Origin: a virus
DNA length: 64,000 nucleotides
Virus record (IMG/VR): IMGVR_UViG_3300022911_000003
Location: 1 to 64,000 of that record
Reading direction: 5' to 3' (one strand)
Positions 1-64,000 of the stretch are shown one piece after another. Within the stretch, counting starts at the first letter, position 1. Each line of letters starts with the position of its first letter. Under the pieces are notes generated by a model. That model worked only from the letters and a program-made list of their open reading frames with translations, did not search any database and had not been told where the DNA came from. A program made the position numbers and the translations under genes.

Positions 1-174
1 TTGTCAGGCTCGACCACAAATGTGTCGATCGGTTCGGCTGTGAGCGGGGCCACAAATACCTTGACCGTCAACGGACTCCCTACCTACGCCAACGAGGCGG
101 CTGCGGTTACTGGTGGCCTCGCTGCGGGTATGATTTACAAGACGTCGACCGGAGAGGTTCGGGTCAAACTCTAG
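1..174 (+). CDS. Tail structural protein, C-terminal fragment
   Basis: The reading frame is open from the window edge and stops with TAG at 172-174, so only the last 57 residues are visible. The end contains LPTYANEAAAVTGGLAAGMI followed by YKTSTGEVRV, which resembles a C-terminal tail I know from many phage tail-fibre or tail-tip proteins. The position directly upstream of the tail-spike genes agrees with that. The start and size lie outside the window. Confidence 0.6.
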   Translation: MSGSTTNVSIGSAVSGATNTLTVNGLPTYANEAAAVTGGLAAGMIYKTSTGEVRVKL

Positions 175-183
175 CGCCGATCC

Positions 184-220
184 ACCGCCTATTGTGATTC
201 AGGGCCGTTTCGGTATGCTC
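184..220 (+). promoter_or_regulatory. Late promoter-like element, copy 1
   Basis: A 37-bp stretch nearly repeats the one at 3194-3230 (about 29 of 37 positions match), and each copy ends about 30 bp before a DUF2793 tail gene. It holds TTGTGA at 192-197 and TATGCT at 214-219, separated by 16 bp, compatible with a -35/-10 promoter. A shorter relative precedes the portal gene at 50550. Promoter activity is inferred. Confidence 0.5.
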
Positions 221-251
221 GCCACGTTGTTGTTGCGACGGGTGGCCCTCT

Positions 252-2366
252 ATGTCGACCAGAAAACTTGCCCTGACGTTGCTCAGTAATGACCTGAAGC
301 GCAGCGTGGTCAACACGAACCTGGCAACGATCGACCGCCTCGTCCAGTTGTCGGTAATCGCTATTGGAACAAATAACCCGCCAGCCGATCCGGAACCCGG
401 CGATGCCTATATAGCCGGCACCAGCACGACAGGGTCCTGGGTCGGCCATAACGGGCAGGTGGCGACATGGGACGGAACTGAGTGGCAGTTCGACGCGCCG
501 CAACCGGGTTGGCTCGTGGCCGTCCTCGATCCGGCCCAGTGCGATCTTTATTGCCTCACATCCAATGCGACATGGGTGCTGGTGGCGACTGAGGGGCCTG
601 AAGGACCTCCCGGCCCAACAGGAGATGTGACTCCAGCGGCCGTAGCGGCACGCGACCGGGCCGAGGCCGCAGCCGACCGGGCAGAGGCTGCGGTACACCT
701 CATCGACCAGGTCGCCAATATGTACGTCACGGCGACGGACGATGCGAATTGGCAGGGCGCGAATGATTATGACAGCGTCATGTGGCAGATCGGTCCGGAT
801 CAGTCCGCCATATCCGGCTACACGTTTGAGCGTGCCGTCGGCGAATTCAGAGATCCGGTCGGCGCCCTGATTCACCGGACCATCGCCAAAAAGTTCCCCG
901 ATTCTTATATCCGCAATCAGGCCAACCGTGCGACTCGGGAAGTCGCGCGGCGCCGTGCCGCCTTGGCCAATCCTCGCTACATCTCAGGTCTGATGGCGAG
1001 CACCAGTCTTTGCACCGTCGACGGCCAGTCGAACTCGAACGGCACACAGTGCTTCCCTCCATTGCTGCTTTCGCCCACCTGGCAGAACCGCACTACTGGC
1101 ATCTATATGATCGGGGACAGCATACACCCCCGAAGCGTCAAGGGTCCGGACTGGGTGCAGTGCGGCGATGACGTGGCCTTCAAACGCATGATTGCGACGG
1201 TACGCGGCTCTGCTGACAACACCATCCTGACCCAGGCCGAGTACGCCGCGCTTGCCCCGACAGACACCAATGTCGGGCAGACAATCATGGAAGGTGCGCT
1301 TCTGGTATTCGATTGGTTGCGCCTGCGCCACTTCGGGTTGTCGATTGACCCGCTCCACAGTTTCGTCGCGATCGAGGGGTCTCGCACAGGAAAGACAGCG
1401 GCCCAACTCGCCAAAGACTACGTCCCGCCAACCCCGGACGATGACATTTACCCCAGGCTCCTCAATGGCGCGGCTCTGGCAAAGTTCATTGACCCGAACA
1501 TCAAGCACCTGCTCCATGTCATGCAGCAGGGCGAAAGCGATACGGCGGACGGATTCGGTGGCTATACCGATCCGACGACGTGGCAGAACCTGACCAAGCA
1601 GCGCCGCGTCGATCGGCACAACGACATCACCCTGGGCCTGCTGAACCAGACCGGCGAGCCTATGGTGCCGTGGTTCATGAACCAGATCGGCGGACGCGGC
1701 CTGATCAATCCTGGCGGCCTTCCCATAGCAACGGCACAACTGGATCTCGCCCTGAACGAACCGGGCTTCTTCATCTCGGCCTGCCACATGGGCAGCAGAA
1801 AGGGCATCCACTGGGATGTCAATTCTACCATGTGGGCCAGCCAACTGCTGGGATACGAAATCTTCGAACTACTGGTTTTGAACCAGAACCCCATTCCTTT
1901 CGCGCCCTACGAGATCAAGGTGTGCGGGAATCAGATGCTGACGAGTTTCCTGACGCCAGAGCCTCCCCTGCAATTCGCCACGGCCTATGACTTGGTCGGC
2001 GCCACGGTCGAGATGCAGACCACGCAAGGCTTCCTGAACCTGAACAAAGGCTTCTATCCCTGGGACTCGGATGGAGACCTGACCATAACGGCGATCGAGG
2101 TCGTGGAAGAAAACAGCATCCTCAAAACGTGCAACCGCAGTTTCGGATCGACCCCGATGCTGGACTACGGCCGGCGCATTGCTCCGTTCGGCACGGGCAA
2201 CGTCATCGACAGTTCCAAGTTCCAGTTCTTCAAGCAAATCTATGATCCCGCTCTGGGCTCAGGCGTGTGGGAGTCAACAGTCGCCTACCTCAACGACTAC
2301 TTCCCGGCCGGCCGCCAACTCAATCTTTTCCGCAAGCCCGCAACGCATGTGAGTGACCCGCTATGA
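252..2366 (+). CDS. Tail spike with DUF2793 and SGNH esterase domains
   Basis: 704 residues. The N-terminal part (about 25-115) has the DUF2793 pattern seen in alphaproteobacterial phage tail proteins, with GSWVGHNGQVATWDGTEW. A short collagen-like GPEGPPGPTGD follows, then an Ala/Arg/Glu-rich coiled-coil repeat (ARDRAEAAADRAEAA). The large C-terminal part looks like an SGNH-type carbohydrate esterase: GQSN near residue 257, QGESD near 425, and a histidine in GIHWD near 519. The likely role is receptor or capsule binding plus deacetylation of host polysaccharide at the tail tip. Its stop overlaps the next start by 4 bp (ATGA). The architecture matches the gene at 3259, which suggests duplication followed by strong divergence. 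Confidence 0.75.
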   Translation: MSTRKLALTLLSNDLKRSVVNTNLATIDRLVQLSVIAIGTNNPPADPEPGDAYIAGTSTTGSWVGHNGQVATWDGTEWQFDAPQPGWLVAVLDPAQCDLYCLTSNATWVLVATEGPEGPPGPTGDVTPAAVAARDRAEAAADRAEAAVHLIDQVANMYVTATDDANWQGANDYDSVMWQIGPDQSAISGYTFERAVGEFRDPVGALIHRTIAKKFPDSYIRNQANRATREVARRRAALANPRYISGLMASTSLCTVDGQSNSNGTQCFPPLLLSPTWQNRTTGIYMIGDSIHPRSVKGPDWVQCGDDVAFKRMIATVRGSADNTILTQAEYAALAPTDTNVGQTIMEGALLVFDWLRLRHFGLSIDPLHSFVAIEGSRTGKTAAQLAKDYVPPTPDDDIYPRLLNGAALAKFIDPNIKHLLHVMQQGESDTADGFGGYTDPTTWQNLTKQRRVDRHNDITLGLLNQTGEPMVPWFMNQIGGRGLINPGGLPIATAQLDLALNEPGFFISACHMGSRKGIHWDVNSTMWASQLLGYEIFELLVLNQNPIPFAPYEIKVCGNQMLTSFLTPEPPLQFATAYDLVGATVEMQTTQGFLNLNKGFYPWDSDGDLTITAIEVVEENSILKTCNRSFGSTPMLDYGRRIAPFGTGNVIDSSKFQFFKQIYDPALGSGVWESTVAYLNDYFPAGRQLNLFRKPATHVSDPL

Positions 2367-3178
2367 CCGGCATACGTTTACAAGCAATGGGCGATACAAG
2401 TAACCCGTTCGGGCTATGGTCAAACCCTCCCGTGAAACGCGGCTTGGCCTGCCTTAATTTCAGCGGGGCCGACGCCCGGTTTTCACAGGTCAACCGCTCC
2501 GGATTTCCTGTGGCGGGTCGCCGGGCCGGATCTGTCCTCGGCATGGTTGACGGTATCGAGGATGGTCTGCCGCAGACACACTTCGTAACGGACCACATGC
2601 GGGGCTGCGATTACCTGAACTGCATCGAATACGAAGTCGCCGAAACCGAGTCGATGACGTTCATCTTCGCCGCCAAGCCTGAAAATGCCAACGGCACAAT
2701 TCCCGACATCAACGTTTCAACGACCCGGCCGATCTATATCGGCTATCAACTGTCCAGCAACCACCCCGTCGGCATGAGCGTCTTTGTCGGCGGCACCGGC
2801 AATGTTCGCCTCACAGCGGAGTTTCTGGTCTCTGGCGTCTCGACCACGGTGAACTGCACCAGGCCGGGCTACACCGGGACTCAGTTGAACCAGTTGCGGA
2901 TGTGGGCGGCCCGGATCGAGGCTGGGGTCGGCATGACTATTCGCGACATAACCGCAGGCACGCCCGCCATATTCGTTGCAAACACCAATAGCCGGGTGCT
3001 TTCCGGGCGGAACCTTCGGATGGGCGCCGGGTTCAGTGCTTCTGGCAGGTCGGGGTTTTATTGCGGATCGGCGCACCAAGTCGCGCTCAATACGTCCGAA
3101 GAAGACGATCAGGCAGAATTCATGGCGACGATTCTGAAAGACGAGTACAGCATCACGGGCCTGGTTCCTGGCGTGTGA
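2363..3178 (+). CDS. Partner protein of tail spike 1
   Basis: 271 residues, begins MTGIRLQAMG and overlaps the preceding gene by 4 bp, implying translational coupling. The composition (many Gly, Ser, Thr, Val and alternating hydrophobic strands) suggests a beta-sandwich, perhaps LamG-like. The gene at 5538 has the same position and the same MTG start behind the second spike. I do not recognise a family with certainty. A structural or glycan-binding role at the tail tip is inferred from context. Confidence 0.6.
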   Translation: MTGIRLQAMGDTSNPFGLWSNPPVKRGLACLNFSGADARFSQVNRSGFPVAGRRAGSVLGMVDGIEDGLPQTHFVTDHMRGCDYLNCIEYEVAETESMTFIFAAKPENANGTIPDINVSTTRPIYIGYQLSSNHPVGMSVFVGGTGNVRLTAEFLVSGVSTTVNCTRPGYTGTQLNQLRMWAARIEAGVGMTIRDITAGTPAIFVANTNSRVLSGRNLRMGAGFSASGRSGFYCGSAHQVALNTSEEDDQAEFMATILKDEYSITGLVPGV

Positions 3179-3193
3179 CGAGCGGCCAGACAT

Positions 3194-3230
3194 ACCGCCT
3201 ATTGTGGTTTTTGGTCTTTTCGATATGCTC
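3194..3230 (+). promoter_or_regulatory. Late promoter-like element, copy 2
   Basis: Second copy of the 37-bp element at 184-220. TTGTGG at 3202-3207 and TATGCT at 3224-3229 are 16 bp apart, and the tail-spike start codon lies 28 bp downstream. Conservation of the first 13 bases and the last 7 bases while the middle has drifted points to a binding site rather than a recent copy. Confidence 0.5.
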
Positions 3231-3258
3231 CGCTCCATATTTGGCATGGGTGGTTTGA

Positions 3259-5538
3259 ATGTCGGCCGAAAAGATTGGTCTGTCTCGACTTGGAACCGAC
3301 AGAAAACTCTCCGCCATAAATGCGGACCTGGACACGCTGGGCCGTGTCGTTCAACTGCATGTCATCTCGATCGGCGACAACGATCCGCCGAACTCTCCCG
3401 CCGAGGGCAATGCCTACGTCGTCGGCTCGGCCGGCACCGGAGCATGGGCCGGGCATGATGATGAGGTCGCTTCGTTCTCGTCAGGTTCGTGGGTATTCGA
3501 TACGCCGGCAGCGGGTTGGATCGCGACCATCGTTACGCTTGACGACTGCTCTCTGTGGTCCCTGACCGAGTCTGGAACCTGGGTTCTGGTGAACCGAGGC
3601 GAGCCGGGCGGGACCATCGTTCCTACAGGCCCGTACAACAACGCCACGCCGTATTACGCGGCTCAGTCTGTCGAAAGCGATGGATCGCAATATTTCTTGC
3701 CCGTGGATTACGAAGGGTTTTCCATAGGTGTTGCGCCTCCGGGCGGGGACTGGTTGCTGTTCGTGTCCAAAGGAAACGAAGGCGGCCAAGGCATTCAGGG
3801 CATCCAAGGCGCACAGGGCCAAACCGACTTTCAGGTCTGGCTTTCTCAGGGCAATACCGGGACATATGCCGAGTATCGCGCTGGCCTGGTCGGCCCGGCC
3901 GGTGGAACCGTAGATGCAGCGGCTCAGGCACTGTTGGACCAAGTCACCGCTGCTGTGGCAAGCGTCACAGCGATCGGCGATATACAACCACAGGCCAAGG
4001 TCTTCACCGATTCGGCCAGCGACTACGCCCCGCACGTCATGTCAGCCACGGGCCGGCTGATCTTCGCCACACGGCTTAGTGACGGCCACCTCGTTGTCTT
4101 TGGCGAGATCGAGGGCGATGGCCTGACCACAGCCATTACCGACGCCATAACGCCCTATATCGACACGCATGTTTATACCGGGACGGGAGACTACGTCCCC
4201 ATCGGGTCGATGACGCCGACGGGCCGGATGCCGTTGTATTATGACCGTATCCTCAACCGCGCCGTCCTCTCGGATGTCCTGATTGAGGGCGACACAGGGC
4301 TCGACGCCGGGGTCATCAAGCCGTCCTGGGTGGAATATGCCGTGGGCTATAACGGCCTGATCATCGTGAGTCAGTCGCTCGGCATCGGGTGGCAATCCTA
4401 CCCCGCACTTTCCACGACCCAGCCTTACCACAACGTCATGCTGGCCGGTGGCGTCCGCACTTATGTCGCCAGTTCGTTTGAACCCTTGGTCGAGAACAAT
4501 GTCGAAGACGGCGGAACCGAAATCGGCGACTATGAAGGTGAGACCGTCTGCACCCGAGCTACCAGCGAGGTCAATCGCCGCGCCGCGCTTTATCAGGGCA
4601 TTGACCCGGCAAGCCTTGTCTTTTACCCCAGCGCTCCTGGAAAGTCGGGCCAGTCATTAGCGAACATCAGCCCAGGTTCTGTGGTTTACGAAAGGTCGAT
4701 GGACGCAATTAGGTCCGGCATAAACATCGCCAAGGGGCAAGGTAAGGTCTGTTATTTTCAATCCGGCCTGCTGATGTGGGGCGAATACACGAACCAAAAC
4801 GCGGACCTGACGCGAGAGGAATGTGTCGCCGCATTGTTGGCGCTGCGAGAATCCTATGAGCGGGATATCAAGGCTCTGAACAACCAACCCATGCCGTTTC
4901 AGATGCTGTGCTACCAGCCCGTGGGATACTCGATCAACGACGGCGACGGCACGGGCATTGTTGACCTCGCGATTCAGGACTGCATCAACCAGTCCCCGTA
5001 TTTCCACTTCGCCGGGCCAATCTATCACCTGAACTTTGGCCCCGACAATCTCCACCTGACAAACGTGGGCGAGGCGCGTTTTGCCTATACCGTGGGCCGG
5101 GCCTATCACCAACTTGTGGTCGAGGGCCGCGTCCCGGACTGCATCTGGCCCAAATCAGCAACGATGGTACGCGGATCGAACACCCTGACCATCAACTTCA
5201 CCATTCCGAAGGCGCTGGTCTTCGCCGCAGACTTTGTTCCACAGGCCACGGATCAAGGCTTCTGGGTTGGCGAGTCTGGATCTAAGATCACAGCATCCGG
5301 AATTGCTGTCGGGGCGGATGGCGATACAGTGGCAATGGCGCTGGCCTCGCAGCCCACAGCAGGCGTGGTTCGGTACGGCCTGGATTATTTCGGCACAGGC
5401 ATGACCATTCGCCACGGCGGTACGGGCAACCTTCGCGACACCACGACAGAACAGACTTTGGTCGATGGCGTCACCTATCCCACGTACCACATTTGCCCGC
5501 ACTTCGAACTTCCCATCATCATCGTGGAGCCGTCATAA
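3259..5538 (+). CDS. Second tail spike with DUF2793 and SGNH esterase domains
   Basis: 759 residues. It repeats the layout of the first spike: DUF2793-like segment (about 20-115, [20 protein letters not shown]), a short collagen-like [16 protein letters not shown], then an SGNH-hydrolase region with GKSGQSL near residue 461 and a DNLHLT block near 596-601, where Asp and His would be catalytic. Sequence identity to spike 1 is obvious only near the N-terminus, the part expected to attach to the virion; the enzymatic parts differ. Two spikes of different specificity may widen the range of surface glycans recognised. Confidence 0.75.
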
Positions 5539-6518
5539 TGACCGGAGTCCCCTACGTCGAAATCCAAGGCGCACCGTCTTTGCCAGGATCGCCCATCATC
5601 CAGCAACTCTATCGCCGTCGTTCCATACCACTTCCGGACCTGCCTGGATCTGCGAAGACATGGCTGCTGGGCGACGACAATACCGCCATGATCGACGCGG
5701 CACAGACCAATGCGCTTCAGAGGACGGTGTATATCAGCGTCACGGCCGGAGGTTCTGGCTATACCGGCGCACCAACAGTTGGACTTTCCGGTTATGGCGG
5801 CACCGGCATGGCCGCGACGGCTGTGGTGACGGCCGGCGTAGTCACTGGCGTTATTGTGACCAACCCCGGAGTTGATGCCACGTCTGCACCCACAGTCACC
5901 TTCACCCCGACGAATGGCGGGACTGGCGCGACAGCCACGGCTCACATTGCTGATCTTCCCGCCTTCAGCGAGGGATACCTGACCTTTGACAGTGGCGCGA
6001 CACTGGTAGGAATCGACGGATATCAAACACCATACGCCGACATAGTCGAGCAGACCGTGGGCTGTATTTTCCAACCCTCATCGGCCAGCGGCGTCATGGT
6101 CATCATGGGAACGGCCAACGGCAATAACGGCCAGGGCGGTGATCTGCTCTACTCGACCAGCGGCGTCCTTACCGTCCGCACCGGCGCCGTCACAACCAAC
6201 ATCACGCCTCCTGCTGAAGTCGTGGCCGGGTCCTGGGCCTTTGTCGCCATGTCTCATTCCGCAGCAGGCGTTCGTCGCGTCATGTGGGTCGTCGATGGCG
6301 CCATAACGGCAAACCAGAACACGGGCGTGACAAAGACAGCCGCCACGCCTTCCCGCAGGTTCGCTTTCGGCAATAGCTGCTTCAGCGTGTCGAACGCAAC
6401 AGGGGCCAAAATGGCGGCCGGGTTCTATGCCGGATCGCTGCTCAACGACAGCCAAGTCATCGAAATCTACAACCGCTTAAAGGGTGATGTTGTAAGTCGT
6501 GGTCTATCAGTGCTTTAG
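5538..6518 (+). CDS. Partner protein of tail spike 2, LamG-like
   Basis: 326 residues from an ATG that overlaps the previous stop (TAATG). An in-frame ATG 45 bp upstream exists but lies inside the previous gene. The middle is Gly/Thr/Val-rich with repeated [10 protein letters not shown]-type strands; the C-terminal half ([14 protein letters not shown] onward, with MWVVDGAI and FAFGN) resembles concanavalin/LamG-like phage domains. It is the positional counterpart of the gene at 2363. Likely a tail-tip glycan-binding or accessory structural protein. Confidence 0.6.
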
Positions 6519-6548
6519 TACCCGTCCCATAACCAACAGGAGTCTATC

Positions 6549-6827
6549 ATGAACATCACTACCGCTGCCCTTCAAGACCTCATCAATGCCGTCGGCCACG
6601 TGTTCCAAAAGCGCGCCAAGGAACTCGACATTACGGCGCAGGAAGACTTCGCCGAGTCCGACCTGGTCAAGGCCCAAGAAGCCACGACCGCCGAAATCGA
6701 CAAGCTCAAACGCCTTTTCGCACAAACTCTCGATCAGGCTAACGTCCAAATCATGCAAGAGGACGGTGCGTTGCGCGAGGAAGGCGAATATGTTGTGATG
6801 CCGAAGAGCATTGGCTGCACCTGCTGA
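6549..6827 (+). CDS. Small protein of unknown function
   Basis: 92 residues, starting after a good ribosome site (AACAGGAG). Mostly helical with a central charged stretch (EATTAEIDKLKRLF) and a terminal Cys-Thr-Cys. No family recognised. It lies between the tail-spike block and the lysis genes. Confidence 0.65.
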   Translation: MNITTAALQDLINAVGHVFQKRAKELDITAQEDFAESDLVKAQEATTAEIDKLKRLFAQTLDQANVQIMQEDGALREEGEYVVMPKSIGCTC

Positions 6828-6850
6828 TCGCTGAAAAGGAGTTCGTCGAC

Positions 6851-7336
6851 ATGATAGGCACGATTTTTTTTCTTGTTCTCGGCGCTTTGATTGCGGCGAA
6901 CTCCATCCTGTCCATTTGGTCTCGGGATTCGGCACTTAAACTGACAGCTTTTTTGCTGGCCTTTGATCTCGGGGCCAGTATCGGCCTGCAGCTTTTCATT
7001 CAACCGCCTGACAGGCAGGTCTGGCTCTGCATCGTGGACAGCGCCATCATTTTTATATGGCTCTACAACCGCCACCTTTACGCTGGAAAACCAGTCCTGC
7101 GGGCAGGCGTACCGCTTGGTTATCTTCTGATGATGCTGCTCAGCATCACGTTTATTGTGACCCACGGTCAATCGGTAAGGTTGTCTGAAATCGTTTCGGA
7201 TGCGATATACATCTTATTGCTGAGTGTGAATCTCTGGGGCGGAATTCGTAATGCCTTCGCTAAGTTGGGAACTGGCAGCGGGCATAGCGATTGGGCTGTA
7301 CGCCCTGACCATATTCGTGCTGGTGATCGTCGATGA
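6851..7336 (+). CDS. Multi-pass membrane protein
   Basis: 161 residues with about four hydrophobic segments (roughly 3-20, 30-52, 60-77 and 97-115, with another near 125-140). It is the first of several membrane proteins before the endolysin, so a holin or antiholin role is possible but unproven. The last 25 residues (GTGSGHSDWAVRPDHIRAGDRR) are hydrophilic and coincide with a better-looking start of a small membrane protein in another frame at 7251. Confidence 0.6.
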   Translation: MIGTIFFLVLGALIAANSILSIWSRDSALKLTAFLLAFDLGASIGLQLFIQPPDRQVWLCIVDSAIIFIWLYNRHLYAGKPVLRAGVPLGYLLMMLLSITFIVTHGQSVRLSEIVSDAIYILLLSVNLWGGIRNAFAKLGTGSGHSDWAVRPDHIRAGDRR

Positions 7337-7421
7337 GCGAGGACAGCATAGAGACAAAACTGGCCAGACTAGAGGGTCGGTTCGAAGGAAGGATCAAACA
7401 CCTGGAGACAGTGGCAAATGA
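7251..7421 (+). CDS. Short single-TM protein overlapping two neighbours
   Basis: 56 codons from ATG 7251. The N-terminus MPSLSWELAAGIAIGLYALT leads into a continuous hydrophobic helix ending VLVIVDE, then a basic tail. It overlaps the end of the 6851 gene and the start of the 7333 gene in a third frame. The helix is convincing; the C-terminal half overlaps the coiled-coil gene and may be less constrained. It may belong to the holin set. Confidence 0.4.
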   Translation: MPSLSWELAAGIAIGLYALTIFVLVIVDERGQHRDKTGQTRGSVRRKDQTPGDSGK

Positions 7422-7602
7422 TCACCAGGAAACGCTGTATGGAACTGGCGATCACAAAGGTGGCTTGGTCAATGAAATGAAGGACGTGAAGACCGAGAAT
7501 AAGTACCTTCGCCTAATTTATGTCCTCGTTACGGCTCTTGTGCTCCCATGGCTCAACGCCCTGCTCGGCAGGATGGGTCTCGGGCCTTTGAGGATTGGAT
7601 AA
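7333..7602 (+). CDS. Coiled coil plus C-terminal TM protein, XhlA-like
   Basis: 89 residues. The first 60 are charged and helical (ETKLARLEGRFEGRIKHLET), followed by one hydrophobic helix (YVLVTALVLPWLNALLG) near the end. That order is typical of XhlA/hemolysin-type accessory lysis proteins. The start overlaps the 6851 gene by 4 bp. Confidence 0.55.
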   Translation: MSEDSIETKLARLEGRFEGRIKHLETVANDHQETLYGTGDHKGGLVNEMKDVKTENKYLRLIYVLVTALVLPWLNALLGRMGLGPLRIG

Positions 7603-7666
7603 CCCACAGGTTTTGACAAACGCCGCGTTTCGTCGCACCCTGTCGGCCTGATCAGGGAGTCCCATC

Positions 7667-8017
7667 GTGATTGAAACACCGCAGGACCGGGAAGACCGAA
7701 TCGTTCAGCGCGTGCTGGCCTTTGCTACGGTCGCCATCGTTGCCTTCGTCGTGGTCATCCTTATGTTCAAGGAAATCCCGAACAAGAACGAGGTCATGAT
7801 CGGCACCGTGATCGGATTTATCTTTGGGAACATGGCCGGGCCTATCTTCCGCAAGATATTCGGCGGCCCTGATTCGGGAACGCGCCAAGCTGTGGCTGCA
7901 TCCAATGACGTGCTCAAGACGGCAGTCGCTGCTGCATCTGGCGTCCAAGGAAATCCTGTCGTTGTTCAGGCGCCGGCCGTCGTGACCGTAGAGCCAAATC
8001 CCAAGCCCGAGGAATAA
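7667..8017 (+). CDS. Putative holin, two TM helices
   Basis: 116 residues with two hydrophobic helices (about 15-36 and 45-60), a glycine-rich second helix (IGTVIGFIFGNMAGPIF), and a charged/Pro-rich tail. Size, topology and position just upstream of the endolysin fit a class II holin. An AGGGAGT ribosome site precedes ATTGTG-type sequence; the codon at 7667 is a GTG. Confidence 0.55.
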   Translation: MIETPQDREDRIVQRVLAFATVAIVAFVVVILMFKEIPNKNEVMIGTVIGFIFGNMAGPIFRKIFGGPDSGTRQAVAASNDVLKTAVAAASGVQGNPVVVQAPAVVTVEPNPKPEE

Positions 8018-8019
8018 CC

Positions 8020-8238
8020 ATGACGCTCGCAGCGGCCTATACGGCGCAGTCCGGCACCTATCCCGAGTTCCTGCATGTCCATGACGCCGGCGACACGGTC
8101 CGCATCTCGGTTCGAGGCCCGGCCGTTCCGAACGATGATGGTGTTCTGACCGAAGGACCGACGGTTTCGATGACCATGCCGCGCGACAAGTACGTCAAAC
8201 TTCTGAAACAAGCCCTGGAGCAAATGCCCGATGTTTGA
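8020..8238 (+). CDS. Small protein in the lysis cassette
   Basis: 72 residues, starts 2 bp after the previous stop and overlaps the endolysin start by 8 bp. Contains a beta-rich middle (DTVRISVRGPAV) and a helical end (PRDKYVKLLKQALEQM). No family recognised; coupling suggests co-expression with the endolysin. Confidence 0.65.
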   Translation: MTLAAAYTAQSGTYPEFLHVHDAGDTVRISVRGPAVPNDDGVLTEGPTVSMTMPRDKYVKLLKQALEQMPDV

Positions 8239-8839
8239 AACCCTGCAAAAGAACCTCGCGGCCAAGGGCCTGTACGGCGGCGCGATCGACGGCCTCACTG
8301 GTCCGAAAACTTACTCAGGACTGATCCAGGCCATCGGGGCTCACATTGACCCAGTCAGACTGCCCGAACTGACTCAGGCCTTTTCTTTGAGGCTTGCACA
8401 GGGCCACATCGACACAGCGCTCAGGCTGTCGCACTTCATTGCTCAGTGCGCGCATGAGTCTGGCGGGTTCCATTACTGGTATGAGCTCGGCGGCCCGGAC
8501 TATTTCAAGAAGTACGACGGCCGGAAGGATCTCGGAAATACCTATCTCGGAGATGGATACCGATTCCGTGGTCGCGGCATCATTCAGCTTACCGGCCGAA
8601 GCAACTATTCCAAGTATGCCGCTGCTCTCGGCCTGGACCTGATAGGCAATCCCGAACTGGCTGCCACGACCGATGTCGCTGTCAGGATCGCTGTCCAGTT
8701 CTGGAACGACCATGGTCTGTCAGCGCTTGCCGACAAGGATGACGTTCTGACGATCACGAAGCGAATCAATGGCGGAACCCGCGGACTTGCAGAGCGCAAA
8801 GCCTACTTGGTAAAAATGAAATCACTGTTCGGCATCTGA
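8231..8839 (+). CDS. Endolysin, GH19 chitinase-like
   Basis: 202 residues. The first 35 resemble a short peptidoglycan-binding repeat (GLYGGAIDGLTGPKT). The rest is a GH19-type lysozyme/chitinase fold: AQCAHESGGF with the likely catalytic Glu at residue 76, then GDGYRFRGRGIIQLTGRSNY. It would cleave the glycan strands of peptidoglycan at the end of infection. There is no signal peptide, so export should depend on the holin candidates upstream. Confidence 0.85.
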   Translation: MFETLQKNLAAKGLYGGAIDGLTGPKTYSGLIQAIGAHIDPVRLPELTQAFSLRLAQGHIDTALRLSHFIAQCAHESGGFHYWYELGGPDYFKKYDGRKDLGNTYLGDGYRFRGRGIIQLTGRSNYSKYAAALGLDLIGNPELAATTDVAVRIAVQFWNDHGLSALADKDDVLTITKRINGGTRGLAERKAYLVKMKSLFGI

Positions 8840-8841
8840 CC

Positions 8842-9204
8842 ATGTTCAGCGGCATCAAGACCTACCTCCTGATCGGCGCGGCAGTCCTGATCCTCGGAAC
8901 AGTCGGCGGCCTATGGTTCGAGTTCGAACACCGTGGCGCCGAACTGAAAGTGATGAAGGCCGATCTCGCTGCAGCTCAGGCCCGGGCACTGGCTGCGGAG
9001 CGCAACATCAAGATCGAGACGCAGATCCAGACCGTGACGCGGAAGGTCTATGTCAAAGCCAAGGAGGCTCAAATTGCCGTACAAGCCCAAGACCCGAAAT
9101 GTGCTGATGCTGGTCCTTTTATCGACAGTTGGCGTTCTGGGGTTATTCTCGTGCGCAACTCGGCCGGTTCCAGTACCAGTTCCGCTTCCCCCGTCGGTCC
9201 TTGA
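8842..9204 (+). CDS. Rz-like inner-membrane spanin
   Basis: 120 residues. One N-terminal TM helix (YLLIGAAVLILGTVGGLWF) is followed by a long helical region rich in Ala/Lys/Glu (ELKVMKADLAAAQARALAAE). The next gene begins inside it in another frame, the classic Rz/Rz1 arrangement. It should span the periplasm together with the lipoprotein partner to disrupt the outer membrane. Confidence 0.7.
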   Translation: MFSGIKTYLLIGAAVLILGTVGGLWFEFEHRGAELKVMKADLAAAQARALAAERNIKIETQIQTVTRKVYVKAKEAQIAVQAQDPKCADAGPFIDSWRSGVILVRNSAGSSTSSASPVGP

Positions 9205-9343
9205 ATCGTGCCTGTCCGGAGATCCCGCTCTGGTAAAGACGGTTCAGGACCTGGCCGTGTTCTCGATCGACCAAGAAGCAGCGCTACAAGCCTGCGAGGC
9301 AAAGCGTAAAGCGCTGGTTGATATCGCCCAGGGCAAGCCTTAG
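9050..9343 (+). CDS. Rz1-like outer-membrane spanin lipoprotein
   Basis: 97 residues, nested by 155 bp in the Rz-like gene. A hydrophobic signal (LMLVLLSTVGVLGLFSC) ends in a lipobox-like Leu-Phe-Ser-Cys, followed by a Pro/Val-rich stretch (TRPVPVPVPLPPS) typical of o-spanins. An in-frame Met near residue 20 is an alternative start that would give a shorter signal peptide. The last 4 bp overlap the convergent gene at 9340. Confidence 0.7.
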   Translation: MSKPRRLKLPYKPKTRNVLMLVLLSTVGVLGLFSCATRPVPVPVPLPPSVLESCLSGDPALVKTVQDLAVFSIDQEAALQACEAKRKALVDIAQGKP

Positions 9344-9666
9344 CGGACCATTACTGGCGGGAATGATGAGGTGCCTTCCATAAGGCTTGCGCCGGCATTC
9401 GCACCATCGTACTTTTCCTTGAGGCTCAGATACAACGCCACCTCATCAGTGTCAGGCTCGCCATCCCTTAGCTTTCGGTAGAAGACGACACGGACCCGTT
9501 TGGGATCTATACCGTTCTGGTTCTCTGTAATGCAGATGGTCAGGTCTTCGACGGCGCACCCGGCACGACCTGCCACGTCCTGAAAGTCCTTGGTGATCTG
9601 GTCCAGGGTCAGTTTTATGCTATCCCAATTGACTTGATTGAACTCGACGAGTTTCTTGCCGATCAT
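9340..9666 (-). CDS. Small protein at the end of the leftward early operon
   Basis: 108 residues with a strong AAGGAG ribosome site. Alternating helical and strand segments with no recognised motif. It is the last gene of the operon that begins with recT at 17766 and meets the lysis cassette tail to tail. Confidence 0.65.
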   Translation of the reverse strand: MIGKKLVEFNQVNWDSIKLTLDQITKDFQDVAGRAGCAVEDLTICITENQNGIDPKRVRVVFYRKLRDGEPDTDEVALYLSLKEKYDGANAGASLMEGTSSFPPVMVR

Positions 9667-9669
9667 GTT

Positions 9670-9906
9670 CTATCTCCTTGTGGGTGGAATTGACGGTACG
9701 CCTTCAGACTGACTGGAGCCGCACATCGGAATAGTTACCCAACCATCAGGCGGCGGTTTCAGCTTCATCGACATGAACGGTGGCTCAAGGTCAAACGACT
9801 TGGCTGCGACAACCTGACCACCCGGGCCGACATAAACAGCCGGCGTTTCAGGCGGGATGTGCCAAGATATCTTGTATCCGTCGCGGAAGGTGTAGAGGGG
9901 CTTCAT
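9670..9906 (-). CDS. Small protein, Pro-rich
   Basis: 78 residues from the ATG at 9906, chosen because it overlaps the upstream stop as ATGA. A longer frame exists upstream but lies inside the neighbour. Contains YTFRDGYKISWHIPPETP and several prolines. No family recognised. Confidence 0.6.
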   Translation of the reverse strand: MKPLYTFRDGYKISWHIPPETPAVYVGPGGQVVAAKSFDLEPPFMSMKLKPPPDGWVTIPMCGSSQSEGVPSIPPTRR

Positions 9907-10145
9907 CCTTCCCTCCGGGGAGAATGCTCTCCGACAAGCCAAGCGCAGGCTGCAATTTCCAAGGCGCGCTTGGCCTCAGCTTTTGTAAGTGGCGCGCTTA
10001 CATCATCTTCGCAAAGGCTCGCCACCCACCAGTCAGTTTTCGGCGGATGCTTCAGCCAAACGTAGCCAATCATTCGACCATTCCAATACAGCGACCTATC
10101 CAGGCGCCATTCAAAATCAAGTCGCGTCTCGCATGTGTTAGTCAT
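9903..10145 (-). CDS. Small Trp-rich protein
   Basis: 80 residues with a beta-like N-terminal half (LDFEWRLDRSLYWNGRMIGY) and a helical Ala-rich end (KAEAKRALEIAACAWLV). 4-bp overlaps with both neighbours show tight coupling. Function unknown. Confidence 0.65.
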   Translation of the reverse strand: MTNTCETRLDFEWRLDRSLYWNGRMIGYVWLKHPPKTDWWVASLCEDDVSAPLTKAEAKRALEIAACAWLVGEHSPRREG

Positions 10146-10594
10146 GACCGTCCCCTTCTTTGGCGCTCAATCTCTGCGCTGACCTTTGTCAAGCCTTTTG
10201 CTGCATCTTCGGGAAGGATGCCGCGCTTGCAATGCGGGCAGGCTGGGGCTACCTTTTGTCGGCGCCATATGTCGTCAAAGGCTTTTGCTGCGCGCGAAAT
10301 CAACGATGCCTGCTCAGCCTTTTCGACGTTCTCAAGACGCCGTTCAGCTTGGGTCGCGGCGCGATGAAACTGACCCACCACGCCCTCGAAGGCGTCAAAC
10401 GCTTCCACGTCATTTTCGCAATCAGAGCACCATATGCGGCGCTCTCGGCTATCGTACATCAGCTTTCGATGGGCGCATACTGAGGTTGGCCTGCGCGACA
10501 TGCCGCGAGAAACCCTGATATCACCTATATCGACAACCTTGACGCCCGCAAGATACTCTTGAGGAACTATCGGCGGCGTTTTCTGATCGGCCAC
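10142..10594 (-). CDS. Putative zinc-binding protein
   Basis: 150 residues from a GTG start. Two cysteine clusters are visible, CSDC near residue 57 after a CAHRK segment, and CPHC near 119, so two small zinc-binding sites are plausible. A helical region lies between them. Function unknown. Confidence 0.6.
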   Translation of the reverse strand: MADQKTPPIVPQEYLAGVKVVDIGDIRVSRGMSRRPTSVCAHRKLMYDSRERRIWCSDCENDVEAFDAFEGVVGQFHRAATQAERRLENVEKAEQASLISRAAKAFDDIWRRQKVAPACPHCKRGILPEDAAKGLTKVSAEIERQRRGRS

Positions 10595-10597
10595 GGC

Positions 10598-10999
10598 TCA
10601 TTCCCCTTTGGTAGTGGGAGAGGCGGGGAGAGGCATCCAGCGACAAAGCCAGTCATCGCCCACGCCCATGCCGGGATACAGCGCCCAGCCCATGTCAAGC
10701 CGTCCACTGACGCCCATATGCTTGATGACAAAGCAGCGGCCTGCCATATGGCTCCAGCGCTCATCAGGAATGTCACCACATTGCGCGATGATCCATGTCC
10801 CGTCCTTCGGCGCGCTTTCCATCGTTCGCCACCCCACCTGTACGGGGGACAACCATTCACGGGCTGCGGTTTCGACAGACCCAATCGCAACCTTTGCCAG
10901 AAGATCGCTATCATACGGCCACGAAAACTCCTTCGCATCCCGCTGGCGTTCCAGTTCTTGGTCAATCGCCTCGGCTACACAGGCTCGTAACTTATCCAT
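10598..10999 (-). CDS. DUF551-like small phage protein
   Basis: 133 residues from the Met of MDKLRACVAEAI; an in-frame Met further upstream would lie inside the neighbouring gene. The WRTMESAPKDGTWIIAQ block and the later WLCRWMPLP are typical of DUF551-type phage proteins found among early accessory genes. The molecular role is not known. Confidence 0.6.
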   Translation of the reverse strand: MDKLRACVAEAIDQELERQRDAKEFSWPYDSDLLAKVAIGSVETAAREWLSPVQVGWRTMESAPKDGTWIIAQCGDIPDERWSHMAGRCFVIKHMGVSGRLDMGWALYPGMGVGDDWLCRWMPLPASPTTKGE

Positions 11000-11276
11000 T
11001 TTCGCTCTCCCACGGAACACGTGACGCAAAAGCTTCGGAAGCATTATCGAGCCGCTTAATTGCCTCTGGGGATTTGTCTTCAAATGCCACTATGCGAGCA
11101 GCTATGACCAGTTCAACAACGTCTGCTTGCAGCTTCACCCCCTCGGAAAGGGCTTCTGATATGGCTGCGAGGGCGTCTGCCTCGGTTATGAAGCGTTTGC
11201 CAAGCATTTCGGCCCCGCTGGTACGGTGCTTCTCCAGCAGTGCTTTGGCCCTAGCCCGTTGTTCTGTGGTGGTCAT
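10992..11276 (-). CDS. Small helical protein
   Basis: 94 residues, almost entirely predicted helix (ARAKALLEKHR, ITEADALAAISEALSEG). Overlaps both neighbours by a few bases. No family recognised. Confidence 0.6.
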   Translation of the reverse strand: MTTTEQRARAKALLEKHRTSGAEMLGKRFITEADALAAISEALSEGVKLQADVVELVIAARIVAFEDKSPEAIKRLDNASEAFASRVPWESENG

Positions 11277-12133
11277 GAGGTCGGGTCCTTAATGGCTGAA
11301 AGGATAGCGCGGAGTTCGCAGATAACTGCCATCCGCCAGTTGAAACTTGAGCACCCAAGGGCTGGCTGTTCATGCCCCAAAGGCAATTTCTTGGTACTGG
11401 CTTCGTAAGCGTCGAGAAGTTCCATCGCTACCTTCAGCCTTTCGTCTGGCTGGGGGCGGGTGTAGAGGGGTTGCTCTTCGAAGTCGCGATGGGACCTGTA
11501 TTTCGAGCCCTCCGGTAGCGGCTTGTCAGTCAGCGCCCATTGGGTGACACAGATATCCCATCCTAGTTCGTCAGGTATGTTTTTGTACCTATACCTATGA
11601 CGCCACGCTACCGACTCTCCCTCTGTACTGGCCGGCGCAGGGGTGGGCGGATAGACGAAGCCTGCGGGTGCGCGGTCAAGGCGGTAGCGGAAGGTGGTGA
11701 TCTGCGCAGCAACTACGGGTGCGCTCCAGTCCAGGCTGGTGGCCCAGCAATTGGCCTCGCGTCCGTCTGTTTGCCACGCAGCCTTGAATGACCATTCAAA
11801 TTCCTTTGCCCACGGTATCGGGCACTCCCCGCCTGTCCAGTCGAACCATTCAGACCATTGCGGTTCAGGCACAGACTGCATGTAGCCTGACGTGGCTACG
11901 GGCTTGGCGAGGGAGTCGAGTTCATCCTTTGACCACGTTTGGCCTATGTCTCTGCGGCCAAAAACCTCTATGACCTGCTTCATCATCCACAGGATATAGA
12001 AAGGCCTATTGCCACCGGAAAAGCCGCCGAGGTCATTTTTCTGAAGGTCGGACCAGAGTTGTTCGGCCCGCTTCAAAAGCGCTTTAGCTTCGTCGGTCGT
12101 CAAAAGTTCAGGCGGCTGTCTGGACTCACCCAT
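11273..12133 (-). CDS. Trp-rich phage protein, unknown
   Basis: 286 residues from the Met of MGESRQPPELL; the frame extends further upstream only inside its neighbour. Rich in aromatic residues (SEWFDWTGGECPIPW, FEWSFKAAWQ) and ends in a helical segment (RLKVAMELLDAYEAS). Several short Trp-x-x-Trp blocks suggest a repeated small fold. I cannot assign a role. Confidence 0.6.
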   Translation of the reverse strand: MGESRQPPELLTTDEAKALLKRAEQLWSDLQKNDLGGFSGGNRPFYILWMMKQVIEVFGRRDIGQTWSKDELDSLAKPVATSGYMQSVPEPQWSEWFDWTGGECPIPWAKEFEWSFKAAWQTDGREANCWATSLDWSAPVVAAQITTFRYRLDRAPAGFVYPPTPAPASTEGESVAWRHRYRYKNIPDELGWDICVTQWALTDKPLPEGSKYRSHRDFEEQPLYTRPQPDERLKVAMELLDAYEASTKKLPLGHEQPALGCSSFNWRMAVICELRAILSAIKDPTS

Positions 12134-12587
12134 GATCTTCGCTCCGTAGCTTTTCGTGGAGGGAGGCGGCGGCAACGAAGTCGGCAGACCACATTTCAAG
12201 CTCGCTGCGACTGTCGGAAAATGGCGAATACAGACGAAGTTCGCCAGTGCCCGTCTGCCTCTCTAGGCCGTAAAGGGGCGAGGTGTGCTTTTTGCCTGGG
12301 TATCTTTCCGTGGCGACCTTAGCAAACGGCTCCGTCACCTCTGCCGCTTCTTTAACAAGGAAGCGGAGGCGGGAGATGGTGGCGGCGGACTGGTTAGCTT
12401 CGCGGACAAGATCGGTTATGATCTCGTGCGCCTCAGATGCCTTGATAGCCACGCCATCCATAGATGAGCCATACTCCATGGCTTCTTCCACCGCTTCAGA
12501 TACACTTCCCAGGAGTTGCCAAGCCTCGTTTTCTGGTGATGCATTCTCCCTTGCCGTTTCAGCCGTCACGTCTTGGATTGGGGTCAT
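12126..12587 (-). CDS. Small helical protein
   Basis: 153 residues. The first 100 are helical and acidic (VSEAVEEAMEYG, HEIITDLVREANQS); the end is mixed. Overlaps the downstream gene by 8 bp and the upstream gene by 4 bp. No family recognised. Confidence 0.6.
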   Translation of the reverse strand: MTPIQDVTAETARENASPENEAWQLLGSVSEAVEEAMEYGSSMDGVAIKASEAHEIITDLVREANQSAATISRLRFLVKEAAEVTEPFAKVATERYPGKKHTSPLYGLERQTGTGELRLYSPFSDSRSELEMWSADFVAAASLHEKLRSEDHG

Positions 12588-12892
12588 GGTTGATTGTCCT
12601 GTAGGGCGGCATCAAGTTTGGAGGCCATGTCGGGATGCCACGACATGATATTGCGGACCTCAGTCAGGCCGGTCAGCCATGCCAGCGCCTCCCGATCCAC
12701 CACCACTGCGTTAGACTTTGGACGGGCGGCGATCATGGCGGTGTAGGACCGCTTCACGCTGTTTGGCGTTGCGTGTCCTATGTGACCTTGATAGGTGCTG
12801 GCGCTACTGCCCTCCGTTGCCATCTCTTCCGTCGCCTTATCAGGCACGATAACGTAGCGCGCCCCGTCCGATGTTTTGCCTTGTGTGGTCAT
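12584..12892 (-). CDS. Small protein, unknown
   Basis: 102 residues, ATGA overlap with the gene upstream. Contains YTAMIAARP and a Trp/His segment (NIMSWHPDMASKL). No family recognised. Confidence 0.6.
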   Translation of the reverse strand: MTTQGKTSDGARYVIVPDKATEEMATEGSSASTYQGHIGHATPNSVKRSYTAMIAARPKSNAVVVDREALAWLTGLTEVRNIMSWHPDMASKLDAALQDNQP

Positions 12893-13122
12893 GGGTTTTT
12901 GCCTTCAAACGCTTTCATGTAGTCGGCCTTGGACCACGCCTTGAAGCGGTCAATCCAAGCGCCCAGGCCGTCAGGATCGGTCAATGGGGGCGGCATAGGA
13001 TCGCCAGTTTCGTCAATGTAAATTTGACGGCAGCCTTCATGCTGGATGGCAAAGGCGAAGTAACCATCAAAGGTCATTTCGCCGAATGCGATCCGGGCCT
13101 CGTCGCGCTGTTCGTCAGTCAT
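12889..13122 (-). CDS. Small protein, unknown
   Basis: 77 residues with 4-bp overlaps on both sides. Acidic; contains FAFAIQHEGCRQIYID and a helical end (RFKAWSKADYMKAFEG). Function unknown. Confidence 0.6.
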   Translation of the reverse strand: MTDEQRDEARIAFGEMTFDGYFAFAIQHEGCRQIYIDETGDPMPPPLTDPDGLGAWIDRFKAWSKADYMKAFEGKNP

Positions 13123-13397
13123 GGCGTTACCGTTGCTTTCAGGATGGCGGCGTCGGAAATGGCAAACGCGGCATTTGCCATGGCGTCGTCAGGGCCGGTA
13201 AAGGCTCGCAAGAGTTCTGACAGAACGATGGTAGCTTTCAGCAGTTCAGGAGCTGCCGCTATCAGGCGGGCCTCGTCCTCTTTGAGGGCGTATGCGACGG
13301 GGCCGCCACCATCGCGTCGAATGGTGAACTGAGATTCGCTGCCATCAAGGTATTCAGGCTGGCCTTCGTCCTCGAAAATCCATTTGTCATTCTGCAT
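13119..13397 (-). CDS. Small protein with AAPELLKA motif
   Basis: 92 residues if translation starts at MQNDKWIFEDE, which overlaps the upstream gene by 11 bp; an alternative Met 24 bp upstream (MTKKDPPP) is possible. The LIAAAPELLKATIVL block is shared by many short phage proteins of unknown role. Another version of the block (AAAAPDLLSAL) occurs in the gene at 34203. Confidence 0.55.
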   Translation of the reverse strand: MQNDKWIFEDEGQPEYLDGSESQFTIRRDGGGPVAYALKEDEARLIAAAPELLKATIVLSELLRAFTGPDDAMANAAFAISDAAILKATVTP

Positions 13398-14535
13398 TGG
13401 TGGGGGATCCTTCTTCGTCATCGTCCCAGTCTTGATCGTCATCTGCGCTTTCAGCCGGCGCATTGTCGTCTCGGCCGAACATTTCTTCGAACAGAACATC
13501 ATCAGGTTCGACGGCCATATTTACCCTGGCCCATGGCACCGTGCCCCACTGCTCCCGCAGGCGGTGATAGTTGTCACATGCCTTGTTCAGCATCTTCTCG
13601 CCCCGCAAGTCGGTGAAGTCGCCCATCTTCCTGATGATTGGTGTCAGGACCGGTGCCGACGGACTCTTGGCGTTGTTGCTGGTCTTTTTGAAAAACAGGA
13701 ACGTGAAGCCCCATGTCTCGACATCGACCAGGCCCTTGAGCCAGTCCAGTTGCCGCGGGTTGGCGCCGAAGACCAAACCGTTGCGAATCTGGTCTCGCAT
13801 AAAGACACGAGCGCGGCTGTAAATGTGCCTTTGCCCGGAGTAGCCCAGATCACGGATTATGCGGATGCAGGTGTAGACGTCTGGGCTTATTCCAAGCGGA
13901 ACACGCTTTGCCATGACGTGTTTGCCCATGCTCTTCAAGTCTATGATCTGGTCCGTCAGAAGCCTATCAAGCCTGGCCCGCATCCTGATTCCATCGAAGG
14001 TAAACAGGACTGTGACCTCGGCGAGACCTCCCTTGATCCACTTCCCGATTTCAGGGTGTGTGTGAACAAGCGCTCCCATAGAGTGGACGTTTTTGTAGGT
14101 CTTCGGCTTCAACGGAGTTAATCCAAGACGCGCCTGTTCGGCTTTCCAATCTCTGGCGGCCTTTGGAACGTATGAGTCGAACGGTGACTCGACGTAGCGT
14201 TCATAAAATGTGTCGAACCCCTCAAGGACTATAGTATGAAGCGCCCTGCCGAATAGATACTCGTCGTCTCGCTCGCTTTCTTCCCGGTCAGGATTGTCCT
14301 TCGACGAATAAAACCAATCCTCAGCCGTGTCGCTGGCCAGTATCTTGATGTCGGTCGAGCCGATTCTGTTCTGCACGAAATACAGATAATCGGGCATTCC
14401 TATGAAGGTGCCATCCGGCAAATTGAAATATAGGTCAATCGCCTCGGCCAGGGTCAGCACGAGGTTGTCAACGTCGCCGTGGTCCTGCGCGACGGACTGG
14501 GTTTCTATGAGAGCGGGGAGCGTTTCTTGTGTCAC
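13387..14535 (-). CDS. RecE-like PDDEXK exonuclease (DUF3799 type)
   Basis: 382 residues from a GTG start 1 bp after the upstream small gene. The pattern LFGRALHTIVLEG near 94-106, a Glu at 173, GIRMRARLDRL near 182-192 and IIDLKS at 197-202 gives the Glu/Asp/Asp-x-Lys set of a PDDEXK nuclease related to RecE or YqaJ. Its likely job is 5'-to-3' end resection that feeds single strands to the RecT-like annealing protein of the same operon. The C-terminal 40 residues are very acidic (DDDQDWDDDEE). Confidence 0.7.
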   Translation of the reverse strand: MTQETLPALIETQSVAQDHGDVDNLVLTLAEAIDLYFNLPDGTFIGMPDYLYFVQNRIGSTDIKILASDTAEDWFYSSKDNPDREESERDDEYLFGRALHTIVLEGFDTFYERYVESPFDSYVPKAARDWKAEQARLGLTPLKPKTYKNVHSMGALVHTHPEIGKWIKGGLAEVTVLFTFDGIRMRARLDRLLTDQIIDLKSMGKHVMAKRVPLGISPDVYTCIRIIRDLGYSGQRHIYSRARVFMRDQIRNGLVFGANPRQLDWLKGLVDVETWGFTFLFFKKTSNNAKSPSAPVLTPIIRKMGDFTDLRGEKMLNKACDNYHRLREQWGTVPWARVNMAVEPDDVLFEEMFGRDDNAPAESADDDQDWDDDEEGSPTNAE

Positions 14536-14536
14536 A

Positions 14537-14671
14537 TTACCTCCAGAAGCAGTATGTTTTGCTCAGTCCCTCGGCACGACATAGGTTGTATCGCCAGACC
14601 TTCAGGCCCACGCCAAGACTGAGTGCTATAATCGCTATCAGGATTGAAGCCGCTAATTGGAAGCGCTTCAT
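14537..14671 (-). CDS. Short single-TM protein
   Basis: 44 residues starting MKRFQLAASILIAIIALSLG, a clear N-terminal membrane helix, then a Cys-containing tail. The start forms an ATGA overlap with the gene upstream and the stop sits 1 bp before the GTG of the nuclease gene, so it fits the operon exactly despite its small size. Function unknown. Confidence 0.6.
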   Translation of the reverse strand: MKRFQLAASILIAIIALSLGVGLKVWRYNLCRAEGLSKTYCFWR

Positions 14672-15030
14672 ATCGGAAACCCGTCGTCATAGTCTTCGTC
14701 CACCTCAGCGAAATCCGAGTCGTGGACCTTCGGCGCCGGCAAAGCAGCAGTCTGGCGAGCCCGGCGATATTCCCAAGACTGGGGAGCGTTGTCGAAAGCA
14801 TATTGCGCCGTGCAGGTCCGGAACTGATAGATCGACGAGCCTCCGACCAAGACAGGAGTCTTGAACTCACCGTCCTCGATCGGTTCGACTTCGCAGAACT
14901 TCTGGCCGAAGCGTTCAACTTCCTGGTATCGGCCGATGTGACGGACGTGACCAAGGACTTCTACCACGGCATAGTCGCCGTCTGGGTAAGTCTGGGTGGG
15001 CTCGGCAGGCATTTCGATGTCATCAGTCAT
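14668..15030 (-). CDS. Conserved early phage protein
   Basis: 120 residues. The core DYAVVEVLGHVRHIGRY followed by EVERFGQKF and GGSSIYQFRTC matches a small protein family that I have seen in many temperate and virulent phages next to recombination genes. The family has no established function that I know of. C-terminus is acidic. Confidence 0.6.
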   Translation of the reverse strand: MTDDIEMPAEPTQTYPDGDYAVVEVLGHVRHIGRYQEVERFGQKFCEVEPIEDGEFKTPVLVGGSSIYQFRTCTAQYAFDNAPQSWEYRRARQTAALPAPKVHDSDFAEVDEDYDDGFPI

Positions 15031-15221
15031 TGCACAGTCCTCGTGGCTGCATCGTTGATAAAGGTGTCGACCAGCAGCCGGGCGTCGACGATCTCAGGTG
15101 CTGTTGCGATATGGCCCGAGCATCCCCATTCCAGAGTAGCGGCCTGAAACGCAGCGCCGCACTTGGTACAGACATATTCGTCAGTGCTGGAAACCCTGAC
15201 CTTGTGGTGGTACTCAACCAT
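15027..15221 (-). CDS. Small CxxC protein
   Basis: 64 residues from the Met of MVEYHHKVRVSS, which overlaps the gene upstream by 8 bp. VCTKCGAAF and a later Cys/His (WGCSGHI) suggest one zinc site. Function unknown. Confidence 0.6.
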   Translation of the reverse strand: MVEYHHKVRVSSTDEYVCTKCGAAFQAATLEWGCSGHIATAPEIVDARLLVDTFINDAATRTVQ

Positions 15222-15366
15222 TGGCCTTCTCCTTGATCCGTTCAAACTCGTTCATGGCCTCGATCGCCGCCTTGGCCAGGTACTCGGAATAACTGCCGTG
15301 GACCCGAGCGTTGAAGGCTTCCAGTGCGATCTTCAGTTCGCGGCTTAGGTATTGAAGTCTGGTCAT
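15214..15366 (-). CDS. Very small helical protein
   Basis: 50 residues from the Met of MTRLQYLSRELK, ATGA overlap with the gene upstream. Fully helical and charged. Function unknown. Confidence 0.55.
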   Translation of the reverse strand: MTRLQYLSRELKIALEAFNARVHGSYSEYLAKAAIEAMNEFERIKEKANG

Positions 15367-15755
15367 TGTCTTGGTGGTTCCAGAGCAAGGCGAGGGCCGT
15401 GAAGATATTGCGGTTCGTCGACCACAGTGAAGTCGGCCCCGACCCACGCCATCATTTCAGCCAACTCTCGCTCTTGGCCCGCAGTCAGGTCTCTGCGGGT
15501 TTTCAACTCCCGCCAGACATGCTGGACGGCCTGCTTCATGTAGTCAGCGGTATAGAACGGCGAGAAACGATAGAACTGAATGTTACGGCCGACGCGAGCC
15601 TTGGGCGGGGCACAGTGATTCCAGATCATCCTGAAGGTATAAAACAGGTGTCTGGTTTCCATGTCACGTGGAGCGTGCATGTTGTCGTGCCTGTCCTTCC
15701 AGCGCCACGTCAACGCCGGAACCGATGGGTTTTGTGTCAGAACTGGCTGCATCAT
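15363..15755 (-). CDS. Unknown early protein
   Basis: 130 residues, ATGA overlap with the nuclease gene upstream. His/Met/Trp-rich N-terminal half (WKDRHDNMHAPRDMETRH) and a helical second half (ERELAEMMAWVG). No family recognised. Confidence 0.6.
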   Translation of the reverse strand: MMQPVLTQNPSVPALTWRWKDRHDNMHAPRDMETRHLFYTFRMIWNHCAPPKARVGRNIQFYRFSPFYTADYMKQAVQHVWRELKTRRDLTAGQERELAEMMAWVGADFTVVDEPQYLHGPRLALEPPRQ

Positions 15756-16408
15756 CTCGCCCTCATGGCCTGAACCAAATACGGGTCAGTCTCGGCCTGA
15801 CCCAGATACCAGCGCACGTAATCGGCCGGCAGGTCTTTGATGGCCATGCCCTTGTGCTTGCCGAACTGCATCACGGTCGGGATGCGGGCTTCCTCGGACA
15901 TTTGGTATAGGTCGGCCATGTTGGCGGGATGCAGAACCTCGATCAGTTTTTGCAGCACGAACGCCGTCGCAAGGATGTCTGTCTCGACGCTGTGCGCACT
16001 GGCGAAGAATTCCTTGAACCGGGCCACGTCGAGGTAAGCGACCAACGCCATCAGTTTGTGGCTGTCGAGATCGGGCCATACCTTGCGGGCCAGACAGAGC
16101 GTGTCGATGCGCTTGCAGTCCGGCTTTCCGACAGCGGCCCAGTCAAAGTCCACATTCTGGCCAATCATGTATTCGTGGCCGAAACTGGACATAACGAACG
16201 GCTCCCGGTCCGCAACGTCCTGCTCGGTAATGCCATGAACCGACATGGCGCCGAATTCGATGGGCTTCGTGGGCTTGTAGCGCAATGACCACAGACCGCC
16301 GAATGACCATGCTTCGTCGAACATGACCAACATCTGGCCGTACTCGACGACGGATGGTTCGACAATACCCGTGGTCTCGGTGTCGATCAGGAGTGCTGTT
16401 TCGGTCAT
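15752..16408 (-). CDS. ExoX-like DEDDh 3'-5' exonuclease
   Basis: 218 residues. DTETTG with Asp9 and Glu11 is motif I of DEDD exonucleases, IGQNVDFDW is motif II, and HSVETD is the DEDDh motif III. The end (FGKHKGMAIKDLPADYVRWY) is a DUF3820-like module also found in ExoX-type nucleases. It probably trims single strands during recombination or repair. Sits between recT and the RecE-like gene, with 4-bp overlaps. Confidence 0.75.
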   Translation of the reverse strand: MTETALLIDTETTGIVEPSVVEYGQMLVMFDEAWSFGGLWSLRYKPTKPIEFGAMSVHGITEQDVADREPFVMSSFGHEYMIGQNVDFDWAAVGKPDCKRIDTLCLARKVWPDLDSHKLMALVAYLDVARFKEFFASAHSVETDILATAFVLQKLIEVLHPANMADLYQMSEEARIPTVMQFGKHKGMAIKDLPADYVRWYLGQAETDPYLVQAMRAR

Positions 16409-17766
16409 TGGTCATCCTTCACTTCAACAAAGAACGGGTCGCCGGGGAAGGCATTGGCCCACAACTCCGTGTCGCGAATCGCGGCGTAGAGTTCGTGATC
16501 CTGGTCGATGGCGATGGCGGCTTCCCACGGCCCGATCTTCTCGTCCCTGAGCCACGTCAGAAGCTGCACGATCTCGTCCCAAGATTTTGCCGCACGGGCA
16601 CGTTTGATGGCGTTGGCGATAAGTCCTGCGCTGGGGGCTTGAGTGCCTTCCTGCGAAGTTTGCGGCCCGTCGGCAGGCCCTTCCGGTTCGATAGCTGCTG
16701 CCCGATCCGCGTCAGAGATAGACTGGTCAGAAGGGGTGTCGAGCCGGGGCTCAATAGGGGTGCCGGTTGCAGCATTATTTTCCGGCTCAGATCGTTGCTC
16801 AGGCTTGGGTTCGACCCGGCCGGTCGGCGGCGGTGAAACAGGTTCTCGCCCAGCGGAATTCCCTTGTTGCTGCTCAGGTTCGCGGCGGCGGTGAGCGTCT
16901 TCCCGCCCGGCCTGTTCTTGGCTAGTACGGTTCGTTGGCGCCTCGGGAATATCGTCAGCCGGATTGTGTGTCAGGGCGACTGTGGTCACGACAGGAACGG
17001 CGGCCTGTACCTTCGTGAAATCGTAGAACGACTCCTCGTTAGCCACGACCGTTTTCAGTTCTTCGAACGGCAGCGTCTTGGACAGGGAGTGAATCGCGGT
17101 CTTGATCGACATTTCGTCTTCGTACTTCGACCAGACGTTGTCTGACTTCGACGCGGCCTTGGCCTTCGCGATCTTCTTCTTCGACAGGGCGCGCATGTGC
17201 TGCACGCCGTCCTTGGTTTCGACGATGCAGTATGACGCGATGATCTTCGGGTTGTCTTCGTTCCGAATTTCCAGAGATGGCTTGTGCTTGATCGAGGGCG
17301 CATCGCCGCCCGTGATGTCATAAAACTCCCCGTCGTAAATCACATCGGTGATGATGCGCTGGACCCGGCCGGTGCGGTACAGGATTTCGACGATGCCCTT
17401 GACCATGACCATGGCCTGGACTTTCTTGATCCACTGCTCCCGGCCGTTGGCGTCCTTGACCTTGGTGCTGTAGATCACCAGCGCGGCCTGCTTGCCATCG
17501 GGATTGACGCGGTACGTCGCCAACTGGACACATGCCTGAAACAGAGAGGTGCGATCCGCGTTGAGCAGTTCCGGGTCTTTCAGCAGGGCGTTCTTCACGA
17601 CGCTGACGAATCGCTTGGCGACATCCATGCCTTGAAGCAGGCCGGCGAGTTCACCCAACCTGTTGTCGAGTTGGCCGATGAACTGCGTCATGGCACCGTG
17701 CCTTGTTTCAGTCGGTGCCGCTGTGGCAGCCTGAGTCGCGACTTGGTTCTTGCCTGGTTCGGCCAT
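16405..17766 (-). CDS. recT: RecT-family single-strand annealing protein
   Basis: 453 residues, first gene of the leftward operon, with GGAG 9 bp before the ATG. Residues about 25-250 follow the RecT pattern (FVSVVKNALLKDPELLNAD, TYRVNPDGKQAALVIY, VKGIVEILYRTGRV, WSKYEDEMSIKTAIHSLSK). The family anneals complementary strands. The extra length is unusual: after about residue 265 there is a long Glu/Pro/Gln-rich linker, then a small C-terminal helical domain (WEAAIAIDQDHELYAAIRD) that might bind a partner. Confidence 0.8.
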   Translation of the reverse strand: MAEPGKNQVATQAATAAPTETRHGAMTQFIGQLDNRLGELAGLLQGMDVAKRFVSVVKNALLKDPELLNADRTSLFQACVQLATYRVNPDGKQAALVIYSTKVKDANGREQWIKKVQAMVMVKGIVEILYRTGRVQRIITDVIYDGEFYDITGGDAPSIKHKPSLEIRNEDNPKIIASYCIVETKDGVQHMRALSKKKIAKAKAASKSDNVWSKYEDEMSIKTAIHSLSKTLPFEELKTVVANEESFYDFTKVQAAVPVVTTVALTHNPADDIPEAPTNRTSQEQAGREDAHRRREPEQQQGNSAGREPVSPPPTGRVEPKPEQRSEPENNAATGTPIEPRLDTPSDQSISDADRAAAIEPEGPADGPQTSQEGTQAPSAGLIANAIKRARAAKSWDEIVQLLTWLRDEKIGPWEAAIAIDQDHELYAAIRDTELWANAFPGDPFFVEVKDDQ

Positions 17767-17798
17767 TTAGATTCGCTCCGATTGCTGATGTCGGAAAA

Positions 17799-17827
17799 AT
17801 CTTACACTTGACGTGGCACAAAAACAA
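17799..17827 (-). promoter_or_regulatory. Promoter for the recT operon
   Basis: On the minus strand TTGTTT (17827-17822) is followed after 17 bp by TAAGAT (17804-17799), placing the transcript start about 25 bp before the recT ATG. It faces away from, and overlaps, the promoter of the HTH gene. Confidence 0.45.
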
Positions 17828-17837
17828 GTCATATTGT
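17808..17837 (+). promoter_or_regulatory. Promoter of the rightward replication operon
   Basis: TTGACG at 17808-17813 and TATTGT at 17832-17837 (18 bp apart; 17 bp to ATATTG) form a sigma70-like promoter about 35 bp upstream of the HTH gene. It overlaps the opposite promoter for recT, so the two operons may be mutually regulated. Confidence 0.45.
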
Positions 17838-17843
17838 CGCGAA

Positions 17844-17857
17844 ATGTTGCACGTGTC
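17844..17857 (+). promoter_or_regulatory. Operator-like motif, site 1
   Basis: ATGTTGCACGTGTC lies between the -10 box and the start of the HTH gene. The identical 14-mer occurs at 38746-38759 and a one-base variant on the other strand at 37217-37230, both in promoter regions. Position after the -10 box suits repression by a bound protein, perhaps the product of the gene it precedes. Confidence 0.45.
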
Positions 17858-17872
17858 GCATGGAAGATAAAC

Positions 17873-18127
17873 ATGACAACTGAACTTTCCCCAGAAATGG
17901 CCGATTTCTTTATCCGACTCAGCGTGACTGGAATGACTGAGCCCGAGTTTGGACATCGTGCCAACCTATCTGCTGCCACGCTGCGGCGCTGGCGCAATGG
18001 TCGCCCGCCCGAGGGTAACCGACTCGGCACAGCAGTAGCCGCAGTCAACCAGGTCCTTCGCGAAAAGCGGGACCGCATCGACGAACTTCTCAACGCTGAC
18101 AAAGGAGTTTCAGCACATGGCGAATGA
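17873..18127 (+). CDS. Small HTH regulator
   Basis: 84 residues from ATG 17873, chosen over an upstream in-frame ATG because GGAAG lies 6-7 bp before it and the longer start would cover the operator. MTEPEFGHRANLSAATLRRW looks like a helix-turn-helix, followed by a basic helix. It is the first gene of the rightward operon, divergent from recT, the usual place for a Cro/CI-like regulator. Overlaps the next gene by 11 bp. Confidence 0.6.
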   Translation: MTTELSPEMADFFIRLSVTGMTEPEFGHRANLSAATLRRWRNGRPPEGNRLGTAVAAVNQVLREKRDRIDELLNADKGVSAHGE

Positions 18128-18833
18128 CGAACCCGCTGGCCAAGGCCACAACCGCAGTCCGGAAGATGTCTTCCAAGAGCACCTGAGCCTGGTCCTGCGT
18201 CACAAGCGCGGTCCTCTGGCTCTGGCCAAGGCTGCGTTCGATGCGCAGAAGAAAAAACTGAAGTCCCTGTTGGCCGATGCCAAGAAGGACAACATCAAGT
18301 TGGTCCAATTCAATCGAACGATCGACGCTCTGGATATGGATGATGAAGACGCTGCTGCGTCCAACTCGCAGGCTCAGCGTCAATATGATATTTGGGCAGG
18401 GGTCGACGTCGGTGAACAACTGGACTGGCTCGAACCCAAGAACCCCAAGCCCAGCGGCAAAACCGATGCCGAGCGCTGGTATCGCAGGGGTTTTGAAGAT
18501 ATCCGCTTCGGCGCGCTCGACCCCGAAGGCTATATCAATCCTGTCACGGGCAAGGCCGAGCCCGGAATGATCATGCCAGGGTCGCCACCGAAGTACGTCC
18601 CGGCCGAAAATATCAACGACTGGGCCGACGGCGCCAACGCTGCGAACAAGTTGAACGAAGCCGACTTCCTGGCCCGGTGCGACAAGAAAGCCGACACGCC
18701 GGTCGAACAGGCCGCCAAGAAGGGTCGCAAGGCCAAGGCTACGACGCCGGCCGAAACCACGAAGCCGATCGAGGGCGCTGAACTGTCCGACGAACAGCAG
18801 GCCGATCTTGCTGCCGAGTTCGAAGGCGCCTGA
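18117..18833 (+). CDS. Conserved early protein, unknown
   Basis: 238 residues. The first half is helical and basic (HLSLVLRHKRGPLALAKAAF, AQKKKLKSLLADAKKDNIK); a middle segment has RWYRRGFEDIRFG; the C-terminal 50 residues are a Lys/Ala/Glu-rich tail. I have seen similar proteins beside RusA in alphaproteobacterial phages but know no function. Confidence 0.6.
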   Translation: MANDEPAGQGHNRSPEDVFQEHLSLVLRHKRGPLALAKAAFDAQKKKLKSLLADAKKDNIKLVQFNRTIDALDMDDEDAAASNSQAQRQYDIWAGVDVGEQLDWLEPKNPKPSGKTDAERWYRRGFEDIRFGALDPEGYINPVTGKAEPGMIMPGSPPKYVPAENINDWADGANAANKLNEADFLARCDKKADTPVEQAAKKGRKAKATTPAETTKPIEGAELSDEQQADLAAEFEGA

Positions 18834-18853
18834 CCATGGAAGGAAAATATCAC

Positions 18854-19234
18854 ATGCAAACCGCGACCAGACTCCCGACCATCGTCGGCGATCCAACTGC
18901 TCACTCTATCGCAATGTTCCAGAAGCGTGTCTTTCAGCGCCTGACCAAAGGTCTTGAAGGTGAAGACTTCAAGCGCGAACTAACTCTGGCAAGCCAAACC
19001 GAACAAAGAATGCGTCCTCCCATGGGACGCCTGATTGGTCACGGCCAGCAACTCGCAGCGATTCGCGAGCGAAAAGCAGCCGAAGCAATGCCTACCACCT
19101 CTGACTCTGTCGATTCGCGTCAGGTGAAGCGCCGCGTCGAACTGAAGGCCCGCAAGAAAACCGCGGCGGCCGAGCGGAAGGCAGCCATCGCCAATCGTCT
19201 TCGTCAGACCCGGAAGAAAACCGGGACAGCATGA
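18854..19234 (+). CDS. Basic protein, unknown
   Basis: 126 residues from ATG 18854, which has AAGGA 9 bp upstream; ATG 18836 is an alternative. The C-terminal half is strongly basic (KRRVELKARKKTAAAERKAA) and could bind nucleic acid. Overlaps rusA by 4 bp. Confidence 0.55.
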   Translation: MQTATRLPTIVGDPTAHSIAMFQKRVFQRLTKGLEGEDFKRELTLASQTEQRMRPPMGRLIGHGQQLAAIRERKAAEAMPTTSDSVDSRQVKRRVELKARKKTAAAERKAAIANRLRQTRKKTGTA

Positions 19235-19671
19235 CGGATCGAAAGCCTGACCTGCAATTGTTCCTTGGCGGCAAAGTCGTCGCCAAGGGACGGGCACGCA
19301 CCGCAACGCGCAAGCGATCCGCTGCCAAAGGTGGTGGGACGTGGATCGCTCACATCACCCCTCCTGCCACTGAGAACTACGAGAAGGCGATCAAGGCCGA
19401 GGTTCTGAGAATTCTGCGTGCCCCACTATCTGGTCCACTCTGGGTCAAGGTCATCTTCTACATTGCCCCCCCGAGGTCCTGGTCCAAGAAAGCGCAGGCC
19501 GCAGCGGTCGGAACCTACGTCGTTTCTAAGCCAGACCTTGATAACTATGTCAAAATATTCGACGGCCTCAACGAGGTGGCGTGGCACGACGATAGCCAGA
19601 TCGTGAAACTTCAAGCCGTCAAAAAGTACAGCGAGGCGCCCGGAATGGCTCTCCAGATATTCCGTTTATAA
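19231..19671 (+). CDS. rusA: RusA-family Holliday junction resolvase
   Basis: 146 residues. SKPDLDNYVKIFDGLNEVAW near 99-118 carries the conserved aspartates (102, 104, 111) of RusA, followed by HDDSQIVKLQ. The family cuts four-way DNA junctions, which should help resolve branched concatemers before packaging and completes the RecE/RecT/ExoX recombination set of the divergent operon. Confidence 0.85.
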   Translation: MTDRKPDLQLFLGGKVVAKGRARTATRKRSAAKGGGTWIAHITPPATENYEKAIKAEVLRILRAPLSGPLWVKVIFYIAPPRSWSKKAQAAAVGTYVVSKPDLDNYVKIFDGLNEVAWHDDSQIVKLQAVKKYSEAPGMALQIFRL

Positions 19672-19684
19672 CAAGGGGATTTCC

Positions 19685-20908
19685 TTGACACATTCTGATT
19701 GCAGCCTCCACCTCGGAGACTGTCGTGAAGTCATGGCTGCGATGCCGGACAACTCTGTAGACTCGATCGTCTGTGATCCGCCGTATGAAATCGACTTCAT
19801 GGGCAAAGGTTGGGACAGGTCTGGCATAGCCTATGATCCTGTGGTCTGGCAGCAATGTCTCAGAGTTCTGAGGCCTGGTGGGCACATGGTCGCGGCGTCT
19901 CACGTCAAGACGTATCACCGCATGGCAATAGCGATCGAGGATTCCGGGTTTGAGATCCGCGACATGATACCTTGGATCTATTCCAGTGGTTTCCCGAAGA
20001 ACCATGACGCGGAGCGCGCCGTGGCTCAGAAGCAATGCGTGCTGCCCGGCCGGCACTTCTCACGCCAGGTTCCGGAAGGTGCAAAGTTCATGGAAGGCGA
20101 CCACATTTGCCACGAGACTGCGGACAGTCTCATATGGAAAGGCTTTGGCACAGCCCTGAAACCGGCCAACGAACCATTCTGTCTGGCCCGCAAGCCACTT
20201 GATGGCAGCGTGGCTGAGAACATCCTGAAATGGGGCGTTGGGGTGCTGAATATCGACGACTGCAGGGTTGGGGATGACGAGGCAGAGCGCGGACGCTGGC
20301 CGGCCAACATCATTACTGACGGTTCTGAACCGATCACTAGCCAGTTTCCAGAGGTCGCTGCGGGCGGGGGTTTGACTGGTAACGAGCCATCTCGTCCCAT
20401 GGGCGGCCATGTCTACGGTGACATGAATGGGCGGCACACGTGGCAGTCCTATGATGACTTCGGATCAGCGGCGCGGTTCTTCTACTGTGCCAAGTCATCT
20501 ACAGAGGATCGTGAACACGGCCTTGAAATGCTGGAACACCAGTTGCCGGCTGCTGCGCAGTTCAGGCCGAACCACTTGGAAAAGGCCAATGATGGCGAGG
20601 CGGGAAACCCATATGGACGGTACAGGAAGCGCAAAAATATCCATCCGACCGTCAAGCCAGTGGGCCTGATGCGATACCTGTGCCGGCTGATCACGCCACG
20701 AGGCGGAACGGTACTGGACCCTTTTATGGGATCTGGCAGCACGGGCAAGGCAGCGAGGCACGAGATCTTCAAATTCATCGGCATCGACATCACGCCTGAA
20801 TATTATGAAATCGCCACCAGACGCCTGAGTGCGGTCGTGGCTCAAATGGATCTATTCCGGCACGTCAAACCCCAAGCCCAGCAACCCAGCATGTTCGGTG
20901 ACGAATGA
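19685..20908 (+). CDS. DNA adenine/cytosine-N4 methyltransferase, beta class
   Basis: 407 residues from a TTG start with AAGGGGA 5 bp upstream. The catalytic DPPY is at residues 31-34 and the cofactor-binding DPFMGSGSTG is at 345-354, the motif order of beta-class N6A/N4C methyltransferases. The stretch between would recognise the target. No restriction enzyme is nearby, so it probably protects phage DNA. Overlaps the C5-methyltransferase gene by 4 bp. Confidence 0.8.
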   Translation: MTHSDCSLHLGDCREVMAAMPDNSVDSIVCDPPYEIDFMGKGWDRSGIAYDPVVWQQCLRVLRPGGHMVAASHVKTYHRMAIAIEDSGFEIRDMIPWIYSSGFPKNHDAERAVAQKQCVLPGRHFSRQVPEGAKFMEGDHICHETADSLIWKGFGTALKPANEPFCLARKPLDGSVAENILKWGVGVLNIDDCRVGDDEAERGRWPANIITDGSEPITSQFPEVAAGGGLTGNEPSRPMGGHVYGDMNGRHTWQSYDDFGSAARFFYCAKSSTEDREHGLEMLEHQLPAAAQFRPNHLEKANDGEAGNPYGRYRKRKNIHPTVKPVGLMRYLCRLITPRGGTVLDPFMGSGSTGKAARHEIFKFIGIDITPEYYEIATRRLSAVVAQMDLFRHVKPQAQQPSMFGDE

Positions 20909-22215
20909 GTGAGGCAGAAAATGACCTGGATCTATGTCCCATCAACCTCATCAGTCTGTGTACCGGAGGAGGCGGACTCGATCTCGGATTCGAGTTGGCG
21001 GTTCCAGGTGCTCGAAGCGTCGTGCTGGTCGAGAGGGAAACCTACGCGATCGCGCAACTGGTATCAGCTATGGAAGCGGGGCTTATGGCTCCAGCGCCTG
21101 TGTGGAGCGATGTGTTCACCTTCCGCGGCCGAGACTGGCGTGGCGCAGTGGACGGCGTCATTGGTGGAATCCCGTGCCAACCACACAGTCTCGCTGGCAA
21201 GCGACTCGGCGAAGAAGACGAACGCGATCTCTGGTCCGATGCAAGGCGAATCATCGTCCAGTCCGGGGCGTGGTTCTGCCTCATTGAAAACGTCCGCGGC
21301 ATGGTCTCATCGGGCGGACTCGAGCGAGTTTGGCGAGACCTTCGACGGCTTGGTTTCACGGTTGAGGTTGGACTGTTCACGGCGGAGGAAGTCGGCGCCA
21401 GTCACGAGCGGGAGCGAGTCTTCATCCTCGCAGTGGCGAACCCCGACCGACGACTCGAACCGCGGCGGAGCGCAGTCCGGCCTGAAGCGGCTTCAGGCCG
21501 GACATACAATGAACCTGCAAGATCAAGTGGTGGACTTTCGTGTGGAGTCGGCCAGGCCGACTCCAGCGACACGGGATTACAAGGGCGCGAACTCAGCGGA
21601 TCACTTGGAGAACGGCACGGGTCGGAAGCATCTGGATCAACTGCCAAACTTCGTCCAGCACATTTGGTCGACGCCCAGGGCGTCGGACGGGGAGAAGGGC
21701 AGTCCGAATCAGGATTTCGGAGCAGGCGGGACACCTTTGCCGGCGCAAGCAGTGCAATGGCAGACGCCGAAGGTGGCGCCGGGGGCCTATACGAGGGACC
21801 GCGGCCAGAAAGGTCAGGAACGCCTGTCCGTCGAGGGACAGGCGCGGAGCGAGACTTGGTCGACACCGTCGGTAGCGGACGTGATGGGGGGCAGGCTGTC
21901 TCGGGACCGAGACAGGTCGGACGAACTGTTGATGAACGGTCAGGCGGCTTCCCTATCTTCCCACCTGGACCAAATGACTTATCCGGTTGGCGGGATATCC
22001 TCGACCGAGCGCCGGAGTTTGAACCCAGTTTTCGTCGAGTATCTGATGGGTTGGCCTCTCGGATGGACATTGCTCGCGTGGACCGACTTAGGATGCTCGG
22101 CAACGGCGTTGTGCCACTTCAAGCAGCGTATGCGGTCAGAACTCTTGCGCATCGGCTTGCCGCCAGAGGCTCCGCTGGTGCAGCCAGACTTGTTCGGATG
22201 ATGGACCATGACTGA
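20905..22215 (+). CDS. DNA cytosine-5 methyltransferase
   Basis: 436 residues. Motif I is LCTGGGGLDLGFE (18-30), motif IV GGIPCQPHSLAGKR with catalytic Cys91, motif VI ENVRG (129-132), motif VIII RERVFILA (170-176), and motif X MLGNGVVPLQAAYAV near the end. The variable region (180-350) is Gly/Arg/Ser-rich with four repeats of the type VANP, LVDAQG, MADAEG and LVDTVG. These four spots read WRTP, WSTP, WQTP and WSTP in the +1 frame, which is open for the whole length of the gene. Confidence 0.8.
   Translation: MSEAENDLDLCPINLISLCTGGGGLDLGFELAVPGARSVVLVERETYAIAQLVSAMEAGLMAPAPVWSDVFTFRGRDWRGAVDGVIGGIPCQPHSLAGKRLGEEDERDLWSDARRIIVQSGAWFCLIENVRGMVSSGGLERVWRDLRRLGFTVEVGLFTAEEVGASHERERVFILAVANPDRRLEPRRSAVRPEAASGRTYNEPARSSGGLSCGVGQADSSDTGLQGRELSGSLGERHGSEASGSTAKLRPAHLVDAQGVGRGEGQSESGFRSRRDTFAGASSAMADAEGGAGGLYEGPRPERSGTPVRRGTGAERDLVDTVGSGRDGGQAVSGPRQVGRTVDERSGGFPIFPPGPNDLSGWRDILDRAPEFEPSFRRVSDGLASRMDIARVDRLRMLGNGVVPLQAAYAVRTLAHRLAARGSAGAARLVRMMDHD
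21431..22201 (+). CDS. Possible second protein in the +1 frame of the C5-methyltransferase gene
   Basis: The +1 frame (relative to the methyltransferase) is open from 20909 to 22201. From about 21431 it reads like a real protein: WRTPTDDSNRGGAQSG, WSTPRASDGEKGSPNQ, WQTPKVAPGAYTRDRG, WSTPSVADVMGG, and near the end LNPVFVEYLMGWPLGWTLL. I know WPTP repeats and an LNP..VE..MGWP.GWT end from phage methyltransferase-like proteins. Translation could use an internal ATG at 21509 or a +1 frameshift after methyltransferase motif VIII. The listed start is where similarity to the expected pattern begins, not a start codon. Confidence 0.4.
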   Translation, partial: QWRTPTDDSNRGGAQSGLKRLQAGHTMNLQDQVVDFRVESARPTPATRDYKGANSADHLENGTGRKHLDQLPNFVQHIWSTPRASDGEKGSPNQDFGAGGTPLPAQAVQWQTPKVAPGAYTRDRGQKGQERLSVEGQARSETWSTPSVADVMGGRLSRDRDRSDELLMNGQAASLSSHLDQMTYPVGGISSTERRSLNPVFVEYLMGWPLGWTLLAWTDLGCSATALCHFKQRMRSELLRIGLPPEAPLVQPDLFG

Positions 22216-23578
22216 AACATCAAATCTTGGCAGCGAGCAGGCCCTTCTCGGCACGCTGCTGTACGAGAACGAGGCGCTTGAACTGATCCAGAACGGCTTA
22301 AAGCCGGAACACTTCGCAGAGCCATTCCACCAGAGACTGTTCGCAACGATCCTGGCATGGCGCGATGAGAGGCCGGCCAGGTTGGCGAACCCAACCCTGT
22401 TGGCGAAGAAGTTTGCCGAGGATCAGGCCTACCTCGACTTGGGCGGCATAACTTATTTCGCCGATCTGGTCGACCGCGCCCCTCCTATGGCCAACATCGG
22501 CCAGTACGCCCGCGACATTCTTAACCTGTGGCAGTTGCGCAGGCTCGAGTCGGCCGCGAGCAGGGCGACAGTATTTGATGATGCTCAGGAGGCTATGTCG
22601 TTCCTGAGAAAAGCCGTGGACAGCATCGACGAGGCCAGCCCCGAGGAAGATGACCTTGAGGCGTCCGACACCATTGCTGCGAAGTTTATGGCCCAAATGG
22701 GAGACATGGCGAGGTCTGGGAAGACTCTGGGTCTCAGGTCTGGACTGGCGTCATTCGATGATGTGGTGGGCGGCCTTGTCCCGTCGGACCTGATTATTCT
22801 CGCAGGCACGGCGTCCATGGGCAAGAGTCTGGCCGGCCGATCACTGATCTACAAGGCCGCTGCGGCAAATCCGGACAAACTGTTCCTGATCTACAGCTTG
22901 GAAATGCCGAAGTGGCAGTTGATGGCCCGGACCATCTCGGAACTGGCGTACTGGAAAGGCCAGAAGATTCCGTACCGAAACTACAAGTCTCCGTCGGTCC
23001 GGATGCAGGAGGACCTGCTGCCGTTTCAGGACATGGTTCCGTCCAATGTGCTGATATCGGAGCGCCGCCGCCTGTCGATGGAGGATATCGAGCGCAGCGT
23101 CAGGCGGACAGTCCGAACCAAAGGCCAGGTCGGGGCATATCTCGTCGACCACATCCATGAACTCAGGGTCGACGACAAAGCCTTCGATCCCTACGGCGAG
23201 GCGGCGGGACGGGCCAAGGTGCTGAATGCTGAACTGGGACTGACGGGTATTTTGCTGAGCCAGTTGAGCCGGGCGGTCCAGGGCCGGGACGGAAAGCGAC
23301 CCTTGATCTCCGACCTGCGACAGTCCGGGTCTTTGGAGCAGAAGGCCGACGTCGTCATGTTCCCATACCGAGAATGGCAGGTCCTGAAAGACGAAAAGCC
23401 CCGAAAGGAATCGGCGCAGCAGGACTGGGAAAACAAGATGGCGGCGGCGAAGAACAAGTTGACCATGATCTATGCCAAGGTCAGGTCCGGAGCGCCCGAG
23501 GACCGTGACATGTGGTGCAACCCGGCCTTCGACACTTTCGCCGATCAAGCCCCGGCCGACACGATCTGGGAGGACTGA
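22208..23578 (+). CDS. dnaB: Replicative DNA helicase, DnaB-like
   Basis: 456 residues. An N-terminal DnaB domain (GSEQALLGTLLYENEALELI) is followed by the RecA-like motor with Walker A AGTASMGKS (199-207), the FLIYSLEMPKWQLMAR segment, the Walker B-like YLVDHIHEL and ISDLRQSGSLEQKADVV. It unwinds the fork during phage replication. The start overlaps the methyltransferase gene by 8 bp. Confidence 0.85.
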   Translation: MTETSNLGSEQALLGTLLYENEALELIQNGLKPEHFAEPFHQRLFATILAWRDERPARLANPTLLAKKFAEDQAYLDLGGITYFADLVDRAPPMANIGQYARDILNLWQLRRLESAASRATVFDDAQEAMSFLRKAVDSIDEASPEEDDLEASDTIAAKFMAQMGDMARSGKTLGLRSGLASFDDVVGGLVPSDLIILAGTASMGKSLAGRSLIYKAAAANPDKLFLIYSLEMPKWQLMARTISELAYWKGQKIPYRNYKSPSVRMQEDLLPFQDMVPSNVLISERRRLSMEDIERSVRRTVRTKGQVGAYLVDHIHELRVDDKAFDPYGEAAGRAKVLNAELGLTGILLSQLSRAVQGRDGKRPLISDLRQSGSLEQKADVVMFPYREWQVLKDEKPRKESAQQDWENKMAAAKNKLTMIYAKVRSGAPEDRDMWCNPAFDTFADQAPADTIWED

Positions 23579-23682
23579 GATTTCGGTGGCGTTCTGACGA
23601 TATTTTGGTAAGAGTGGCGGGGCGGCGAGGTCCTGAGAAACCTCAACCGCCACATTATCGGCCTGCAAGGAGGGCCGCGCAC

Positions 23683-23733
23683 ATGAAAAACAATAGACGA
23701 CACACGTGTACGATTCAAGACGGTCTTTGCTGA
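23683..23733 (+). CDS. 16-codon leader-type reading frame
   Basis: ATG 23683 follows the strongest ribosome site of the region (AAGGAGG, 8-9 bp upstream), yet the frame encodes only MKNNRRHTCTIQDGLC. Its TGA lies 3 bp before the ATG of the next gene, whose own ribosome site is poor. It may exist to deliver ribosomes to that gene by reinitiation. The peptide itself looks ordinary. Confidence 0.4.
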   Translation: MKNNRRHTCTIQDGLC

Positions 23734-23736
23734 CCA

Positions 23737-24486
23737 ATGTCTGACGTCGCGACTCTCATTGCAGATATGGTCAAGGGCGGGGTCGATGCCGACCTTATCG
23801 GCCGCGTGGCCGCTGCCTTGGTAGACGCCAAGGGCTCGACCGTGCCTGTCGAAAACTCCAATGATAAACGTCGCGAGAGAAACCGCAGGTATTACGAAAA
23901 GCGTCTTAATTCAGACGACAATAAGACGATTTCAGACGACCAAGACGCTGAAACGTCTAAACCCCCTTTCCCCGCTTCTTCTCCTTCCTGCCCCCCGGAT
24001 GGTCCCCCTTCCCTTGCCCCCGAACCCCCTAAACCCATCCCCCCCTTAACCCCCCTTCCTTCCTCATCATCACCCCAAACCCGTTCGGTCATCGCGCGGC
24101 CCGAAGGCGATCTTTTCGAGTTGGAAGTTCAACCGACGGCCAAGCAGGCTGATCAGGAATTGCTGAGCGACTTCGACGTTTTCTGGATGGAATATCCCAG
24201 CAAAAAAGCCAAACCGAAGGCCGTCGAGTCCTACCGAAAAGCCAGAAAAAAGGCTACGGCGCAGGAAATTCTCAGGGGTTTGGAGGCGTACAAACAACAC
24301 AAACCTCCTGACCGAAGTTGGCTTAACCCGACGACATTCCTGAACCAACAACGATGGACAGACGAACATGAACCAGGCCAGCACCAGTCTCACCGTCAGA
24401 CCTCCGGAGAGCGAAATCACGAAGGCACAATGCGAGCTTTTGACCTCGCCGATCAGCTTTTTGAACAAAGGAATCGACGCGCTTGA
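23737..24486 (+). CDS. Replication initiator/helicase-loader-like protein
   Basis: 249 residues. A short N-terminal helical domain, then a long Pro/Ser-rich linker (about 70-120), then a domain with FWMEYPSKKAKPKAVESYRK and WLNPTTFLNQQRW, a pattern found in phage replication and DnaT-like proteins. Position directly after dnaB supports a loading role. The end overlaps the next gene by 119 bp in another frame. Confidence 0.6.
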   Translation: MSDVATLIADMVKGGVDADLIGRVAAALVDAKGSTVPVENSNDKRRERNRRYYEKRLNSDDNKTISDDQDAETSKPPFPASSPSCPPDGPPSLAPEPPKPIPPLTPLPSSSSPQTRSVIARPEGDLFELEVQPTAKQADQELLSDFDVFWMEYPSKKAKPKAVESYRKARKKATAQEILRGLEAYKQHKPPDRSWLNPTTFLNQQRWTDEHEPGQHQSHRQTSGERNHEGTMRAFDLADQLFEQRNRRA

Positions 24487-24853
24487 GCGAAACCTGAGCG
24501 ACGTCGAAAATCGGGATGAGATTCGGCGCGAGGCCCGTCTTGTCCTGCTGGCCCAGACTCCAGGCACTAGGTCCGAGATCAAGGAGATCGTGTTTCGAAT
24601 CCTGAACCACTACGAAAGCTTTGATCGACGTTCGATCGAGTCCAAGGCGATGCTGGTCGACGACTGGCTCGAGTCGTTGGCGGAGTGGCCGGCCGACGTT
24701 CTGCGGGGCATGGCAAAGGCTTGGCGCGAGAATCCGAAGTCGGAATATTTTCCGACCGTGGGCAAGGTCATCGACGAAATCCCGGCGCAGTTCAAGGATC
24801 GCTACAAGGCGATGTATTCCGCGCAGCAGGTCGCTAAGCAGGAGTGGTTCTAA
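24368..24853 (+). CDS. Replication-region helical protein
   Basis: 161 residues, mainly helical. WPADVLRGMAKAWRENPKSE followed by FPTVGKVIDEI resembles phage proteins that accompany helicase loaders. It starts 119 bp inside the previous gene, a long overlap for this compact genome. The overlap covers the C-terminal tail of one protein and the N-terminal tail of the other, the parts most likely to be flexible. Confidence 0.6.
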   Translation: MNQASTSLTVRPPESEITKAQCELLTSPISFLNKGIDALERNLSDVENRDEIRREARLVLLAQTPGTRSEIKEIVFRILNHYESFDRRSIESKAMLVDDWLESLAEWPADVLRGMAKAWRENPKSEYFPTVGKVIDEIPAQFKDRYKAMYSAQQVAKQEWF

Positions 24854-25647
24854 TGGCTGAAACTACAGGAATTTCGTGGACTGATTCTACAATCAACTTC
24901 TGGATAGGGTGCACAAAAGTTGGACCTGGGTGTCAAAATTGCTACGCCGAGGCGATGAATCACAGGTTCGGCGGCGGCAACTGGGGTGCAGGAGCGCCGC
25001 GTAAGCGCACGGCTCAGGCCACGCGCAACAACCTGCTCAAGTGGCAGCGCGAGGCGGATAAGACCGGGGTCCGTCGAAAGGTGTTCATCAACTCCATGTC
25101 GGACTTCTGGGACAACGAAGTGCCGATAGAATGGCGCGAGGAAGACGCCGTGGTCATGGCGGCGTGCGACGGTCTGGATCTGCAACTCGTGACGAAGCGG
25201 ATTGGAAATGTGCCGAAACTCCTGCCAAGGGCGTGGTCGTCACATTGGCCAGCACATGTTTGGCAGATGATCACGGTCTGCAATCACGATGAATATTTGC
25301 GGGACACTCCCAAATTGGCACCCGTTATCGACATGGGCTGCAAAGTCACAGGCCTGTCTGCCGAGCCGCTTCTTGGTCCAATCAGGGTAGGCGCCTATGC
25401 GGATATGCTTAAATGGGTAATCGTCGGCGGTGAGTCTGGAAGCTTCGCGCGGCGCTACAATATCGAATGGGCCATGGATATCGCTGATAATTGCAGCCAA
25501 TATGGCATCGCATTTTTCCATAAGCAACTCGGCTCAAGACCTGTCGGCGTTGATGGCCGGCCGATCTACACCAAGGATAGGTCTGGAACGCATAGCGGTG
25601 ATTGGCCTAAGAATTTGTGCCGGCAAGAATTCCCGGTGGCCGCATGA
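24853..25647 (+). CDS. Phage Gp37/Gp68 (DUF5131) family protein
   Basis: 264 residues from an ATG overlapping the previous stop (TAATG). The N-terminal GISWTDSTINFW and CTKVGPGCQNCYAEAM are signatures of this family; the cysteines resemble a radical-SAM cluster but with wider spacing. LSAEPLLGPI and VIVGGESG follow. The family is widespread in phages and prophages; its reaction is not established as far as I know. Confidence 0.75.
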   Translation: MAETTGISWTDSTINFWIGCTKVGPGCQNCYAEAMNHRFGGGNWGAGAPRKRTAQATRNNLLKWQREADKTGVRRKVFINSMSDFWDNEVPIEWREEDAVVMAACDGLDLQLVTKRIGNVPKLLPRAWSSHWPAHVWQMITVCNHDEYLRDTPKLAPVIDMGCKVTGLSAEPLLGPIRVGAYADMLKWVIVGGESGSFARRYNIEWAMDIADNCSQYGIAFFHKQLGSRPVGVDGRPIYTKDRSGTHSGDWPKNLCRQEFPVAA

Positions 25648-26111
25648 CTCCCGAACTTGAAGCCGCGTATCGCCGCATCGCCGTGCTCGAGTCTGAACTG
25701 GCTGTGTATCGCGGCCGTGACGTGTCTGAAGTATCCGTTACCGAGACTGACCGTGTCGTCGCTGTATTCGGGATCACTAAGCAGGGCGCCGAAGTTCTGA
25801 TCTCTCTCGCCAAGCACCCCGATATTCTGATGAACGCGGATCGCTTTGACAAGGTGTTTCCAAGGCCAGACGACGAATTTCGCGAAACGAACCACCTCAA
25901 GGTGGTGATTTGCCGGATCAGGAAAAAGGTTCCTGGTTCGATCGACACGCATCACGGTTATGGCTACCGGATCAATAAGGACTGGTTGGAATTTAATCGG
26001 GACGTGTTTTCCCTGCCAAAACCGCTGGACGTGACCCAGAGACTTCCCGACAGACACCTTGAGGGCTTCCGCCGCGCATCGCTGAGCGCGGAACACCAAC
26101 AGGCTTCCTGA
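25644..26111 (+). CDS. OmpR/PhoB-like winged-helix protein
   Basis: 155 residues from an ATGA overlap. After a short helical N-terminus (AYRRIAVLESELAVYRG), residues about 35-115 read like a response-regulator DNA-binding domain: TKQGAEVLISLAKHPDILMN, LKVVICRIRKKVPGSIDTHH and GYGYRI. No receiver domain is present, so it would act without phosphorylation. It might control later phage genes or a host regulon. Confidence 0.65.
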   Translation: MTPELEAAYRRIAVLESELAVYRGRDVSEVSVTETDRVVAVFGITKQGAEVLISLAKHPDILMNADRFDKVFPRPDDEFRETNHLKVVICRIRKKVPGSIDTHHGYGYRINKDWLEFNRDVFSLPKPLDVTQRLPDRHLEGFRRASLSAEHQQAS

Positions 26112-26127
26112 CAAGTTTACGGAGAAT

Positions 26128-26424
26128 ATGAAAATGATCGAATTTGAATGCCGGGAACAAAAAGGCCGGGTCTTTGGCTATATCAGCCCAGATGCCCCAG
26201 AGCCGATGCGCGCCATAGCCATCCTTCAGATCCAGACTTTCGGGAAAAACCCGGCCTGGGAAAACATGTCGACCAAAATCGGACCTGACATGGAACTTGC
26301 CATGGAACAAGTGCGGGACAACTGGATCGCCGCACGCGAGAAAGAAGTCGCAAAGAAGGGCAATTATGCCGAAGCGGCTCGGAAGCGGGCCGAAATAGCC
26401 GCAGCGAGGAAATCAGCAGCATGA
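26128..26424 (+). CDS. Small protein, unknown
   Basis: 98 residues after a GGAG site. A mixed N-terminal half (RVFGYISPDAPEPMRAIAIL) and a charged helical end (AREKEVAKKGNYAEAARKRA). Overlaps the next gene by 4 bp. Confidence 0.6.
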   Translation: MKMIEFECREQKGRVFGYISPDAPEPMRAIAILQIQTFGKNPAWENMSTKIGPDMELAMEQVRDNWIAAREKEVAKKGNYAEAARKRAEIAAARKSAA

Positions 26425-26612
26425 AAACCGCTGGAATAGCCATAGACAATTGGAAACTTCCAACTTTCAAGCGCATCCTTGAAGGGGCAGGTTACGAATT
26501 CACCCAGCATCCAGGTCTGACAGAGGGTACATTGCTGCTCAAGGTTAAGACTGAATTTATAGCTGACCTTCAGCCTTTCGTTGAACAAGCAAACAGGGAG
26601 TGCCGCACATGA
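26421..26612 (+). CDS. Very small protein, unknown
   Basis: 63 residues, ATGA overlaps on both sides. LPTFKRILEGAGYEFTQHP and FIADLQPFVEQAN suggest a compact ferredoxin-like alpha/beta fold. No family recognised. Confidence 0.6.
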   Translation: MKTAGIAIDNWKLPTFKRILEGAGYEFTQHPGLTEGTLLLKVKTEFIADLQPFVEQANRECRT

Positions 26613-26944
26613 CCGAACCCAAGATCACTTTGGCAGATGGTTCGCCAGTTACATCTGATCACCGAGAGATTGGTCCTTCTGGGCAGCAAAAGGGATATAT
26701 CGTTCTGGACGCCGAGGAACGCGCCAAGGGCTTCGTCAGGCCATACCGCGATGCTTACAGGCATCTGGCGTGCAAATCCATTACGACGATGAGCCGTTCA
26801 ATTGCCGAGACCTATGCCAGGCAGCCGGATTTTTATGGCGGCACTTTCTGCTCCAATTGCCGAGCACACTTCCCTGTCGGCGAAGACGGCCAGTTCACTT
26901 GGTACGAAATGGACGGGACTGAAGGTCCGAAAGTCGGGACGTGA
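26609..26944 (+). CDS. Conserved small phage protein with CxNC
   Basis: 111 residues. The middle (GYIVLDAEERAKGFVRPYRD, then YRHLACKSITTMS and TYARQPDFYGGTFCSNCRAH) matches a recurrent short phage protein. Its two-Cys knuckle plus an upstream Cys/His may hold zinc. No known activity. Confidence 0.6.
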   Translation: MTEPKITLADGSPVTSDHREIGPSGQQKGYIVLDAEERAKGFVRPYRDAYRHLACKSITTMSRSIAETYARQPDFYGGTFCSNCRAHFPVGEDGQFTWYEMDGTEGPKVGT

Positions 26945-27195
26945 TGGGTTGTCAGGTCGTCAAGATGCCTAGCGGAGGTAACGCCTTTGTCTGCGGCCCC
27001 ACGGCGAGATGCAAGTGCGGGTCCAAAGCGACTGCATTGTGCGACTGGAAGGTGCCGACAAAGAAGTCTGGAACCTGTGACGCAAAACTCTGTGCCAAAT
27101 GCAGTTACGAACCGGCGCCAGACAAAGACCTATGTGCGAAACATGCAAAAGAATGGCTCGTAAAGCCACCTAACCCGAAAGACCAATCATCATGA
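26944..27195 (+). CDS. Cysteine-rich small protein
   Basis: 83 residues with nine cysteines, including CKCG, CDAKLCAKC and a late C-x2-H. The arrangement suggests two small zinc-binding knuckles. Starts one base into the previous stop (GTGATG; the ATG is preferred). Confidence 0.6.
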   Translation: MGCQVVKMPSGGNAFVCGPTARCKCGSKATALCDWKVPTKKSGTCDAKLCAKCSYEPAPDKDLCAKHAKEWLVKPPNPKDQSS

Positions 27196-27521
27196 CCACT
27201 GAGACAGAAGTGAAGATCGGAGACCGCGTGAAGGTCGAGTTTGAGGCTGAGGTTTATGCTGTTGGAACTAAAAAACTCATTCTTATTGTGGGTGATGGCG
27301 ACCGATGCGATATCAGCAAGAAGCACGCCACCATTACCCGAATAGCCCCACCTGCCAAGCCTCTTGAGGTGGGGGAGACGGTCCTTTGGGACAACAAGCC
27401 TCACACCATTGCGGCTATAGGTGCAAACACGATCTGCATCAGGGACAAACGGGACAACCTAGGCTTCATATCGCCAAAGGGCATTACCCGTCCTGACGGC
27501 ACCCCCATCGCAAACCCATAG
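27192..27521 (+). CDS. Small beta-rich protein
   Basis: 109 residues. Two similar strand-rich halves (IGDRVKVEFEAEVYAV and VGETVLWDNKPHTIAAIG) look like paired SH3-like barrels. No family recognised. Confidence 0.6.
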   Translation: MTTETEVKIGDRVKVEFEAEVYAVGTKKLILIVGDGDRCDISKKHATITRIAPPAKPLEVGETVLWDNKPHTIAAIGANTICIRDKRDNLGFISPKGITRPDGTPIANP

Positions 27522-27534
27522 AAGGAGAAGAGGG

Positions 27535-27729
27535 ATGGGTACCATTCGTACGCCGTTAGAGATGAAACTTTGGGCCACACTGAAGCGCATTTCTTCCTAT
27601 GACTCACCCGATCGCTTGCGTCGGAATAGCGAGCGCGACTACGCATACGAGAACGTCATTGCCGAAGCCAAGCAAGCCATTAAGCGTTTGCGTGTCCCTA
27701 AGTCCCAACCCCCTAAACAGAAGGAATGA
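27535..27729 (+). CDS. Very small helical protein
   Basis: 64 residues behind a strong AGAAGGAGAAGAGG ribosome site. Basic and helical; no motif recognised. Confidence 0.6.
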   Translation: MGTIRTPLEMKLWATLKRISSYDSPDRLRRNSERDYAYENVIAEAKQAIKRLRVPKSQPPKQKE

Positions 27730-27734
27730 AAAGG

Positions 27735-28016
27735 ATGAGTGAGTGGCAAATCCTCCCGACAAGGAAAACCAAGGTTCGGCTCAGCGCCTGTCCGCCCGGC
27801 CTGTTCCTGTTCAAGGGAACATTGGGCTTCAAGACCGAGTACGGCGCATCCACACCCCGCGACATGGGCGGAGGCAAATTCGAATACGTGTTGCTTCACC
27901 GTTCTGACGCCTATTGTGTGTCAAGCGGAGAGGTATTTTGGGGTGGCGCGAAGACGAGCGAAGAGATCGACAATCTGCTTGTTCTGCCAGTTTGCGCAGT
28001 GCCAGCAGCCCAATGA
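27735..28016 (+). CDS. Conserved small phage protein
   Basis: 93 residues from ATG 27735, which has AGAAGGA 9 bp upstream; ATG 27726 sits too close to that site. CPPGLFLFKGTLGFKTEYG and DAYCVSSGEVFWGG match a short protein that is common in phages of Proteobacteria. Function unknown. Last gene of the rightward operon. Confidence 0.65.
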   Translation: MSEWQILPTRKTKVRLSACPPGLFLFKGTLGFKTEYGASTPRDMGGGKFEYVLLHRSDAYCVSSGEVFWGGAKTSEEIDNLLVLPVCAVPAAQ

Positions 28017-28042
28017 AAAACCGCCACACTCTCGCATGACGG
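28016..28042 (-). terminator. Terminator of the central leftward operon
   Basis: Read on the minus strand, CCGTCATGC and GTGTGGCGG form a 9-bp stem (three G-U pairs) around a GAGA tetraloop, followed by TTTTTC. It lies 7 bp after the last gene of the leftward operon and overlaps the stop of the convergent gene. Confidence 0.6.
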
Positions 28043-28048
28043 TCTTCG

Positions 28049-28450
28049 CTACCTATTCGTATTGCCTGCGTCGGATCTGGAATATTTGAGCCGGTCGCGC
28101 CGGGCCTCAACCAGGTCCGCCACGGCATCAATGACCCTGGCTTTCTCGACCGGCATATTGTGAAACGCCAAGATCCAGTCCGCCATTTCCAGCAGTAGAA
28201 GTTCCTGCATCTCGTCGTCGAGGTGGATCGGCCCAGTTTCCTTTGCGCCGGCCGATACGATATCGTCACTGGCCCAGAATATGACCGGCAGGCTTTGCCA
28301 GTCCGGGCCGCGCTGATCCAACTTTTCCGCACCTTTGATGTAGGCCAGAAAAGCCGGGTCATCCGCTGCGGACAGCATCAGAGTTTCGAGGCTGATATGG
28401 CGATTAAGGTAGGCCGCCCAGGTGTGCTCCCATGTATGGTTTAGCGTCAT
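28049..28450 (-). CDS. Small acidic helical protein
   Basis: 133 residues, last gene of the leftward operon. Helical with an acidic middle (IHLDDEMQELLLLEMADWIL). No family recognised. Confidence 0.6.
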   Translation of the reverse strand: MTLNHTWEHTWAAYLNRHISLETLMLSAADDPAFLAYIKGAEKLDQRGPDWQSLPVIFWASDDIVSAGAKETGPIHLDDEMQELLLLEMADWILAFHNMPVEKARVIDAVADLVEARRDRLKYSRSDAGNTNR

Positions 28451-28749
28451 CCCGTCAACTCCCTGTCGATGCGTTCATCCCTGATCCGGTCTGGGCACAG
28501 GCCCGTGTCATAGTCGTGGTTCTGGGCCAGGTATTCCAGCAGGTTTTCCATCTCCTTGTTGCCCAGTTCAACTTCCGGGGCTCCGCTGTGGTCGACCACG
28601 TTGATGATGTCGAACTCGTCGTCGCAGCCGGGCTCCTCCCAAGTCTGGTCGTAACCCTTCACGAAGTCGTAGGTCACGGTGACGATGAACTCGACGTAGT
28701 CCTCGCCGGCTTCGCGCTCGAAGGCGTACTGGGTCTGGTGGCGGGTCAT
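28447..28749 (-). CDS. Acidic small protein
   Basis: 100 residues, 4-bp overlaps at both ends. Very acidic (WEEPGCDDEFDIINVVD); an N-terminal beta-like part then a helix. Strong acidity could mimic DNA, but this is only a composition argument. Confidence 0.6.
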   Translation of the reverse strand: MTRHQTQYAFEREAGEDYVEFIVTVTYDFVKGYDQTWEEPGCDDEFDIINVVDHSGAPEVELGNKEMENLLEYLAQNHDYDTGLCPDRIRDERIDRELTG

Positions 28750-29198
28750 GCCAGCACTCGATAAGCTTTGGCGACGTACTTACCCCACCACGGAGCAAGG
28801 TATGACTCGACCGATGCATGGCAGGCGTAGAGATGGGCGATCTTCCCATGCCGGGCATGTGCCCCAGTGCCTTCGGTCATGATGGCAACGTGGTTTCGGA
28901 AGTACGGCATCCAATCCGTCACATGAAAAGTTATCAGGTCGCCGGGCCGTGCATCCCTGAGCATAATTTCCACTGCGGGTAGGGGCATGTCTTGGCCCAC
29001 CTCTGTCCAGTCGGCCGGGAAGTCGATCTGGGGAAGTCTGGCGTGGCTCAGCACCATGTTGACGAAGGCGCGGCAGTCTTGGAGGTCGCCGACTTTCGGA
29101 ATGTTGACACGGTACGGCATACTGGACCGCGCCATCAGTTGAGCCGAGCGGATCAGCCGGCGCAAGGCTTCATCGCGTTCAAGGTCTGTCTGGGTCAT
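28746..29198 (-). CDS. NlpC/P60-like cysteine hydrolase
   Basis: 150 residues from the Met of MTQTDLERDEALRR (ATGA overlap). DCRAFVNMVLSHARLP places a nucleophilic Cys at 42; PGDLITFHV and NHVAIMTEG give a His at 103, and KIAHLYACH a further His. This is the order of small NlpC/P60 peptidases, some of which serve as tail-associated wall hydrolases. Its place among small leftward genes rather than tail genes is unusual. Confidence 0.6.
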   Translation of the reverse strand: MTQTDLERDEALRRLIRSAQLMARSSMPYRVNIPKVGDLQDCRAFVNMVLSHARLPQIDFPADWTEVGQDMPLPAVEIMLRDARPGDLITFHVTDWMPYFRNHVAIMTEGTGAHARHGKIAHLYACHASVESYLAPWWGKYVAKAYRVLA

Positions 29199-29485
29199 TG
29201 GAACAGCCCCGCATAGATATGCCAAAAGAAAGGTCCGTCCTGAACCGTGCCGACATAGGATACCAACCCGAGGCCCGGAACGAAGTCGTCGAACGGATGG
29301 CCCGTGCCGATGAAAAAGCACGTCATGGTTCTCGTGTCGCTCTGTCCAACAGTCTTTTCGACATACAGCGTAGGCTGGCCGTCGCGCAGTTGCGCCCCGA
29401 GAATCTGGGTGTCGAGCGGGACAAGGAGGCGGTTTCCTAGTCCGGGAGTATAGGCCGGCACGGGGTAGTGGTGGATGACTTTCAT
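29195..29485 (-). CDS. DUF7352-like small protein
   Basis: 96 residues. HYPVP, a DGQPTLYVEK strand pair, FFIGTGHPFDD and LVSYVGTVQDGPFFWHIY follow a small beta-barrel pattern that I associate with the DUF7352 family. The family has no known activity. Confidence 0.55.
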   Translation of the reverse strand: MKVIHHYPVPAYTPGLGNRLLVPLDTQILGAQLRDGQPTLYVEKTVGQSDTRTMTCFFIGTGHPFDDFVPGLGLVSYVGTVQDGPFFWHIYAGLFQ

Positions 29486-29901
29486 GCCTCGATCTCCTGA
29501 TTGTGCAGGCAGCGCGCCAGAGCCAGAACCGCTTTGCGCAGCGCTGGTGTCTGTATGCCGATCATGTGCCGCGCCAGTTCCACGCCTTCGGTAGTTATCA
29601 GAAACTGGGAAACGGCAGTGTCGTCGGAAACATTGAAGGGGTCGGCGCCGATCATCTGGTCATAGCCGTCAAAGAAATAGGACGGCGGGACTTGCAGAAA
29701 CTGAGCTGTGCGATACAGGACAGAAGCACTGACGCGGTTGCGGCCGCGCTCGTATTTTTGCACCTGATGAAAGGTCCTTCCGAGAGCATCGCCGAGTTTT
29801 TCCTGCGATAGGTTCAGCATCTTGCGCCGCAGTCTGATCCGGCTGCCGACATGGACGTCGATAGGATCTGGGCCATCTGCGATAATGGTTTCGTGTTTCA
29901 T
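29482..29901 (-). CDS. XRE-family transcriptional regulator
   Basis: 139 residues. GSRIRLRRKMLNLSQEKLGD, ALGRTFHQVQKYERG and NRVSASVLYRTAQFL form a canonical XRE helix-turn-helix at about 19-75, closely resembling chromosomal regulators of Caulobacterales and Rhizobiales. The C-terminal half is helical and may dimerise. It is a second regulator besides the HTH gene at 17873. A lysogeny role is uncertain because no integrase is seen. Confidence 0.75.
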   Translation of the reverse strand: MKHETIIADGPDPIDVHVGSRIRLRRKMLNLSQEKLGDALGRTFHQVQKYERGRNRVSASVLYRTAQFLQVPPSYFFDGYDQMIGADPFNVSDDTAVSQFLITTEGVELARHMIGIQTPALRKAVLALARCLHNQEIEA

Positions 29902-29932
29902 AGCATTTTCTCCGGTGGGGGTGGGATACGCT

Positions 29933-30322
29933 TTAATCCGCCGTCCTGTGGCGCTGTAACTGCATCAGGGCGACCTTGAAATGCGCCGACTGGGGATCGG
30001 CATGATTGGCTTCGAACCAGCGCCGGTAGTCTTCGATCTCGGCCTCGGACAAAGGCGTTTCGCCCAGGTCCGTGCGCTGGATGATCAGGCCGTTGCGGTG
30101 GAAGTACTTGATCGAGTGATGCGGCGGGATGGTTTTGCTGGCTACGACATAACCGCCAACGACTTCATGCAGGTTGTCTTTTTCCGTCACCGTGACCTGG
30201 ACCCCGTTGTGCGAGAAGCAGACCGGGACGTGGTGCACCTTGGCCAACTTGATCGCCAGTTCGGCCGCCTTCTCGATCGAGGTGCCGGCGTTGAGACCGA
30301 GCGTGATGCTTTCGATGCCCAT
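29933..30322 (-). CDS. Unknown small protein
   Basis: 129 residues. N-terminal helix (SIEKAAELAIKLAKVHH) then strands (VPVCFSHNGVQVTVTEKDN) and a helical end. No family recognised. Confidence 0.6.
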   Translation of the reverse strand: MGIESITLGLNAGTSIEKAAELAIKLAKVHHVPVCFSHNGVQVTVTEKDNLHEVVGGYVVASKTIPPHHSIKYFHRNGLIIQRTDLGETPLSEAEIEDYRRWFEANHADPQSAHFKVALMQLQRHRTAD

Positions 30323-30567
30323 CAGACCTGCTCCCTGTTCTTGGTCATGACGGTTTCCGAGCCTTCAATGGCGCGGCGCAGCAAGGCGATGGGCTCGGCC
30401 AGCGGCTCGGGAATGACGCCGTCCATGCGATCAACCAGGGCGACGATGTCCTTGGCGTAGCGCATCACGGGCCAGGTTCCGGTGCGGAACAGGCTCAGTT
30501 CGCGATTGGAACTGGCCAGTTCGTTTTCAAGGCGCTGGATGGTTTGTTTGGCGGTCTCGGTTTTCAT
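30322..30567 (-). CDS. Small coiled-coil protein
   Basis: 81 residues from the Met at 30567, which has GGAG 8 bp upstream; an earlier in-frame Met is less likely. ETAKQTIQRLENELASSNRE is a coiled coil. Function unknown. Confidence 0.6.
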   Translation of the reverse strand: MKTETAKQTIQRLENELASSNRELSLFRTGTWPVMRYAKDIVALVDRMDGVIPEPLAEPIALLRRAIEGSETVMTKNREQV

Positions 30568-30634
30568 GGGAAATCTCCTGTGATTTCGTCTGGTGGGGTA
30601 GATCAAGCATCAAGGGCGCGCTTGACGGGGTGGG

Positions 30635-31474
30635 TCATGCGGGGACCATCTTCTTCTTGTGGGCGACCAAGGCTGCCTGCGCAGAGTCCGCATAGCCCTG
30701 CAAACGCTGTAACTCAGCGGCATCTGCCTTCACACGGTAAGCATCCACTAGGCTGCGTACTTTTGCCGGTACTTCGATGCCCCAGCGGTCGGCGCGCCTA
30801 ACGGATATCTCGGCAGCATAGAGCCTGCCGTCTGGCGTCAACGTCTTGTCGAGTTCGGCCAATTCGGCCGATATGATGGCAAGGCGTTGAGCCTCCGCAT
30901 CCTCGACGCCAGAACACAGCATCGCCCAGCGCCACTCGCCTGAACCATCTCGCCACTTGTTGATATTCCAGTTGAGGTTGCCCTTGGTGTCTCCAAATAA
31001 CGAGACGAGGGGTAGCTTCTTTTCCCAATTGTCCCTACCGCCGTCACCTTCAATGGTATGCAGGTCAGCAATAGCCGTTATTTGGTAGTCGCCGTTCTTT
31101 TCGTGCAAAACGTGCGTTATTCGGCCTTCAATAAAAGTGAGCAGACGCTCAAATGTTGGGCTATGCTTTGACGCATCGGAAAGCCGCTTTTCAAGGGCTG
31201 AACGTTCAGCTCCGATCTGATCCAGTTCGGCGCGGCGCTTTTCTACTCTGGCAGTTAGTTCGACAACCTTTTCTTCCAGAACCCCCACGGGAGGCTTTGG
31301 AAATACTTCTGGCCACGTCGTCGTCGCGCCCCAGTCCCTATCTTCTTCGCCTTCCCACCCATAGGTAATGACCTCGGGCGTGACGTAATGGATGCCGTTC
31401 AGGATCCCTTCGTAGCGGGCCTTTTCGCCAGCGCGGTTATAGACGGTCGCACCTGTTTTTATTTTTTCGCTCAC
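30635..31474 (-). CDS. Coiled-coil protein, unknown
   Basis: 279 residues from a GTG start (AGGAG 8 bp upstream). A short strand-rich N-terminus (GATVYNRAGEKARYEGILNG) precedes a coiled coil (about 65-100) and a mixed region containing WNINKWRDGSGEWRW. The N-terminal part resembles small SH3-like phage domains. No assignable role. Confidence 0.55.
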   Translation of the reverse strand: MSEKIKTGATVYNRAGEKARYEGILNGIHYVTPEVITYGWEGEEDRDWGATTTWPEVFPKPPVGVLEEKVVELTARVEKRRAELDQIGAERSALEKRLSDASKHSPTFERLLTFIEGRITHVLHEKNGDYQITAIADLHTIEGDGGRDNWEKKLPLVSLFGDTKGNLNWNINKWRDGSGEWRWAMLCSGVEDAEAQRLAIISAELAELDKTLTPDGRLYAAEISVRRADRWGIEVPAKVRSLVDAYRVKADAAELQRLQGYADSAQAALVAHKKKMVPA

Positions 31475-31501
31475 GTTCTCGTCTCCTATGTTTGCTGGGG
31501 G

Positions 31502-31921
31502 TTAATGGGCCGTGGCCCGGTTGATGGCGTGCTTTAAAACGAAATATGCGGCCCTGTGTTCCATGAACCGAATTTCTGCATTTTCCGTTGACATGCCTGC
31601 TTGAAGCTTGCGGCGTGCCTCCTCCATCGCCTCCAGCATGTCATCCATCGTGTCCATGAGGCGGTTGTGGTCGACAGTCCGGCCGAGATAGTTCTGCAGC
31701 GCCGTGACGAACTCGCCGTCGGTGCCCCGATTCGACTTAGCCTCGCCCACGATGAGAAACCGCTGCGTATGGGGCCACCAGTCCGCCACAAACTTGCCGT
31801 CGCGCCGGACCTGCCAGTGGTACGGGTCGCACTGCTTCAGCGTGCCGATTGCCTCGATGGCGGTACGGATTGCCACGGCGGGGGTATATGCCGGTTGCGG
31901 CTTTGACCTGGACCGGCTCAT
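31502..31921 (-). CDS. Unknown small protein
   Basis: 139 residues, ATGA overlap with the gene upstream. Basic N-terminus (SRSRSKPQP), then WQVRRDGKFVADWWPHTQRF and a helical end. No family recognised. Confidence 0.55.
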   Translation of the reverse strand: MSRSRSKPQPAYTPAVAIRTAIEAIGTLKQCDPYHWQVRRDGKFVADWWPHTQRFLIVGEAKSNRGTDGEFVTALQNYLGRTVDHNRLMDTMDDMLEAMEEARRKLQAGMSTENAEIRFMEHRAAYFVLKHAINRATAH

Positions 31922-32355
31922 GTCCGCACCGCCACGACAGGGTTGATGCTGGTCACGGTGATGGCCGCCGGATCGACAGCCAGAATGCGGGACTGATAAA
32001 TCTGAGCCTCGATCCCAGCTTCCAGTGCGTTAAACGCGGCCCAATCCATCCAACCGGCCGTCTTGGGCGAAACGAACTCGACACGAAACGCGGTCTTGGC
32101 TTTCGGCGCCGGTTCGGTTTGGTCGACGTAGGACTCGGTCGCTGCGGCCAGAACGCTGTCGAAGGCAAGACCGTCGCGGTCGCAGAGGTGCATGATGGCG
32201 CAGAGCAGGCCAGACATCGGTGTCTTGTATTCGAAGTCGCGCTGTATTTCGCAATACCTAGAAAGCGCGACTTCGGCTCCTAAAGCTTGCTGCGGAATTG
32301 AAACGTCAGGCATGTCGATTTTCCTTGAGGGGGGTGAAGGCGGGTGGTCGTTCAT
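31918..32355 (-). CDS. Unknown small protein
   Basis: 145 residues if it starts at the ATGA overlap (32355; GGAG 7 bp upstream). A second good start exists at 32313 with AAGGA 8 bp upstream. Central helices (MSGLLCAIMHLCDRDGLAF) with a beta-rich end. No family recognised. Confidence 0.55.
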   Translation of the reverse strand: MNDHPPSPPSRKIDMPDVSIPQQALGAEVALSRYCEIQRDFEYKTPMSGLLCAIMHLCDRDGLAFDSVLAAATESYVDQTEPAPKAKTAFRVEFVSPKTAGWMDWAAFNALEAGIEAQIYQSRILAVDPAAITVTSINPVVAVRT

Positions 32356-32564
32356 TGTATTTCTCCGCCGATCATTTTTCCCTGATATGGAGACATGTCC
32401 CCATCGAAAGGGCGAGCATTGGACAGCGCGGGAAAACCGTCACTCGTGCACTTTTCGCAATGCTGGATGTCGTGCGAAGGCTCCATTGCAACAAAGTCGT
32501 AAATGTACGCCCACGAGCCTTTCGACATGAACCGTCCGCACCGTGAACAGTTGTAAACGTACAT
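32352..32564 (-). CDS. Small zinc-knuckle protein
   Basis: 70 residues from the ATG at 32564 (AGGAGG upstream); a GTG one codon earlier is possible. Two CxxC pairs, CSRC at the start and CEKC near residue 40, suggest one four-cysteine zinc site. Function unknown. Confidence 0.6.
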   Translation of the reverse strand: MYVYNCSRCGRFMSKGSWAYIYDFVAMEPSHDIQHCEKCTSDGFPALSNARPFDGDMSPYQGKMIGGEIQ

Positions 32565-32923
32565 CACCCCCCTCCTGTTGAGATAGAAAGAGCGGCGTCG
32601 ATCATTTCAACGGTGGGGCGGAAATCGTAATCGTGGCCGGTCAGTGTCGAAAACCCACACGCCATTTTGATTGACGCTCGCGCCTTGGCCAAAGCCTCCC
32701 GTAACCCTTGGTTATCTGAGAGGAGCTTATCCCGCTGTGTGGCTGTCTCAGGGGCGGAGGCGAAGAGTTCGGCTATCTCTTCCCGGTCCTTTGCAGTTCC
32801 GCGCACATCAACGGAATGTTCCGTCACCGGACCAATATTCCAAGCGATGACGCGACCCATGGCCTCGAAGGCCGGTCTGTATCCCCACTTCACCCCGTGA
32901 TACCATTTCGTTTCCATCGTCAT
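32564..32923 (-). CDS. Unknown small protein
   Basis: 119 residues with AAAGGAA before the start. Contains ELFASAPETATQRDKLLSDN, a variant of the short helical AAPEL-type motif, and TVEMIDAALS near the end. Function unknown. Confidence 0.55.
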   Translation of the reverse strand: MTMETKWYHGVKWGYRPAFEAMGRVIAWNIGPVTEHSVDVRGTAKDREEIAELFASAPETATQRDKLLSDNQGLREALAKARASIKMACGFSTLTGHDYDFRPTVEMIDAALSISTGGG

Positions 32924-32945
32924 TCCAATTCCTTTCAGATTTCCG

Positions 32946-33221
32946 TCAGAGGGGGAGGGACACGGCCCAGCGGATCAGCTTGGCGTCGGAATCCATGGGG
33001 CGAACGTGACTCACCGGCCTTACCGAGTAGTCAAACGTGGTGCCCTTTTTGGCATTGTCGGCCAAGGTATCAAGGCAGACGCCGGCCAGGTAGTTCGCCC
33101 TGGACTCGTCGCCGCACGTGAATTGCATGACGACGTCGGTGCCCTGGTGAGACGTCTTGAACAGCTTGACCAACCATTCCGCGCCGAAGTTTGGATCAGG
33201 CTGTTGTGCTGGCTCAGTCAT
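32946..33221 (-). CDS. Unknown small protein
   Basis: 91 residues from ATG 33221; a TTG two codons upstream is less likely. Overlaps the upstream gene by 8 bp. Contains GAEWLVKLFKTSHQGTDVVM. No family recognised. Confidence 0.55.
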   Translation of the reverse strand: MTEPAQQPDPNFGAEWLVKLFKTSHQGTDVVMQFTCGDESRANYLAGVCLDTLADNAKKGTTFDYSVRPVSHVRPMDSDAKLIRWAVSLPL

Positions 33222-33501
33222 GGCCAAACTTCCTTTTCAGACGTTGAAATTCTGCATATTCAGGGTCAAGTCTGGCCTCGGATTCCTTGACGGCATTATC
33301 TGCCTTGTCCCGGTACGGCATGAGGAAGTCGGGAAAGATTCCGGCGCGGCCCTGTTCGTAGGCCTTGACCTGGTTCAGAAGGTCTCTGCATCCGCCATCG
33401 TCCTGCCGCCCGCCATAGCCTGCGTTTTCGCGGCGAGCCGCAGCATCGGCGGCACATATGGACAGCGCAGAGTCGATCAACTCCTTGTGCTTGTCAGTCA
33501 T
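33214..33501 (-). CDS. Unknown small helical protein
   Basis: 95 residues from the Met of MTDKHKELIDSAL, overlapping the upstream gene by 8 bp. Charged and helical, ends in EFQRLKRKFGHD. No family recognised. Confidence 0.55.
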   Translation of the reverse strand: MTDKHKELIDSALSICAADAAARRENAGYGGRQDDGGCRDLLNQVKAYEQGRAGIFPDFLMPYRDKADNAVKESEARLDPEYAEFQRLKRKFGHD

Positions 33502-33667
33502 GGCGCGCGTCCAGTCCAAGCACGTGCTGCAGCCCGGCCAGGTCGAACGGATCGGGCTCGGCGCTGATCAAGTCCAGGTCCATCAGACTGATTTCGCGAT
33601 GGTCCGAAAAATCTTCGCCGTGGCTGAATTCCGCTACGGGGGTGGTGCGGTAGTGCTGAAGTGGCAT
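33494..33667 (-). CDS. Very small acidic protein
   Basis: 57 residues from ATG 33667 with GGAG 8 bp upstream. Acidic, with SLMDLDLISAEPDPFDLAGL. The longer frame reaching upstream crosses the next gene and has no ribosome site. Confidence 0.5.
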   Translation of the reverse strand: MPLQHYRTTPVAEFSHGEDFSDHREISLMDLDLISAEPDPFDLAGLQHVLGLDARHD

Positions 33668-33708
33668 TTTGGGTCTCCTGTGAAGTTTGGGTGAGATTTG
33701 GAAGGTGG

Positions 33709-34149
33709 TTAAGCGGCTTCGGCTGATATGGCGGCTAGGATTTCGTTGAATGCCTGTTCCGCGGCGCTGCGAAACGGCGCGATCATCCGCATGTGGCTTG
33801 CGATTTCGTCCGTCATGCGGGTCACGCCGCCTTCGTATCCAGGGTGCAGGTTGCATTTGCCCGACATACTGAACGGCGATGGATGGCGCGCGCCGGGCTT
33901 CATGTAGCCGTCAGGGCTGACCAGTTCCGGGTCGCGGTGCCGGCAGGCCAACCACGGCGCCATGTATTCGCCGCGGGGGAGGTGCGAGGCACGAAACAGA
34001 ATGATTTCAACCCGTCCCGTTGCGCCGTAGGGCATGACCCACTTGGCCGAGTCGTCGGTATAGGGCACAGACTCGCCCAGAACCTTGGTCAAAATCTGGG
34101 TAGCGATGGCCCCGAACGCGCGGGCCGTGACTCGTGACATGCCTTTCAT
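33709..34149 (-). CDS. Unknown small protein
   Basis: 146 residues from the Met of MKGMSRVTARAFG, chosen for the GAGGAAA ribosome site. Two His/Cys-bearing segments (APWLACRHRDPELVSPDG, SGKCNLHPGYEGG) may bind metal. Helical end. No family recognised. Confidence 0.55.
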   Translation of the reverse strand: MKGMSRVTARAFGAIATQILTKVLGESVPYTDDSAKWVMPYGATGRVEIILFRASHLPRGEYMAPWLACRHRDPELVSPDGYMKPGARHPSPFSMSGKCNLHPGYEGGVTRMTDEIASHMRMIAPFRSAAEQAFNEILAAISAEAA

Positions 34150-34202
34150 GGCGTGGTTTCCTCTACAGGGGGTGGTCGGGTTAAGCGAAAGGGGTGGGTG
34201 GG

Positions 34203-34811
34203 TTACTCGGGGTAGTACATCCATGCCGTGATATCGGACATGTGATAGCCGTCCGGGCCGGTCATTACCCAATGCAGTTGCGGTTCGTCGTCGGGATCAA
34301 TGCGCCAGTCCTGCAGCTTTGCCGAACCGCGCCAACCCTTTCCGTCCCTGACCAGGCAGAGCCGGGAGTATTTCGCGCCCAACTTGTGCGGGTCGTCAGG
34401 CTCGTGTGACAGGGGCGGCAGTATCGAAACCGGAGTCCAGGTCTGACCCGGCTGCGCCACAGTCTCGGCGCCTTTGGCCGCTGCAATGGCGGCGCGGGCG
34501 TGGTCAACCTCGGCCAGTCGCTCCTTCAATAGGTCGCCGGTCCCGTCGTATTCGTTGTGTATCTCGCTATCCCAAGCCGCCACGAGTTTGACCAGAGCGG
34601 ACAGCAGGTCAGGAGCAGCCGCGGCGAGCCTAAGCACATCGGTGCCATATTCCAGCATCACGCCGTTGATTCTCGGGTCAAAAAGGTCTGTGTCGCCGTG
34701 GCGAACCATGAGCGAATGAACCGGAATCCCCAGTGGGCGCTCCGCTTCGGACTCGTTGAACCTGTTGGCGACGTGCCACGGCCCGGAGAGGATTTCCTGT
34801 TTCGTTTTCAT
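34203..34811 (-). CDS. DUF551-like/AAPDLL protein
   Basis: 202 residues. The first half has LRLAAAAPDLLSALVKLV, a motif shared by many short phage proteins; the second half ends with HWVMTGPDGYHMSDITAWMY, resembling DUF551-type ends. It may be a fusion of two small early-gene modules found separately at 10598 and 13119. Confidence 0.55.
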   Translation of the reverse strand: MKTKQEILSGPWHVANRFNESEAERPLGIPVHSLMVRHGDTDLFDPRINGVMLEYGTDVLRLAAAAPDLLSALVKLVAAWDSEIHNEYDGTGDLLKERLAEVDHARAAIAAAKGAETVAQPGQTWTPVSILPPLSHEPDDPHKLGAKYSRLCLVRDGKGWRGSAKLQDWRIDPDDEPQLHWVMTGPDGYHMSDITAWMYYPE

Positions 34812-35290
34812 GCTGCGATTTCCGTTGCGGGGGGTGGCAGGATTTCAACCCTGACCCTGTTGTTGCGGCGAACTTTTTTCAGGCGCTTGTCGACGAAGGC
34901 TTGAGCGTACATCGTCCCGGTTTCGGTTGCAGCTTCGCGCCGCGCCGTAGAGAGGCTGTCAAGCCAGTTGAACAACAGGAGATAGGCGTCTTGCTCGGGC
35001 AGATTCATGAACAGGGCGCGCAGCCGCTTGGCTTGGAAGTCGATGCACCACGTCTCAGAGCCGCCGCCGTGGTTTACCAGGATGTAAAGCCCGGACTCGT
35101 GCTCGCCGCACATTTCCGTTGCAAGCCGGATATCGTGGCTTGAGAAGTCGGTCTTGTCGAAGACGCGCGACTCCCTGGTGGGGCAGGGATGCAGCAGGAC
35201 CTTGTAACGGTCGTGGAACGTGTCGGGGACGGGGTGCCAGACAGATGGCGTTTTGTAACCGTGGCCGGCGTTGATAAATCCTCTAGTCAT
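34808..35290 (-). CDS. Unknown small protein
   Basis: 160 residues with GGAG 8 bp before the ATG. Contains SGLYILVNHGGGSETWCIDF and FNWLDSLSTARREAATETG, a compact alpha/beta layout. No family recognised. Confidence 0.55.
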   Translation of the reverse strand: MTRGFINAGHGYKTPSVWHPVPDTFHDRYKVLLHPCPTRESRVFDKTDFSSHDIRLATEMCGEHESGLYILVNHGGGSETWCIDFQAKRLRALFMNLPEQDAYLLLFNWLDSLSTARREAATETGTMYAQAFVDKRLKKVRRNNRVRVEILPPPATEIAA

Positions 35291-35359
35291 ATTTAGACTC
35301 CATCGAAAGGGGTTGAGACTTCATCAAGGGGGACTCAGCGAATCCCCCGAAATCAAGGC

Positions 35360-35599
35360 TCAAAGGCGGTAACGAGAAATTAGGCGCTTGACTGTTAATC
35401 CGTCCTCAATCGTCGGGACGCCGGAGACACGAAACACCGCGACACAGCGAGCGCCGCTACGGTCTGTTTCGCAAAGGCTCCACCCCTGCGGCAACTTGTC
35501 GACGTGGCGACCTGCTCCGGATTCCAGCGCGCGCCAGACAGTCAATGCGTCCCGCGTACCAAAGGCAATCTTCAGATCAGACCAAGGCAAATTTTCCAT
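35360..35599 (-). CDS. Unknown small protein
   Basis: 79 residues with GGAG 9 bp upstream. Contains WSLCETDRSGARCVAVFRV. No family recognised. Confidence 0.5.
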   Translation of the reverse strand: MENLPWSDLKIAFGTRDALTVWRALESGAGRHVDKLPQGWSLCETDRSGARCVAVFRVSGVPTIEDGLTVKRLISRYRL

Positions 35600-35611
35600 T
35601 GCGGGGGACTC

Positions 35612-35686
35612 CTAGTGTGCCAGCAGATAAAGACAGGGAAGGCCGAAGAACGCGGCCAAGGCGATGAATTCGAGAAAGCGGGTCAA
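35612..35686 (-). CDS. 24-residue hydrophobic peptide
   Basis: A TTG start overlaps the upstream stop as TTGA. The frame reads LTRFLEFIALAAFFGLPCLY and ends LLAH, almost entirely one membrane helix. It fills the gap between two genes precisely. A ribosome site is not obvious, so expression would depend on coupling. Confidence 0.35.
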   Translation of the reverse strand: MTRFLEFIALAAFFGLPCLYLLAH

Positions 35687-36000
35687 GGTAAAAGGCTCTG
35701 ACCGCGGCGACCTACCGGGATTAGGTGGCCCGTCGGGCTATTCGGATTTTTGATGTACCGCGCGGCGCGACGTGACACGGCCCGGACGTCGCCGGCAGAC
35801 TCGAACTCGGCTTTCCGGCTCAGCTTGCCCGGCGCGTGCGTCTCATTCCAGGCCCGGCAATGGCGCCGTGCTTCGTCTTCCGTGACGCCCTGGGGATGGC
35901 CCGCGCGAGACTTGCGGCCCGCGCTCGGCTCAAGACCACCCGGCCAATCCTTATTGACGGCCCACCAGGTACGCGAAAAGCAGTTGAATTTTTCGGACAT
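35683..36000 (-). CDS. Unknown basic small protein
   Basis: 105 residues with GGAG upstream. Arg-rich, with DEARRHCRAWNETHAPGKLS and AARYIKNPN. Possibly nucleic-acid binding on composition alone. Confidence 0.55.
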   Translation of the reverse strand: MSEKFNCFSRTWWAVNKDWPGGLEPSAGRKSRAGHPQGVTEDEARRHCRAWNETHAPGKLSRKAEFESAGDVRAVSRRAARYIKNPNSPTGHLIPVGRRGQSLLP

Positions 36001-36028
36001 GTCCGGACTCCTGATTCAGTGAAGGGGG

Positions 36029-36538
36029 TTAAAGGTAGATCAGGCCATCGTCGCCCAGATAGGGCTCGCACTCGCCGGCAACTTTGGCCGCAGCGTCAAG
36101 CGCGCTGGCATAGGGTTCGGGCCAGTCGCCGTCACAAAATCCGCAGCCGTGGCCCTGCCGAGTCATCCAAAAGTCATGCCCGGCCTGTGTCGAGACACCG
36201 CCACACGACTCGAACAGGTCGCCTAGTTCCTCGTTATCCTCGGCGTTCCTGACGGATGTGTAAGCCGGGGTGCATTGGAACGCCTGACAATCGGCAATAA
36301 TGCTGGTCAGGGCTTCGGGCGACAGATCGGAAAAGCCTTTGTCTGTCAGGTGGCGGCCATCGCCCGACTCGGTGAAAAACATGGCTTCGATATAGGCCTG
36401 TGTGAAGGTGTCCAAGTCACACCACGATAGCGGCCCGAATTTGTCGTCTGACCTATAACGGCCTACATAAGTGCGCATGGCTGGATTGCTGTCTGGCTGT
36501 TCAACCTTGCCGCTGGTATCCATTTGGAATTGTGGCAT
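36029..36538 (-). CDS. Conserved small phage protein
   Basis: 169 residues with AAGGAG upstream. DTFTQAYIEAMFFTESGD, SDLSPEALTSIIADCQAF and AGHDFWMTRQGHGCGF match a protein that recurs among early genes of many phages. Mixed alpha/beta, no membrane segment. I know no established function. Confidence 0.65.
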   Translation of the reverse strand: MPQFQMDTSGKVEQPDSNPAMRTYVGRYRSDDKFGPLSWCDLDTFTQAYIEAMFFTESGDGRHLTDKGFSDLSPEALTSIIADCQAFQCTPAYTSVRNAEDNEELGDLFESCGGVSTQAGHDFWMTRQGHGCGFCDGDWPEPYASALDAAAKVAGECEPYLGDDGLIYL

Positions 36539-36568
36539 GTCGTGACTCCTTAAACCGTGACGGGTGGG

Positions 36569-36919
36569 TTAGCGATAAACGCACAGGGCGCGGGTGTAGT
36601 CCGTGCCGCAAATGGGTTGCGAGTCGACATACAGCGTGGCGCCGCGCGGATCGGATTGCAGGTAGCCGTGCAGACCCAGGGCGGCGACTTCGGCCAAAAG
36701 CTTGCGCTCCGCCGTTTCGGTGCGCTTTTCATAGGCCGGGGTGTTCGCCCACGGATAGGAACAGGTTGCCTCGTACCGCTTGCGCAGCGACTCGGCCATG
36801 CGGGCCAAGGCGTCATAGGTCAGGCGGGCTTGCGGCGGGAACAGTTTGGAATGCACCAACTCGGCGAACCGTTCGCGGCGGCGCTCCAGGTCGACGGAGT
36901 CGGGGTTTAGCTTAATCAT
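36569..36919 (-). CDS. Unknown small protein
   Basis: 116 residues from the Met of MIKLNPDSVDLERR; the frame is open further upstream but that part reads like a shadow of the next gene. Helical first half, then ALGLHGYLQSDPRGATLY. No family recognised. Confidence 0.5.
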   Translation of the reverse strand: MIKLNPDSVDLERRRERFAELVHSKLFPPQARLTYDALARMAESLRKRYEATCSYPWANTPAYEKRTETAERKLLAEVAALGLHGYLQSDPRGATLYVDSQPICGTDYTRALCVYR

Positions 36920-36959
36920 GGCGTGAATCCTTCTGAGGGGGGGGATCGGCCTTGAGGGT

Positions 36960-37148
36960 CTAGGCTTCAGATTGAAAGGCAACGTCAATTTCAAAGCGGT
37001 TGCCGTTGGCGTCGAAAATGTCGTCTTCACTGACTTGGAAAATGATTTTGCCGGCACGATTGCGAAACGAGAGCATGTTGCCGTTTGCGTTCTGTGTGAT
37101 TTCAACAATCGACTTGATATTTATAGAGGATAGCGCCTTGCGTGTCAT
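36960..37148 (-). CDS. First gene of the central leftward operon
   Basis: 62 residues with AGGA upstream. Alternating strands (NMLSFRNRAGKIIFQVSEDD). Lies about 50 bp downstream of a promoter carrying the shared operator motif, so it should be among the earliest leftward products. Confidence 0.55.
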   Translation of the reverse strand: MTRKALSSINIKSIVEITQNANGNMLSFRNRAGKIIFQVSEDDIFDANGNRFEIDVAFQSEA

Positions 37149-37710
37149 AGTCTTGCGGTCCTGTTAGGTTGTGGCGTTTCGCCGTTGCGTTGAAACAGGG
37201 TATGACAGAGAAAATGGACAGGTGCAACATAAAAAGACATCGTGTCGTAAAATAATTGCATCAAACGCTTTTCAGGGACTCAAGCCATATCAGGCAAGAA
37301 GGGAAGCGCGTTACATGTGCCAGACATAGGCGCGGGAGCGTGCCACGCGGCGCGCCAGCCGGGGGCGGACGCTATAGAGCACCAGGTCAACGCCATGGCG
37401 CCTCCAGTCAACCGCTTTCGGCACAGACCCGCCGCACGGCCCATAAACTTCGCAGGACAACCCAGAACCGCGTCGACCGCCTCAACGCGGCCCGACGATC
37501 CGCCAAAGCCCGTCAGCGCTAAACCTGCCAGCCTCACGCGCCCCAACTCGCGCAAGACTCAAACCAGACCCAAAGTGAGCGCATCTACACAGACACATGA
37601 TAGAGCGCTATCACATACCAAAGGGCGCGCAGCGCCCGCAGGGTGATGACGAAACAAAGAAACAGGATTACATAACAAACAGCAGGCAAAAGCACCGGAG
37701 CAATAAAGCC
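37149..37710. other. Intergenic region with hairpins; no convincing gene
   Basis: Between the divergent leftward operon and the TerS-like gene. It holds the leftward promoter and two adjacent hairpins: TGATAG-AGCG-CTATCA at 37598-37613 and GGGCGC-GCA-GCGCCC at 37623-37637. Open frames exist on both strands (for instance 37317-37646 on +), but their translations look like random Pro/Arg/Ala-rich sequence with no ribosome sites. Because packaging sites often lie near terS, this is a candidate region for pac or cos; that is inference. Confidence 0.4.
37199..37230 (-). promoter_or_regulatory. Leftward early promoter with operator motif, site 3
   Basis: On the minus strand ATGTTGCACCTGTC (37230-37217) includes a TTGCAC -35 box at 37227-37222; TCATAC at 37205-37200 is 16 bp further on. 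It matches the site at 38746 beyond the 14-mer, since both continue with a C/T, ATTTTCT stretch. Likely drives the operon starting at 37148. Confidence 0.55.
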
Positions 37711-38169
37711 ATGACATTTCACGCCAATATAACGCCCGACGAAAAAAGCGACATCGTAACAAGAGCATGTGAACACGTCGCAAATGGACAAAGCCTCCGC
37801 GCCTTCTGCCGTAAGGAAAAACTGCCGTATTCAAGCGTTTATGACTGGTGTTCGGAGGCAACGCTTAACGGTCAATCCCCGCTCGTGCGGGCGCGCCAAG
37901 TCGGAACGCATTCCCTTGCGGATCAATGCTTAGAAGAGGCTGAGTCGATGACTTCGGAGAACTACCAGGCCAAAAAGGCAAAGGTTGACGCAATTCTCAG
38001 ATTGGCCGGCAAATGGAACAAGGCAGACTACGGCGAAGGCCCTCTTGTGGCCATTGATAACCGGCAGATGCCTGATTGGTCCATGCTGTCTGATGATGCC
38101 AGGGAGCAGGTGAAGGCGGCCCTTGCGGCGAAGGTTCAAGCCCTGCCGGCGCCTGATCGGTCATCCTGA
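37711..38169 (+). CDS. Terminase small subunit-like protein
   Basis: 152 residues from ATG 37711 (GGAG upstream); a longer frame to 37597 has no ribosome site. GQSLRAFCRKEKLPYSSVYD is a helix-turn-helix, followed by HSLADQCLEEAESMTSEN and KVDAILRLAGKWNKADYG, the layout of Sf6-type TerS proteins, which bind the packaging site and regulate TerL. Unusually it lies about 11 kb from terL (48946) instead of just before it. Confidence 0.6.
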   Translation: MTFHANITPDEKSDIVTRACEHVANGQSLRAFCRKEKLPYSSVYDWCSEATLNGQSPLVRARQVGTHSLADQCLEEAESMTSENYQAKKAKVDAILRLAGKWNKADYGEGPLVAIDNRQMPDWSMLSDDAREQVKAALAAKVQALPAPDRSS

Positions 38170-38286
38170 CAGCGCTCTAAGCCGTTAAGGGCGGTCAAAA
38201 TAGCCTCTTGTGTGTTTTATGGCTCGCCGTTATCAAGCGTCAAAATGATATGTCACGCCGTTAAGGCCTGTCACCATGAAGACGAT

Positions 38287-38538
38287 ATGAAAAACGAAGA
38301 AAAACCCGACTGGCTGAAGCGTGCCGCACAGCTTCGCAGGACTGAGTTAATTTGGATTGATGGCGTGAGCGAGTCGACGGTTCGCCGCGGCCTTCGTGAA
38401 TTGCCTGGTAAATGGCTGATCAGGAACCGCGGCAAGTTCCTTTATGTGATCCGTGGCGCGATGCCTAATCTCAAGCTCAGCCGCACCCGATCGACTCCGC
38501 CGAATACTGCCGGCCTGAAGCGTGGCGCATCTACCTAA
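38287..38538 (+). CDS. Small winged-helix-like protein
   Basis: 83 residues from the ATG of MKNEEKPDWLKRAAQ. ELIWIDGVSESTVRRGLREL resembles a helix-turn-helix and the rest is basic. It may bind DNA near the early promoters. Alternative start upstream is less likely. Confidence 0.5.
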   Translation: MKNEEKPDWLKRAAQLRRTELIWIDGVSESTVRRGLRELPGKWLIRNRGKFLYVIRGAMPNLKLSRTRSTPPNTAGLKRGAST

Positions 38539-38745
38539 ACCGCGTCCGGGGGGCTGTCTGATTTTCCTCTGAGGGGGTGCGGGCGCCGGCAGGTCCGCGG
38601 CTATGCGTTCCCCCGTGCGCAGGTGTGCGCCCGTCTCTATGGGAGTCCGCGCACGTGCACGTGTAGGCCGCTTGAGCTGCCCTTGCGTCTGACCAACTTG
38701 CCTCCCGCTATGCCGTGAAAATAAATTGCGCCATGTGTACGAAAT

Positions 38746-38776
38746 ATGTTGCACGTGTCCTATTTTCTGGTATCTT
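38746..38776 (+). promoter_or_regulatory. Rightward early promoter with operator motif, site 2
   Basis: ATGTTGCACGTGTC at 38746-38759 contains a TTGCAC -35 box (38749-38754); TATCTT at 38771-38776 follows after 16 bp. The motif overlaps the -35 box, so a protein bound there could repress or activate. The first gene begins 47 bp downstream. The 284-bp gap upstream of the gene shows nothing else. Confidence 0.55.
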
Positions 38777-38822
38777 GTGAACGTCAACCGAATTTGACGG
38801 ATCAAACAGGAGGCTTAAGGCC

Positions 38823-39224
38823 ATGCAATCTCACATGATGATATCTGACACTGACGGGCATTTGTACGACACACGGACTCCGGGCTGGCATTTGTTGCCG
38901 CCGTTGCGCCGTCACTATCGCCAGACATATCTCGACATAGATTCGGTAAAGGCATTGAAAGCCACCCTGCGCAACGGCGCGTTTACCGGAGTCGGCGGGT
39001 ATCCGCTGTATTTCATAACGTCCGACGGCGCGGCTTTGTCGTTCGACTCCGTTCGCTCCGAATTCCGCAACGTGGCGGAGTCCATTGCCCAGCGCTCAAA
39101 TGATGGTTGGCGAGTCGTGGCTTGCACTATCAACTATGAAGACTCGGACCTGACTTGCGACCATTCAGGAAAGCCTATCCCTTCAGCCTATGGAGAAGAC
39201 ACGCAAGAGGAGTCGGCACAATGA
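38823..39224 (+). CDS. Conserved first early protein
   Basis: 133 residues, first gene after the site-2 promoter. GGYPLYFITSDGAALSFDSV and GWRVVACTINYEDSDLTCDH match a small protein that often opens early operons in phages of Proteobacteria. Function not established. The stop overlaps the next start as ATGA. Confidence 0.65.
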   Translation: MQSHMMISDTDGHLYDTRTPGWHLLPPLRRHYRQTYLDIDSVKALKATLRNGAFTGVGGYPLYFITSDGAALSFDSVRSEFRNVAESIAQRSNDGWRVVACTINYEDSDLTCDHSGKPIPSAYGEDTQEESAQ

Positions 39225-39433
39225 CACAAAAGACCTATTCCGCCTTTCAGCTTTCATCCGGTCTATGGGCCGTGGAAGTCACGACAAAAGGCACACAGGC
39301 CAATGGCAAGCCTTGGCGCTCGACCTATACCCCCGGCCTGCGCCACGCCTCACAGGAAGCCGCGCAGGGCTGGATAGATCAACAGACCGAGTCACCGTGG
39401 TTCGCTCTGGCAAAGGGGATTGTGGCGCTGTGA
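39221..39433 (+). CDS. Small protein, unknown
   Basis: 70 residues from the ATGA overlap. Strand-rich (YSAFQLSSGLWAVEVTTKG) then a helix with GWIDQQTESPWFALAKG. No family recognised. Confidence 0.55.
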   Translation: MTQKTYSAFQLSSGLWAVEVTTKGTQANGKPWRSTYTPGLRHASQEAAQGWIDQQTESPWFALAKGIVAL

Positions 39434-39714
39434 CGTACGACGAATGGAAGGCCGCACTGCAGGCCAATGAACAGGCCATGGATAGGGCCGCAGATATCGC
39501 CAACGCTTACCCACGTGGCCCTATGGGCTTGACGCTGGAGTCCAGCAAGGACTCGGCATGGCATGACGCTATGCGCACAATCGAGCTTGGCAGGACCATA
39601 CGCATGAGACTGCATAGGCACTGCAAGGCGTACAGCAAGCGCTCGCAAGAGGAGGCGCGCCTCGCACTACAGGCCAAGCGGGCCGCTATAGTAGCTGCGC
39701 AGGTGTCGGCATGA
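39430..39714 (+). CDS. Small helical protein
   Basis: 94 residues from a GTG that overlaps the previous stop (GTGA). Fully helical and basic towards the end (KAYSKRSQEEARLALQAKRA). The open frame extends upstream, but only inside the neighbour. Confidence 0.55.
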   Translation: MTYDEWKAALQANEQAMDRAADIANAYPRGPMGLTLESSKDSAWHDAMRTIELGRTIRMRLHRHCKAYSKRSQEEARLALQAKRAAIVAAQVSA

Positions 39715-39899
39715 ACGCCCTTATCGCAGCCATTGAGGCACGGGCCGAACACTGCGCCACGATGTCACCGGAACAGGCGCGAATCAGTGACGCTTACAAC
39801 CTCTCAGACTTGGCAAGGCAGCCAAGAGAGGCTTTCAGGTGTGAAGGGGAGGCCGTGGCCATATTGCGGGCTCTGCGACATTCTGAGGGGGACGGATAG
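39711..39899 (+). CDS. Small helical protein
   Basis: 62 residues, ATGA overlap with the previous gene. NALIAAIEARAEHC and AVAILRALRHSEG are helices. Unknown function. Followed by a terminator. Confidence 0.55.
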   Translation: MNALIAAIEARAEHCATMSPEQARISDAYNLSDLARQPREAFRCEGEAVAILRALRHSEGDG

Positions 39900-39902
39900 G
39901 GG

Positions 39903-39929
39903 CAGGGGGTAGCCCACCCCCCTGTTTTT
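39903..39929 (+). terminator. Rho-independent terminator
   Basis: CAGGGGGT and ACCCCCCTG pair around a short loop (one bulged C) and are followed by TTTTT. It ends the four-gene unit that starts at 38823; the next genes have their own promoter-leader. Confidence 0.65.
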
Positions 39930-39974
39930 GTGGAAGGCGGCACCCCGTCGACCAGGCAATGACTGCCCCCCACC

Positions 39975-40030
39975 TCAAATTTCTACAATTTTTTCTGGAT
40001 CAAAAAATGGCTATTTCCGACATTTGTGAA
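39975..40030 (+). promoter_or_regulatory. Duplicated promoter-leader, copy A
   Basis: About 56 bp before the DUF1643 gene nearly repeats 40717-40771. Shared features are TCAAAT, a -10 box (TACAAT here at 39984-39989), a run of six As, CTATT, and TGTGAAATG at the start codon. The -35 region is weak, so an activator may be needed. Confidence 0.5.
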
Positions 40031-40525
40031 ATGAGGCGCTTTGCTACGACTTCGGAGGATGGTCTGTATCGCACATGGTTGGTGCGGAAGTGGGACGTTG
40101 AACTTCCGACGCTCTATGTCGTGATGCTCAATCCGTCGACGGCCGATGGCACCAAGGATGATCAGACTGTTCGCCGGCTGATCTTCTTCGCCACGCTCTG
40201 GGGCTTCGGCGCGGTCTGCGTTGCCAATCTCTTCACCTTCCGGGCAACGCAGCCGGGCGAGCTTTATCTGTGCGCCGATCCCTTCGGCCCGGATCGCGAC
40301 CGCTGCCTTGAAAATGCTGTGCAGGGCGCTACCGTACCTGGGAGCAAGCTTGTCGTGGCGTGGGGCGCGAACAGGGCCGTCCAAGACTTCGCCGCCGTCG
40401 GGCCGTTGGGCATCTATGCCGGACGCTATGGCGTGCCGCTTTACTGCTTCGGCAAGAACGCTGATGGCAGTCCTAAACACCCCTGTCGACTGCCCAACAG
40501 CACTGAACTTGAAAGGTGGCGCTGA
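40031..40525 (+). CDS. DUF1643 family protein
   Basis: 164 residues from ATG 40031, chosen because it aligns with the start of the gene behind the repeated leader; earlier in-frame ATGs would fall inside the leader. ELPTLYVVMLNPSTADGTKD, DDQTVRRLIFFATLWGFG and VCVANLFTFRATQPGEL are hallmark blocks of DUF1643. The family is common in phages and plasmids; its activity is not established. Confidence 0.75.
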   Translation: MRRFATTSEDGLYRTWLVRKWDVELPTLYVVMLNPSTADGTKDDQTVRRLIFFATLWGFGAVCVANLFTFRATQPGELYLCADPFGPDRDRCLENAVQGATVPGSKLVVAWGANRAVQDFAAVGPLGIYAGRYGVPLYCFGKNADGSPKHPCRLPNSTELERWR

Positions 40526-40526
40526 A

Positions 40527-40709
40527 ATGACCCCTTTACAAAAGAAGCTATGTGCCAGTGGTGCATTGGTTTTGGCGTGGATCTGCTCGATATGTTTGGG
40601 GGCTTTTGCCGGTTCTGGCTTCTGGTACGTCTTCTGGGAACAGTCTGCTGGATTTTGCGCCGGCACGTGGTGGTGCGTTTGGAACATGTGGCGCCCTGGT
40701 TCGGAGTGA
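40527..40709 (+). CDS. Small Trp/Cys-rich membrane protein
   Basis: 60 residues, ATG 1 bp after the previous stop with AAGGTGG 7 bp upstream. One hydrophobic helix (LVLAWICSICLGAFAG) then a Trp-rich tail (GTWWCVWNMW). Function unknown. Confidence 0.6.
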   Translation: MTPLQKKLCASGALVLAWICSICLGAFAGSGFWYVFWEQSAGFCAGTWWCVWNMWRPGSE

Positions 40710-40716
40710 TTTCCTC

Positions 40717-40771
40717 TCAAATCTATAATTTTAAAATTCCCACCAAAAAAGACTATTCGGAGATATGTGAA
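40717..40771 (+). promoter_or_regulatory. Duplicated promoter-leader, copy B
   Basis: Repeats the leader at 39975-40030 with a perfect TATAAT -10 box at 40724-40729 and the same spacing to the start codon. AT-rich composition stands out from its surroundings. Confidence 0.55.
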
Positions 40772-41383
40772 ATGACAACCACAGACATTTTACGCGGCCG
40801 GATTGAGGGTAAGACTGGGGTTATCGGTGCGACCTGCATCACGAGATCAGGTTTGTATTTCGATTTCGTCGACCCGCAACCGGATCAGATCACGATCGAG
40901 GACATTGCATGGGGCTTGTCTCAGACCTGTCGTTTTGGTGGGCAGTGTCTGGAATACTATTCCGTGGCTCAGCACAGCATCTTGGTCAGTCAGATCGTTC
41001 CGCACGAACATAGACTGGCTGGTCTGATGCACGACGCGGCCGAGGCTTATATCGGGGACATGGTCGGTCCGTTGAAGCAGTTGATTCCGGATTTCAAGGT
41101 GATCGAGAAGCGGATCGAGGCGGTGATATTCGCCAAGTTCGGCATCGCTCTGCCTCTCGACCCCAGCATCAAGCACGCCGATCTGCGGCTGTTGCGCACC
41201 GAGCAGCGCGATTTGACTGCGGGCAGTGGCGAAAACTGGAACGGCTTGGACCGGTATGCCCCGTTGCCTTTTCCGATCCGTGCCATGAAGCCCTTGGCCG
41301 CCTTCGTAGCGTTCCTGAGCCTGTGGGACAGTTACAATGGTAATGCGGTCGGAATAACGATCAGAAACAGAAAAGCCAAATGA
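40772..41383 (+). CDS. HD-domain phosphohydrolase, YfbR-like
   Basis: 203 residues from ATG 40772 right after the repeated leader. YYSVAQHSILVSQIVPHEHR gives the first His, GLMHDAAEAYIGD the central HD pair (His87, Asp88), and SIKHADLRLL the last Asp. The family includes 5'-deoxynucleotidases; in phages it could adjust the nucleotide pool, which would suit a phage with modified bases. Substrate unknown. Confidence 0.75.
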   Translation: MTTTDILRGRIEGKTGVIGATCITRSGLYFDFVDPQPDQITIEDIAWGLSQTCRFGGQCLEYYSVAQHSILVSQIVPHEHRLAGLMHDAAEAYIGDMVGPLKQLIPDFKVIEKRIEAVIFAKFGIALPLDPSIKHADLRLLRTEQRDLTAGSGENWNGLDRYAPLPFPIRAMKPLAAFVAFLSLWDSYNGNAVGITIRNRKAK

Positions 41384-41847
41384 CCGAATCCGTTTCCCGC
41401 CCTGTCCTGGCCCAGATCCGTCAGGTTTTGCAGTTCAAGTCGTATGCCACGATTGCTGAAATTGCGAGTTATGCCGGCGTGCCTCGAAAGCACGTGCTGG
41501 ACGTCGTGGTCCGGAACGGCACGATGGTCTATCGCGATGCGAAGACTGGCCGGATAACTCGGTTGGATGTCCGGACAGCGCTTCGTGACCGTCTGTGGCA
41601 GTCCGGGGCCTATTACCGGGTCGAGAGTTACGGGGCATGGTGCCACGAGGGATATTGCCTGAAGTGGGTGGGCCACGACGACCTGACCTCGGCTTTGTCA
41701 CAGCGCATTACCCAGGGCGGTCTGGGCGACTCTTGGACCACCTCGATCGTTTTTGACACGCCTGAGAACCGGGCAGCGGTTGAGGCGGCCGGGCTTGCGT
41801 TGTGGGACGAGGCTTTGGTCGACGATTCGGATTGGAAGGAGGACTGA
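41380..41847 (+). CDS. Winged-helix-like protein
   Basis: 155 residues, ATGA overlap. The N-terminal 65 residues (FKSYATIAEIASYAGVPRKH) look like a winged helix. The rest contains YRVESYGAWCHEGYCLKWVG. Possibly a DNA-binding accessory protein. Confidence 0.5.
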   Translation: MTESVSRPVLAQIRQVLQFKSYATIAEIASYAGVPRKHVLDVVVRNGTMVYRDAKTGRITRLDVRTALRDRLWQSGAYYRVESYGAWCHEGYCLKWVGHDDLTSALSQRITQGGLGDSWTTSIVFDTPENRAAVEAAGLALWDEALVDDSDWKED

Positions 41848-41848
41848 A

Positions 41849-42130
41849 ATGGCGTTTGTGTCGAACCGCTATCTGAACTTGGCGAAGATCGCGCCGGGCG
41901 AGCCTGGGTTTTCTCTGGACCACGGCGCCTTGGTCGAACTAGGGGATGGACGCAGGGCTAAGATCATGCCGGCTCTACGGACCGGCATGCGCTACGCAAT
42001 CACTGAGACAGCACCACCGAGTCGGATTTGTTTATGGGACGATGGCAGTTGTGTTGATGGCTATAGCAGTCTGAACGTGGCGTTCCTGCTTGCGTCGACA
42101 CTTGCCCTAAAGGAAGACCGAAATGATTGA
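41849..42130 (+). CDS. Small protein, unknown
   Basis: 93 residues from the ATG one base after the previous stop. Strand-rich (FSLDHGALVELGDGRRAKIM). An upstream extension lies inside the previous gene. Confidence 0.55.
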   Translation: MAFVSNRYLNLAKIAPGEPGFSLDHGALVELGDGRRAKIMPALRTGMRYAITETAPPSRICLWDDGSCVDGYSSLNVAFLLASTLALKEDRND

Positions 42131-42422
42131 ACCCTGGATACCCGGTGCTGACGAGTGGAGCATTCCTGAGCCGGCCGGGACGGTTGTGGATCTGTTGTTG
42201 GACGATGGCGATGTGATCCTTGGGGTGGTGCTGGGTGCTGCGAATAAGTTGGTCACGACTCAGTCCGGCCGCCTTTTGATGTTCGCCGACGGTCCCGATG
42301 ACCGCCGCCCTTTTTGGACCGACGTCGTGGCGTACCGCAAGTCCCGGCCCGATGCTCGCGAGGCCCGGATTGCTCAGTTCCGCGAGTTGTTGAAAACCGA
42401 GCCCGAGAAGGAGATGGCATGA
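42123..42422 (+). CDS. Small protein, unknown
   Basis: 99 residues overlapping the previous gene by 8 bp. Contains VVDLLLDDGDVILGVVLGAA and WTDVVAYRKSRPDAR. Reads like a small beta barrel with a helical tail. Unknown. Confidence 0.55.
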   Translation: MIEPWIPGADEWSIPEPAGTVVDLLLDDGDVILGVVLGAANKLVTTQSGRLLMFADGPDDRRPFWTDVVAYRKSRPDAREARIAQFRELLKTEPEKEMA

Positions 42423-42745
42423 CCCTGACGACAAAACCCAACAGGTCGACCGTCACAGTAAACCGGATCGCCAAGACATCGTCGGCGCCAGTCCTTGCGG
42501 GCACGCCCCATCCCGTCCTGATCGTGGTTCCGGCCGGGGCTTACGCGATTCAGAAGTTGTTCGATCCGAAAGTCCTGCTGTGCCGGCGCATGGGCGACAC
42601 CTATGGCCTGCGGGTCAGGGCCATCATCGTGATCGAGTCTGCGTTTCGGGGCACGAACAAGACCCCGCCCGATCTGTGGCAAAAAGAAATTGCCAAACTC
42701 AAAATGAGATTGGTCAATCCGGCTGATCCCATCATCTTCATCTGA
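42419..42745 (+). CDS. Small protein, unknown
   Basis: 108 residues, ATGA overlap. Contains VLIVVPAGAYAIQKLFDPKV and a helical end (DLWQKEIAKLKMRL). No family recognised. Confidence 0.55.
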   Translation: MTLTTKPNRSTVTVNRIAKTSSAPVLAGTPHPVLIVVPAGAYAIQKLFDPKVLLCRRMGDTYGLRVRAIIVIESAFRGTNKTPPDLWQKEIAKLKMRLVNPADPIIFI

Positions 42746-42756
42746 AAGGAAATCCT

Positions 42757-43044
42757 ATGCCACCCCGCTACATCAACATCCTGGACCACGAGATCGACCT
42801 GGAGCGGGTCAGTTACGTCGGGCCAGTGGTCGAAATCACCAACATGCCAGCCATGGCCTACTTCAACGTCATCATCGACGGCGCCTGTCCGGTCATAAAT
42901 CCGGAAGAAGGACTCGCCCAGGCCCGCGAAGCCCTGCTGACGGCGTGGCGCGAGTACCGCAGTCAACCCGTCGAAAAGCCTGCCTCGGTTCCGGCGTCGG
43001 CCAAACCTGCCTTCAAGGCCATGAGCAAAAAGGAAAAACCATGA
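42757..43044 (+). CDS. Small protein, unknown
   Basis: 95 residues with GAAAGGA upstream. Strand-rich N-terminal half (ERVSYVGPVVEITNMPAMAY), then a helix and a Lys/Pro/Ala tail. Unknown. Confidence 0.55.
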   Translation: MPPRYINILDHEIDLERVSYVGPVVEITNMPAMAYFNVIIDGACPVINPEEGLAQAREALLTAWREYRSQPVEKPASVPASAKPAFKAMSKKEKP

Positions 43045-43820
43045 CACCTGAAAAGCCCATCCAGTTCAACCCGGCCATGGTCACCGCCTTGATGCGTGAC
43101 ACCGATCCGAAGACGCAGACGCGGCGATGCGTAGGTCTCGATTCCGTCAATGCATCCCCGGATATTTGGCATAAGCCGGAATGGGACGAACGCCGCCGCG
43201 GCTTCATGTTTTGGTTCATTGGTGATCAAACCCATGCCGAGTTCGTCAAGTCACCCTTTGTTGTCGGAGGGCGCGCGTGGGTCCGAGAAGCCTATTACCA
43301 GCGCGGCCATTGGGAGACGCATCACCACCTGTTGACCAAGGGCGGCATGATGAAATGGCACTTTCTACCCGATGAGGAATTTGTCCTTTTCGATCCGCCT
43401 GGAAGCCAGGATATTCGCCTCGCCCGGAACCGTAAGGACCCGTCGACCACGGCATGGCACAAGCGCCTCGCCCGCTTCATGCCGCGCCGGTACAGCCGGA
43501 CCATGCTGGAAATCACTGATGTCCGCATCGAGCGCCTGCAGAACATCAGCGAAGCCGACGCCAAGGCCGAAGGTGTCGAACCCCTTGATTTCGAACGCGA
43601 TGAGCGGGACGAAACCGTATGCCCGACCTGCGGAGGAACACGCCTACATGGTGCCTTGGGACATAACCTGGGTGTCATGGAAGTGGATTGCGTCGATTGC
43701 GACACCCACAAAAAGCGATATCGTCACCTCTGGGACAGCATCAACGGTGCCGACCCGGCCAAGTGCTGGGCCGCGAATCCCTGGGTCTGGGCAATTTCAT
43801 TCAAAAGGATCGAACAATGA
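43041..43820 (+). CDS. ASCH-like phage protein
   Basis: 259 residues from the ATGA overlap. PIQFNPAMVTALMRDTDPKT, then PRRYSRTMLEITDVRIERLQ and the terminal WAANPWVWAISFKRI are typical of a phage family often labelled morphogenetic protein and related to ASCH domains, which bind nucleic acids or modified nucleosides. A zinc-like insert (CPTCGG and CVDCD) is present near 195-225. Confidence 0.65.
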   Translation: MTPEKPIQFNPAMVTALMRDTDPKTQTRRCVGLDSVNASPDIWHKPEWDERRRGFMFWFIGDQTHAEFVKSPFVVGGRAWVREAYYQRGHWETHHHLLTKGGMMKWHFLPDEEFVLFDPPGSQDIRLARNRKDPSTTAWHKRLARFMPRRYSRTMLEITDVRIERLQNISEADAKAEGVEPLDFERDERDETVCPTCGGTRLHGALGHNLGVMEVDCVDCDTHKKRYRHLWDSINGADPAKCWAANPWVWAISFKRIEQ

Positions 43821-44161
43821 ACCATCTCCCCGAAATCCTGTTCGCAGGCGCTATAATTGTCGTCGCGATTGGTTGTGTCGTAGCCCTTGATCGTCGAAAC
43901 CGAACGACCCTTCAGTCCGGTGGCCCTAAAGAGACCGAAGACGGATACCCCGTCAAGGATCAGGCTTGGACAGAAACAGATGCCGAGTCGGCCGATGTGC
44001 ACATCGAAACCCTGTCGCTGTTCCAACTATCCAGCAGGCGCGATGCTCTCATTGCCAGGCGAGAGTTGGCCCGGCAGCGTAAGCGGGCTCACCGCAAGTT
44101 TGACGCCGATATAGAAGCCGTTGAGGCCCGAATGAAAGCGTTCGGTTGGGTCAAGTCGTAA
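43817..44161 (+). CDS. Small membrane-anchored protein
   Basis: 114 residues. An N-terminal TM helix (LFAGAIIVVAIGCVVALD) then an acidic linker and a basic helix (ARRELARQRKRAHRKF). Unknown. Confidence 0.55.
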   Translation: MNHLPEILFAGAIIVVAIGCVVALDRRNRTTLQSGGPKETEDGYPVKDQAWTETDAESADVHIETLSLFQLSSRRDALIARRELARQRKRAHRKFDADIEAVEARMKAFGWVKS

Positions 44162-44373
44162 TGGGACGGGTACTGCACTTCAAAAAGCCGGAACCTGTTG
44201 TAGAGCCGCTTGCCGAGGTCATGGTCGTGATCAGCGTTACGGCTCGGGTCAAGGCCCGGCACGAAGACGTTATGAAAACGGCTCAGGCCATCGTGCTCGA
44301 AATCTGCGAAGACGCGCACCTCTTGGGATGGACCTCGATCGAAGGCGAAGTCATCACCGACGGCTCTACATGA
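44161..44373 (+). CDS. Small protein, unknown
   Basis: 70 residues from ATG in TAATG. Contains EVMVVISVTARVKARHED, a beta-alpha layout. Unknown. Confidence 0.55.
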   Translation: MGRVLHFKKPEPVVEPLAEVMVVISVTARVKARHEDVMKTAQAIVLEICEDAHLLGWTSIEGEVITDGST

Positions 44374-44627
44374 GCCGGCCGACAGGAAAACCGGAATATA
44401 GGCTCGTCCTGGAAGCGGTACGGGACGAGATTCGCCACTTCGGCGCCACGGCAGAACTCGTGGTCGAGATGCCGCACCCCAAGATCGTTGTCACGCTTCA
44501 GGGCCTGACGCGGAAAATGGCTTTCGCCGGCAGTCCGAGGCGGGGTCAAGAAGACCAACTCCGTGCCATAAGACGTCAGGCCCGGCAGAAAATCGACGAA
44601 ATGTGGATAGAGATTACAGCGCTATGA
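44370..44627 (+). CDS. Conserved small phage protein
   Basis: 85 residues, ATGA overlap. KPEYRLVLEAVRDEIRHFGA, a strand with HPKIVVTLQG, and FAGSPRRGQEDQLRAIRRQA match a short protein common in phages. Unknown function. Last gene before the RNA locus. Confidence 0.6.
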   Translation: MSRPTGKPEYRLVLEAVRDEIRHFGATAELVVEMPHPKIVVTLQGLTRKMAFAGSPRRGQEDQLRAIRRQARQKIDEMWIEITAL

Positions 44628-44708
44628 TGCCTTGACCCGACCGCGTTGTGGCGCAATACCTATCCCGTGTCGCGCTACCCTTCCCCCCAGGTCGAGGCAC
44701 GACACATC

Positions 44709-44746
44709 GGGCCGCTGGTTCTCCGGATCAGCGGTCCTTTTCTTTT
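44709..44746 (+). terminator. Strong rho-independent terminator T1
   Basis: GGGCCGCTG (44709-44717) pairs with CAGCGGTCC (44729-44737) over 9 bp with one G-T, followed by TTTTCTTTT. It ends the rightward unit containing the genes at 40031-44627. Confidence 0.8.
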
Positions 44747-44911
44747 GCCATCCCCTGTGGATTGGGGGTAGGATTGAGACTGTGCGAAGCGGATACAGGA
44801 GTCCGTCGCAATGACCTGCTGAATGCCTCTTTTTGTGCGTCCTTTGGATCGACACGGATTTGGGGCAACTGAAGACAGCGACCGCACACTCCCCATCTAG
44901 GGGATAGGAGA

Positions 44912-44928
44912 TTGCCTTCGGGCTATGA
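44912..44928 (+). repeat. TTGCCTTCGGGCTA repeat, copy 1
   Basis: First of three near-identical elements. Reads TTGCCTTCGGGCTATGA; the centre is a GCC-TTCG-GGC mini-hairpin with a stable tetraloop. Confidence 0.75.
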
Positions 44929-45045
44929 TACCTGGCCGATCCGCAAGGGTCATAAATCCGTGACAGTTCCGCAAGGGGTCAGCGCGGTATAGAGAAGCGC
45001 CGATGGACAGCGCTCTGCCCCCGTCGAAAGGCGGGGGAGCAAGTT

Positions 45046-45059
45046 TTGCCTTCGGGCTA
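45046..45059 (+). repeat. TTGCCTTCGGGCTA repeat, copy 2
   Basis: Second copy, identical over 14 bases, then diverges. Sits between the 8-bp GAAA hairpin and the four-way junction. Confidence 0.75.
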
Positions 45060-45066
45060 GTGAGGT

Positions 45067-45126
45067 TTGACCCAACGCATATGCGACAGGCCAGCACCTG
45101 TTTCTCTGCTGGGAGAGAAGGGTCAA
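45067..45126 (+). ncRNA. Cloverleaf-like four-way junction
   Basis: TTGACCC (45067-45073) pairs with GGGTCAA (45120-45126). Between them, with only two unpaired bases after the first strand, are three adjacent hairpins: CGC-ATAT-GCG, ACAGG/CCTGT and TTCTCT/AGAGAA. The plan resembles a miniature tRNA (7-bp closing helix, 2-base linker, three arms), but no TTC loop is present. Confidence 0.55.
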
Positions 45127-45132
45127 GCATTT

Positions 45133-45149
45133 TTGCCTTCGGGCTATGA
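45133..45149 (+). repeat. TTGCCTTCGGGCTA repeat, copy 3
   Basis: Third copy; identical to copy 1 over 17 bases (TTGCCTTCGGGCTATGA). It immediately precedes the tRNA-shaped fold. Confidence 0.75.
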
Positions 45150-45150
45150 G

Positions 45151-45250
45151 ATTGAGCGGCGGCGTTGACGGAAACGCGGCAAAACTAGATGCGTGGGCTA
45201 CCCGGCGAGTGCTAGGTCCACTAGCCGGTATCCAATCCGGCCCGCTCAAT
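45151..45250 (+). ncRNA. tRNA-shaped fold with long variable arm
   Basis: ATTGAGCGG (45151-45159) pairs with CCGCTCAAT (45242-45250). As in tRNA, two bases then a D-like arm GCGT/ACGC follow, and a T-like arm GCCGG/CCGGC abuts the 3' strand of the closing helix; GCTAG/CTAGC forms a variable-arm hairpin. No proper anticodon stem or TTC loop is visible, so it is unlikely to be a working tRNA. Confidence 0.45.
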
Positions 45251-45273
45251 ACCTCCCCGCTCTGTCGGGAATG

Positions 45274-45338
45274 AAGTGGATCGACTAGCGGTAAGTCACC
45301 CGTATAGGGCTTCGTAGGTTCAAATCCTGCTCCACTCG
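45274..45338 (+). tRNA. Degenerate tRNA-like element with shortened anticodon arm
   Basis: AGTGGA/TCCACT acceptor pairs, linker TC, a perfect D arm GACT-AGCGGTA-AGTC and a canonical T arm GTAGG-TTCAAAT-CCTGC are all in place. The anticodon region is only CCC-GTATA-GGG, about 6 bases short of a normal arm, and acceptor position 1 is mismatched. It may be a decayed tRNA, a non-decoding tRNA mimic, or a processing signal at the 3' end of the structured RNA. No CCA is encoded. Confidence 0.4.
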
Positions 45339-45343
45339 TGAAT

Positions 45344-45381
45344 CGCCAGGGGCTTCGGTCTCTGGCGGTTTTCTTTTTATT
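45344..45381 (+). terminator. Strong rho-independent terminator T2
   Basis: CGCCAGGGGC (45344-45353), a TTCG tetraloop and GTCTCTGGCG (45358-45367) form a 10-bp stem with two G-T pairs, followed by TTTTCTTTTTATT. It marks the 3' end of the RNA locus. Confidence 0.85.
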
Positions 45382-45420
45382 GGTCCATGATGTGCGTCTG
45401 GCCGGGGAAGGATCAGCATC

Positions 45421-45726
45421 ATGCACTACACCATGAGTCCAATTGTCGCCGTGGTCGTCGCGTTCTCTTACGTGATCTTCACGGTCCTGACCGTGTTGCA
45501 TATCCGGGTCATTAAGCAAGACCGGGAATCCAGACTTATCTCTGCGGCCCTGATTGTAAAATGCAGTGCCTTGGCTTTTCTGTTTATGTCGTGGCTTATT
45601 CCGGACCATCCCTGGGTCAGCAGCATGAAAAATGTGCTCGGCTCCGTTGCTGCGGCCAGCCTGATCCTTCTTATCATGCTCAATTACCCAAAAATGGTCG
45701 CCGACCTGCTCGCAAAGAGGGGTTGA
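45421..45726 (+). CDS. Small membrane protein, three TM helices
   Basis: 101 residues with GAAGGA 8 bp upstream. Hydrophobic segments at about 7-26, 42-60 and 70-86. First gene after terminator T2. Function unknown; it could belong to host-surface exclusion or lysis control. Confidence 0.6.
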   Translation: MHYTMSPIVAVVVAFSYVIFTVLTVLHIRVIKQDRESRLISAALIVKCSALAFLFMSWLIPDHPWVSSMKNVLGSVAAASLILLIMLNYPKMVADLLAKRG

Positions 45727-45730
45727 GCCT

Positions 45731-45937
45731 GTGACGCATGACCTATCGTCTCAACTCACCGGGCCTCTGGGTGGGGCGCTGGCATTGGCCTTCGGTGCCG
45801 GATGTACCGCGGGTTGGGGCTTTGCCCACGTCTTCATAATCGCCGAAGCCAAAAAACGAATCAGCAAACTTGAAAGCCAGGTCGAGAGTCTTCAGGGCGA
45901 GGTAAAAAATATCCTGCGCGATCAGATCCGGCGCTGA
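45731..45937 (+). CDS. Small TM plus coiled-coil protein
   Basis: 68 residues from a GTG 4 bp after the previous stop. GGALALAFGAGCTAGWGFAH forms a membrane helix, then a coiled coil (KKRISKLESQVESLQGEVKN). Unknown. Confidence 0.55.
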   Translation: MTHDLSSQLTGPLGGALALAFGAGCTAGWGFAHVFIIAEAKKRISKLESQVESLQGEVKNILRDQIRR

Positions 45938-46004
45938 AAATCAACGTCTGTACGCCGCGTCAAAATAGCCGTATCGTCCCGGCATCAATTTTGGGAGACG
46001 GGTC

Positions 46005-46271
46005 ATGGGTAAAGCATACGGAAGGCAGAGCGCGGAAATCCTGACTGGTTCTGCGGGCTGTATCGTCGAAACCGGCACGACGGCTGTCACCGGAAACTTT
46101 TACGCCATTCAGGTCATGAACGACGCGACGTTCTCGCTGCTTACCGATACCACGGCGACTGGCGATGCCATGACAGGATTCGCGATCCCGGCCGGCATGA
46201 CGATCTACGGCAACTTTACAGCCTTCACCCTAACCTCGGGCAAGGTCCGGGCCTACACCAAGGCGACCTAG
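46005..46271 (+). CDS. Small structural-type protein
   Basis: 88 residues with GGGAG upstream. Thr/Gly-rich strands (TGNFYAIQVMNDATFSLLTD, AGMTIYGNFTAFTLTSGKVR) resemble small phage decoration or tail proteins. Context with the next gene supports a structural role. Confidence 0.55.
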   Translation: MGKAYGRQSAEILTGSAGCIVETGTTAVTGNFYAIQVMNDATFSLLTDTTATGDAMTGFAIPAGMTIYGNFTAFTLTSGKVRAYTKAT

Positions 46272-46273
46272 TA

Positions 46274-47065
46274 ATGCTGGGTCTTGGCGTAGGAATGCAG
46301 TCCGATCGAGGTCTGTCGTCGCCGTACCATACCGGCGCCAGGGCATATTTCCTTGCCATGACGACTCAACCCGACGCGGCGCGCAAGGCTCTGATCGACA
46401 CGCTGTTCAAAGGGTTGGAATCGGACGGAACGCTGCCCCTGCTCGACTGGCTCTGCCTTCTCGCATCGCACGACTCGCAGTCCGGCCTGCTGAACGCGAA
46501 ACAACCCAGCAAAACCGGAACTCTCGTCGGGACCGTCACATTTACGGCGGACAAGGGCTTCAAGGGCGACGGATCGACGGGCTACATCCTGCTTGAAAAT
46601 GCGCAGGCCGCGGGCAATCAGTCCAGCACAAACAGCGCATCCCAAGGCGTGTATTGCAACCTGTCGGTCGGCACTGGTTTTGTGGGACACATGGGTAAGC
46701 TCGCCAGTTCGGCCGGGAATATTCTTGCCCGGGCCACGGCCGGCGCCGAAACGTTCAGGCTCAACGACTCGGCCTCGGACCAGTCCCAACTCAATACCGG
46801 ATCGCACCTTGGCCACCGCTACAGCGTCAGGCCAAGCGCGGCGGTCAAGCGTGCATTTTTCAACGGGGCTCGGGTTGCAGACCTGACTACGGCCTCGACC
46901 AGCGCTTCGAACTCGCCCATGGTTCTGCTTCAGGCCGCTGGTGGCTCGTTCTCAAGCGACCAACTCGGCGCGGCTTGGTCCGGTGGCGGCATGACCGATA
47001 CCCAGGCCAATGCGGTCCATACCCGGCTCGACACCTATTTGCGGGCCATCGGCGCGGGATATTGA
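46274..47065 (+). CDS. LamG-like structural protein
   Basis: 263 residues. The region FLAMTTQPDAARKALIDTLF, WLCLLASHDSQSGLLNAKQP and FTADKGFKGDGSTGYI resembles phage tail-fibre-associated proteins. The rest is Ser/Ala/Gly-rich beta structure with a helical end (TDTQANAVHTRLDTYL). Similar end layout to the spike partner at 5538. Confidence 0.55.
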   Translation: MLGLGVGMQSDRGLSSPYHTGARAYFLAMTTQPDAARKALIDTLFKGLESDGTLPLLDWLCLLASHDSQSGLLNAKQPSKTGTLVGTVTFTADKGFKGDGSTGYILLENAQAAGNQSSTNSASQGVYCNLSVGTGFVGHMGKLASSAGNILARATAGAETFRLNDSASDQSQLNTGSHLGHRYSVRPSAAVKRAFFNGARVADLTTASTSASNSPMVLLQAAGGSFSSDQLGAAWSGGGMTDTQANAVHTRLDTYLRAIGAGY

Positions 47066-47121
47066 TTCGCATCGCAACCTTATGCCGCCTGTCCCATTTT
47101 CAGGCGCATTTGGAGGCCACC

Positions 47122-47292
47122 ATGACTGTCGCAATCCTTATCTTCGCCCTCGTCGTCCTGCTTATCGTCGGAACTGTGATCTGGGCTATTCAGACCTACT
47201 TGCCGATCGAGGCCACGTTCAAGAACCTGATCTCGTTCGTCCTGGTCATCATCGGCGTCGTGCTCGTGGCTCAGAGGGCAGGGGTGTTTTGA
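47122..47292 (+). CDS. Small membrane protein, two TM helices
   Basis: 56 residues from ATG 47122 with GGAGG upstream. Two helices (VAILIFALVVLLIVGTVIWA and FVLVIIGVVLVAQ) form nearly the whole protein. Overlaps the convergent gene by 22 bp. Confidence 0.6.
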   Translation: MTVAILIFALVVLLIVGTVIWAIQTYLPIEATFKNLISFVLVIIGVVLVAQRAGVF

Positions 47293-47942
47293 CGCTTCTC
47301 CGGCGCGAACATGTCTGGTTGCCGCCGATGGTTGTCCAGCAATGGCAGGGTTTTGGCGTATTTTGTAGCGCTTGTCCCGTCGATTGAATTAGCATTGGCC
47401 GCCGCCGCCATCTTGATTCTCCGGCCAGTATTGACCCGGCCTATGTGCAGATAGCATCCCACTGCGGCACAGAAATTGCCCCAGACCTGCATCTTCTCAA
47501 TCTTGTATTCTGTCGAACCACCAAGAAAAATCCCGACGTCAGGCCTAACTAGGTGCCGAACGTCGTCAGGTGTCATGCCGTCCTGAACGGCGATCAGGAG
47601 CAACGGTGCCCTTCCCCTTAGTCGCGGCAACCATTCGGCCAGCAGTCGCATGGTGTCGTCTCGATCGCCGACTGTATCTGGAATGACGACAAAATCGCAG
47701 TCGGCACCAAGTTGGTCGACCATCTGCTCAAAGCGCCTCTCCCGTTCGGCATCAAAGGGATAGCTTTTCCCCAAGCCATCACGAAGACCTTCCTGAAAAT
47801 CTGTCCACCGGCCGTTATCCAGGCAATACGAGAAGCCGTAGGTATTCCAGGCTCCTGTCCGAGAAACAAGAAGTCGCCAACCAGCGCTTTTCAACGCGGC
47901 CAAATTTCGTTTCGTTCCGGTGACTGAGGCGTAGGGAATCAC
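47271..47942 (-). CDS. TGT-like enzyme, possible DpdA-type 7-deazaguanine transferase
   Basis: 223 residues from a GTG overlapping the upstream stop (GTGA). DFVVIPDTVGD near 83-93, LLIAVQDGM, VGIFLGGSTEYKIEKM, LHIGRVNTGRRI near 165-176 and ANSIDGTSATKYAKTLP near 184-200 resemble the queuine/archaeosine tRNA transglycosylase superfamily as seen in phages, where DpdA-type members insert 7-deazaguanines into DNA. No deazaguanine synthesis genes are in the window, so the base would come from the host or from outside. Reading the family by eye is the main uncertainty. Confidence 0.5.
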   Translation of the reverse strand: MIPYASVTGTKRNLAALKSAGWRLLVSRTGAWNTYGFSYCLDNGRWTDFQEGLRDGLGKSYPFDAERERRFEQMVDQLGADCDFVVIPDTVGDRDDTMRLLAEWLPRLRGRAPLLLIAVQDGMTPDDVRHLVRPDVGIFLGGSTEYKIEKMQVWGNFCAAVGCYLHIGRVNTGRRIKMAAAANANSIDGTSATKYAKTLPLLDNHRRQPDMFAPEKRQNTPAL

Positions 47943-48181
47943 TCCCGTATCGTCTCGATCTCAACGCCATGATGGAACGCTTTCAAGACCTGACGAGTGC
48001 CGGGAAATCTGGCCCACAACCGATCAGCCAACTTCTCGTGAAAATCGACACCGCCAGATTCGGTCGCTTTCAAAATATCTTCAACCATAATAACTAAGTT
48101 GGTGGTCATTTCGAGAAGGTATGTCACCTCGATCCCATTGCTTGGGCAAGTTCTGGAAAATGTTCTGCGATATGTGTTCAT
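47939..48181 (-). CDS. Partner of the TGT-like gene
   Basis: 80 residues from the Met of MNTYRRTFSRTCPSNG. It ends with QVLKAFHHGVEIETIRE and has a central acidic helix. I have seen similar short proteins next to TGT-like genes in alphaproteobacterial phages. Its two adjacent His near the end and early Cys could bind metal. Role unknown; expression is coupled to the enzyme. Confidence 0.5.
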   Translation of the reverse strand: MNTYRRTFSRTCPSNGIEVTYLLEMTTNLVIMVEDILKATESGGVDFHEKLADRLWARFPGTRQVLKAFHHGVEIETIRE

Positions 48182-48225
48182 GGTGGTCGTGCTCGCGCGC
48201 TCGGGTTGATCAGTCACAGTAAGCC

Positions 48226-48284
48226 ATCCGGTACTCCCCTCCCACCAAATCGGCCGTCTCGGCCTTACGGGAGTTTTACCGGAT
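48226..48284 (-). promoter_or_regulatory. Stem-loop in the leader of the TGT-like operon
   Basis: ATCCGGT/ACCGGAT (7 bp), CTCCC/GGGAG (5 bp) and an inner GGCCG-TCT-CGGCC hairpin form a stacked structure 45 bp before the operon's first start codon. A leader of this complexity upstream of a base-modification gene could be regulatory. No known riboswitch consensus was recognised. The rest of 48182-48500 holds no convincing gene. Confidence 0.4.
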
Positions 48285-48507
48285 CTTAGGGAGCCTAGCG
48301 CTTGAAACCACTGTATAGCTGAACTGACTTTTTTACGGTGGCCCACACCGGCGACGGGGTTCGTGTGTTCAGTTTTTCCGTAGGCCGCTATTGAGGCTTT
48401 TCGGGAAGGTCGGATGCCCCGCATTTTATTGCGGTTGAGTGCCCTCAGTGATCGGCCCCTTCATCCGGGGGACAACGGTGGGCACCTACATCTAAAACTT
48501 GGGGTTC

Positions 48508-48536
48508 TTGATTTTGACATAAGCAAAATCTATAGT
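48508..48536 (+). promoter_or_regulatory. Strong sigma70-like promoter
   Basis: TTGATT (48508-48513), 17 bp, TATAGT (48531-48536): the best consensus promoter in the window. Transcription would begin near 48543, upstream of a 10-bp hairpin and then the packaging genes. Confidence 0.6.
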
Positions 48537-48583
48537 AACCAAGGAAAGCGTCGGACTGGTGCGAACAGACGATAGCTTTATGG

Positions 48584-48612
48584 GCCGGTCGGGGGATTGA
48601 AACCCGGCCGGC
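48584..48612 (+). terminator. Ten-bp hairpin after the promoter
   Basis: GCCGGTCGGG (48584-48593) pairs with CCCGGCCGGC (48603-48612) over 10 bp around GGATTGAAA. It is followed by TCTTCGTCTT, a weak U-tract, so it may be a leaky terminator or the end of a small RNA of about 70 bases. Confidence 0.45.
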
Positions 48613-48691
48613 TCTTCGTCTTGATGCTCCAAAATCTCGCCCCTCGTCAAGCCCCTTGATCGTCGGCCGATTCGCGGCGCATATTTTCCCC

Positions 48692-48949
48692 ATGTCCGAT
48701 AAGCAGAAAAAATTTGTGAGGTGCGTCGATGTGCTGGACCGCAACCAGTACTACGACCAATGCACCAAGGAACCGACGGGACTGATTCATGACCCCGTTG
48801 TTCCGGGCCTGACGTTGGGCCGTATCTATCTCGTGACGAGCGAGGCGCCTGACTATTTCCGAATCACCAATGACCTTGGCGAGAAGGACTCGGGCTATTT
48901 CAAGCACCGCTTCGAGGTCATGCGGGTCAATCCAGAGGTCGTGTCGTGA
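48692..48949 (+). CDS. Small protein before terL
   Basis: 85 residues from the Met of MSDKQKKFVRCVDVL. Strand-rich (YLVTSEAPDYFRITNDLGEK) with an SH3-like feel. Overlaps the terL start by 4 bp (GTGA). It sits where a small terminase subunit would normally be, but lacks a helix-turn-helix. Confidence 0.6.
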   Translation: MSDKQKKFVRCVDVLDRNQYYDQCTKEPTGLIHDPVVPGLTLGRIYLVTSEAPDYFRITNDLGEKDSGYFKHRFEVMRVNPEVVS

Positions 48950-50550
48950 GAACTGATCCGCGCCAGGGCAAGACCCAAGAAGAGGCGATGCTCGAATCGC
49001 TTCTCGCATGGGAGCAAAACCGCGCCCAAGAGAAGATGCTCATTGAGGCACAGCGCGAGGGGGAGCGAATCAGGGAAGAGTGCCACCGTTTGATCGGCTT
49101 CATCGGCCACGCTTGGAGAATACTTGAGCCAGTAGCTGAGTTGAAAATAGGGTGGGCCATTGATGCGATGGCTGAGCACCTGGAGGCTATCCACTATCGC
49201 TACATCAAAAACCTCCTGACCAACGTTCCACCCGGGATGCTTAAGTCATTGATGACAAACGTGTTTTTTCCAGCTTGGGAATGGGGTCCAAAGGATAGGT
49301 CAGATATGCGTTATGTCTGCACCAGTTACGGCCTGGACCTTACGAACCGTGATGGAGAGAAGTTTCTCAGACTGATCACGTCGGAATGGTATCAGACGCT
49401 TTGGACCCCGGTTAACGTAACAAAATTTGCGGTCGATAATATTGGGAACTCAAACACTGGCGTCAGAATCGGGGTTCCGTGGTCAAAGAGTATGGGGCGC
49501 CGGGGCGGCAGGTTTATGTTCGATGACCCGCATGACCTGCTTAATGCCGAAGCCGATGACCAGCGCGCCACGACAGTTCGTCTGTTCAAGGAAGGCGCAT
49601 CGTCCCGACTGAATGACCCTGAGACCGATTCGATGATCGGAATCATGCAGCGCCTAAATCAGGGTGACATCTCGGGTTACATTCTGGAAAACGACCCGAG
49701 TTACACCCACCTCATGTTGCCGCAGGAGTTCGAGCCGGAGCGGAAGTGCATCACGTATCGCAAGGACGGCACCAAACTGTTCGAGGACCCGAGAACAAAG
49801 GAAGGTGAGCTCGTCTTCCCCGAACGTTTCAACAGGGCCTATGTCGATTTCCGGAAGAGCGCCAAAGGTATTGGTGCCTACGCCTACGCCGCTCAAGATC
49901 AACAGCGCCCCACACCTCGCGGCGGCGGCTTGTTCCAGAAGACATGGTTCGATAAGAGGACGGTTCAGCGCGTCACTGACCTGCCGGCCAAGATCGTTCG
50001 CACGGTCCGGGCATGGGACTTGGCCGCGACCGACCTGAAAGCGCTGCAAACCACAGGCGCCAGATCGGCCGGGGTCAAGATGGCGAAACTGGCCAATGAC
50101 GAATACGCCATCCTGGGATGCGTGGCTCGGGGGTACGGCCCGGCCAAGGTCAAGGCCCTGATGAAGACCACAGCCAAGGCCGACGGCAAGGGTGTGGAAA
50201 TTTCTGCGCCGCAAGATCCGGCTCAGGCTGGCAAGGTGCAGCGTGCCGACATCATCAAGTCGCTGGCCGGCTTCACCGTCAGCGTCACGACAGAATCGGG
50301 TGACAAGGCTGCGCGTTTCACGCCATTTTCGGTCCAGTGCGAAGAAGGAAATGTCTGGATCGTCGACGGGCCTTGGGTTCAGGAATTCTTCGAAGAACTT
50401 GAGCCGTTTCCAAATGGGAAGCGCAAGGACATCGGCGATGCCTGCTCCCGCGCCTTCGGTCACCTGACCACGAAGCGCCAGCGCAGACCTGTCTCAACAG
50501 CAGGCACGGTGGCGATTCTGCTCCAAGCCGAGGCCGACGCGGAAGCCTGA
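48946..50550 (+). CDS. terL: Terminase large subunit
   Basis: 534 residues from a GTG start. NLLTNVPPGMLKSL near 90-102 is a TerL-type Walker A variant, FMFDDPHDLL contains the Walker B acidic pair, and RTVRAWDLAATD opens the RNase H-like nuclease domain that continues to EGNVWIVDG and KDIGDACSRAF. It cuts concatemers and pumps DNA into the prohead. The first 50 residues form an unusually long, charged helical extension. Confidence 0.9.
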   Translation: MRTDPRQGKTQEEAMLESLLAWEQNRAQEKMLIEAQREGERIREECHRLIGFIGHAWRILEPVAELKIGWAIDAMAEHLEAIHYRYIKNLLTNVPPGMLKSLMTNVFFPAWEWGPKDRSDMRYVCTSYGLDLTNRDGEKFLRLITSEWYQTLWTPVNVTKFAVDNIGNSNTGVRIGVPWSKSMGRRGGRFMFDDPHDLLNAEADDQRATTVRLFKEGASSRLNDPETDSMIGIMQRLNQGDISGYILENDPSYTHLMLPQEFEPERKCITYRKDGTKLFEDPRTKEGELVFPERFNRAYVDFRKSAKGIGAYAYAAQDQQRPTPRGGGLFQKTWFDKRTVQRVTDLPAKIVRTVRAWDLAATDLKALQTTGARSAGVKMAKLANDEYAILGCVARGYGPAKVKALMKTTAKADGKGVEISAPQDPAQAGKVQRADIIKSLAGFTVSVTTESGDKAARFTPFSVQCEEGNVWIVDGPWVQEFFEELEPFPNGKRKDIGDACSRAFGHLTTKRQRRPVSTAGTVAILLQAEADAEA

Positions 50551-50577
50551 TTGTGCCGTTTCCGGTTTGCGTATAGG
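50550..50577 (+). promoter_or_regulatory. Late promoter-like element, copy 3
   Basis: ATTGTG at 50550-50555 and TATAGG at 50572-50577, followed by CTCCGC, resembles the elements before both tail spikes (ATTGTG, TATGCT, then C-rich). It lies 38 bp before the portal start. Confidence 0.4.
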
Positions 50578-50614
50578 CTCCGCCTCGTAAAAACCCCTAC
50601 AGGACGTCTCGGGC

Positions 50615-51994
50615 ATGGCGAAATTCGACATTTGGAACGGCGGCCTGATCGATCAGCGCCCCAACCGCGTCTCGCCTTTTGAGGAAGCGGGACGTTCCGG
50701 AACGGCAATTTACAACGGATACGTCTATAGCGGCGAACGAAACGCCAAGGTCCAGGGCAGGACGAGGTACGAAACGGCTCAAGACGTTCTGGTCAACTCC
50801 GCCGTGGTCGGCGCCGGGATGAGGTTTTTCCTGGATCTGGTGTCATACCCGAAATGGAGCACGGTTGCGGCCGGCGCCGAGAAGGACGGAAAAGCTTCGG
50901 ATGAAGCGAAGCGCGTTGCGGACTTTGTCACGGAGCAGCGCGAAAGCCTTACCGATTCCTGGGCCAGATGCGTGCGCCGCATGGCAGCGTCTCGGTTCTA
51001 CGGCTTTGGCATCCACGAATGGACCGCAGTAAAAATACAGGAAGGGCAATGGTCCGGCTCGATCGGCATGGAAAGCCTCGAGTCCCGGCCTTGGCAAACC
51101 ATAGAGCAATGGGACACGAACCTCCAAGGCACGGTCTATGGCGTGGTGCAGCGGGTCCTAAATTCTGCCGAGTCGGACTGTTACATCCCTCGTGGAAAGT
51201 TTGTTTACCTCGTCGACGATGCTTTCAGCGACAGCCCGGAAGGCATCGGACTTTGGCGCCACCTGGTCGAGCCATATGAGCGGTTCAAGGCGTACTGCAA
51301 GATCGAATCCATGGGCTTTGAGCGCGACCTGCGCGGAATTCCGGTCGGCTATGCCCCGTTGGGCGACTACGAACTGGACGGCCTGACGGCGGAGCAGATC
51401 GCGGCCAAGATCAAGCCTCTGACCGATTTCGTTTCGCTGCAGGCCAAGAAGTCCGATACCGCCATTGTGCTCGACTCGTCGACCTATGTCAGCCAGGGCG
51501 AGACACAGGACTCGGTCAGTCCGGTCAAGAAATACGGCATCGAACTCATGACGGCCTCGGGCAACGGTTTTGCCGACATCGGGAATGCCATTGACCGGGC
51601 TCAGTACCAGATGGCCCTGCTGTGCGGAACCGAAACCATGCTGACCGGCGCGGGCCGCGAGGGGAGCCGAGCCCTGAGCGATTCGCAGGCCAAGGCCCTT
51701 TCCATGCGGGTCGATAGTTGTGCCGGCGACATTGTGGCAGCGACGAACCGGGACTTCATCGCGCCCCTGATGCGCCTCAACAACATCCCCCGTGAACTGT
51801 GGCCCAAGGCCAAGATCGAGTCGTCGCAATACACCGACGTCCTGACCAAGTCGCAGTTGCTGGTCAATCTGGCGAACGCCGGGGCTGTGTTGTCACCAGA
51901 AGACCCGGCCGTGAATGAACTCAGGCTGGAGGCCGGACTGCTTGCCGCTGCGGGAGACATCATGTCGCTCGATGCCATGAATACGGGGAAATAG
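50615..51994 (+). CDS. Portal protein
   Basis: 459 residues, next to terL. GIGLWRHLVEPYERFKAYCK, then FERDLRGIPVGYAPLGDYEL and IDRAQYQMALLCGTETML fit the DUF935/Mu-like portal family. It forms the ring through which DNA enters and leaves and to which the tail is joined. Size fits the family. Ends with a helical acidic tail. Confidence 0.8.
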   Translation: MAKFDIWNGGLIDQRPNRVSPFEEAGRSGTAIYNGYVYSGERNAKVQGRTRYETAQDVLVNSAVVGAGMRFFLDLVSYPKWSTVAAGAEKDGKASDEAKRVADFVTEQRESLTDSWARCVRRMAASRFYGFGIHEWTAVKIQEGQWSGSIGMESLESRPWQTIEQWDTNLQGTVYGVVQRVLNSAESDCYIPRGKFVYLVDDAFSDSPEGIGLWRHLVEPYERFKAYCKIESMGFERDLRGIPVGYAPLGDYELDGLTAEQIAAKIKPLTDFVSLQAKKSDTAIVLDSSTYVSQGETQDSVSPVKKYGIELMTASGNGFADIGNAIDRAQYQMALLCGTETMLTGAGREGSRALSDSQAKALSMRVDSCAGDIVAATNRDFIAPLMRLNNIPRELWPKAKIESSQYTDVLTKSQLLVNLANAGAVLSPEDPAVNELRLEAGLLAAAGDIMSLDAMNTGK

Positions 51995-51995
51995 G

Positions 51996-52499
51996 ATGAC
52001 CTTCGTCACCATTACCGGATCTGAAACCCAGTACCCGACCTATGCCGACATCGGCATGGCCAATGACTACATGCTTGCAGTCTTCGGGCCGCTGGGCACG
52101 GCATGGCGTGCCACGGATTACGACACATTGTCGCGCGCCCTTGCAACGGGGTACAGGCAACTGAACCTTCTGTCATGGACCACGGGTTATGCCGAAGACC
52201 CTGACTGGCAACTCGCCATCGTCTCAGCCAATATCGAATACGCCGCGGCCCTGGTCGAGGGCAGTTTCACGGATCAGCAGACCCAGTTGGCCAGCGGCAC
52301 CAAGCGCCTCAAAGCCGACACGGCGGAGATCGAGTATTTCAAGGTCTTCACCCGAGCAGGCCCGGCCCTGAATTTGCCAAGAACGGTCTATGACTTGATC
52401 AAGCCATGGTTGGCAGCGACGTCCGGCGCCGCACCGGGCTACTCATCCGGAACCGATGGATGCAGCGCTTTCAAATACGACTACCGCCAGTACTTTTAG
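51996..52499 (+). CDS. Head completion/connector protein
   Basis: 167 residues. YPTYADIGMANDYMLAVFG, ALATGYRQLNLLSW and NLPRTVYDLIKPWL follow the small helical adaptor fold of connector proteins annotated as DnaT-like in phages. Position after the portal supports it. Confidence 0.6.
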   Translation: MTFVTITGSETQYPTYADIGMANDYMLAVFGPLGTAWRATDYDTLSRALATGYRQLNLLSWTTGYAEDPDWQLAIVSANIEYAAALVEGSFTDQQTQLASGTKRLKADTAEIEYFKVFTRAGPALNLPRTVYDLIKPWLAATSGAAPGYSSGTDGCSAFKYDYRQYF

Positions 52500-52508
52500 G
52501 AGCCTGTC

Positions 52509-53072
52509 ATGACCTCTGCCCTCGTTATCGGTTGCGCCTCGTGCGTCTGGGAAGACGCTGAAAAGGCCATGAAGCTGTTCAAGCCTGACATGATCGTCGC
52601 AGTGAACCATATCGGCATCGACTGGCCCGACCGCGTCGACCACTGGGCAACGTGCCACGTCGATCTTTTTCCGGCATGGATGGAACAGCGCGCCGCCAAG
52701 GGCTACGAGCCTGCCGGCCAACTCTGGACCAACAATACCAAGATCGGCCAGTTGCCTCCAGAATTGAAGGGACTCGGCATCAAGGGCGTGGAGTACTGGG
52801 ACGGATCAAGCGGGGCGCTCGGGGCGCTTGCCGCGATCGAGGCCGGAGCGGATCGAGTCGTTCTGGCCGGCGTCCCACTGACCAATGGGCCGCATTACTA
52901 CGAGGGCGACCACTTTACCTGGGACGCGACGTATCAGCGGATGTGGAACTATAATTACCTGAAGTTCGACGACAAGGTCCGCAGTGTTTCTGGTTGGACC
53001 CGTGAACTTCTGGGCCAACCGATCAAGTCATGGTTCAAAAATGCCGTTCGACCAGATCCAGAAGAAGTCTGA
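52509..53072 (+). CDS. Conserved protein in the head cluster
   Basis: 187 residues with AGGAG upstream. ALVIGCASCVWEDAEKAMKL, VAVNHIGIDWPDRVDHWATC and GSSGALGALAAIEAGADRVV suggest a nucleotide-sugar-like or deoxyribosyl-type Rossmann fold seen as an uncharacterised protein in several phage head clusters. Not an obvious structural protein. Overlaps the next gene by 32 bp. Confidence 0.5.
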   Translation: MTSALVIGCASCVWEDAEKAMKLFKPDMIVAVNHIGIDWPDRVDHWATCHVDLFPAWMEQRAAKGYEPAGQLWTNNTKIGQLPPELKGLGIKGVEYWDGSSGALGALAAIEAGADRVVLAGVPLTNGPHYYEGDHFTWDATYQRMWNYNYLKFDDKVRSVSGWTRELLGQPIKSWFKNAVRPDPEEV

Positions 53073-54024
53073 GGCGTTAAAGCTTCTCGAAACACTGCTC
53101 GACCGTCAGGAAGCGAAGGTCCGGGCCGCGTTCATGGACTTCGTGCGCCGGGTTTCGTCCGATGAAGTGATTCGCGCCATTGCCGATCTGGTCCAGCGTG
53201 GCCAGGTGACTGAGGCTCTGGCTATCATCGGGTATGAAGGTGCCAGTCTCGGCACCGCAGCCAATGCCGTTTTTCTCGGTTCGGCCCAGACCGAGGCTGA
53301 GGCGCTGGTCGACCAGTTGCGCCGCTTGGCTCCTCGTGCCGGATTGGCCTTCAATCCCTTCGACAGCACCTTGGCAGCCATTGCACGTCAGACGGGCCTC
53401 CGGTTTGTTCAGGAAACGACCCAGTCGCAGCAAAACACGATACTGGATGCCCTGAGCCGAAACATAGGCGGCGATGTGCGGCAGACCGCCCGCGCGATCC
53501 GCAGCGCCATCGGCCTGACCACGGCACAACAGGACTCGGTCAGGCGGTACAGAAACCTGCTCGAAACCGGGTCGCGCCGAGCCGTTGAGGTTGCGTTGCG
53601 GGACAAGCGTTTCGACTCCAGCGCCAGTCGTGCCGCAGAGGGTTTGGCCCTTGATCCGGCCAAGATTGACCGCATGGTCGAGCGCTACAGGCAGAACTTC
53701 GTTGCGTATCGCGCCACCGTCATTGCCAGGACCGAAGGCGGGCACCTGTTCGGCGTGGCACGAGAGGCCGGGTTCCGGCAGATGCTGCAGCAGGCCGGGA
53801 TTGCAGAGTCACGCGGCGAAAAGGGATGGCGCACCCGGCGCGATGCCTTGGTGCGAGACCTGCATGAGCCTATGGACGGTGTCTGGGTCGGACTGAACCA
53901 GGTCTTCACCATGCCGAACGGTGAGGTTTGCTACAGGCCCAAGGACCCATCACTGAGCGCCAAGAACAGGTGTTCGTGCCGCTGCCTTCACCAGTTCAGC
54001 ATCAGGTCGGATTCGGGCATGTAG
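53041..54024 (+). CDS. Minor head protein, MuF/SPP1 gp7-like
   Basis: 327 residues from ATG 53041. The helical N-terminus is followed by VIARTEGGHLFGVAREAGFR, WRTRRDALVRDLHEPMDGVW and a Cys-rich end with CSCRCLHQF, the classic C-terminal pattern of the Mu gpF / SPP1 gp7 family. These proteins help head assembly and may enter the host with DNA. Confidence 0.75.
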   Translation: MPFDQIQKKSEALKLLETLLDRQEAKVRAAFMDFVRRVSSDEVIRAIADLVQRGQVTEALAIIGYEGASLGTAANAVFLGSAQTEAEALVDQLRRLAPRAGLAFNPFDSTLAAIARQTGLRFVQETTQSQQNTILDALSRNIGGDVRQTARAIRSAIGLTTAQQDSVRRYRNLLETGSRRAVEVALRDKRFDSSASRAAEGLALDPAKIDRMVERYRQNFVAYRATVIARTEGGHLFGVAREAGFRQMLQQAGIAESRGEKGWRTRRDALVRDLHEPMDGVWVGLNQVFTMPNGEVCYRPKDPSLSAKNRCSCRCLHQFSIRSDSGM

Positions 54025-54089
54025 GGTGCCTTCAGACCCGATTTACGGGCATTTTAACGACCCCCTTGCAAAACAAAAAAATACTGTCA

Positions 54090-54118
54090 CCCTGAATGCA
54101 AGTTCTCAGGGCCTTTTC
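54090..54118 (+). terminator. Weak terminator before the head maturation genes
   Basis: CCCTGA (54090-54095) pairs with TCAGGG (54106-54111), followed by CCTTTTCCC. A second small hairpin CCCG-ATTTA-CGGG with a following ATTTT lies at 54037-54049. These may adjust the ratio between minor head and later capsid genes. The 99-bp gap also has an A-rich run. Confidence 0.4.
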
Positions 54119-54123
54119 CCGGC

Positions 54124-55110
54124 ATGTCCAAACCCTTCACCTCGCTCGATTATTCGCCGAGTTTCACGGCCGAGGGTGACATGCGCCTGCTCGCGAAGGG
54201 CAAGACATCCCCGCTTTACGTTTTCCGCAGCGTGGTCAACACCGCTGATATCGTGTCGTGGGCCAAGGCTCAGGGTTTCGCATCCGTGGTCGATCCGGCC
54301 GAGTTGCACGTGACAGTCATCTACTCCAAGTCCCCGGTCGACTGGTTCAAGTTCGGTGAGAATTGGAGCGGCGACGAAAAGGGCCAACTGACGATCAATG
54401 CCGGGGGGCCGCGCGCCGTCGAAAAACTCGGTGACAAGGGCGCAGTCGTCCTGATGTTCGCCTCGTCGCAGTTGTCGTGGCGCAATCGCTCGGCTGTAGA
54501 AGACCTTGGTGCGTCGTGGGACTATCCAGAGTATCAGCCTCATATCACGATCACCTATGCCGCGGGCGGCCTGGACCTGACTGAGGTAGAGCCCTACACC
54601 GGCAAGATAGTCCTCGGCCCTGAGATGTTCGAGGACATCGACGACAACTGGTCCGACACCGTTGTTGAAGTCAGCGATGTGCACGAGGTTTCCAAGATCC
54701 AGTGCCGCATCGCCAAGGTCGACGACTCGCTCGGCATCGTGTTCGGTTGGGCCATTGTGTCCAGCGTCGACGGCGAGCCGTACTATGACCTGAACATCGA
54801 CAAGTCCGGTGAGCGCGTCCCGGAGCACATTCCGGAGCAGGCCATGCTCAAGGCCGCCGTTCCGTTCGCCGAGGGTGAGCGACCGGCCAACGACATGCAC
54901 GACGGCCCTGATGTCGGCACCTATCCATTCATCATGCCCCTGACTGACGACATCGCCAAGGCATTCGGTATTGAGTGCGACAAGCGCGGCCTGATGATCG
55001 GGTTCAAGCCCACCGATAAGGCGCTGCTGAAGCAATTTGCCGATGGCACCAGGACTGGCTTTTCGATCGAAGGTCACCGCGTCAAAGTTACGGAGCACGC
55101 CAGTGCCTAA
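54124..55110 (+). CDS. Acb1-like (anti-CBASS) domain fused to XkdF-like head domain
   Basis: 328 residues. The first ~175 look like a 2H phosphoesterase of the Acb1 family: LYVFRSVVNTADIVSWAKAQ, LHVTVIYSKSPVDWF with His62/Thr64, and YQPHITITY with His140/Thr142. Acb1 of T4 degrades the cyclic nucleotides made by CBASS immunity. Residues about 190-325 (FGWAIVSSVDGEPYYDLNID, HIPEQAMLKAAVPF, MPLTDDIAKAFGIECDKRGL) resemble XkdF-type prohead proteins. Being built as a head-gene fusion, the enzyme might be packaged in virions; that is inference. Confidence 0.65.
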   Translation: MSKPFTSLDYSPSFTAEGDMRLLAKGKTSPLYVFRSVVNTADIVSWAKAQGFASVVDPAELHVTVIYSKSPVDWFKFGENWSGDEKGQLTINAGGPRAVEKLGDKGAVVLMFASSQLSWRNRSAVEDLGASWDYPEYQPHITITYAAGGLDLTEVEPYTGKIVLGPEMFEDIDDNWSDTVVEVSDVHEVSKIQCRIAKVDDSLGIVFGWAIVSSVDGEPYYDLNIDKSGERVPEHIPEQAMLKAAVPFAEGERPANDMHDGPDVGTYPFIMPLTDDIAKAFGIECDKRGLMIGFKPTDKALLKQFADGTRTGFSIEGHRVKVTEHASA

Positions 55111-56026
55111 GCCCAGCAAGACTCGCGTGCTTCACGAACTGAGCCTGACCAAGATCGCCGCCGTGGACCTGCCGTGCCAGGAACACGCCCAGGTCACGAT
55201 CATCAAGAATTCCGACTCCAAGTCGGCAAAGCCCGGTCAGTCCGGCGAAACAGACGAAGGAAACCATATGTCTGTCATTACGAAAATGCTGGGTCTGAAG
55301 GACGATGCCAGCGCGGCCGAAATTGATACGGCCTTTACCAAGTACGCCGAGGACAACAAGACCTCCGTTGACCGTCTCTCCCAGGTCGAAAAGGCTCTGG
55401 CGGAACAGTCCCTGCTCGCCGGCATGTCCGACGAGTCACGCGTTCATTACAACGACCTGGCCAAGTCGGCGCCGGCCGATGCCGAAGCTTTTGGCAAGAT
55501 GACCGAGGCCGAACGCAAGGCCAAACTCGACGCCGCGAAGGCCGGTGATGAGGTCTGCAAAATGGCCGACGGCACCGAAATCTCCAAGCGCGCTGTCGGC
55601 GATGCCAGTTTCGCGATATTCAAGAAGATGGCGGAAGAAATCAAGGCCGGTGCCGAGGAACGCGCTGAACTGGCCAAGGCCGCCGCTGATGCCGACATCG
55701 AAAAGCGCATCAAGGTCGACTTCGCCAATATTCCGGGCGACGGCAGCGATCTCGCCAAGGTTCTGCGTCTCGCAAAGGCCGCTCCGGATGCCACCAAGAC
55801 GGCCTTCGAAAATATCCTGAAGGCGTACAACACGCTGCTGGGCCAAGCCATGGTTCGCAAGGGCCACAGCGATCCGAAGGTTGATCCGGAAGATCCGGAA
55901 TCACAACTGGACGTCATGGCAAAGGCGTGCGCCAAGGCTGAAAAGATCACCGAAGACGAAGCTTTCGCCAAGGTGCTCCAAACCCCCGAGGGTCGCGAGC
56001 TCTACGCTCGTATGGACACTCAGTAA
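55103..56026 (+). CDS. Head scaffold-like protein with possible internal start
   Basis: 307 residues from GTG 55103 (GGAG 7 bp upstream), overlapping the previous gene by 8 bp. TRVLHELSLTKIAAVDLPCQ resembles the end of prohead protease/XkdF proteins. From about residue 55 the chain is Ala/Lys/Glu-rich and helical, as in scaffolds. ATG 55268 (MSVITKMLGLKDDA) has AAGGA 6 bp upstream and could yield a shorter scaffold of 252 residues, as in lambda C/Nu3. Confidence 0.6.
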   Translation: MPKPSKTRVLHELSLTKIAAVDLPCQEHAQVTIIKNSDSKSAKPGQSGETDEGNHMSVITKMLGLKDDASAAEIDTAFTKYAEDNKTSVDRLSQVEKALAEQSLLAGMSDESRVHYNDLAKSAPADAEAFGKMTEAERKAKLDAAKAGDEVCKMADGTEISKRAVGDASFAIFKKMAEEIKAGAEERAELAKAAADADIEKRIKVDFANIPGDGSDLAKVLRLAKAAPDATKTAFENILKAYNTLLGQAMVRKGHSDPKVDPEDPESQLDVMAKACAKAEKITEDEAFAKVLQTPEGRELYARMDTQ

Positions 56027-56053
56027 CCCCGCGCCGCCAGAAGGAGCATTATC

Positions 56054-56485
56054 ATGGCTGACAATACCAACGACAACCTGACCGTCACGGTCCAACTGAC
56101 CTCGAACGTTGCCGGCGCCCTGCTTCGCCGTTTCGTGACCTGGGAAACGTCTTCGCCGAACTTCCGCGAAGTCATCACGGCGGTTCCGGCTGCTGCTACG
56201 GGCCGCATGGTCCCCGGCATTCTGGCCGAGGCGATTGATACAACTCTCGCCGACGGGTTCTACAACTCCAGCATCGTCATTCCGGGCGGCATTACCGAAG
56301 TCCTGTGCGGCGAAACCATCACCCAGGGCGCTCCGGTTCGTGTGGGCGGCTACTCCGCTGAAACCGACGGCGCGGCCTATATCGCCAATGCCACGGGCGA
56401 CGTCATCGTCGGGTGGGCATCACAAGACTGCACCGCAGGCAACATCCTGACCTTCAACTTCGTCGGCTACGCTGGCGTGATCTAA
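56054..56485 (+). CDS. Head decoration-like protein
   Basis: 143 residues with AGAAGGAG upstream. TVTVQLTSNVAGALLRRFVT, GAPVRVGGYSAETDGAAYIA and a GDVIVGWASQDC end resemble small capsid-decoration (DUF2190-type) proteins. Directly precedes the major capsid gene, as usual for this class. Confidence 0.65.
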   Translation: MADNTNDNLTVTVQLTSNVAGALLRRFVTWETSSPNFREVITAVPAAATGRMVPGILAEAIDTTLADGFYNSSIVIPGGITEVLCGETITQGAPVRVGGYSAETDGAAYIANATGDVIVGWASQDCTAGNILTFNFVGYAGVI

Positions 56486-56511
56486 CCCACGACCGAAAGG
56501 AAACTCCTCAG

Positions 56512-57534
56512 ATGCCTATCATCCAACCCGGCCGTGCAGACGTTCACGTCAATCGTCCGCTAACCTCGATCAGCATCGCCTACATGCTGAATACCGACGA
56601 CTTTGTTGCCGGCAAGACCTTCCCGGTCGTGCCGGTCGATAAGCAGTCCGACCTGTATTATGTCGTCGATGCTGAGCGTGAAATGCTGCGCGACATTATG
56701 CAAGAGCGTGCTCCTGCGACCGAGTCCGACGGCATGACGTTCAAGTTGTCGACCAACCCGTACTTCGCCCGGAAATACTCGCTGCACCACGACATCCCGG
56801 ATGAAGTTCGTGACAATGCCGATGATCCGCTTGATATGGACCAGATGACGACTCAGGCCCTGACCCAGTCAGCCCTGATCCGTCGCGAAGTCCTGTTCAA
56901 CACGTCGTTCTTCACCGCAGGCAATCCGGGCGATACCTGGACCTTCGACGTCGACGGCGTTTCGTCGGGCGCCTCGACTGCGGCTGCATTCGATCCGACT
57001 GACAATGCGAACAACCAGAAACTTCAGTGGAACGATGCGGCCTCGACGCCGATCGAGGACATTCGTCAGGGCAAGCGCTACGTCAAGGCCCGTACCGGCC
57101 TGCGCCCCAACGTCCTGACGCTTCAGGAAACGGTCTATGACACGCTGCTGGATCACCCCGACATCGTGGGTCGCATAGACCGCGGTCAGACCAGCGGTGC
57201 CGCAATGGCAAACCGTGTGACCCTGGCCCAACTGTTCGAGGTCGACGAAGTCCTCGTCATGGGCGGCGTCAAGAACTCGGCTCAGAAGGGCGCCACTGCC
57301 TCGATCGGTTTCATCGGCGGCAAGAACGCCTTGCTGTCGTACCGCCCCCCGGCACCTGGACGCATGGTCGCTTCGGCGGGGTACTGGTTCGACTGGAAGA
57401 ACGGTCGCGCGCGTGGCATCCGCAAGTTCCGCATGGAACTGAAGGATGCAGATCGTCTGGAATATACCGATTACATGGCCCCGACGAAAATCGGCGCCGA
57501 CCTCGGTTATTTCTTTGGCGCGATTGTGGCCTAA
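56512..57534 (+). CDS. Major capsid protein
   Basis: 340 residues from ATG 56512 (GAAAGGAAA upstream). DDFVAGKTFPVVPVDKQSDL, RKYSLHHDIPDEVRDNADDP, RTGLRPNVLTLQETVYDTLL and GGKNALLSYRPPAPGRMVAS match a phage major-capsid family of the HK97 fold. Gene order (scaffold, decoration, capsid) supports it. Confidence 0.8.
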   Translation: MPIIQPGRADVHVNRPLTSISIAYMLNTDDFVAGKTFPVVPVDKQSDLYYVVDAEREMLRDIMQERAPATESDGMTFKLSTNPYFARKYSLHHDIPDEVRDNADDPLDMDQMTTQALTQSALIRREVLFNTSFFTAGNPGDTWTFDVDGVSSGASTAAAFDPTDNANNQKLQWNDAASTPIEDIRQGKRYVKARTGLRPNVLTLQETVYDTLLDHPDIVGRIDRGQTSGAAMANRVTLAQLFEVDEVLVMGGVKNSAQKGATASIGFIGGKNALLSYRPPAPGRMVASAGYWFDWKNGRARGIRKFRMELKDADRLEYTDYMAPTKIGADLGYFFGAIVA

Positions 57535-57538
57535 GACC

Positions 57539-57985
57539 ATGTCGCTCCGCAACAGACACTGGAAGCAGCGCTTTGACCCGACGGCTCAGTTCGTCTGGAA
57601 CAAGGCAATGCTCTGGGCAGGCGAGAACGTGAAGGTTGGCGACCCGATTCCGGATGAGTTGAAGGCAAACGATAACCGCCTTCGCCGCTTCTGGGAGTCG
57701 GGCGCTATCCAACTGGCCGGCTTCGAGGCACCAGACGTCACGACCGGCCAGGCACCGGAACCAGAGCCTGAGCCCGAAGAAGATGATCCGAGCCATATGA
57801 ACGGCCCGGACGAAGACCTGTCCGAGGAAGGCGCCGATGACTCGCCTGCCCCAGACCAAGACACCGCCAACTGGCGCGACCTGTCGTACAAGGCCAAACT
57901 CGCTCTGGCGCGCACATACGGCCTTGAGGGTCGCAATCCCGGCGCTGAAGACCTCGACGCCTATCTGGAGACCAAGATTGTCTGA
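57539..57985 (+). CDS. Head-tail region protein with acidic linker
   Basis: 148 residues from ATG 57539, 4 bp after the capsid stop. A short N-terminal domain, a Glu/Pro/Asp-rich linker (APEPEPEPEEDDPS), and a small helical C-terminus (YKAKLALARTYGLEG) that resembles a LEM/HeH-type phage motif. Probably a structural adaptor. Confidence 0.55.
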   Translation: MSLRNRHWKQRFDPTAQFVWNKAMLWAGENVKVGDPIPDELKANDNRLRRFWESGAIQLAGFEAPDVTTGQAPEPEPEPEEDDPSHMNGPDEDLSEEGADDSPAPDQDTANWRDLSYKAKLALARTYGLEGRNPGAEDLDAYLETKIV

Positions 57986-58842
57986 TGGCATCCTTCCTCG
58001 AAGGCACACTGGCGAAAGCACTGGATCGCGGCTTTAAAGGTACGTCCCTTGTCGGCCAAGTGTATCGCCGCGTCGTTCTTCCGGAGTTCGGAATCGATGA
58101 ATACGGAAAGCCGCGCGCACGCCAGGGTAACATCTGGGACTGCCGCGGCTTTCTGAGTCGCTGGAAAGACTCGTTCCGCAATCCCGGTGTTCGGGCCGAT
58201 ACACAGGTCAACATTTTCGCCGCCAGTCTCCCGGATGGTATCGAGCCCCTGAAGGACGACATGGTACAGTTCCGTGGGGACTGGTATCAGTTGTCTCAGG
58301 TCCGGGTCGATCCGGCTCTGGCACTGTGGATCTGCCCCGCGACAGTCGCGACAATTCCGACCGACCTGACATCAGACGAAGACATCAATGAGGACCTGAA
58401 CATGGCAATCGTAAATAATCCCAGGCCCACGTTCAAAGTCGCGATGATCGAGGATCAGGCCGTTCCGGCTAATACAGCGACGGTTGTGGCGTTTGACACG
58501 GTCAGAAACGATATCCAGTCCGGTTTCTCGACCGTGGCGCATAACTATGCCGTGCCGGCCGACGGCATTTATATGTTCTCGTCCCAGGTCATCGTGAACT
58601 CGGCCGAGGACTCGACCCTGATCTGGATCAAGCTCTATAAAAACGGCGTGGCGTGCAGCGAGACGGAATCGCCGTGGCACAACGACTGGGAGAATGGCCG
58701 CCTTGTGGTGAAGTTTACGACCCAGCAGCAGTGTATCGAGGACGATGTCATTGATGTCCGTATCTATGCCACTGCAGCGGGCCTGACGGCCGAGGGTGGA
58801 ACCTGCGAATTTAACGGTGCCTTTGTCGGGGCCTCGGCATGA
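57985..58842 (+). CDS. Head-tail joining protein fused to a C1q-like domain
   Basis: 285 residues, starts on the last base of the previous stop (TGATGG). The first ~110 residues (VYRRVVLPEFGIDEYGKPRA, NIFAASLPDGIEPLKDDMVQ) look like a phage head-tail adaptor. From about 145 on, the pattern TVVAFDTVRNDIQSGFSTVA, YAVPADGIYMFSSQVIVNSA and IKLYKNGVACSETE is a C1q/TNF-type jelly roll, normally seen in surface-exposed trimers. The fusion may display a decoration domain at the neck. Confidence 0.6.
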   Translation: MASFLEGTLAKALDRGFKGTSLVGQVYRRVVLPEFGIDEYGKPRARQGNIWDCRGFLSRWKDSFRNPGVRADTQVNIFAASLPDGIEPLKDDMVQFRGDWYQLSQVRVDPALALWICPATVATIPTDLTSDEDINEDLNMAIVNNPRPTFKVAMIEDQAVPANTATVVAFDTVRNDIQSGFSTVAHNYAVPADGIYMFSSQVIVNSAEDSTLIWIKLYKNGVACSETESPWHNDWENGRLVVKFTTQQQCIEDDVIDVRIYATAAGLTAEGGTCEFNGAFVGASA

Positions 58843-59282
58843 CCCTGACGTGGAACGACGGATTGAAGGTCAGGATCGCTGAAGCGGCCGAGGTCGGCTG
58901 CCTTCTGGCTGCTGAGAAGGTCATGGAGGCTGGTAACGACCTGATTCGGAGCGGACCAAAGACCGGGGCCGTCTATGACACGCTGTTTTTCACCCGAGGC
59001 TCTGGTTCTGAACGGCAGATCATCCCTTACGGCGAGCGCGACCCACATCAAGCCTCGGCACCGGGCGAAGCGCCGGCCTATGACACTGGGGAACTGGTTG
59101 CGAAGTCCCGAACCAATGCCATTCCGGGCGGGGGACAGGCCGAGTGGTATGCCGACTATGCCATCTATCTCGCCCGAGGCACGGATCGTATCGCACCCCG
59201 GCCATTCGACACGCTGGCCTTGGAACGCGAGCAAGACAATATCCGCGACATCGTCAACCGCACCGTGGCGGAGGCGCTGTAA
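58839..59282 (+). CDS. HK97 gp10-like tail completion protein
   Basis: 147 residues, ATGA overlap. A helical N-terminus is followed by SAPGEAPAYDTGELVAKSRT and YADYAIYLARGTDRIAPRPF, the usual blocks of HK97 gp10-like proteins that join the tail tube to the head. Confidence 0.7.
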   Translation: MTLTWNDGLKVRIAEAAEVGCLLAAEKVMEAGNDLIRSGPKTGAVYDTLFFTRGSGSERQIIPYGERDPHQASAPGEAPAYDTGELVAKSRTNAIPGGGQAEWYADYAIYLARGTDRIAPRPFDTLALEREQDNIRDIVNRTVAEAL

Positions 59283-59725
59283 TGATTTCTCTGGCCGAAG
59301 CGATCCGCACTGCGATTCTCGCCAATGACGCCGTGACGCGCCATTTGGACAAGTGGAACGGCGTGCCGGCCGTCATGATCAATGACGAGCGCCCCCCTGC
59401 CGATCTGCCCGACCGATTCGTGGTGATCGGCCCTCCGGGCGGCACGCTGGCCCGACCGTTGATGAACAAGAACGTCGACTATTTCACGCGGCAGGTCTCT
59501 GCTTTTGGGGAGCAGCCAGGCGATCAGAAGAAGATGAATATGGCGGCCGAGGCGATTCGGACCATGTTTCATCGCCAGCGCCAAAGCCTTGTCGTGGATG
59601 GGTTTAAGGTGGTGCATGTGCTTTGCACCTGGCCCGTTCCAGCACCGACGTCCGACGTCAACAGAATTGGCAGAATGGTCATGATGAACGTTCTGCTTGA
59701 AGAAAACCAGCCAGTTGTAGCATAA
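59282..59725 (+). CDS. Tail terminator-like protein
   Basis: 147 residues from the ATG of TAATG. SLAEAIRTAILANDAVTRHL at the N-terminus, then a strand-rich body (DRFVVIGPPGGTLARPLMNK) matches the DUF3168-type tail terminator position and layout. Confidence 0.6.
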   Translation: MISLAEAIRTAILANDAVTRHLDKWNGVPAVMINDERPPADLPDRFVVIGPPGGTLARPLMNKNVDYFTRQVSAFGEQPGDQKKMNMAAEAIRTMFHRQRQSLVVDGFKVVHVLCTWPVPAPTSDVNRIGRMVMMNVLLEENQPVVA

Positions 59726-59784
59726 CAGCGCTGTCTGATGCCCTGAACCGGCCCTTTGGCAAGGCATATTGAGGAGCCTTAACC

Positions 59785-60264
59785 ATGACGATCAGCACCT
59801 TGAATGGGACCACGGTTTTCATCAGCAGCGCCACCGTTACTGACACGACCGATACCATCACCGAATTCGCTGCCCTGACCTGGACCGAAATCGGCGAAGT
59901 CGAGAATATCGGCGCGTTCGGCGATTCGTCCAACGAAGTCACGTTTGCCAACCTGAAGAACGGCCGGGTCCGGAAGTACAAGGGTATGCGCAACGCTGGC
60001 ACGACGACACTGACGGTCGGCGCCGATCCGGCCGACGCGGGTCAGGATGCGATGGACGCGGCGCAGGAGTACGACGGTGCGCTGGACTACGCTTTCAAGT
60101 TTGTCTACAACGATGCCATCACCTTTGCCGGGACGCCGACGATCAAATATGCCCGCGGCAAGGTGATGTCGGCTCCGGTTCAAAACGGCGGGTCCGACAC
60201 CGTGAACCGCAAGCAGTACAACATCGGCATCAATTCGAAACTGTACGAAAAGCCTGCCACCTAA
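59785..60264 (+). CDS. Major tail tube protein
   Basis: 159 residues with GAGGAGCC upstream. Rich in Thr/Gly/Val strands (TISTLNGTTVFISSATVTDT, IGEVENIGAFGDSSNEVTFA, TIKYARGKVMSAPVQNGGSD). Size, composition and position just before the frameshifted chaperones identify it as the tail tube subunit. Confidence 0.75.
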   Translation: MTISTLNGTTVFISSATVTDTTDTITEFAALTWTEIGEVENIGAFGDSSNEVTFANLKNGRVRKYKGMRNAGTTTLTVGADPADAGQDAMDAAQEYDGALDYAFKFVYNDAITFAGTPTIKYARGKVMSAPVQNGGSDTVNRKQYNIGINSKLYEKPAT

Positions 60265-60298
60265 GCCCTGATTTCACCCACTGTCACCGGAGATGACA

Positions 60299-60670
60299 AT
60301 GACCGAACCCCTGATCGACTCGCTCGACGTAACCCTGAACGTCGGCGGCAAAGATGTCGTTCTGGCCTGTACCTTGGAGGCCGCCCGGAAACTCAGCCGT
60401 GGCGGCCTTATCAACAGGATGCACGCCATTTCCCAGCACGACCTTGAAGTCTACATCGACACCATCGCGATTGGCGCCGGGATGGAGGACAATGAACTCC
60501 TGCCCCAGGCCGTGTTCGAAACCGGGATGCGTGCTTTGGAAGTCAAGGTTTCGGAATTCTTGTACAACATCAACAATCCGAACCGGCACAAAGAAGAAGC
60601 CGCAGCCAAGGCCGCTGCTGAAGCCGCGAAGGGCAAAAAGGCCAAGACGGACCCCCAGCCGACGGCCTGA
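60299..60670 (+). CDS. Tail assembly chaperone, short form
   Basis: 123 residues from ATG 60299 (GGAG 6 bp upstream; the ATG at 60293 is too close). IDSLDVTLNVGGKDVVLACT and KLSRGGLINRMHAISQHDLE, then an Ala/Lys tail. It corresponds to gpG of lambda-like systems. A slippery C-AAA-AAG heptamer at 60634-60640 and a CCCCC run at 60652-60656 lie close to its end. Confidence 0.65.
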   Translation: MTEPLIDSLDVTLNVGGKDVVLACTLEAARKLSRGGLINRMHAISQHDLEVYIDTIAIGAGMEDNELLPQAVFETGMRALEVKVSEFLYNINNPNRHKEEAAAKAAAEAAKGKKAKTDPQPTA

Positions 60671-60930
60671 CGCCGGAGCAATACTACGACCGCCTCCTGG
60701 CTCGTGCCATGGGGCGGTTGCATTATACGCAGGCTCAGGCCCTTAAGTGTCACGTCGTCGCGCTGGAACAGGCGCTTGAATTCGATCAGGACCGGGACGT
60801 AGCGCTTCACGAGATCATCTGGTATGCCAATGGCGGTACGAAACCGCTGTATCCGAACCGAAAGGCGTCCGTGACGAAAAAACTTTCGGCCCCAGACGCC
60901 AAATCGGCGCTCCGGAACAACATACGATGA
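60622..60930 (+). CDS. Frameshift extension of the tail chaperone
   Basis: In the -1 frame, a reading frame overlaps the end of the short chaperone and continues to 60930 with no own ribosome site before its first good Met (60709). It reads DGLTPEQYYDRLLARAMGRL and LEQALEFDQDRDVALHEIIW, a helical region typical of gpT-type extensions. A -1 slip would fuse it to the short form. It lies directly before the tape-measure gene, where this arrangement is standard in long-tailed phages. Confidence 0.6.
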   Translation, partial: SREGQKGQDGPPADGLTPEQYYDRLLARAMGRLHYTQAQALKCHVVALEQALEFDQDRDVALHEIIWYANGGTKPLYPNRKASVTKKLSAPDAKSALRNNIR

Positions 60931-60939
60931 GGCGCCGGC

Positions 60940-63900
60940 ATGGTTGATGTTCCCGAACTCGGTACGGTCAAGGTCTCGATCATTGGGGACCTGACCCAGT
61001 TCACCAGCGCCGAGGCCGAGGCAAAGACCCGGTCGAAAAACCTGTCGGATCAGATGACGGCCGACGCCAAGAAGATTTCCGACGCCATGGGCGTGAACAT
61101 GAAGTTGTTCGCGAACTATGTGAAGTCGGGGACTGGCGATGCGGCGCAGGCCAACAAAGTCGCGCTTGATGCCATGGGCGTCAACTGGACCATGTTCAAT
61201 CGCAACGTCCGCGCCATGGAGGCACAGCGTGCGGCCGAGGCCCGGCAGACTGCGTCTGAAATTACCCGTGCGAACCGAGAAGCCAGTCAGTCGTCTGAAA
61301 AGGCGGCCCGCGATGCGATGCGGGTCACGAAGGAAAATCAGGCCGCCGTTCGCCAACTGATCAATACGTTCGACGTGATGCACGCCGCCGAGCTTCGAAC
61401 CGAAGATGCGTTGCGCGAAATCAACCGATTGAAGGGCATGGGCCTGATTTCGGATGAAAAGGCGATCGTGCTGCAAAAGGAGGCTGCAAATCAACTGGAG
61501 CGCTACAAGCGTTCCCAGCAGTCGAGCAGCGGTCTCAAGGGCCACCAACTCACGAACCTGTCGTATCAGGCCAATGACGTCATCTCCGGTCTGATGATGG
61601 GGCAGAACCCGGGTCAGATCGCGGCACAGCAGGGCGGCCAGATTTTCCAGATCCTGCAACAGTCCGAAGGCGGGGTGATGCGTGGCCTGGCCGGTGTCGG
61701 TGGCGCTGTTGGCAAATTCCTGATCAATCCCTTCACCCTGGCAGTTGGCGCGATAGGTGGTGCGGCCGCAGCCCTCGGCGCCCTGACGGCTCGGGCTCAG
61801 GACACCGATGCTGTCATTCGCAAGTTCACCGGCCTATCAGAGGTGTTTGGATCTGGTGGTCCGTATGACCCGAAGAAAATCGAAGCCTCGGCCCGAGCAC
61901 TGGACGTCTACGGCGGCAAGTTCAAGGATATTCAGGCCGAACTCCAGACCTCCATGACCCAAGGAATCTCGGCCGGCGCGCTGGAAAGCTTTGGCCGCAC
62001 TGCGGAGCATGTCGCAAAGGTCACGGGCGTTGACGTGAAACAGGCAGCCGACTCGATGGCGCGCGGTTTCACCGGGGGTTGGGAGCAGGTCAAGGCTCTG
62101 GATCAGCAGATGAACTTCCTGAGCCTGACCGAGGCCAAGCACATCAAGTCGCTGTTCGAGGATCACAGGGCCAGCGAGGCGCGCAACGAGTCGTACCGCA
62201 TCTTCGCCGAGAAGTACGGCAAAGCCTATAACGACACGTTGTCACAGGCAGACCTGCTCACCAATTCCCTCGCTTCGTCGTGGAATCGCATGGTCGAGGC
62301 CATGGGTAACTTTGGTCCAGTCACAGCCGCTACCAGTGCCATCGGCGGGCTTATTGACCAGATGACGAACTGGATGCTGCGGTATGCCCAGATCACAAAC
62401 CTCGCCAAGCCGAATCTTGAAAAGCGTCACGCTATGGATTTGGGCGACAGCATCAAGGCGTTCAACGATAAGGGAAAGGCACAGGCCGAGTATGACGAAT
62501 ACATGGCGAAGAACGGCGATCATATAAATGAGCCGTCTTATCGCTATTCCTATGCCATGGCGAAAAAGAAGTTGGACGAAGCCAGCGGTAAAAAGGTTGT
62601 TGCCGATGCACGGTTGTTCGAATCTACAGGTGCTCTGACCGCCCTGAACGCACCGGCAAATACCGGTGACATCATGACCAAGGGTGCGTCGGACAAAGCC
62701 GCGTTCTATGCCGAGGGCAAGGGTAAGAAGGCGCCAAAGGAAAAGTTGTCCGATGATGAGCGCGAGGTAAAGCGCGCCATCGAGAGCGTCGAGAAACTGA
62801 CCGCTGCGACCAAGGTCCAGAGCCAGGCCCGCGCCGACAACAATCAACTGATCGCGATGGGCGTGATCACGACCGAGGATGCGAACCGCGCCGCCGAAAT
62901 CACGGCCAAGACTTCGCAGTACCAGGACGCGCTTGATGCCGAGGCTAAGACGACCAAGACTGACCTGAAGGATAAGGTCGCGGCCCTGACGATCGAGTTG
63001 AAGAAGCAGCAGGATCTGGAAATCGAGTCGTCGATCTGGAAAACGGTCGAGGCTCAGAACAAACAGAACGCTGAACTGGATCTCGAACTCAGTCTGCTCG
63101 GCGCCACGAACCGGGAGCGCGCCGTTGCGATCGCTCAGGCCCAGGCCATCCGCAGCATCAAGGAGGCCGGTGGCGACCCGAACAGCGATGCGGGTCTGGC
63201 CCAAATCGCAGGTGCTGTGGCCGGGGCGAACAAGGGTGCCGATATCCAGAGCGGCACGTTCATGAAGCAGCAGAGCGATGCGCTGAGGGCTCAGACTCAG
63301 GAATGGGACATCGCTCGGGCCACGATGTACATGACCCGGCAAGAGGCTGCGGCGTATCGCAAGGAGCAGGAACTTCTGAACCAGGCCACGAATCAGGGGA
63401 TCGACCTGACCAAGGCCCAGAAGGACCAGATTCACGACATGGCGACGGCCTATAGCCAAGGCACGGCCGCGATGGAGAAGGCTCAGGCCATTCAGGACCT
63501 GATCAAGACCGGCTCTCAGACCCTGGAACAGGCCATCGAAGACATTGCGCTCAACGGCAAGAAAGGCAACGAAGTCCTGTGGGACATGGTCAAGGCTTTG
63601 GATGCCGCTGTTATCAAGGCCGCATTGCTCGGCGAAGGCCCGCTGGCGCAGTTGTTCGGCACGTCGAAAAACGGCGGCTTGCTGGGCATGATCGGCAATG
63701 GCACAGGCGGCGGGAGCGGTGGCGGCCTATCTGGAATCATCAGCGGCCTCTTCGGCGGCGGAAATACCGGCCCGGCCGCCTCGACCGGAACGTTCGGCAT
63801 GGACACGTACCAACTTCATGACGGTGGCGTGGCCGCACTGCACGGTATGCCGCGCATCGTGCATCCCTCGGTGTTCCAGAACGCGCCGAAGTTCCACGAG

Positions 63901-64000
63901 GGCAGGCTGAAGCCCAACGAACTGCCGGCCATTCTCGAAGACGATGAGGTGGTACTGAACCGTGGGCAACAGTCTGCGCTGCGGAAGAAGATGGGTGGAC
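60940..64000 (+). CDS. Tail tape-measure protein, incomplete
   Basis: At least 1020 residues from ATG 60940, running off the window. The N-terminus has LGTVKVSIIGDLTQFTSAEA; LSYQANDVISGLMMGQNPGQ and IAAQQGGQIFQILQQSE are classic tape-measure motifs. Hydrophobic helices near 250-280 and a long Ala/Lys/Gln/Glu-rich coiled coil follow. Near the edge HDGGVAALHGMPRIVHPSVF and LPAILEDDEVVLNRGQQSA resemble the C-terminal peptidase-linked end. Its length implies a long siphovirus-type tail. Confidence 0.9.
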   Translation, partial: MVDVPELGTVKVSIIGDLTQFTSAEAEAKTRSKNLSDQMTADAKKISDAMGVNMKLFANYVKSGTGDAAQANKVALDAMGVNWTMFNRNVRAMEAQRAAEARQTASEITRANREASQSSEKAARDAMRVTKENQAAVRQLINTFDVMHAAELRTEDALREINRLKGMGLISDEKAIVLQKEAANQLERYKRSQQSSSGLKGHQLTNLSYQANDVISGLMMGQNPGQIAAQQGGQIFQILQQSEGGVMRGLAGVGGAVGKFLINPFTLAVGAIGGAAAALGALTARAQDTDAVIRKFTGLSEVFGSGGPYDPKKIEASARALDVYGGKFKDIQAELQTSMTQGISAGALESFGRTAEHVAKVTGVDVKQAADSMARGFTGGWEQVKALDQQMNFLSLTEAKHIKSLFEDHRASEARNESYRIFAEKYGKAYNDTLSQADLLTNSLASSWNRMVEAMGNFGPVTAATSAIGGLIDQMTNWMLRYAQITNLAKPNLEKRHAMDLGDSIKAFNDKGKAQAEYDEYMAKNGDHINEPSYRYSYAMAKKKLDEASGKKVVADARLFESTGALTALNAPANTGDIMTKGASDKAAFYAEGKGKKAPKEKLSDDEREVKRAIESVEKLTAATKVQSQARADNNQLIAMGVITTEDANRAAEITAKTSQYQDALDAEAKTTKTDLKDKVAALTIELKKQQDLEIESSIWKTVEAQNKQNAELDLELSLLGATNRERAVAIAQAQAIRSIKEAGGDPNSDAGLAQIAGAVAGANKGADIQSGTFMKQQSDALRAQTQEWDIARATMYMTRQEAAAYRKEQELLNQATNQGIDLTKAQKDQIHDMATAYSQGTAAMEKAQAIQDLIKTGSQTLEQAIEDIALNGKKGNEVLWDMVKALDAAVIKAALLGEGPLAQLFGTSKNGGLLGMIGNGTGGGSGGGLSGIISGLFGGGNTGPAASTGTFGMDTYQLHDGGVAALHGMPRIVHPSVFQNAPKFHEGRLKPNELPAILEDDEVVLNRGQQSALRKKMGG

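Follow-up and report, generated by a model that had tools for sequence, protein, structure and literature searches.

Here, we report a 65-nucleotide (nt) tRNA-derived domain that lacks a usable anticodon, located at the 3' end of a gene-free locus in a phage of probable alphaproteobacterial siphovirus type. The window analyzed is the whole stretch of 64,000 nt, bases 1 to 64000 of the 70,956-bp IMG/VR virus record IMGVR_UViG_3300022911_000003. The tRNA-derived 3' domain is demonstrable and unusual, the evidence for the remaining structure is modest, and for function there is none. The locus is a real, well-bounded non-coding one that is probably transcribed and probably an RNA gene; coding scores, terminators, tetraloop enrichment, and tRNA homology together argue for a discrete non-coding RNA that carries a tRNA-like module at its 3' end.

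Phage and locus boundaries

The phage is tailed. Its 1,412-amino-acid (aa) tail protein shared 41 to 43% identity with GTA-like tail proteins from phages of Rhodobacter, Roseobacter, and Dinoroseobacter, its major head protein was 57 to 59% identical to proteins of several records, including one isolate of 62,668 bp, and its terminase and DpdA-like transglycosylase were closest to those of Rhizobium and Erythrobacter phages. Since these proteins are nearest to those of phages of alphaproteobacteria, the host is probably alphaproteobacterial as well. A 223-aa protein (47271-47942, minus strand) was 46% identical to proteins of Erythrobacter phages and, at a greater distance, related to the DpdA-like tRNA-guanine transglycosylases found in actinophages, a relationship suggestive of 7-deazaguanine modification of the phage DNA. 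A 328-aa protein (54124-55110, plus strand) had its best phage-family match in phrog_755, annotated as RNA ligase, and other segments of it matched methyltransferase and portal families; because the gene sits among head genes, the ligase label probably stems from proteins that are fused or misnamed. No reverse transcriptase or Cas partner for an RNA was found in the Pfam and PADLOC census of the phage. Outside the locus, the strongest local folding in the genome was at 60640-60759 (z = −3.9) and 56560-56679 (z = −3.7), in gaps between structural genes or where such genes begin.

The locus is flanked by a small plus-strand gene cluster (ending at 44627) and a plus-strand cassette (starting at 45421). 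Every open reading frame (ORF) in 44640-45420 scored negative with codon usage trained on the phage's own genes, and an antisense ORF of 219 aa (44950-45609) was without coding character, with a negative codon-usage score for its remaining part. The gene-free stretch is about 790 bases long in all, and the locus between its terminators about 600. Both the lack of genes and the two strong terminators, one upstream and one closing the locus, agreed with the original prediction. The features were as follows.

44709-44746, plus strand: upstream intrinsic terminator with a 13-bp stem (44709-44737) and a T-rich tail, closing the preceding gene cluster
44745-44774, plus strand: sigma-70-like promoter candidate (TTGCCA, spacing of 18, TAGGAT), by consensus match only
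44890-44904, plus strand: 5-bp hairpin UCCCC/GGGGA at the 5' side of the originally proposed interval (p 0.97)
44914-44923, plus strand: UUCG hairpin GCC-UUCG-GGC, repeat copy 1, which an alternative pairing of GGCUA may displace
44928-44990, plus strand: module A, two GCAA-capped hairpins inside AUACC/GGUAU, with an ambiguous junction fold
45018-45037, plus strand: module B, 8-bp hairpin with a GAAA loop (p 0.98)
45048-45057, plus strand: UUCG tetraloop hairpin, repeat copy 2 (repeat search and tetraloop count)
45065-45128, plus strand: module C, four-way junction with a 9-bp closing helix (helix probabilities, 0.68 to 0.99)
45135-45144, plus strand: UUCG tetraloop hairpin, repeat copy 3 (repeat search and tetraloop count)
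45151-45250, plus strand: module D, cloverleaf-shaped, with a 9-bp closing helix and arms at 45162-45177, 45193-45221, and 45224-45241
45274-45338, plus strand: module E, 65-nt tRNA-derived domain (descriptor, alignments, and covariance model)
45274-45280/45331-45337, plus strand: module E acceptor, 6 of 7 pairs, first pair A.C
45283-45297, plus strand: module E D-arm, stem 4 of 4 pairs, loop A14-GG-A21
45299-45309, plus strand: module E small hairpin CCC-GUAUA-GGG, 3 bp, 11 nt, between the D and T arms
45314-45330, plus strand: module E T-arm, stem 5 of 5 pairs, loop TTCAAAT
45340-45378, plus strand: 14-bp intrinsic terminator with a UUCG loop (hairpin 45340-45371) and a T-run (fold and terminator scan)
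45421-45726, plus strand: gene for a small hydrophobic protein, 101 aa, holin-like by eye, first of the downstream cassette

The promoter candidate lies immediately after the first terminator and was the only plus-strand candidate in the region, in a scan that used the sigma-70 consensus alone. Transcription would start near 44781 and end at 45371-45378, giving a predicted RNA of about 600 nt.

The tRNA-derived 3' domain

The tRNA-like 3' end of the original prediction was recovered at 45274-45338, beyond chance, by a descriptor, by alignments, and by a covariance model. The cloverleaf descriptor (5-bp T-stem with a TTCRANY loop, acceptor with at least 6 of 7 pairs, 4-bp D-stem with A14, GG, and A21) had a single match in the 71-kb record, at 45274, and none in 60 simulated genomes. 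Global alignment of module E with 53 tRNAs gave a best score of 59.5, for tRNA-Leu(CAA) of Halogranum virus HGTV-1; the best other genomic window scored 32.5, and shuffles of module E had a best-of-all score of 10.9 on average (standard deviation, 4.5; maximum, 30.5). A covariance model built from the 65 nt of module E alone and run over 887 kb of loci ranked genuine tRNAs first, namely tRNA-Gln of Salmonella phage SPLA5a (E = 8e-8), followed by tRNA-Leu of HGTV-1 (E = 7e-7) and tRNA-Asn of a Clostridia contig (E = 4e-6). On these comparisons, module E is truly tRNA-derived.

Module E aligned end to end with phage class II tRNAs (HGTV-1 tRNA-Leu CAA; SPLA5a tRNA-Ser), sharing the acceptor, D-arm, T-arm, and possibly the variable arm. 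It differs from them in having no 17-nt anticodon arm (neither a 7-nt anticodon loop nor a 5-bp arm), no encoded CCA, and the A.C first pair, and in being embedded at the 3' end of what is predicted to be a longer structured transcript. With both MAFFT and a pairwise aligner (phage tRNA-Leu and tRNA-Ser), the gap fell on the anticodon arm, so the domain cannot read codons. The small hairpin took the place of the class II variable arm in the tRNA-Leu and tRNA-Ser alignments and of a shortened anticodon stem in the covariance-model match to tRNA-Gln; with both placements, decoding is impossible. Because it has no 7-nt anticodon loop, module E was called neither by ARAGORN nor by the Rfam tRNA model.

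In humans, mascRNA forms the tRNA-like 3' element of a long RNA; RNase P and RNase Z recognize it via its elbow, yet it does not become aminoacylated (PMC11693755). Like module E, mascRNA and menRNA (the 3' elements of MALAT1 and MEN-beta; PMC11693755) are 3' tRNA-like domains with an elbow and no functional anticodon; unlike it, they are eukaryotic, with unrelated sequence, whereas in the phage the processing is only predicted and a terminator stands directly after module E. The SpF41 small RNA of Streptococcus (RF02435) also has a tRNA-like fold followed by a terminator and was the best sub-threshold Rfam match to module E plus terminator, at chance level (20.8 bits versus a gathering score of 52; E = 1.3).

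Upstream modules and search for relatives

Stable UUCG and GNRA tetraloop hairpins were about 20-fold over the genome rate in the locus, with four UUCG loops on stems of at least 3 bp (0.19 per 600 nt genome-wide) and three GNRA loops on stems of at least 5 bp (0.13 expected). The GCAA, GAAA, and UUCG loops of the original prediction were present. The 17-mer TTGCCTTCGGGCTATGA, which forms a C(UUCG)G hairpin, occurred in two exact copies and one with three changes at its end, all within the locus, and its 14-base core was found nowhere else in the record.

Of the predicted folds, the four-way junction was upheld as a well-defined module C. Its neighboring hexaloops at 45091-45096 (CCAGCA) and 45108-45113 (GCTGGG) can form a predicted kiss of five Watson-Crick pairs, CCAGC/GCUGG. 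Helix probabilities were lower in module A than in the GAAA hairpin, module C, and the main helices of module D. The last of these were strong (0.93 to 0.99), but the alignment score of 45151-45250 against tRNAs (31.5) was within the genomic background (next window, 29.5), and module D was rejected as a second tRNA for lack of significant tRNA similarity. A possible closing helix between the 5' and 3' regions (44765-44789/45310-45333) was strong in the predicted fold and was rejected because it did not stand out from shuffles or from controls elsewhere in the genome (p about 0.1).

Exceptional folding of the locus was not confirmed. The originally proposed interval had a folding z of −3.1, and the body minus the 3' terminator had a z of about −2.0; 446-nt windows on the locus ranked 5th and 6th of 159 in the genome, and tiled 120-nt windows had ordinary folding energy. 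The type of hairpin is a better argument for a structured RNA than folding energy, which is a weak one.

Rfam gave no match at gathering level over the whole window, and a search of the locus against its families at E ≤ 10, part of the check proposed with the original prediction, matched none above chance. The alphaproteobacterial tmRNA model (RF01849) did not match. With blastn, tRNA 3' ends alone were matched among 50,697 phages and 72,556 plasmids. DNA patterns made from the UUCG repeat and the kissing loops gave, in viral contigs, no match, one coding coincidence, or 69 chance matches, depending on the pattern. The repeat pattern matched one AT-rich Clostridia locus in bacterial genomes, which has its own tandem repeat and was rejected as unrelated. 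That locus (positions 5930-6105 of L129, a Clostridia metagenome-assembled contig from horse feces) carries tandem repeats of a TTAGCCTTCGGGCTAA hairpin where the sequence is AT-rich and poor in genes, ahead of a tRNA-Asn gene, and looks like another structured RNA unrelated to that of the phage.

Covariance models of modules C and D found no credible relative of the RNA in 22 related phage records; one match (E = 0.0016) was antisense inside a structural gene of ZS04 and was rejected, and another (E = 0.29) was taken as chance. The 101-aa protein downstream of the locus had no detectable relative, and scans with it and with the protein encoded at 46274-47065 gave no close relatives. As a separate observation, tRNA-like matches (model R3) were found on the minus strand at 155-226, 813-884, and 1996-2071 of Erythrobacter phage XM05, within a first 4 kb that carries no annotation in the record and probably holds a tRNA cluster. 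Since no relative was found, no conservation or covariation defines an RNA class. The new large class of phage RNA that had been proposed is thus not shown, with no relative in Rfam, phages, plasmids, viral contigs, genomes, or related phages, and the locus stands as a single orphan.

Candidate explanations and significance

We tentatively favor a phage non-coding RNA gene with a 3' tRNA mimic that would be processed by host tRNA enzymes; of the roles originally suggested (scaffold, tRNA mimic, or virion RNA), the data support tRNA mimicry alone. The roughly 600-nt RNA would form the stable modules A/B, C, and D, with UUCG hairpins as spacers and a likely loop-loop kiss in C. Module E keeps the tRNA parts read by RNase P and 3'-end enzymes (the acceptor and the D/T-loop elbow with GG and TTCAA) and has lost the part read by the ribosome. 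Host RNase P may cut before 45274, separating a structured body (about 490 nt) from the 65-nt tRNA mimic, which could then bind tRNA enzymes or tRNA-cutting host defenses and stay out of translation. Phage tRNAs counter tRNA-cutting defenses (PMC11555353); an anticodon-less tRNA acting as a decoy is speculation. Against this model stand the modest folding of the body (z about −2), the want of a homologue, the failure of standard tRNA finders to call module E, and a predicted competing fold, in which transcription starting before 44765 would let the T-arm of module E pair with 44765-44789 instead, although this pairing is not significant (p about 0.1). A further step, with the locus as the first member of a phage RNA type not yet recognized, in which several structured domains are joined to an anticodon-less tRNA and tRNA mimicry serves the RNA's own 3' processing or occupies host tRNA enzymes or tRNA-cutting nucleases, is rather doubtful.

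Somewhat unlikely, and the strongest of the alternatives, is a decayed tRNA gene in which a deletion took most of the anticodon arm and the surrounding hairpins are incidental, unselected intergenic DNA. Module E is clearly tRNA-derived, single tRNAs occur in related phages (tRNA-Ser in L003 and L038; tRNA-Met in ZS04), the locus is conserved in no relative among those examined, and its folding energy is ordinary. Decay, however, sits poorly with the remaining helices of module E, which are intact (acceptor 6/7, D 4/4, T 5/5) and retain the tertiary bases of the D- and T-loops, with hairpins far commoner than elsewhere in the genome (one of them repeated three times), and with about 790 gene-free bases, which is long for a compact phage.

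The locus could instead be a leader RNA, starting near 44781 and usually stopping at 45378, with antitermination into the membrane-protein genes at 45421-47292, by analogy with lambda pR'-tR'; we consider this unlikely. Besides small hydrophobic proteins, the cassette there (plus strand, directly after the RNA terminator) encodes a 263-aa member of family phrog_26223. The T-run lies just 42 bp from the ORF at 45421, with no plus-strand promoter found between them in the sigma-70 scan, and lambdoid phages are an established case in which Q allows transcription to pass a terminator ahead of the lysis genes (PMC6266700). The lambda late leader likewise has a promoter, a non-coding stretch, and a terminator ahead of small membrane-protein genes; the phage locus is much longer and bears a tRNA-derived domain, for which a simple leader has no need. 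The Pfam census of 65 proteins (part of the gene set) contained no Q-like antiterminator or antitermination family, the terminator helix (p 0.99) had no competing antiterminator fold, and the promoter scan knows the sigma-70 consensus alone.

An ornate RNA like GOLLD or ROOL, in which kissing loops and GNRA contacts drive assembly into a multimer or cage, is highly improbable. GOLLD (RF02032) and ROOL (RF03087) occur close to tRNA islands, and their assembly relies on kissing loops and A-minor contacts (PMC12286853); the phage locus shares with them a comparable size, a phage origin, an extensive non-coding structure, an association with tRNA, a hexaloop kissing pair, and GNRA loops. It is nonetheless shorter, its tRNA part is anticodon-less, and it gave no sequence or structure match to either; the GOLLD model gave no match at E ≤ 10, the ROOL model none in a run without a positive control and none in the gathering-level Rfam search, and the kiss is equally possible within one molecule. 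The attP core of a tRNA-integrating phage, with module E as a copied tRNA 3' end for site-specific integration, would fit the best-conserved stretch of the module being its tRNA 3' part, but it can be practically dismissed because no integrase domain was found (tyrosine-integrase domain Phage_integrase PF00589 in the whole record, serine integrase in the 65-protein Pfam census), and the match to tRNAs also takes in the 5' acceptor and the D-arm, needless for such a core.

For large phage RNAs, GOLLD and ROOL among them, function is still an open question. If the phage locus is only a relic, it illustrates how easily attractive hairpins in a solitary orphan can mislead. At 65 nt, module E is small enough for direct work with RNase P, the CCA-adding enzyme, and tRNA-targeting nucleases, and a phage tRNA that has shed its decoding part and retained its elbow and acceptor would separate translational from non-translational roles of phage tRNAs.

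Follow-up and report, generated by a model that had tools for sequence, protein, structure and literature searches.

An Acb1-type phosphodiesterase domain fused to an XkdF-like prohead protease domain in the head gene cluster of an uncultured virus

The DNA analysed here (the window) comprises 64,000 nucleotides of a 70,956-base IMG/VR record of an uncultured virus and contains a cluster of head genes. All features of this cluster listed below lie on the plus strand. The cluster begins with the terminase large subunit (48946–50550; Pfam, PHROG), followed by a Mu-type portal protein that lacks an Acb1 domain (50615–51994; Pfam, PHROG), an Ad1-like head-tail adaptor (51996–52499; PHROG), a small open reading frame (ORF), and a MuF-like head morphogenesis protein (52984–54024; Pfam, PHROG). 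The 328-amino acid ORF that is the subject of this report (54124–55110; ORF list, Pfam, PHROG) comes next and precedes a putative scaffold (55103–56026), a small ORF resembling head genes, and the major head protein (56512–57534; phrog_1005), which bears the N-terminal arm QPGRADVHVNRPL. The role of the putative scaffold is assigned from its position; its PHROG match is to a family of unknown function. The 328-amino acid ORF is thus flanked by portal and head morphogenesis genes on one side and by scaffold and major head protein genes on the other, as expected for a protease of the XkdF type. Elsewhere in the window are two consecutive DNA methylase genes, a DUF5131 protein, and a RecT-like protein (19685–22215, 24844–25647, and 16405–17766).

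A single uninterrupted frame, open from position 54058, runs across two domains, an N-terminal Acb1 domain and a C-terminal XkdF-like domain. The ATG at 54124, from which residues are numbered throughout, has no Shine-Dalgarno match; the in-frame ATG at 54181 (residue 20) is preceded by GAGG at a spacing of 5. Because residues 1–17 also have pLDDT values below 50 in the AlphaFold model, translation probably starts at 54181, which yields a protein of 309 amino acids (54181–55110). The two domains are separated by a flexible linker (residues 186–193; 54679–54702; pLDDT below 50). At the other end of the gene, the likely GTG start codon of the putative scaffold at 55103 lies within the fusion gene, which suggests that the two genes are translationally coupled. 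A CCCTGA/TCAGGG hairpin near 54091–54111, upstream of the fusion gene, was considered as a terminator and rejected; it folds no better than shuffled sequences (z 0.21) and was not found by a terminator scan.

The Acb1 domain, a 2H phosphodiesterase, spans residues 30–178 (54211–54657) and matches Pfam PF23474 with 139.4 bits (cut-off 27; E 9e-41); it is the only Acb1 copy in the 70,956-base record. Alignment with T4 Acb1 places H44, T46, H113, and T115 of the T4 enzyme on H62, T64, H140, and T142, completing the HxT/HxT tetrad in the motifs LHVTVIY (HxT at 54307–54315) and PHITITY (HxT at 54541–54549). The roles of the T4 residues and of the Acb1 lid are taken from excerpts of Hobbs et al. 2022 (PMC9117128). 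Base-stacking and lid positions Y12, F107, E141, and W147 of T4 Acb1 correspond to Y32, Y134, E170, and W176, with the last two falling in a predicted lid segment (54631–54651). W74, a base-stacking residue in both T4 and FBB1 Acb1, falls on E100, in a region that is hard to align. With the same reservation about alignment, tryptophan occupies this position in 3 of 5 free Acb1 domains, in 0 of 26 portal-fused domains, and in 0 of 25 domains fused to XkdF. The position of T4 E141 is a glutamate in only 9 of 25 fusions. Since the catalytic and lid residues match those of T4 Acb1, the chemistry of this domain should be that of Acb1. The substrate pocket departs from it at one stacking residue, a difference shared by every portal-type member examined. 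The substrate may differ because W74 is not conserved.

The predicted structure agrees with this assignment. The AlphaFold model of the fusion (pLDDT 84.9; alignment of 55 sequences) superimposes on Acb1 bound to cGAMP (7t27) with a Z score of 16.8 and a root-mean-square deviation (rmsd) of 1.9 over 135 residues, compared with Z scores of 14.0 for a phosphodiesterase from a Burkholderia phage and about 10.8 for E. coli LigT. The best solved relatives by sequence (phmmer) are the C-terminus of the Pam3 portal (E 2.6e-32) and FBB1 Acb1 (7t26; E 1.1e-12). In the BFVD collection of structures, the best match is a 1134-amino acid protein of an uncultured phage named "Anti-CBASS protein Acb1"; a 396-amino acid protein from Caulobacter phage Sansa aligns over many columns with high rmsd.

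The XkdF-like domain occupies residues 188–324 (54685–55095), approximate boundaries supported by both a match to PHROG 1530 (E 3.4e-17) and the model. The Pfam XkdF model (PF14550) found no match to the window's own domain at E≤1. That domain is about 40–60% identical to relatives that do match PF14550; six related loci (L020, L119, L129, L087, L074, and L025) score over the Pfam cut-off and two (L031 and L024) under it. Modeled alone, the domain reached a pLDDT of 83.0, and its best structural match was the T4 gp21 capsid assembly protease (Z 8.5; 110 residues; rmsd 2.8), followed by herpesvirus proteases (Z 5.3). The predicted catalytic residues H259 (54898–54900) and S314 (55063–55065; motif GFSIEG) are each invariant in 25 of 25 fusions. 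This half is likely a working prohead protease. These results confirm what a preliminary description of the locus had observed and support its interpretation in part. That description had placed two HxT motifs in an Acb1-like context and an XkdF-like head maturation domain together in one frame among head genes. The motifs align with the T4 tetrad; the open frame carries both the Pfam Acb1 and the PHROG 1530 matches; PHROG 1530, the gp21 match, and the invariant His and Ser favor the head maturation domain; and terminase, Mu-type portal, Ad1, and MuF-like genes upstream and the major head protein downstream place the gene as proposed. The 2H fold, on which that description had staked its reading, is predicted with high confidence and lies closer to Acb1 than to LigT.

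The pairing is not confined to the window. We searched IMG/VR with the protein of the window, with its XkdF domain, and with two profiles, one of XkdF and one of the fusion; contigs retrieved by more than one scan were merged (90% identity) before clusters were counted. At least 39 ORFs from IMG/VR loci contain both Acb1 and XkdF domains and, beyond the window, fall into at least 24 clusters when grouped at 90% identity. These counts are lower bounds, since two scans kept 80 of 271 and 80 of 486 relatives. Among the 25 fusion clusters, the HxT/HxT tetrad is complete in 23, both of its histidines are present in 24, and the protease His/Ser dyad is present in all 25. Residue by residue, H62 and T64 are retained in 25/25, H140 in 24/25 (tyrosine in L153), and T142 in 24/25 (serine in L087). 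In all 24 further loci, the scaffold profile matches a downstream ORF of the same strand, although this profile may be loose toward low-complexity proteins. At least one of terminase, portal, head morphogenesis, and major head protein genes was found in 23 of the 24; the major head protein was present in 17 and head morphogenesis in 16, and L040 showed the scaffold match only. Recurrence of the pairing in many other environmental phages suggests a link between counter-defence and head assembly. The fused Acb1 domain is under purifying selection, with dN/dS values of 0.10 (L087/L088) and 0.20 (L132/L143) in the two unsaturated pairs; the other listed pairs were saturated.

Among 50,697 records searched for isolated phages with the fusion, tblastn (E 1e-5) found none in which one place covered 80% of the query, a requirement that divergent or long-linker fusions could escape. 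With the proteins of the window, L087, L048, and L150 as queries, such coverage was reached in 0/276, 0/278, 0/1462, and 0/307 matching records. A prophage scan of genome contigs returned 6 loci that matched the XkdF half only; its search patterns lay in that half, so the result says little about Acb1.

Several related proteins contain additional domains. One 843-amino acid protein (L020:2620–5148) combines a Mu-type portal, Acb1, and XkdF, each scoring over its Pfam cut-off. The near-identical L019 (1234–3375), in which the sequence changes beyond residue about 690 and XkdF is thereby lost, was left out of the fusion count. ChaB (PF06150) precedes Acb1-XkdF in L087, L074, L129, and other fusions, creating three-domain proteins of the head cluster. 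A 798-amino acid protein in L145 (1830–4223) joins a DUF1073-type portal, Acb1, and a PBECR3 nuclease domain.

We took a census of N-terminal partners in a scan with the XkdF domain alone, which covered 80 loci in 62 clusters. No partner was present in 27 clusters; the others carried a ParB-like domain (11), an unrecognised N-terminal part (9), Acb1 (7, of which 2 also had ChaB), ChaB (5), or a further unnamed domain (3). By this comparison of sequences, the XkdF N-terminus acts like a slot that different domains can fill interchangeably. The unnamed domain (KSFKPPKGVQSNAKRGLEMRERYGRGG...) lies ahead of XkdF in L091, L085, and L102, and that of L091 has no Pfam match. An element resembling KIGARHSKSDxxxIQxxHDxAVxLGA recurs in XkdF linkers or N-terminal parts of L031, L040, L055, L129, L132, and L135. 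We also built trees of both domains. For the Acb1 tree, we thinned the portal sequences at 85% similarity, which left 56 rows in all; the window sits in a starred set of 29 rows, comprising 25 portal-fused and 4 XkdF-fused domains (99/92); the XkdF label requires 7 changes on this tree, at least 4 of which are forced by starred branches. On the XkdF tree (86 rows, thinned at 88%), which rests on few columns, the Acb1 label requires 14 changes, of which no fewer than 4 are forced. Because both trees need multiple label changes, Acb1 has been gained by, or lost from, the protease several times.

N-terminally extended XkdF proteins often contain a peptide that resembles the N-terminal arm of the major head protein (consensus QPTPGDVHVNAPL; window arm, 56512–56580). 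Examples are found in L119 (814–1944), L067 (2641–3375), L048 (2182–3156), L039, L077, L130, and others. At a score of at least 12, the peptide is present in 15 of 91 distinct XkdF ORFs and in 1 of 9011 other ORFs; at a score of at least 8, it appears in 19 of 67 XkdF N-terminal parts, compared with a mean of 0.48 in shuffles. The 15 pairs of arm and peptide from the same locus are more alike than in any of 10,000 permutations, a result confounded by phage relatedness. The peptide might mark a cleavage site common to both proteins, or it might serve for docking. The window's fusion lacks it (score -5.3), so the peptide provides no evidence about the window.

Comparison with known systems separates what is new from what is not. 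The fusion shares with Acb1 (T4 gp57B, FBB1; PF23474) the 2H fold, the HxT/HxT tetrad, the lid Glu and Trp, and the aromatic positions Y12/F107. It differs from the T4 enzyme, which is a free protein, in being joined to a head protease and in carrying E100 at the position of W74. In a T4 clone (L205), acb1 (57B) adjoins a gene annotated as internal head protein. The preliminary description had stated that known Acb1 enzymes are free early proteins; this does not hold, since portal-Acb1 proteins are common and include the solved Pam3 portal, and excerpts of Iyer et al. 2017 (PMC5512222) describe 2H domains fused to portal and MuF head proteins and suggest that they degrade nucleotide signals. 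Of the first 20 loci in one scan, 16 encode proteins of about 615–702 amino acids with a C-terminal Acb1; the portal part was checked with Pfam in L002 and, from another scan, in L145. Portals of the DUF1073 type (Pam3, phiPSA1, RHEph04; PF06381 + PF23474), like the fusion, place Acb1 on a head protein, with up to 57% identity in isolates, but there the carrier is the portal and Acb1 is C-terminal, whereas the window's own portal is Mu-type and bare. The fusion likewise resembles the polyvalent proteins of Iyer et al. 2017 (PMC5512222) in combining a head protein and a 2H enzyme, disparate domains in one polypeptide. In the accessible text of that paper, "xkdf" occurs 0 times and "prohead" once, and an XkdF or prohead protease carrier was not found there; the text of Hobbs et al. 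2022 (PMC9117128) contains no words beginning with "portal" or "fused". Searches of open-licence PMC papers turned up none that recognisably describes Acb1 joined to a prohead protease or XkdF. By these searches, Acb1 on a prohead protease appears to be new, whereas 2H/Acb1 domains on portal and MuF proteins were already known.

The closest counterparts of the protease half are stand-alone XkdF-like proteins of Erythrobacter phage R6L and Roseobacter phages RDJL1 and RDJL6, which are 47–51% identical and lie between a head morphogenesis and a scaffold-like gene; they differ from the fusion in having no N-terminal domain, and some are annotated "DNA methyltransferase". The same name is attached to XkdF-like proteins in L023, L025, and their relatives, probably through PHROG 1530. 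In Rhizobium phage RHph_TM3_3_9 and Vibrio phage 382E49-1, the carrier and its place are as in the fusion, but a ParB-like domain replaces Acb1. Roseobacter phage DSS3P8 gp129 (L026:2992–3444), annotated "prohead protease, HK97 family" and rejected as a fusion, is a free Acb1-like protein of 150 amino acids; annotation alone had suggested vB_RpoS-V10, like DSS3P8, as a prohead protease fusion.

How might such a protein act? We judge it somewhat better than an even chance that the fusion is a late head protein with two enzymes, an Acb1-type enzyme that degrades CBASS signals in the producing cell and an XkdF-type protease. The C-terminal half would serve as a prohead protease with a fold like those of T4 gp21 and the herpesvirus proteases, while the N-terminal half would act as a 2H phosphodiesterase that cuts the cyclic oligonucleotide alarm molecules of CBASS. 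The enzyme would be present during head assembly in an amount tied to that of the protease, because translation within the head operon would make its timing and amount follow heads and protease; gene order is what points to late expression. CBASS signal would then be removed in the producing cell until lysis. CBASS is activated in late infection, and its cyclase is regulated by phage-protein binding or proteolysis, according to excerpts of a study (PMC13424991) that cites Richmond-Buccola et al. Of the two routes offered by the preliminary description, acting late inside the cell that produces the phage would fit the evidence better than delivery on entry into the next host.

Delivery on entry deserves consideration nonetheless. 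Prohead proteases work inside the prohead, and the protease half could bring Acb1 into that compartment and cleave itself, leaving Acb1 to be ejected with the DNA and to act at once in the next cell. Acb1 also occurs on portals, which stay in the virion; the protease N-terminus accepts other cargo-like domains (ParB-like, ChaB); and many N-extended XkdF proteins contain the arm-like peptide. Prohead proteases usually destroy themselves and leave, however, a portal-fused Acb1 presumably could not be ejected whole, and the window's fusion is among those that lack the peptide. Iyer et al. (PMC5512222, excerpts) did predict injection of head-fused domains, and a fusion delivered in this way would be a polyvalent protein as they use the term. 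On balance, we regard carriage in the virion as possible but unlikely.

The target of the 2H domain could instead be RNA, in which case the domain would act on RNA ends in late infection, either as an RNase or as a 2',3'-cyclic-phosphate enzyme. Members of the 2H superfamily act on RNA ends (PMC5512222, excerpts), PHROG and older annotations name relatives "RNA ligase", and the loss of the W74 stacking residue together with weak conservation of E141 is compatible with another substrate. Nevertheless, the closest solved structures are by a clear margin Acb1 enzymes and a phage phosphodiesterase rather than LigT; the enzymes encoded by 9 further acb1 genes each cleaved 3'3'-cGAMP and cAAA (Hobbs et al., PMC9117128, excerpts); and these versions of 2H are not associated with RNA ligases (Iyer et al., PMC5512222, excerpts). 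An RNA substrate therefore seems improbable to us. We give still less credence, and very little in absolute terms, to the domain being a head appendage for binding or assembly, with enzyme activity secondary. The position of all 24 further fusions among head genes and the tyrosine that replaces the second catalytic histidine in 1 of 25 would suit an appendage, but the almost complete retention of the tetrad and its histidines would not, and 27 of 62 clusters of related XkdF proteins have no N-terminal domain at all. A chance motif or assembly artefact, conceivable for a contig from an uncultured virus, is ruled out by recurrence in 24 further clusters on other contigs, and the Pfam Acb1 match (E 9e-41) speaks against it too; we assign it next to no weight.

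It is tempting to speculate further that the protease itself matters to CBASS. Phage prohead proteases have reportedly been identified as CBASS triggers by Richmond-Buccola and colleagues in 2024, and a prohead protease central to CBASS recognition would resemble our fusion in this respect. The phage Bas13, which we take to belong to the T1 family, is the case in point. In excerpts of another report (PMC12409349), the prohead protease of Bas13 is described as interacting with a CBASS sensor and as causing growth arrest. Acb1 would then be an antidote welded to the protease that triggers CBASS, destroying the product where it is made, and the XkdF N-terminus would be a counter-defence slot (Acb1, ParB-like, ChaB, others), tied in some cases to the head by a copy of the arm. 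We consider this extension doubtful. The T1 protease belongs to DUF2213, and comparison with XkdF revealed no similarity between the two, which weakens the idea. The triggering protease may thus be of another family, and portals, which are not proteases, often carry Acb1. More simply, any head protein made late and in abundance may be a suitable carrier for Acb1.

The fusion described here shows how annotations such as "RNA ligase", "DNA methyltransferase", and "prohead protease" can mislead. It also shows that Acb1-type domains have been wired into head proteins repeatedly, through two carriers, the portal and the prohead protease. These fusions provide concrete proteins with which to ask whether phages couple a CBASS trigger to its antidote and whether virions deliver enzymes that destroy the signal.
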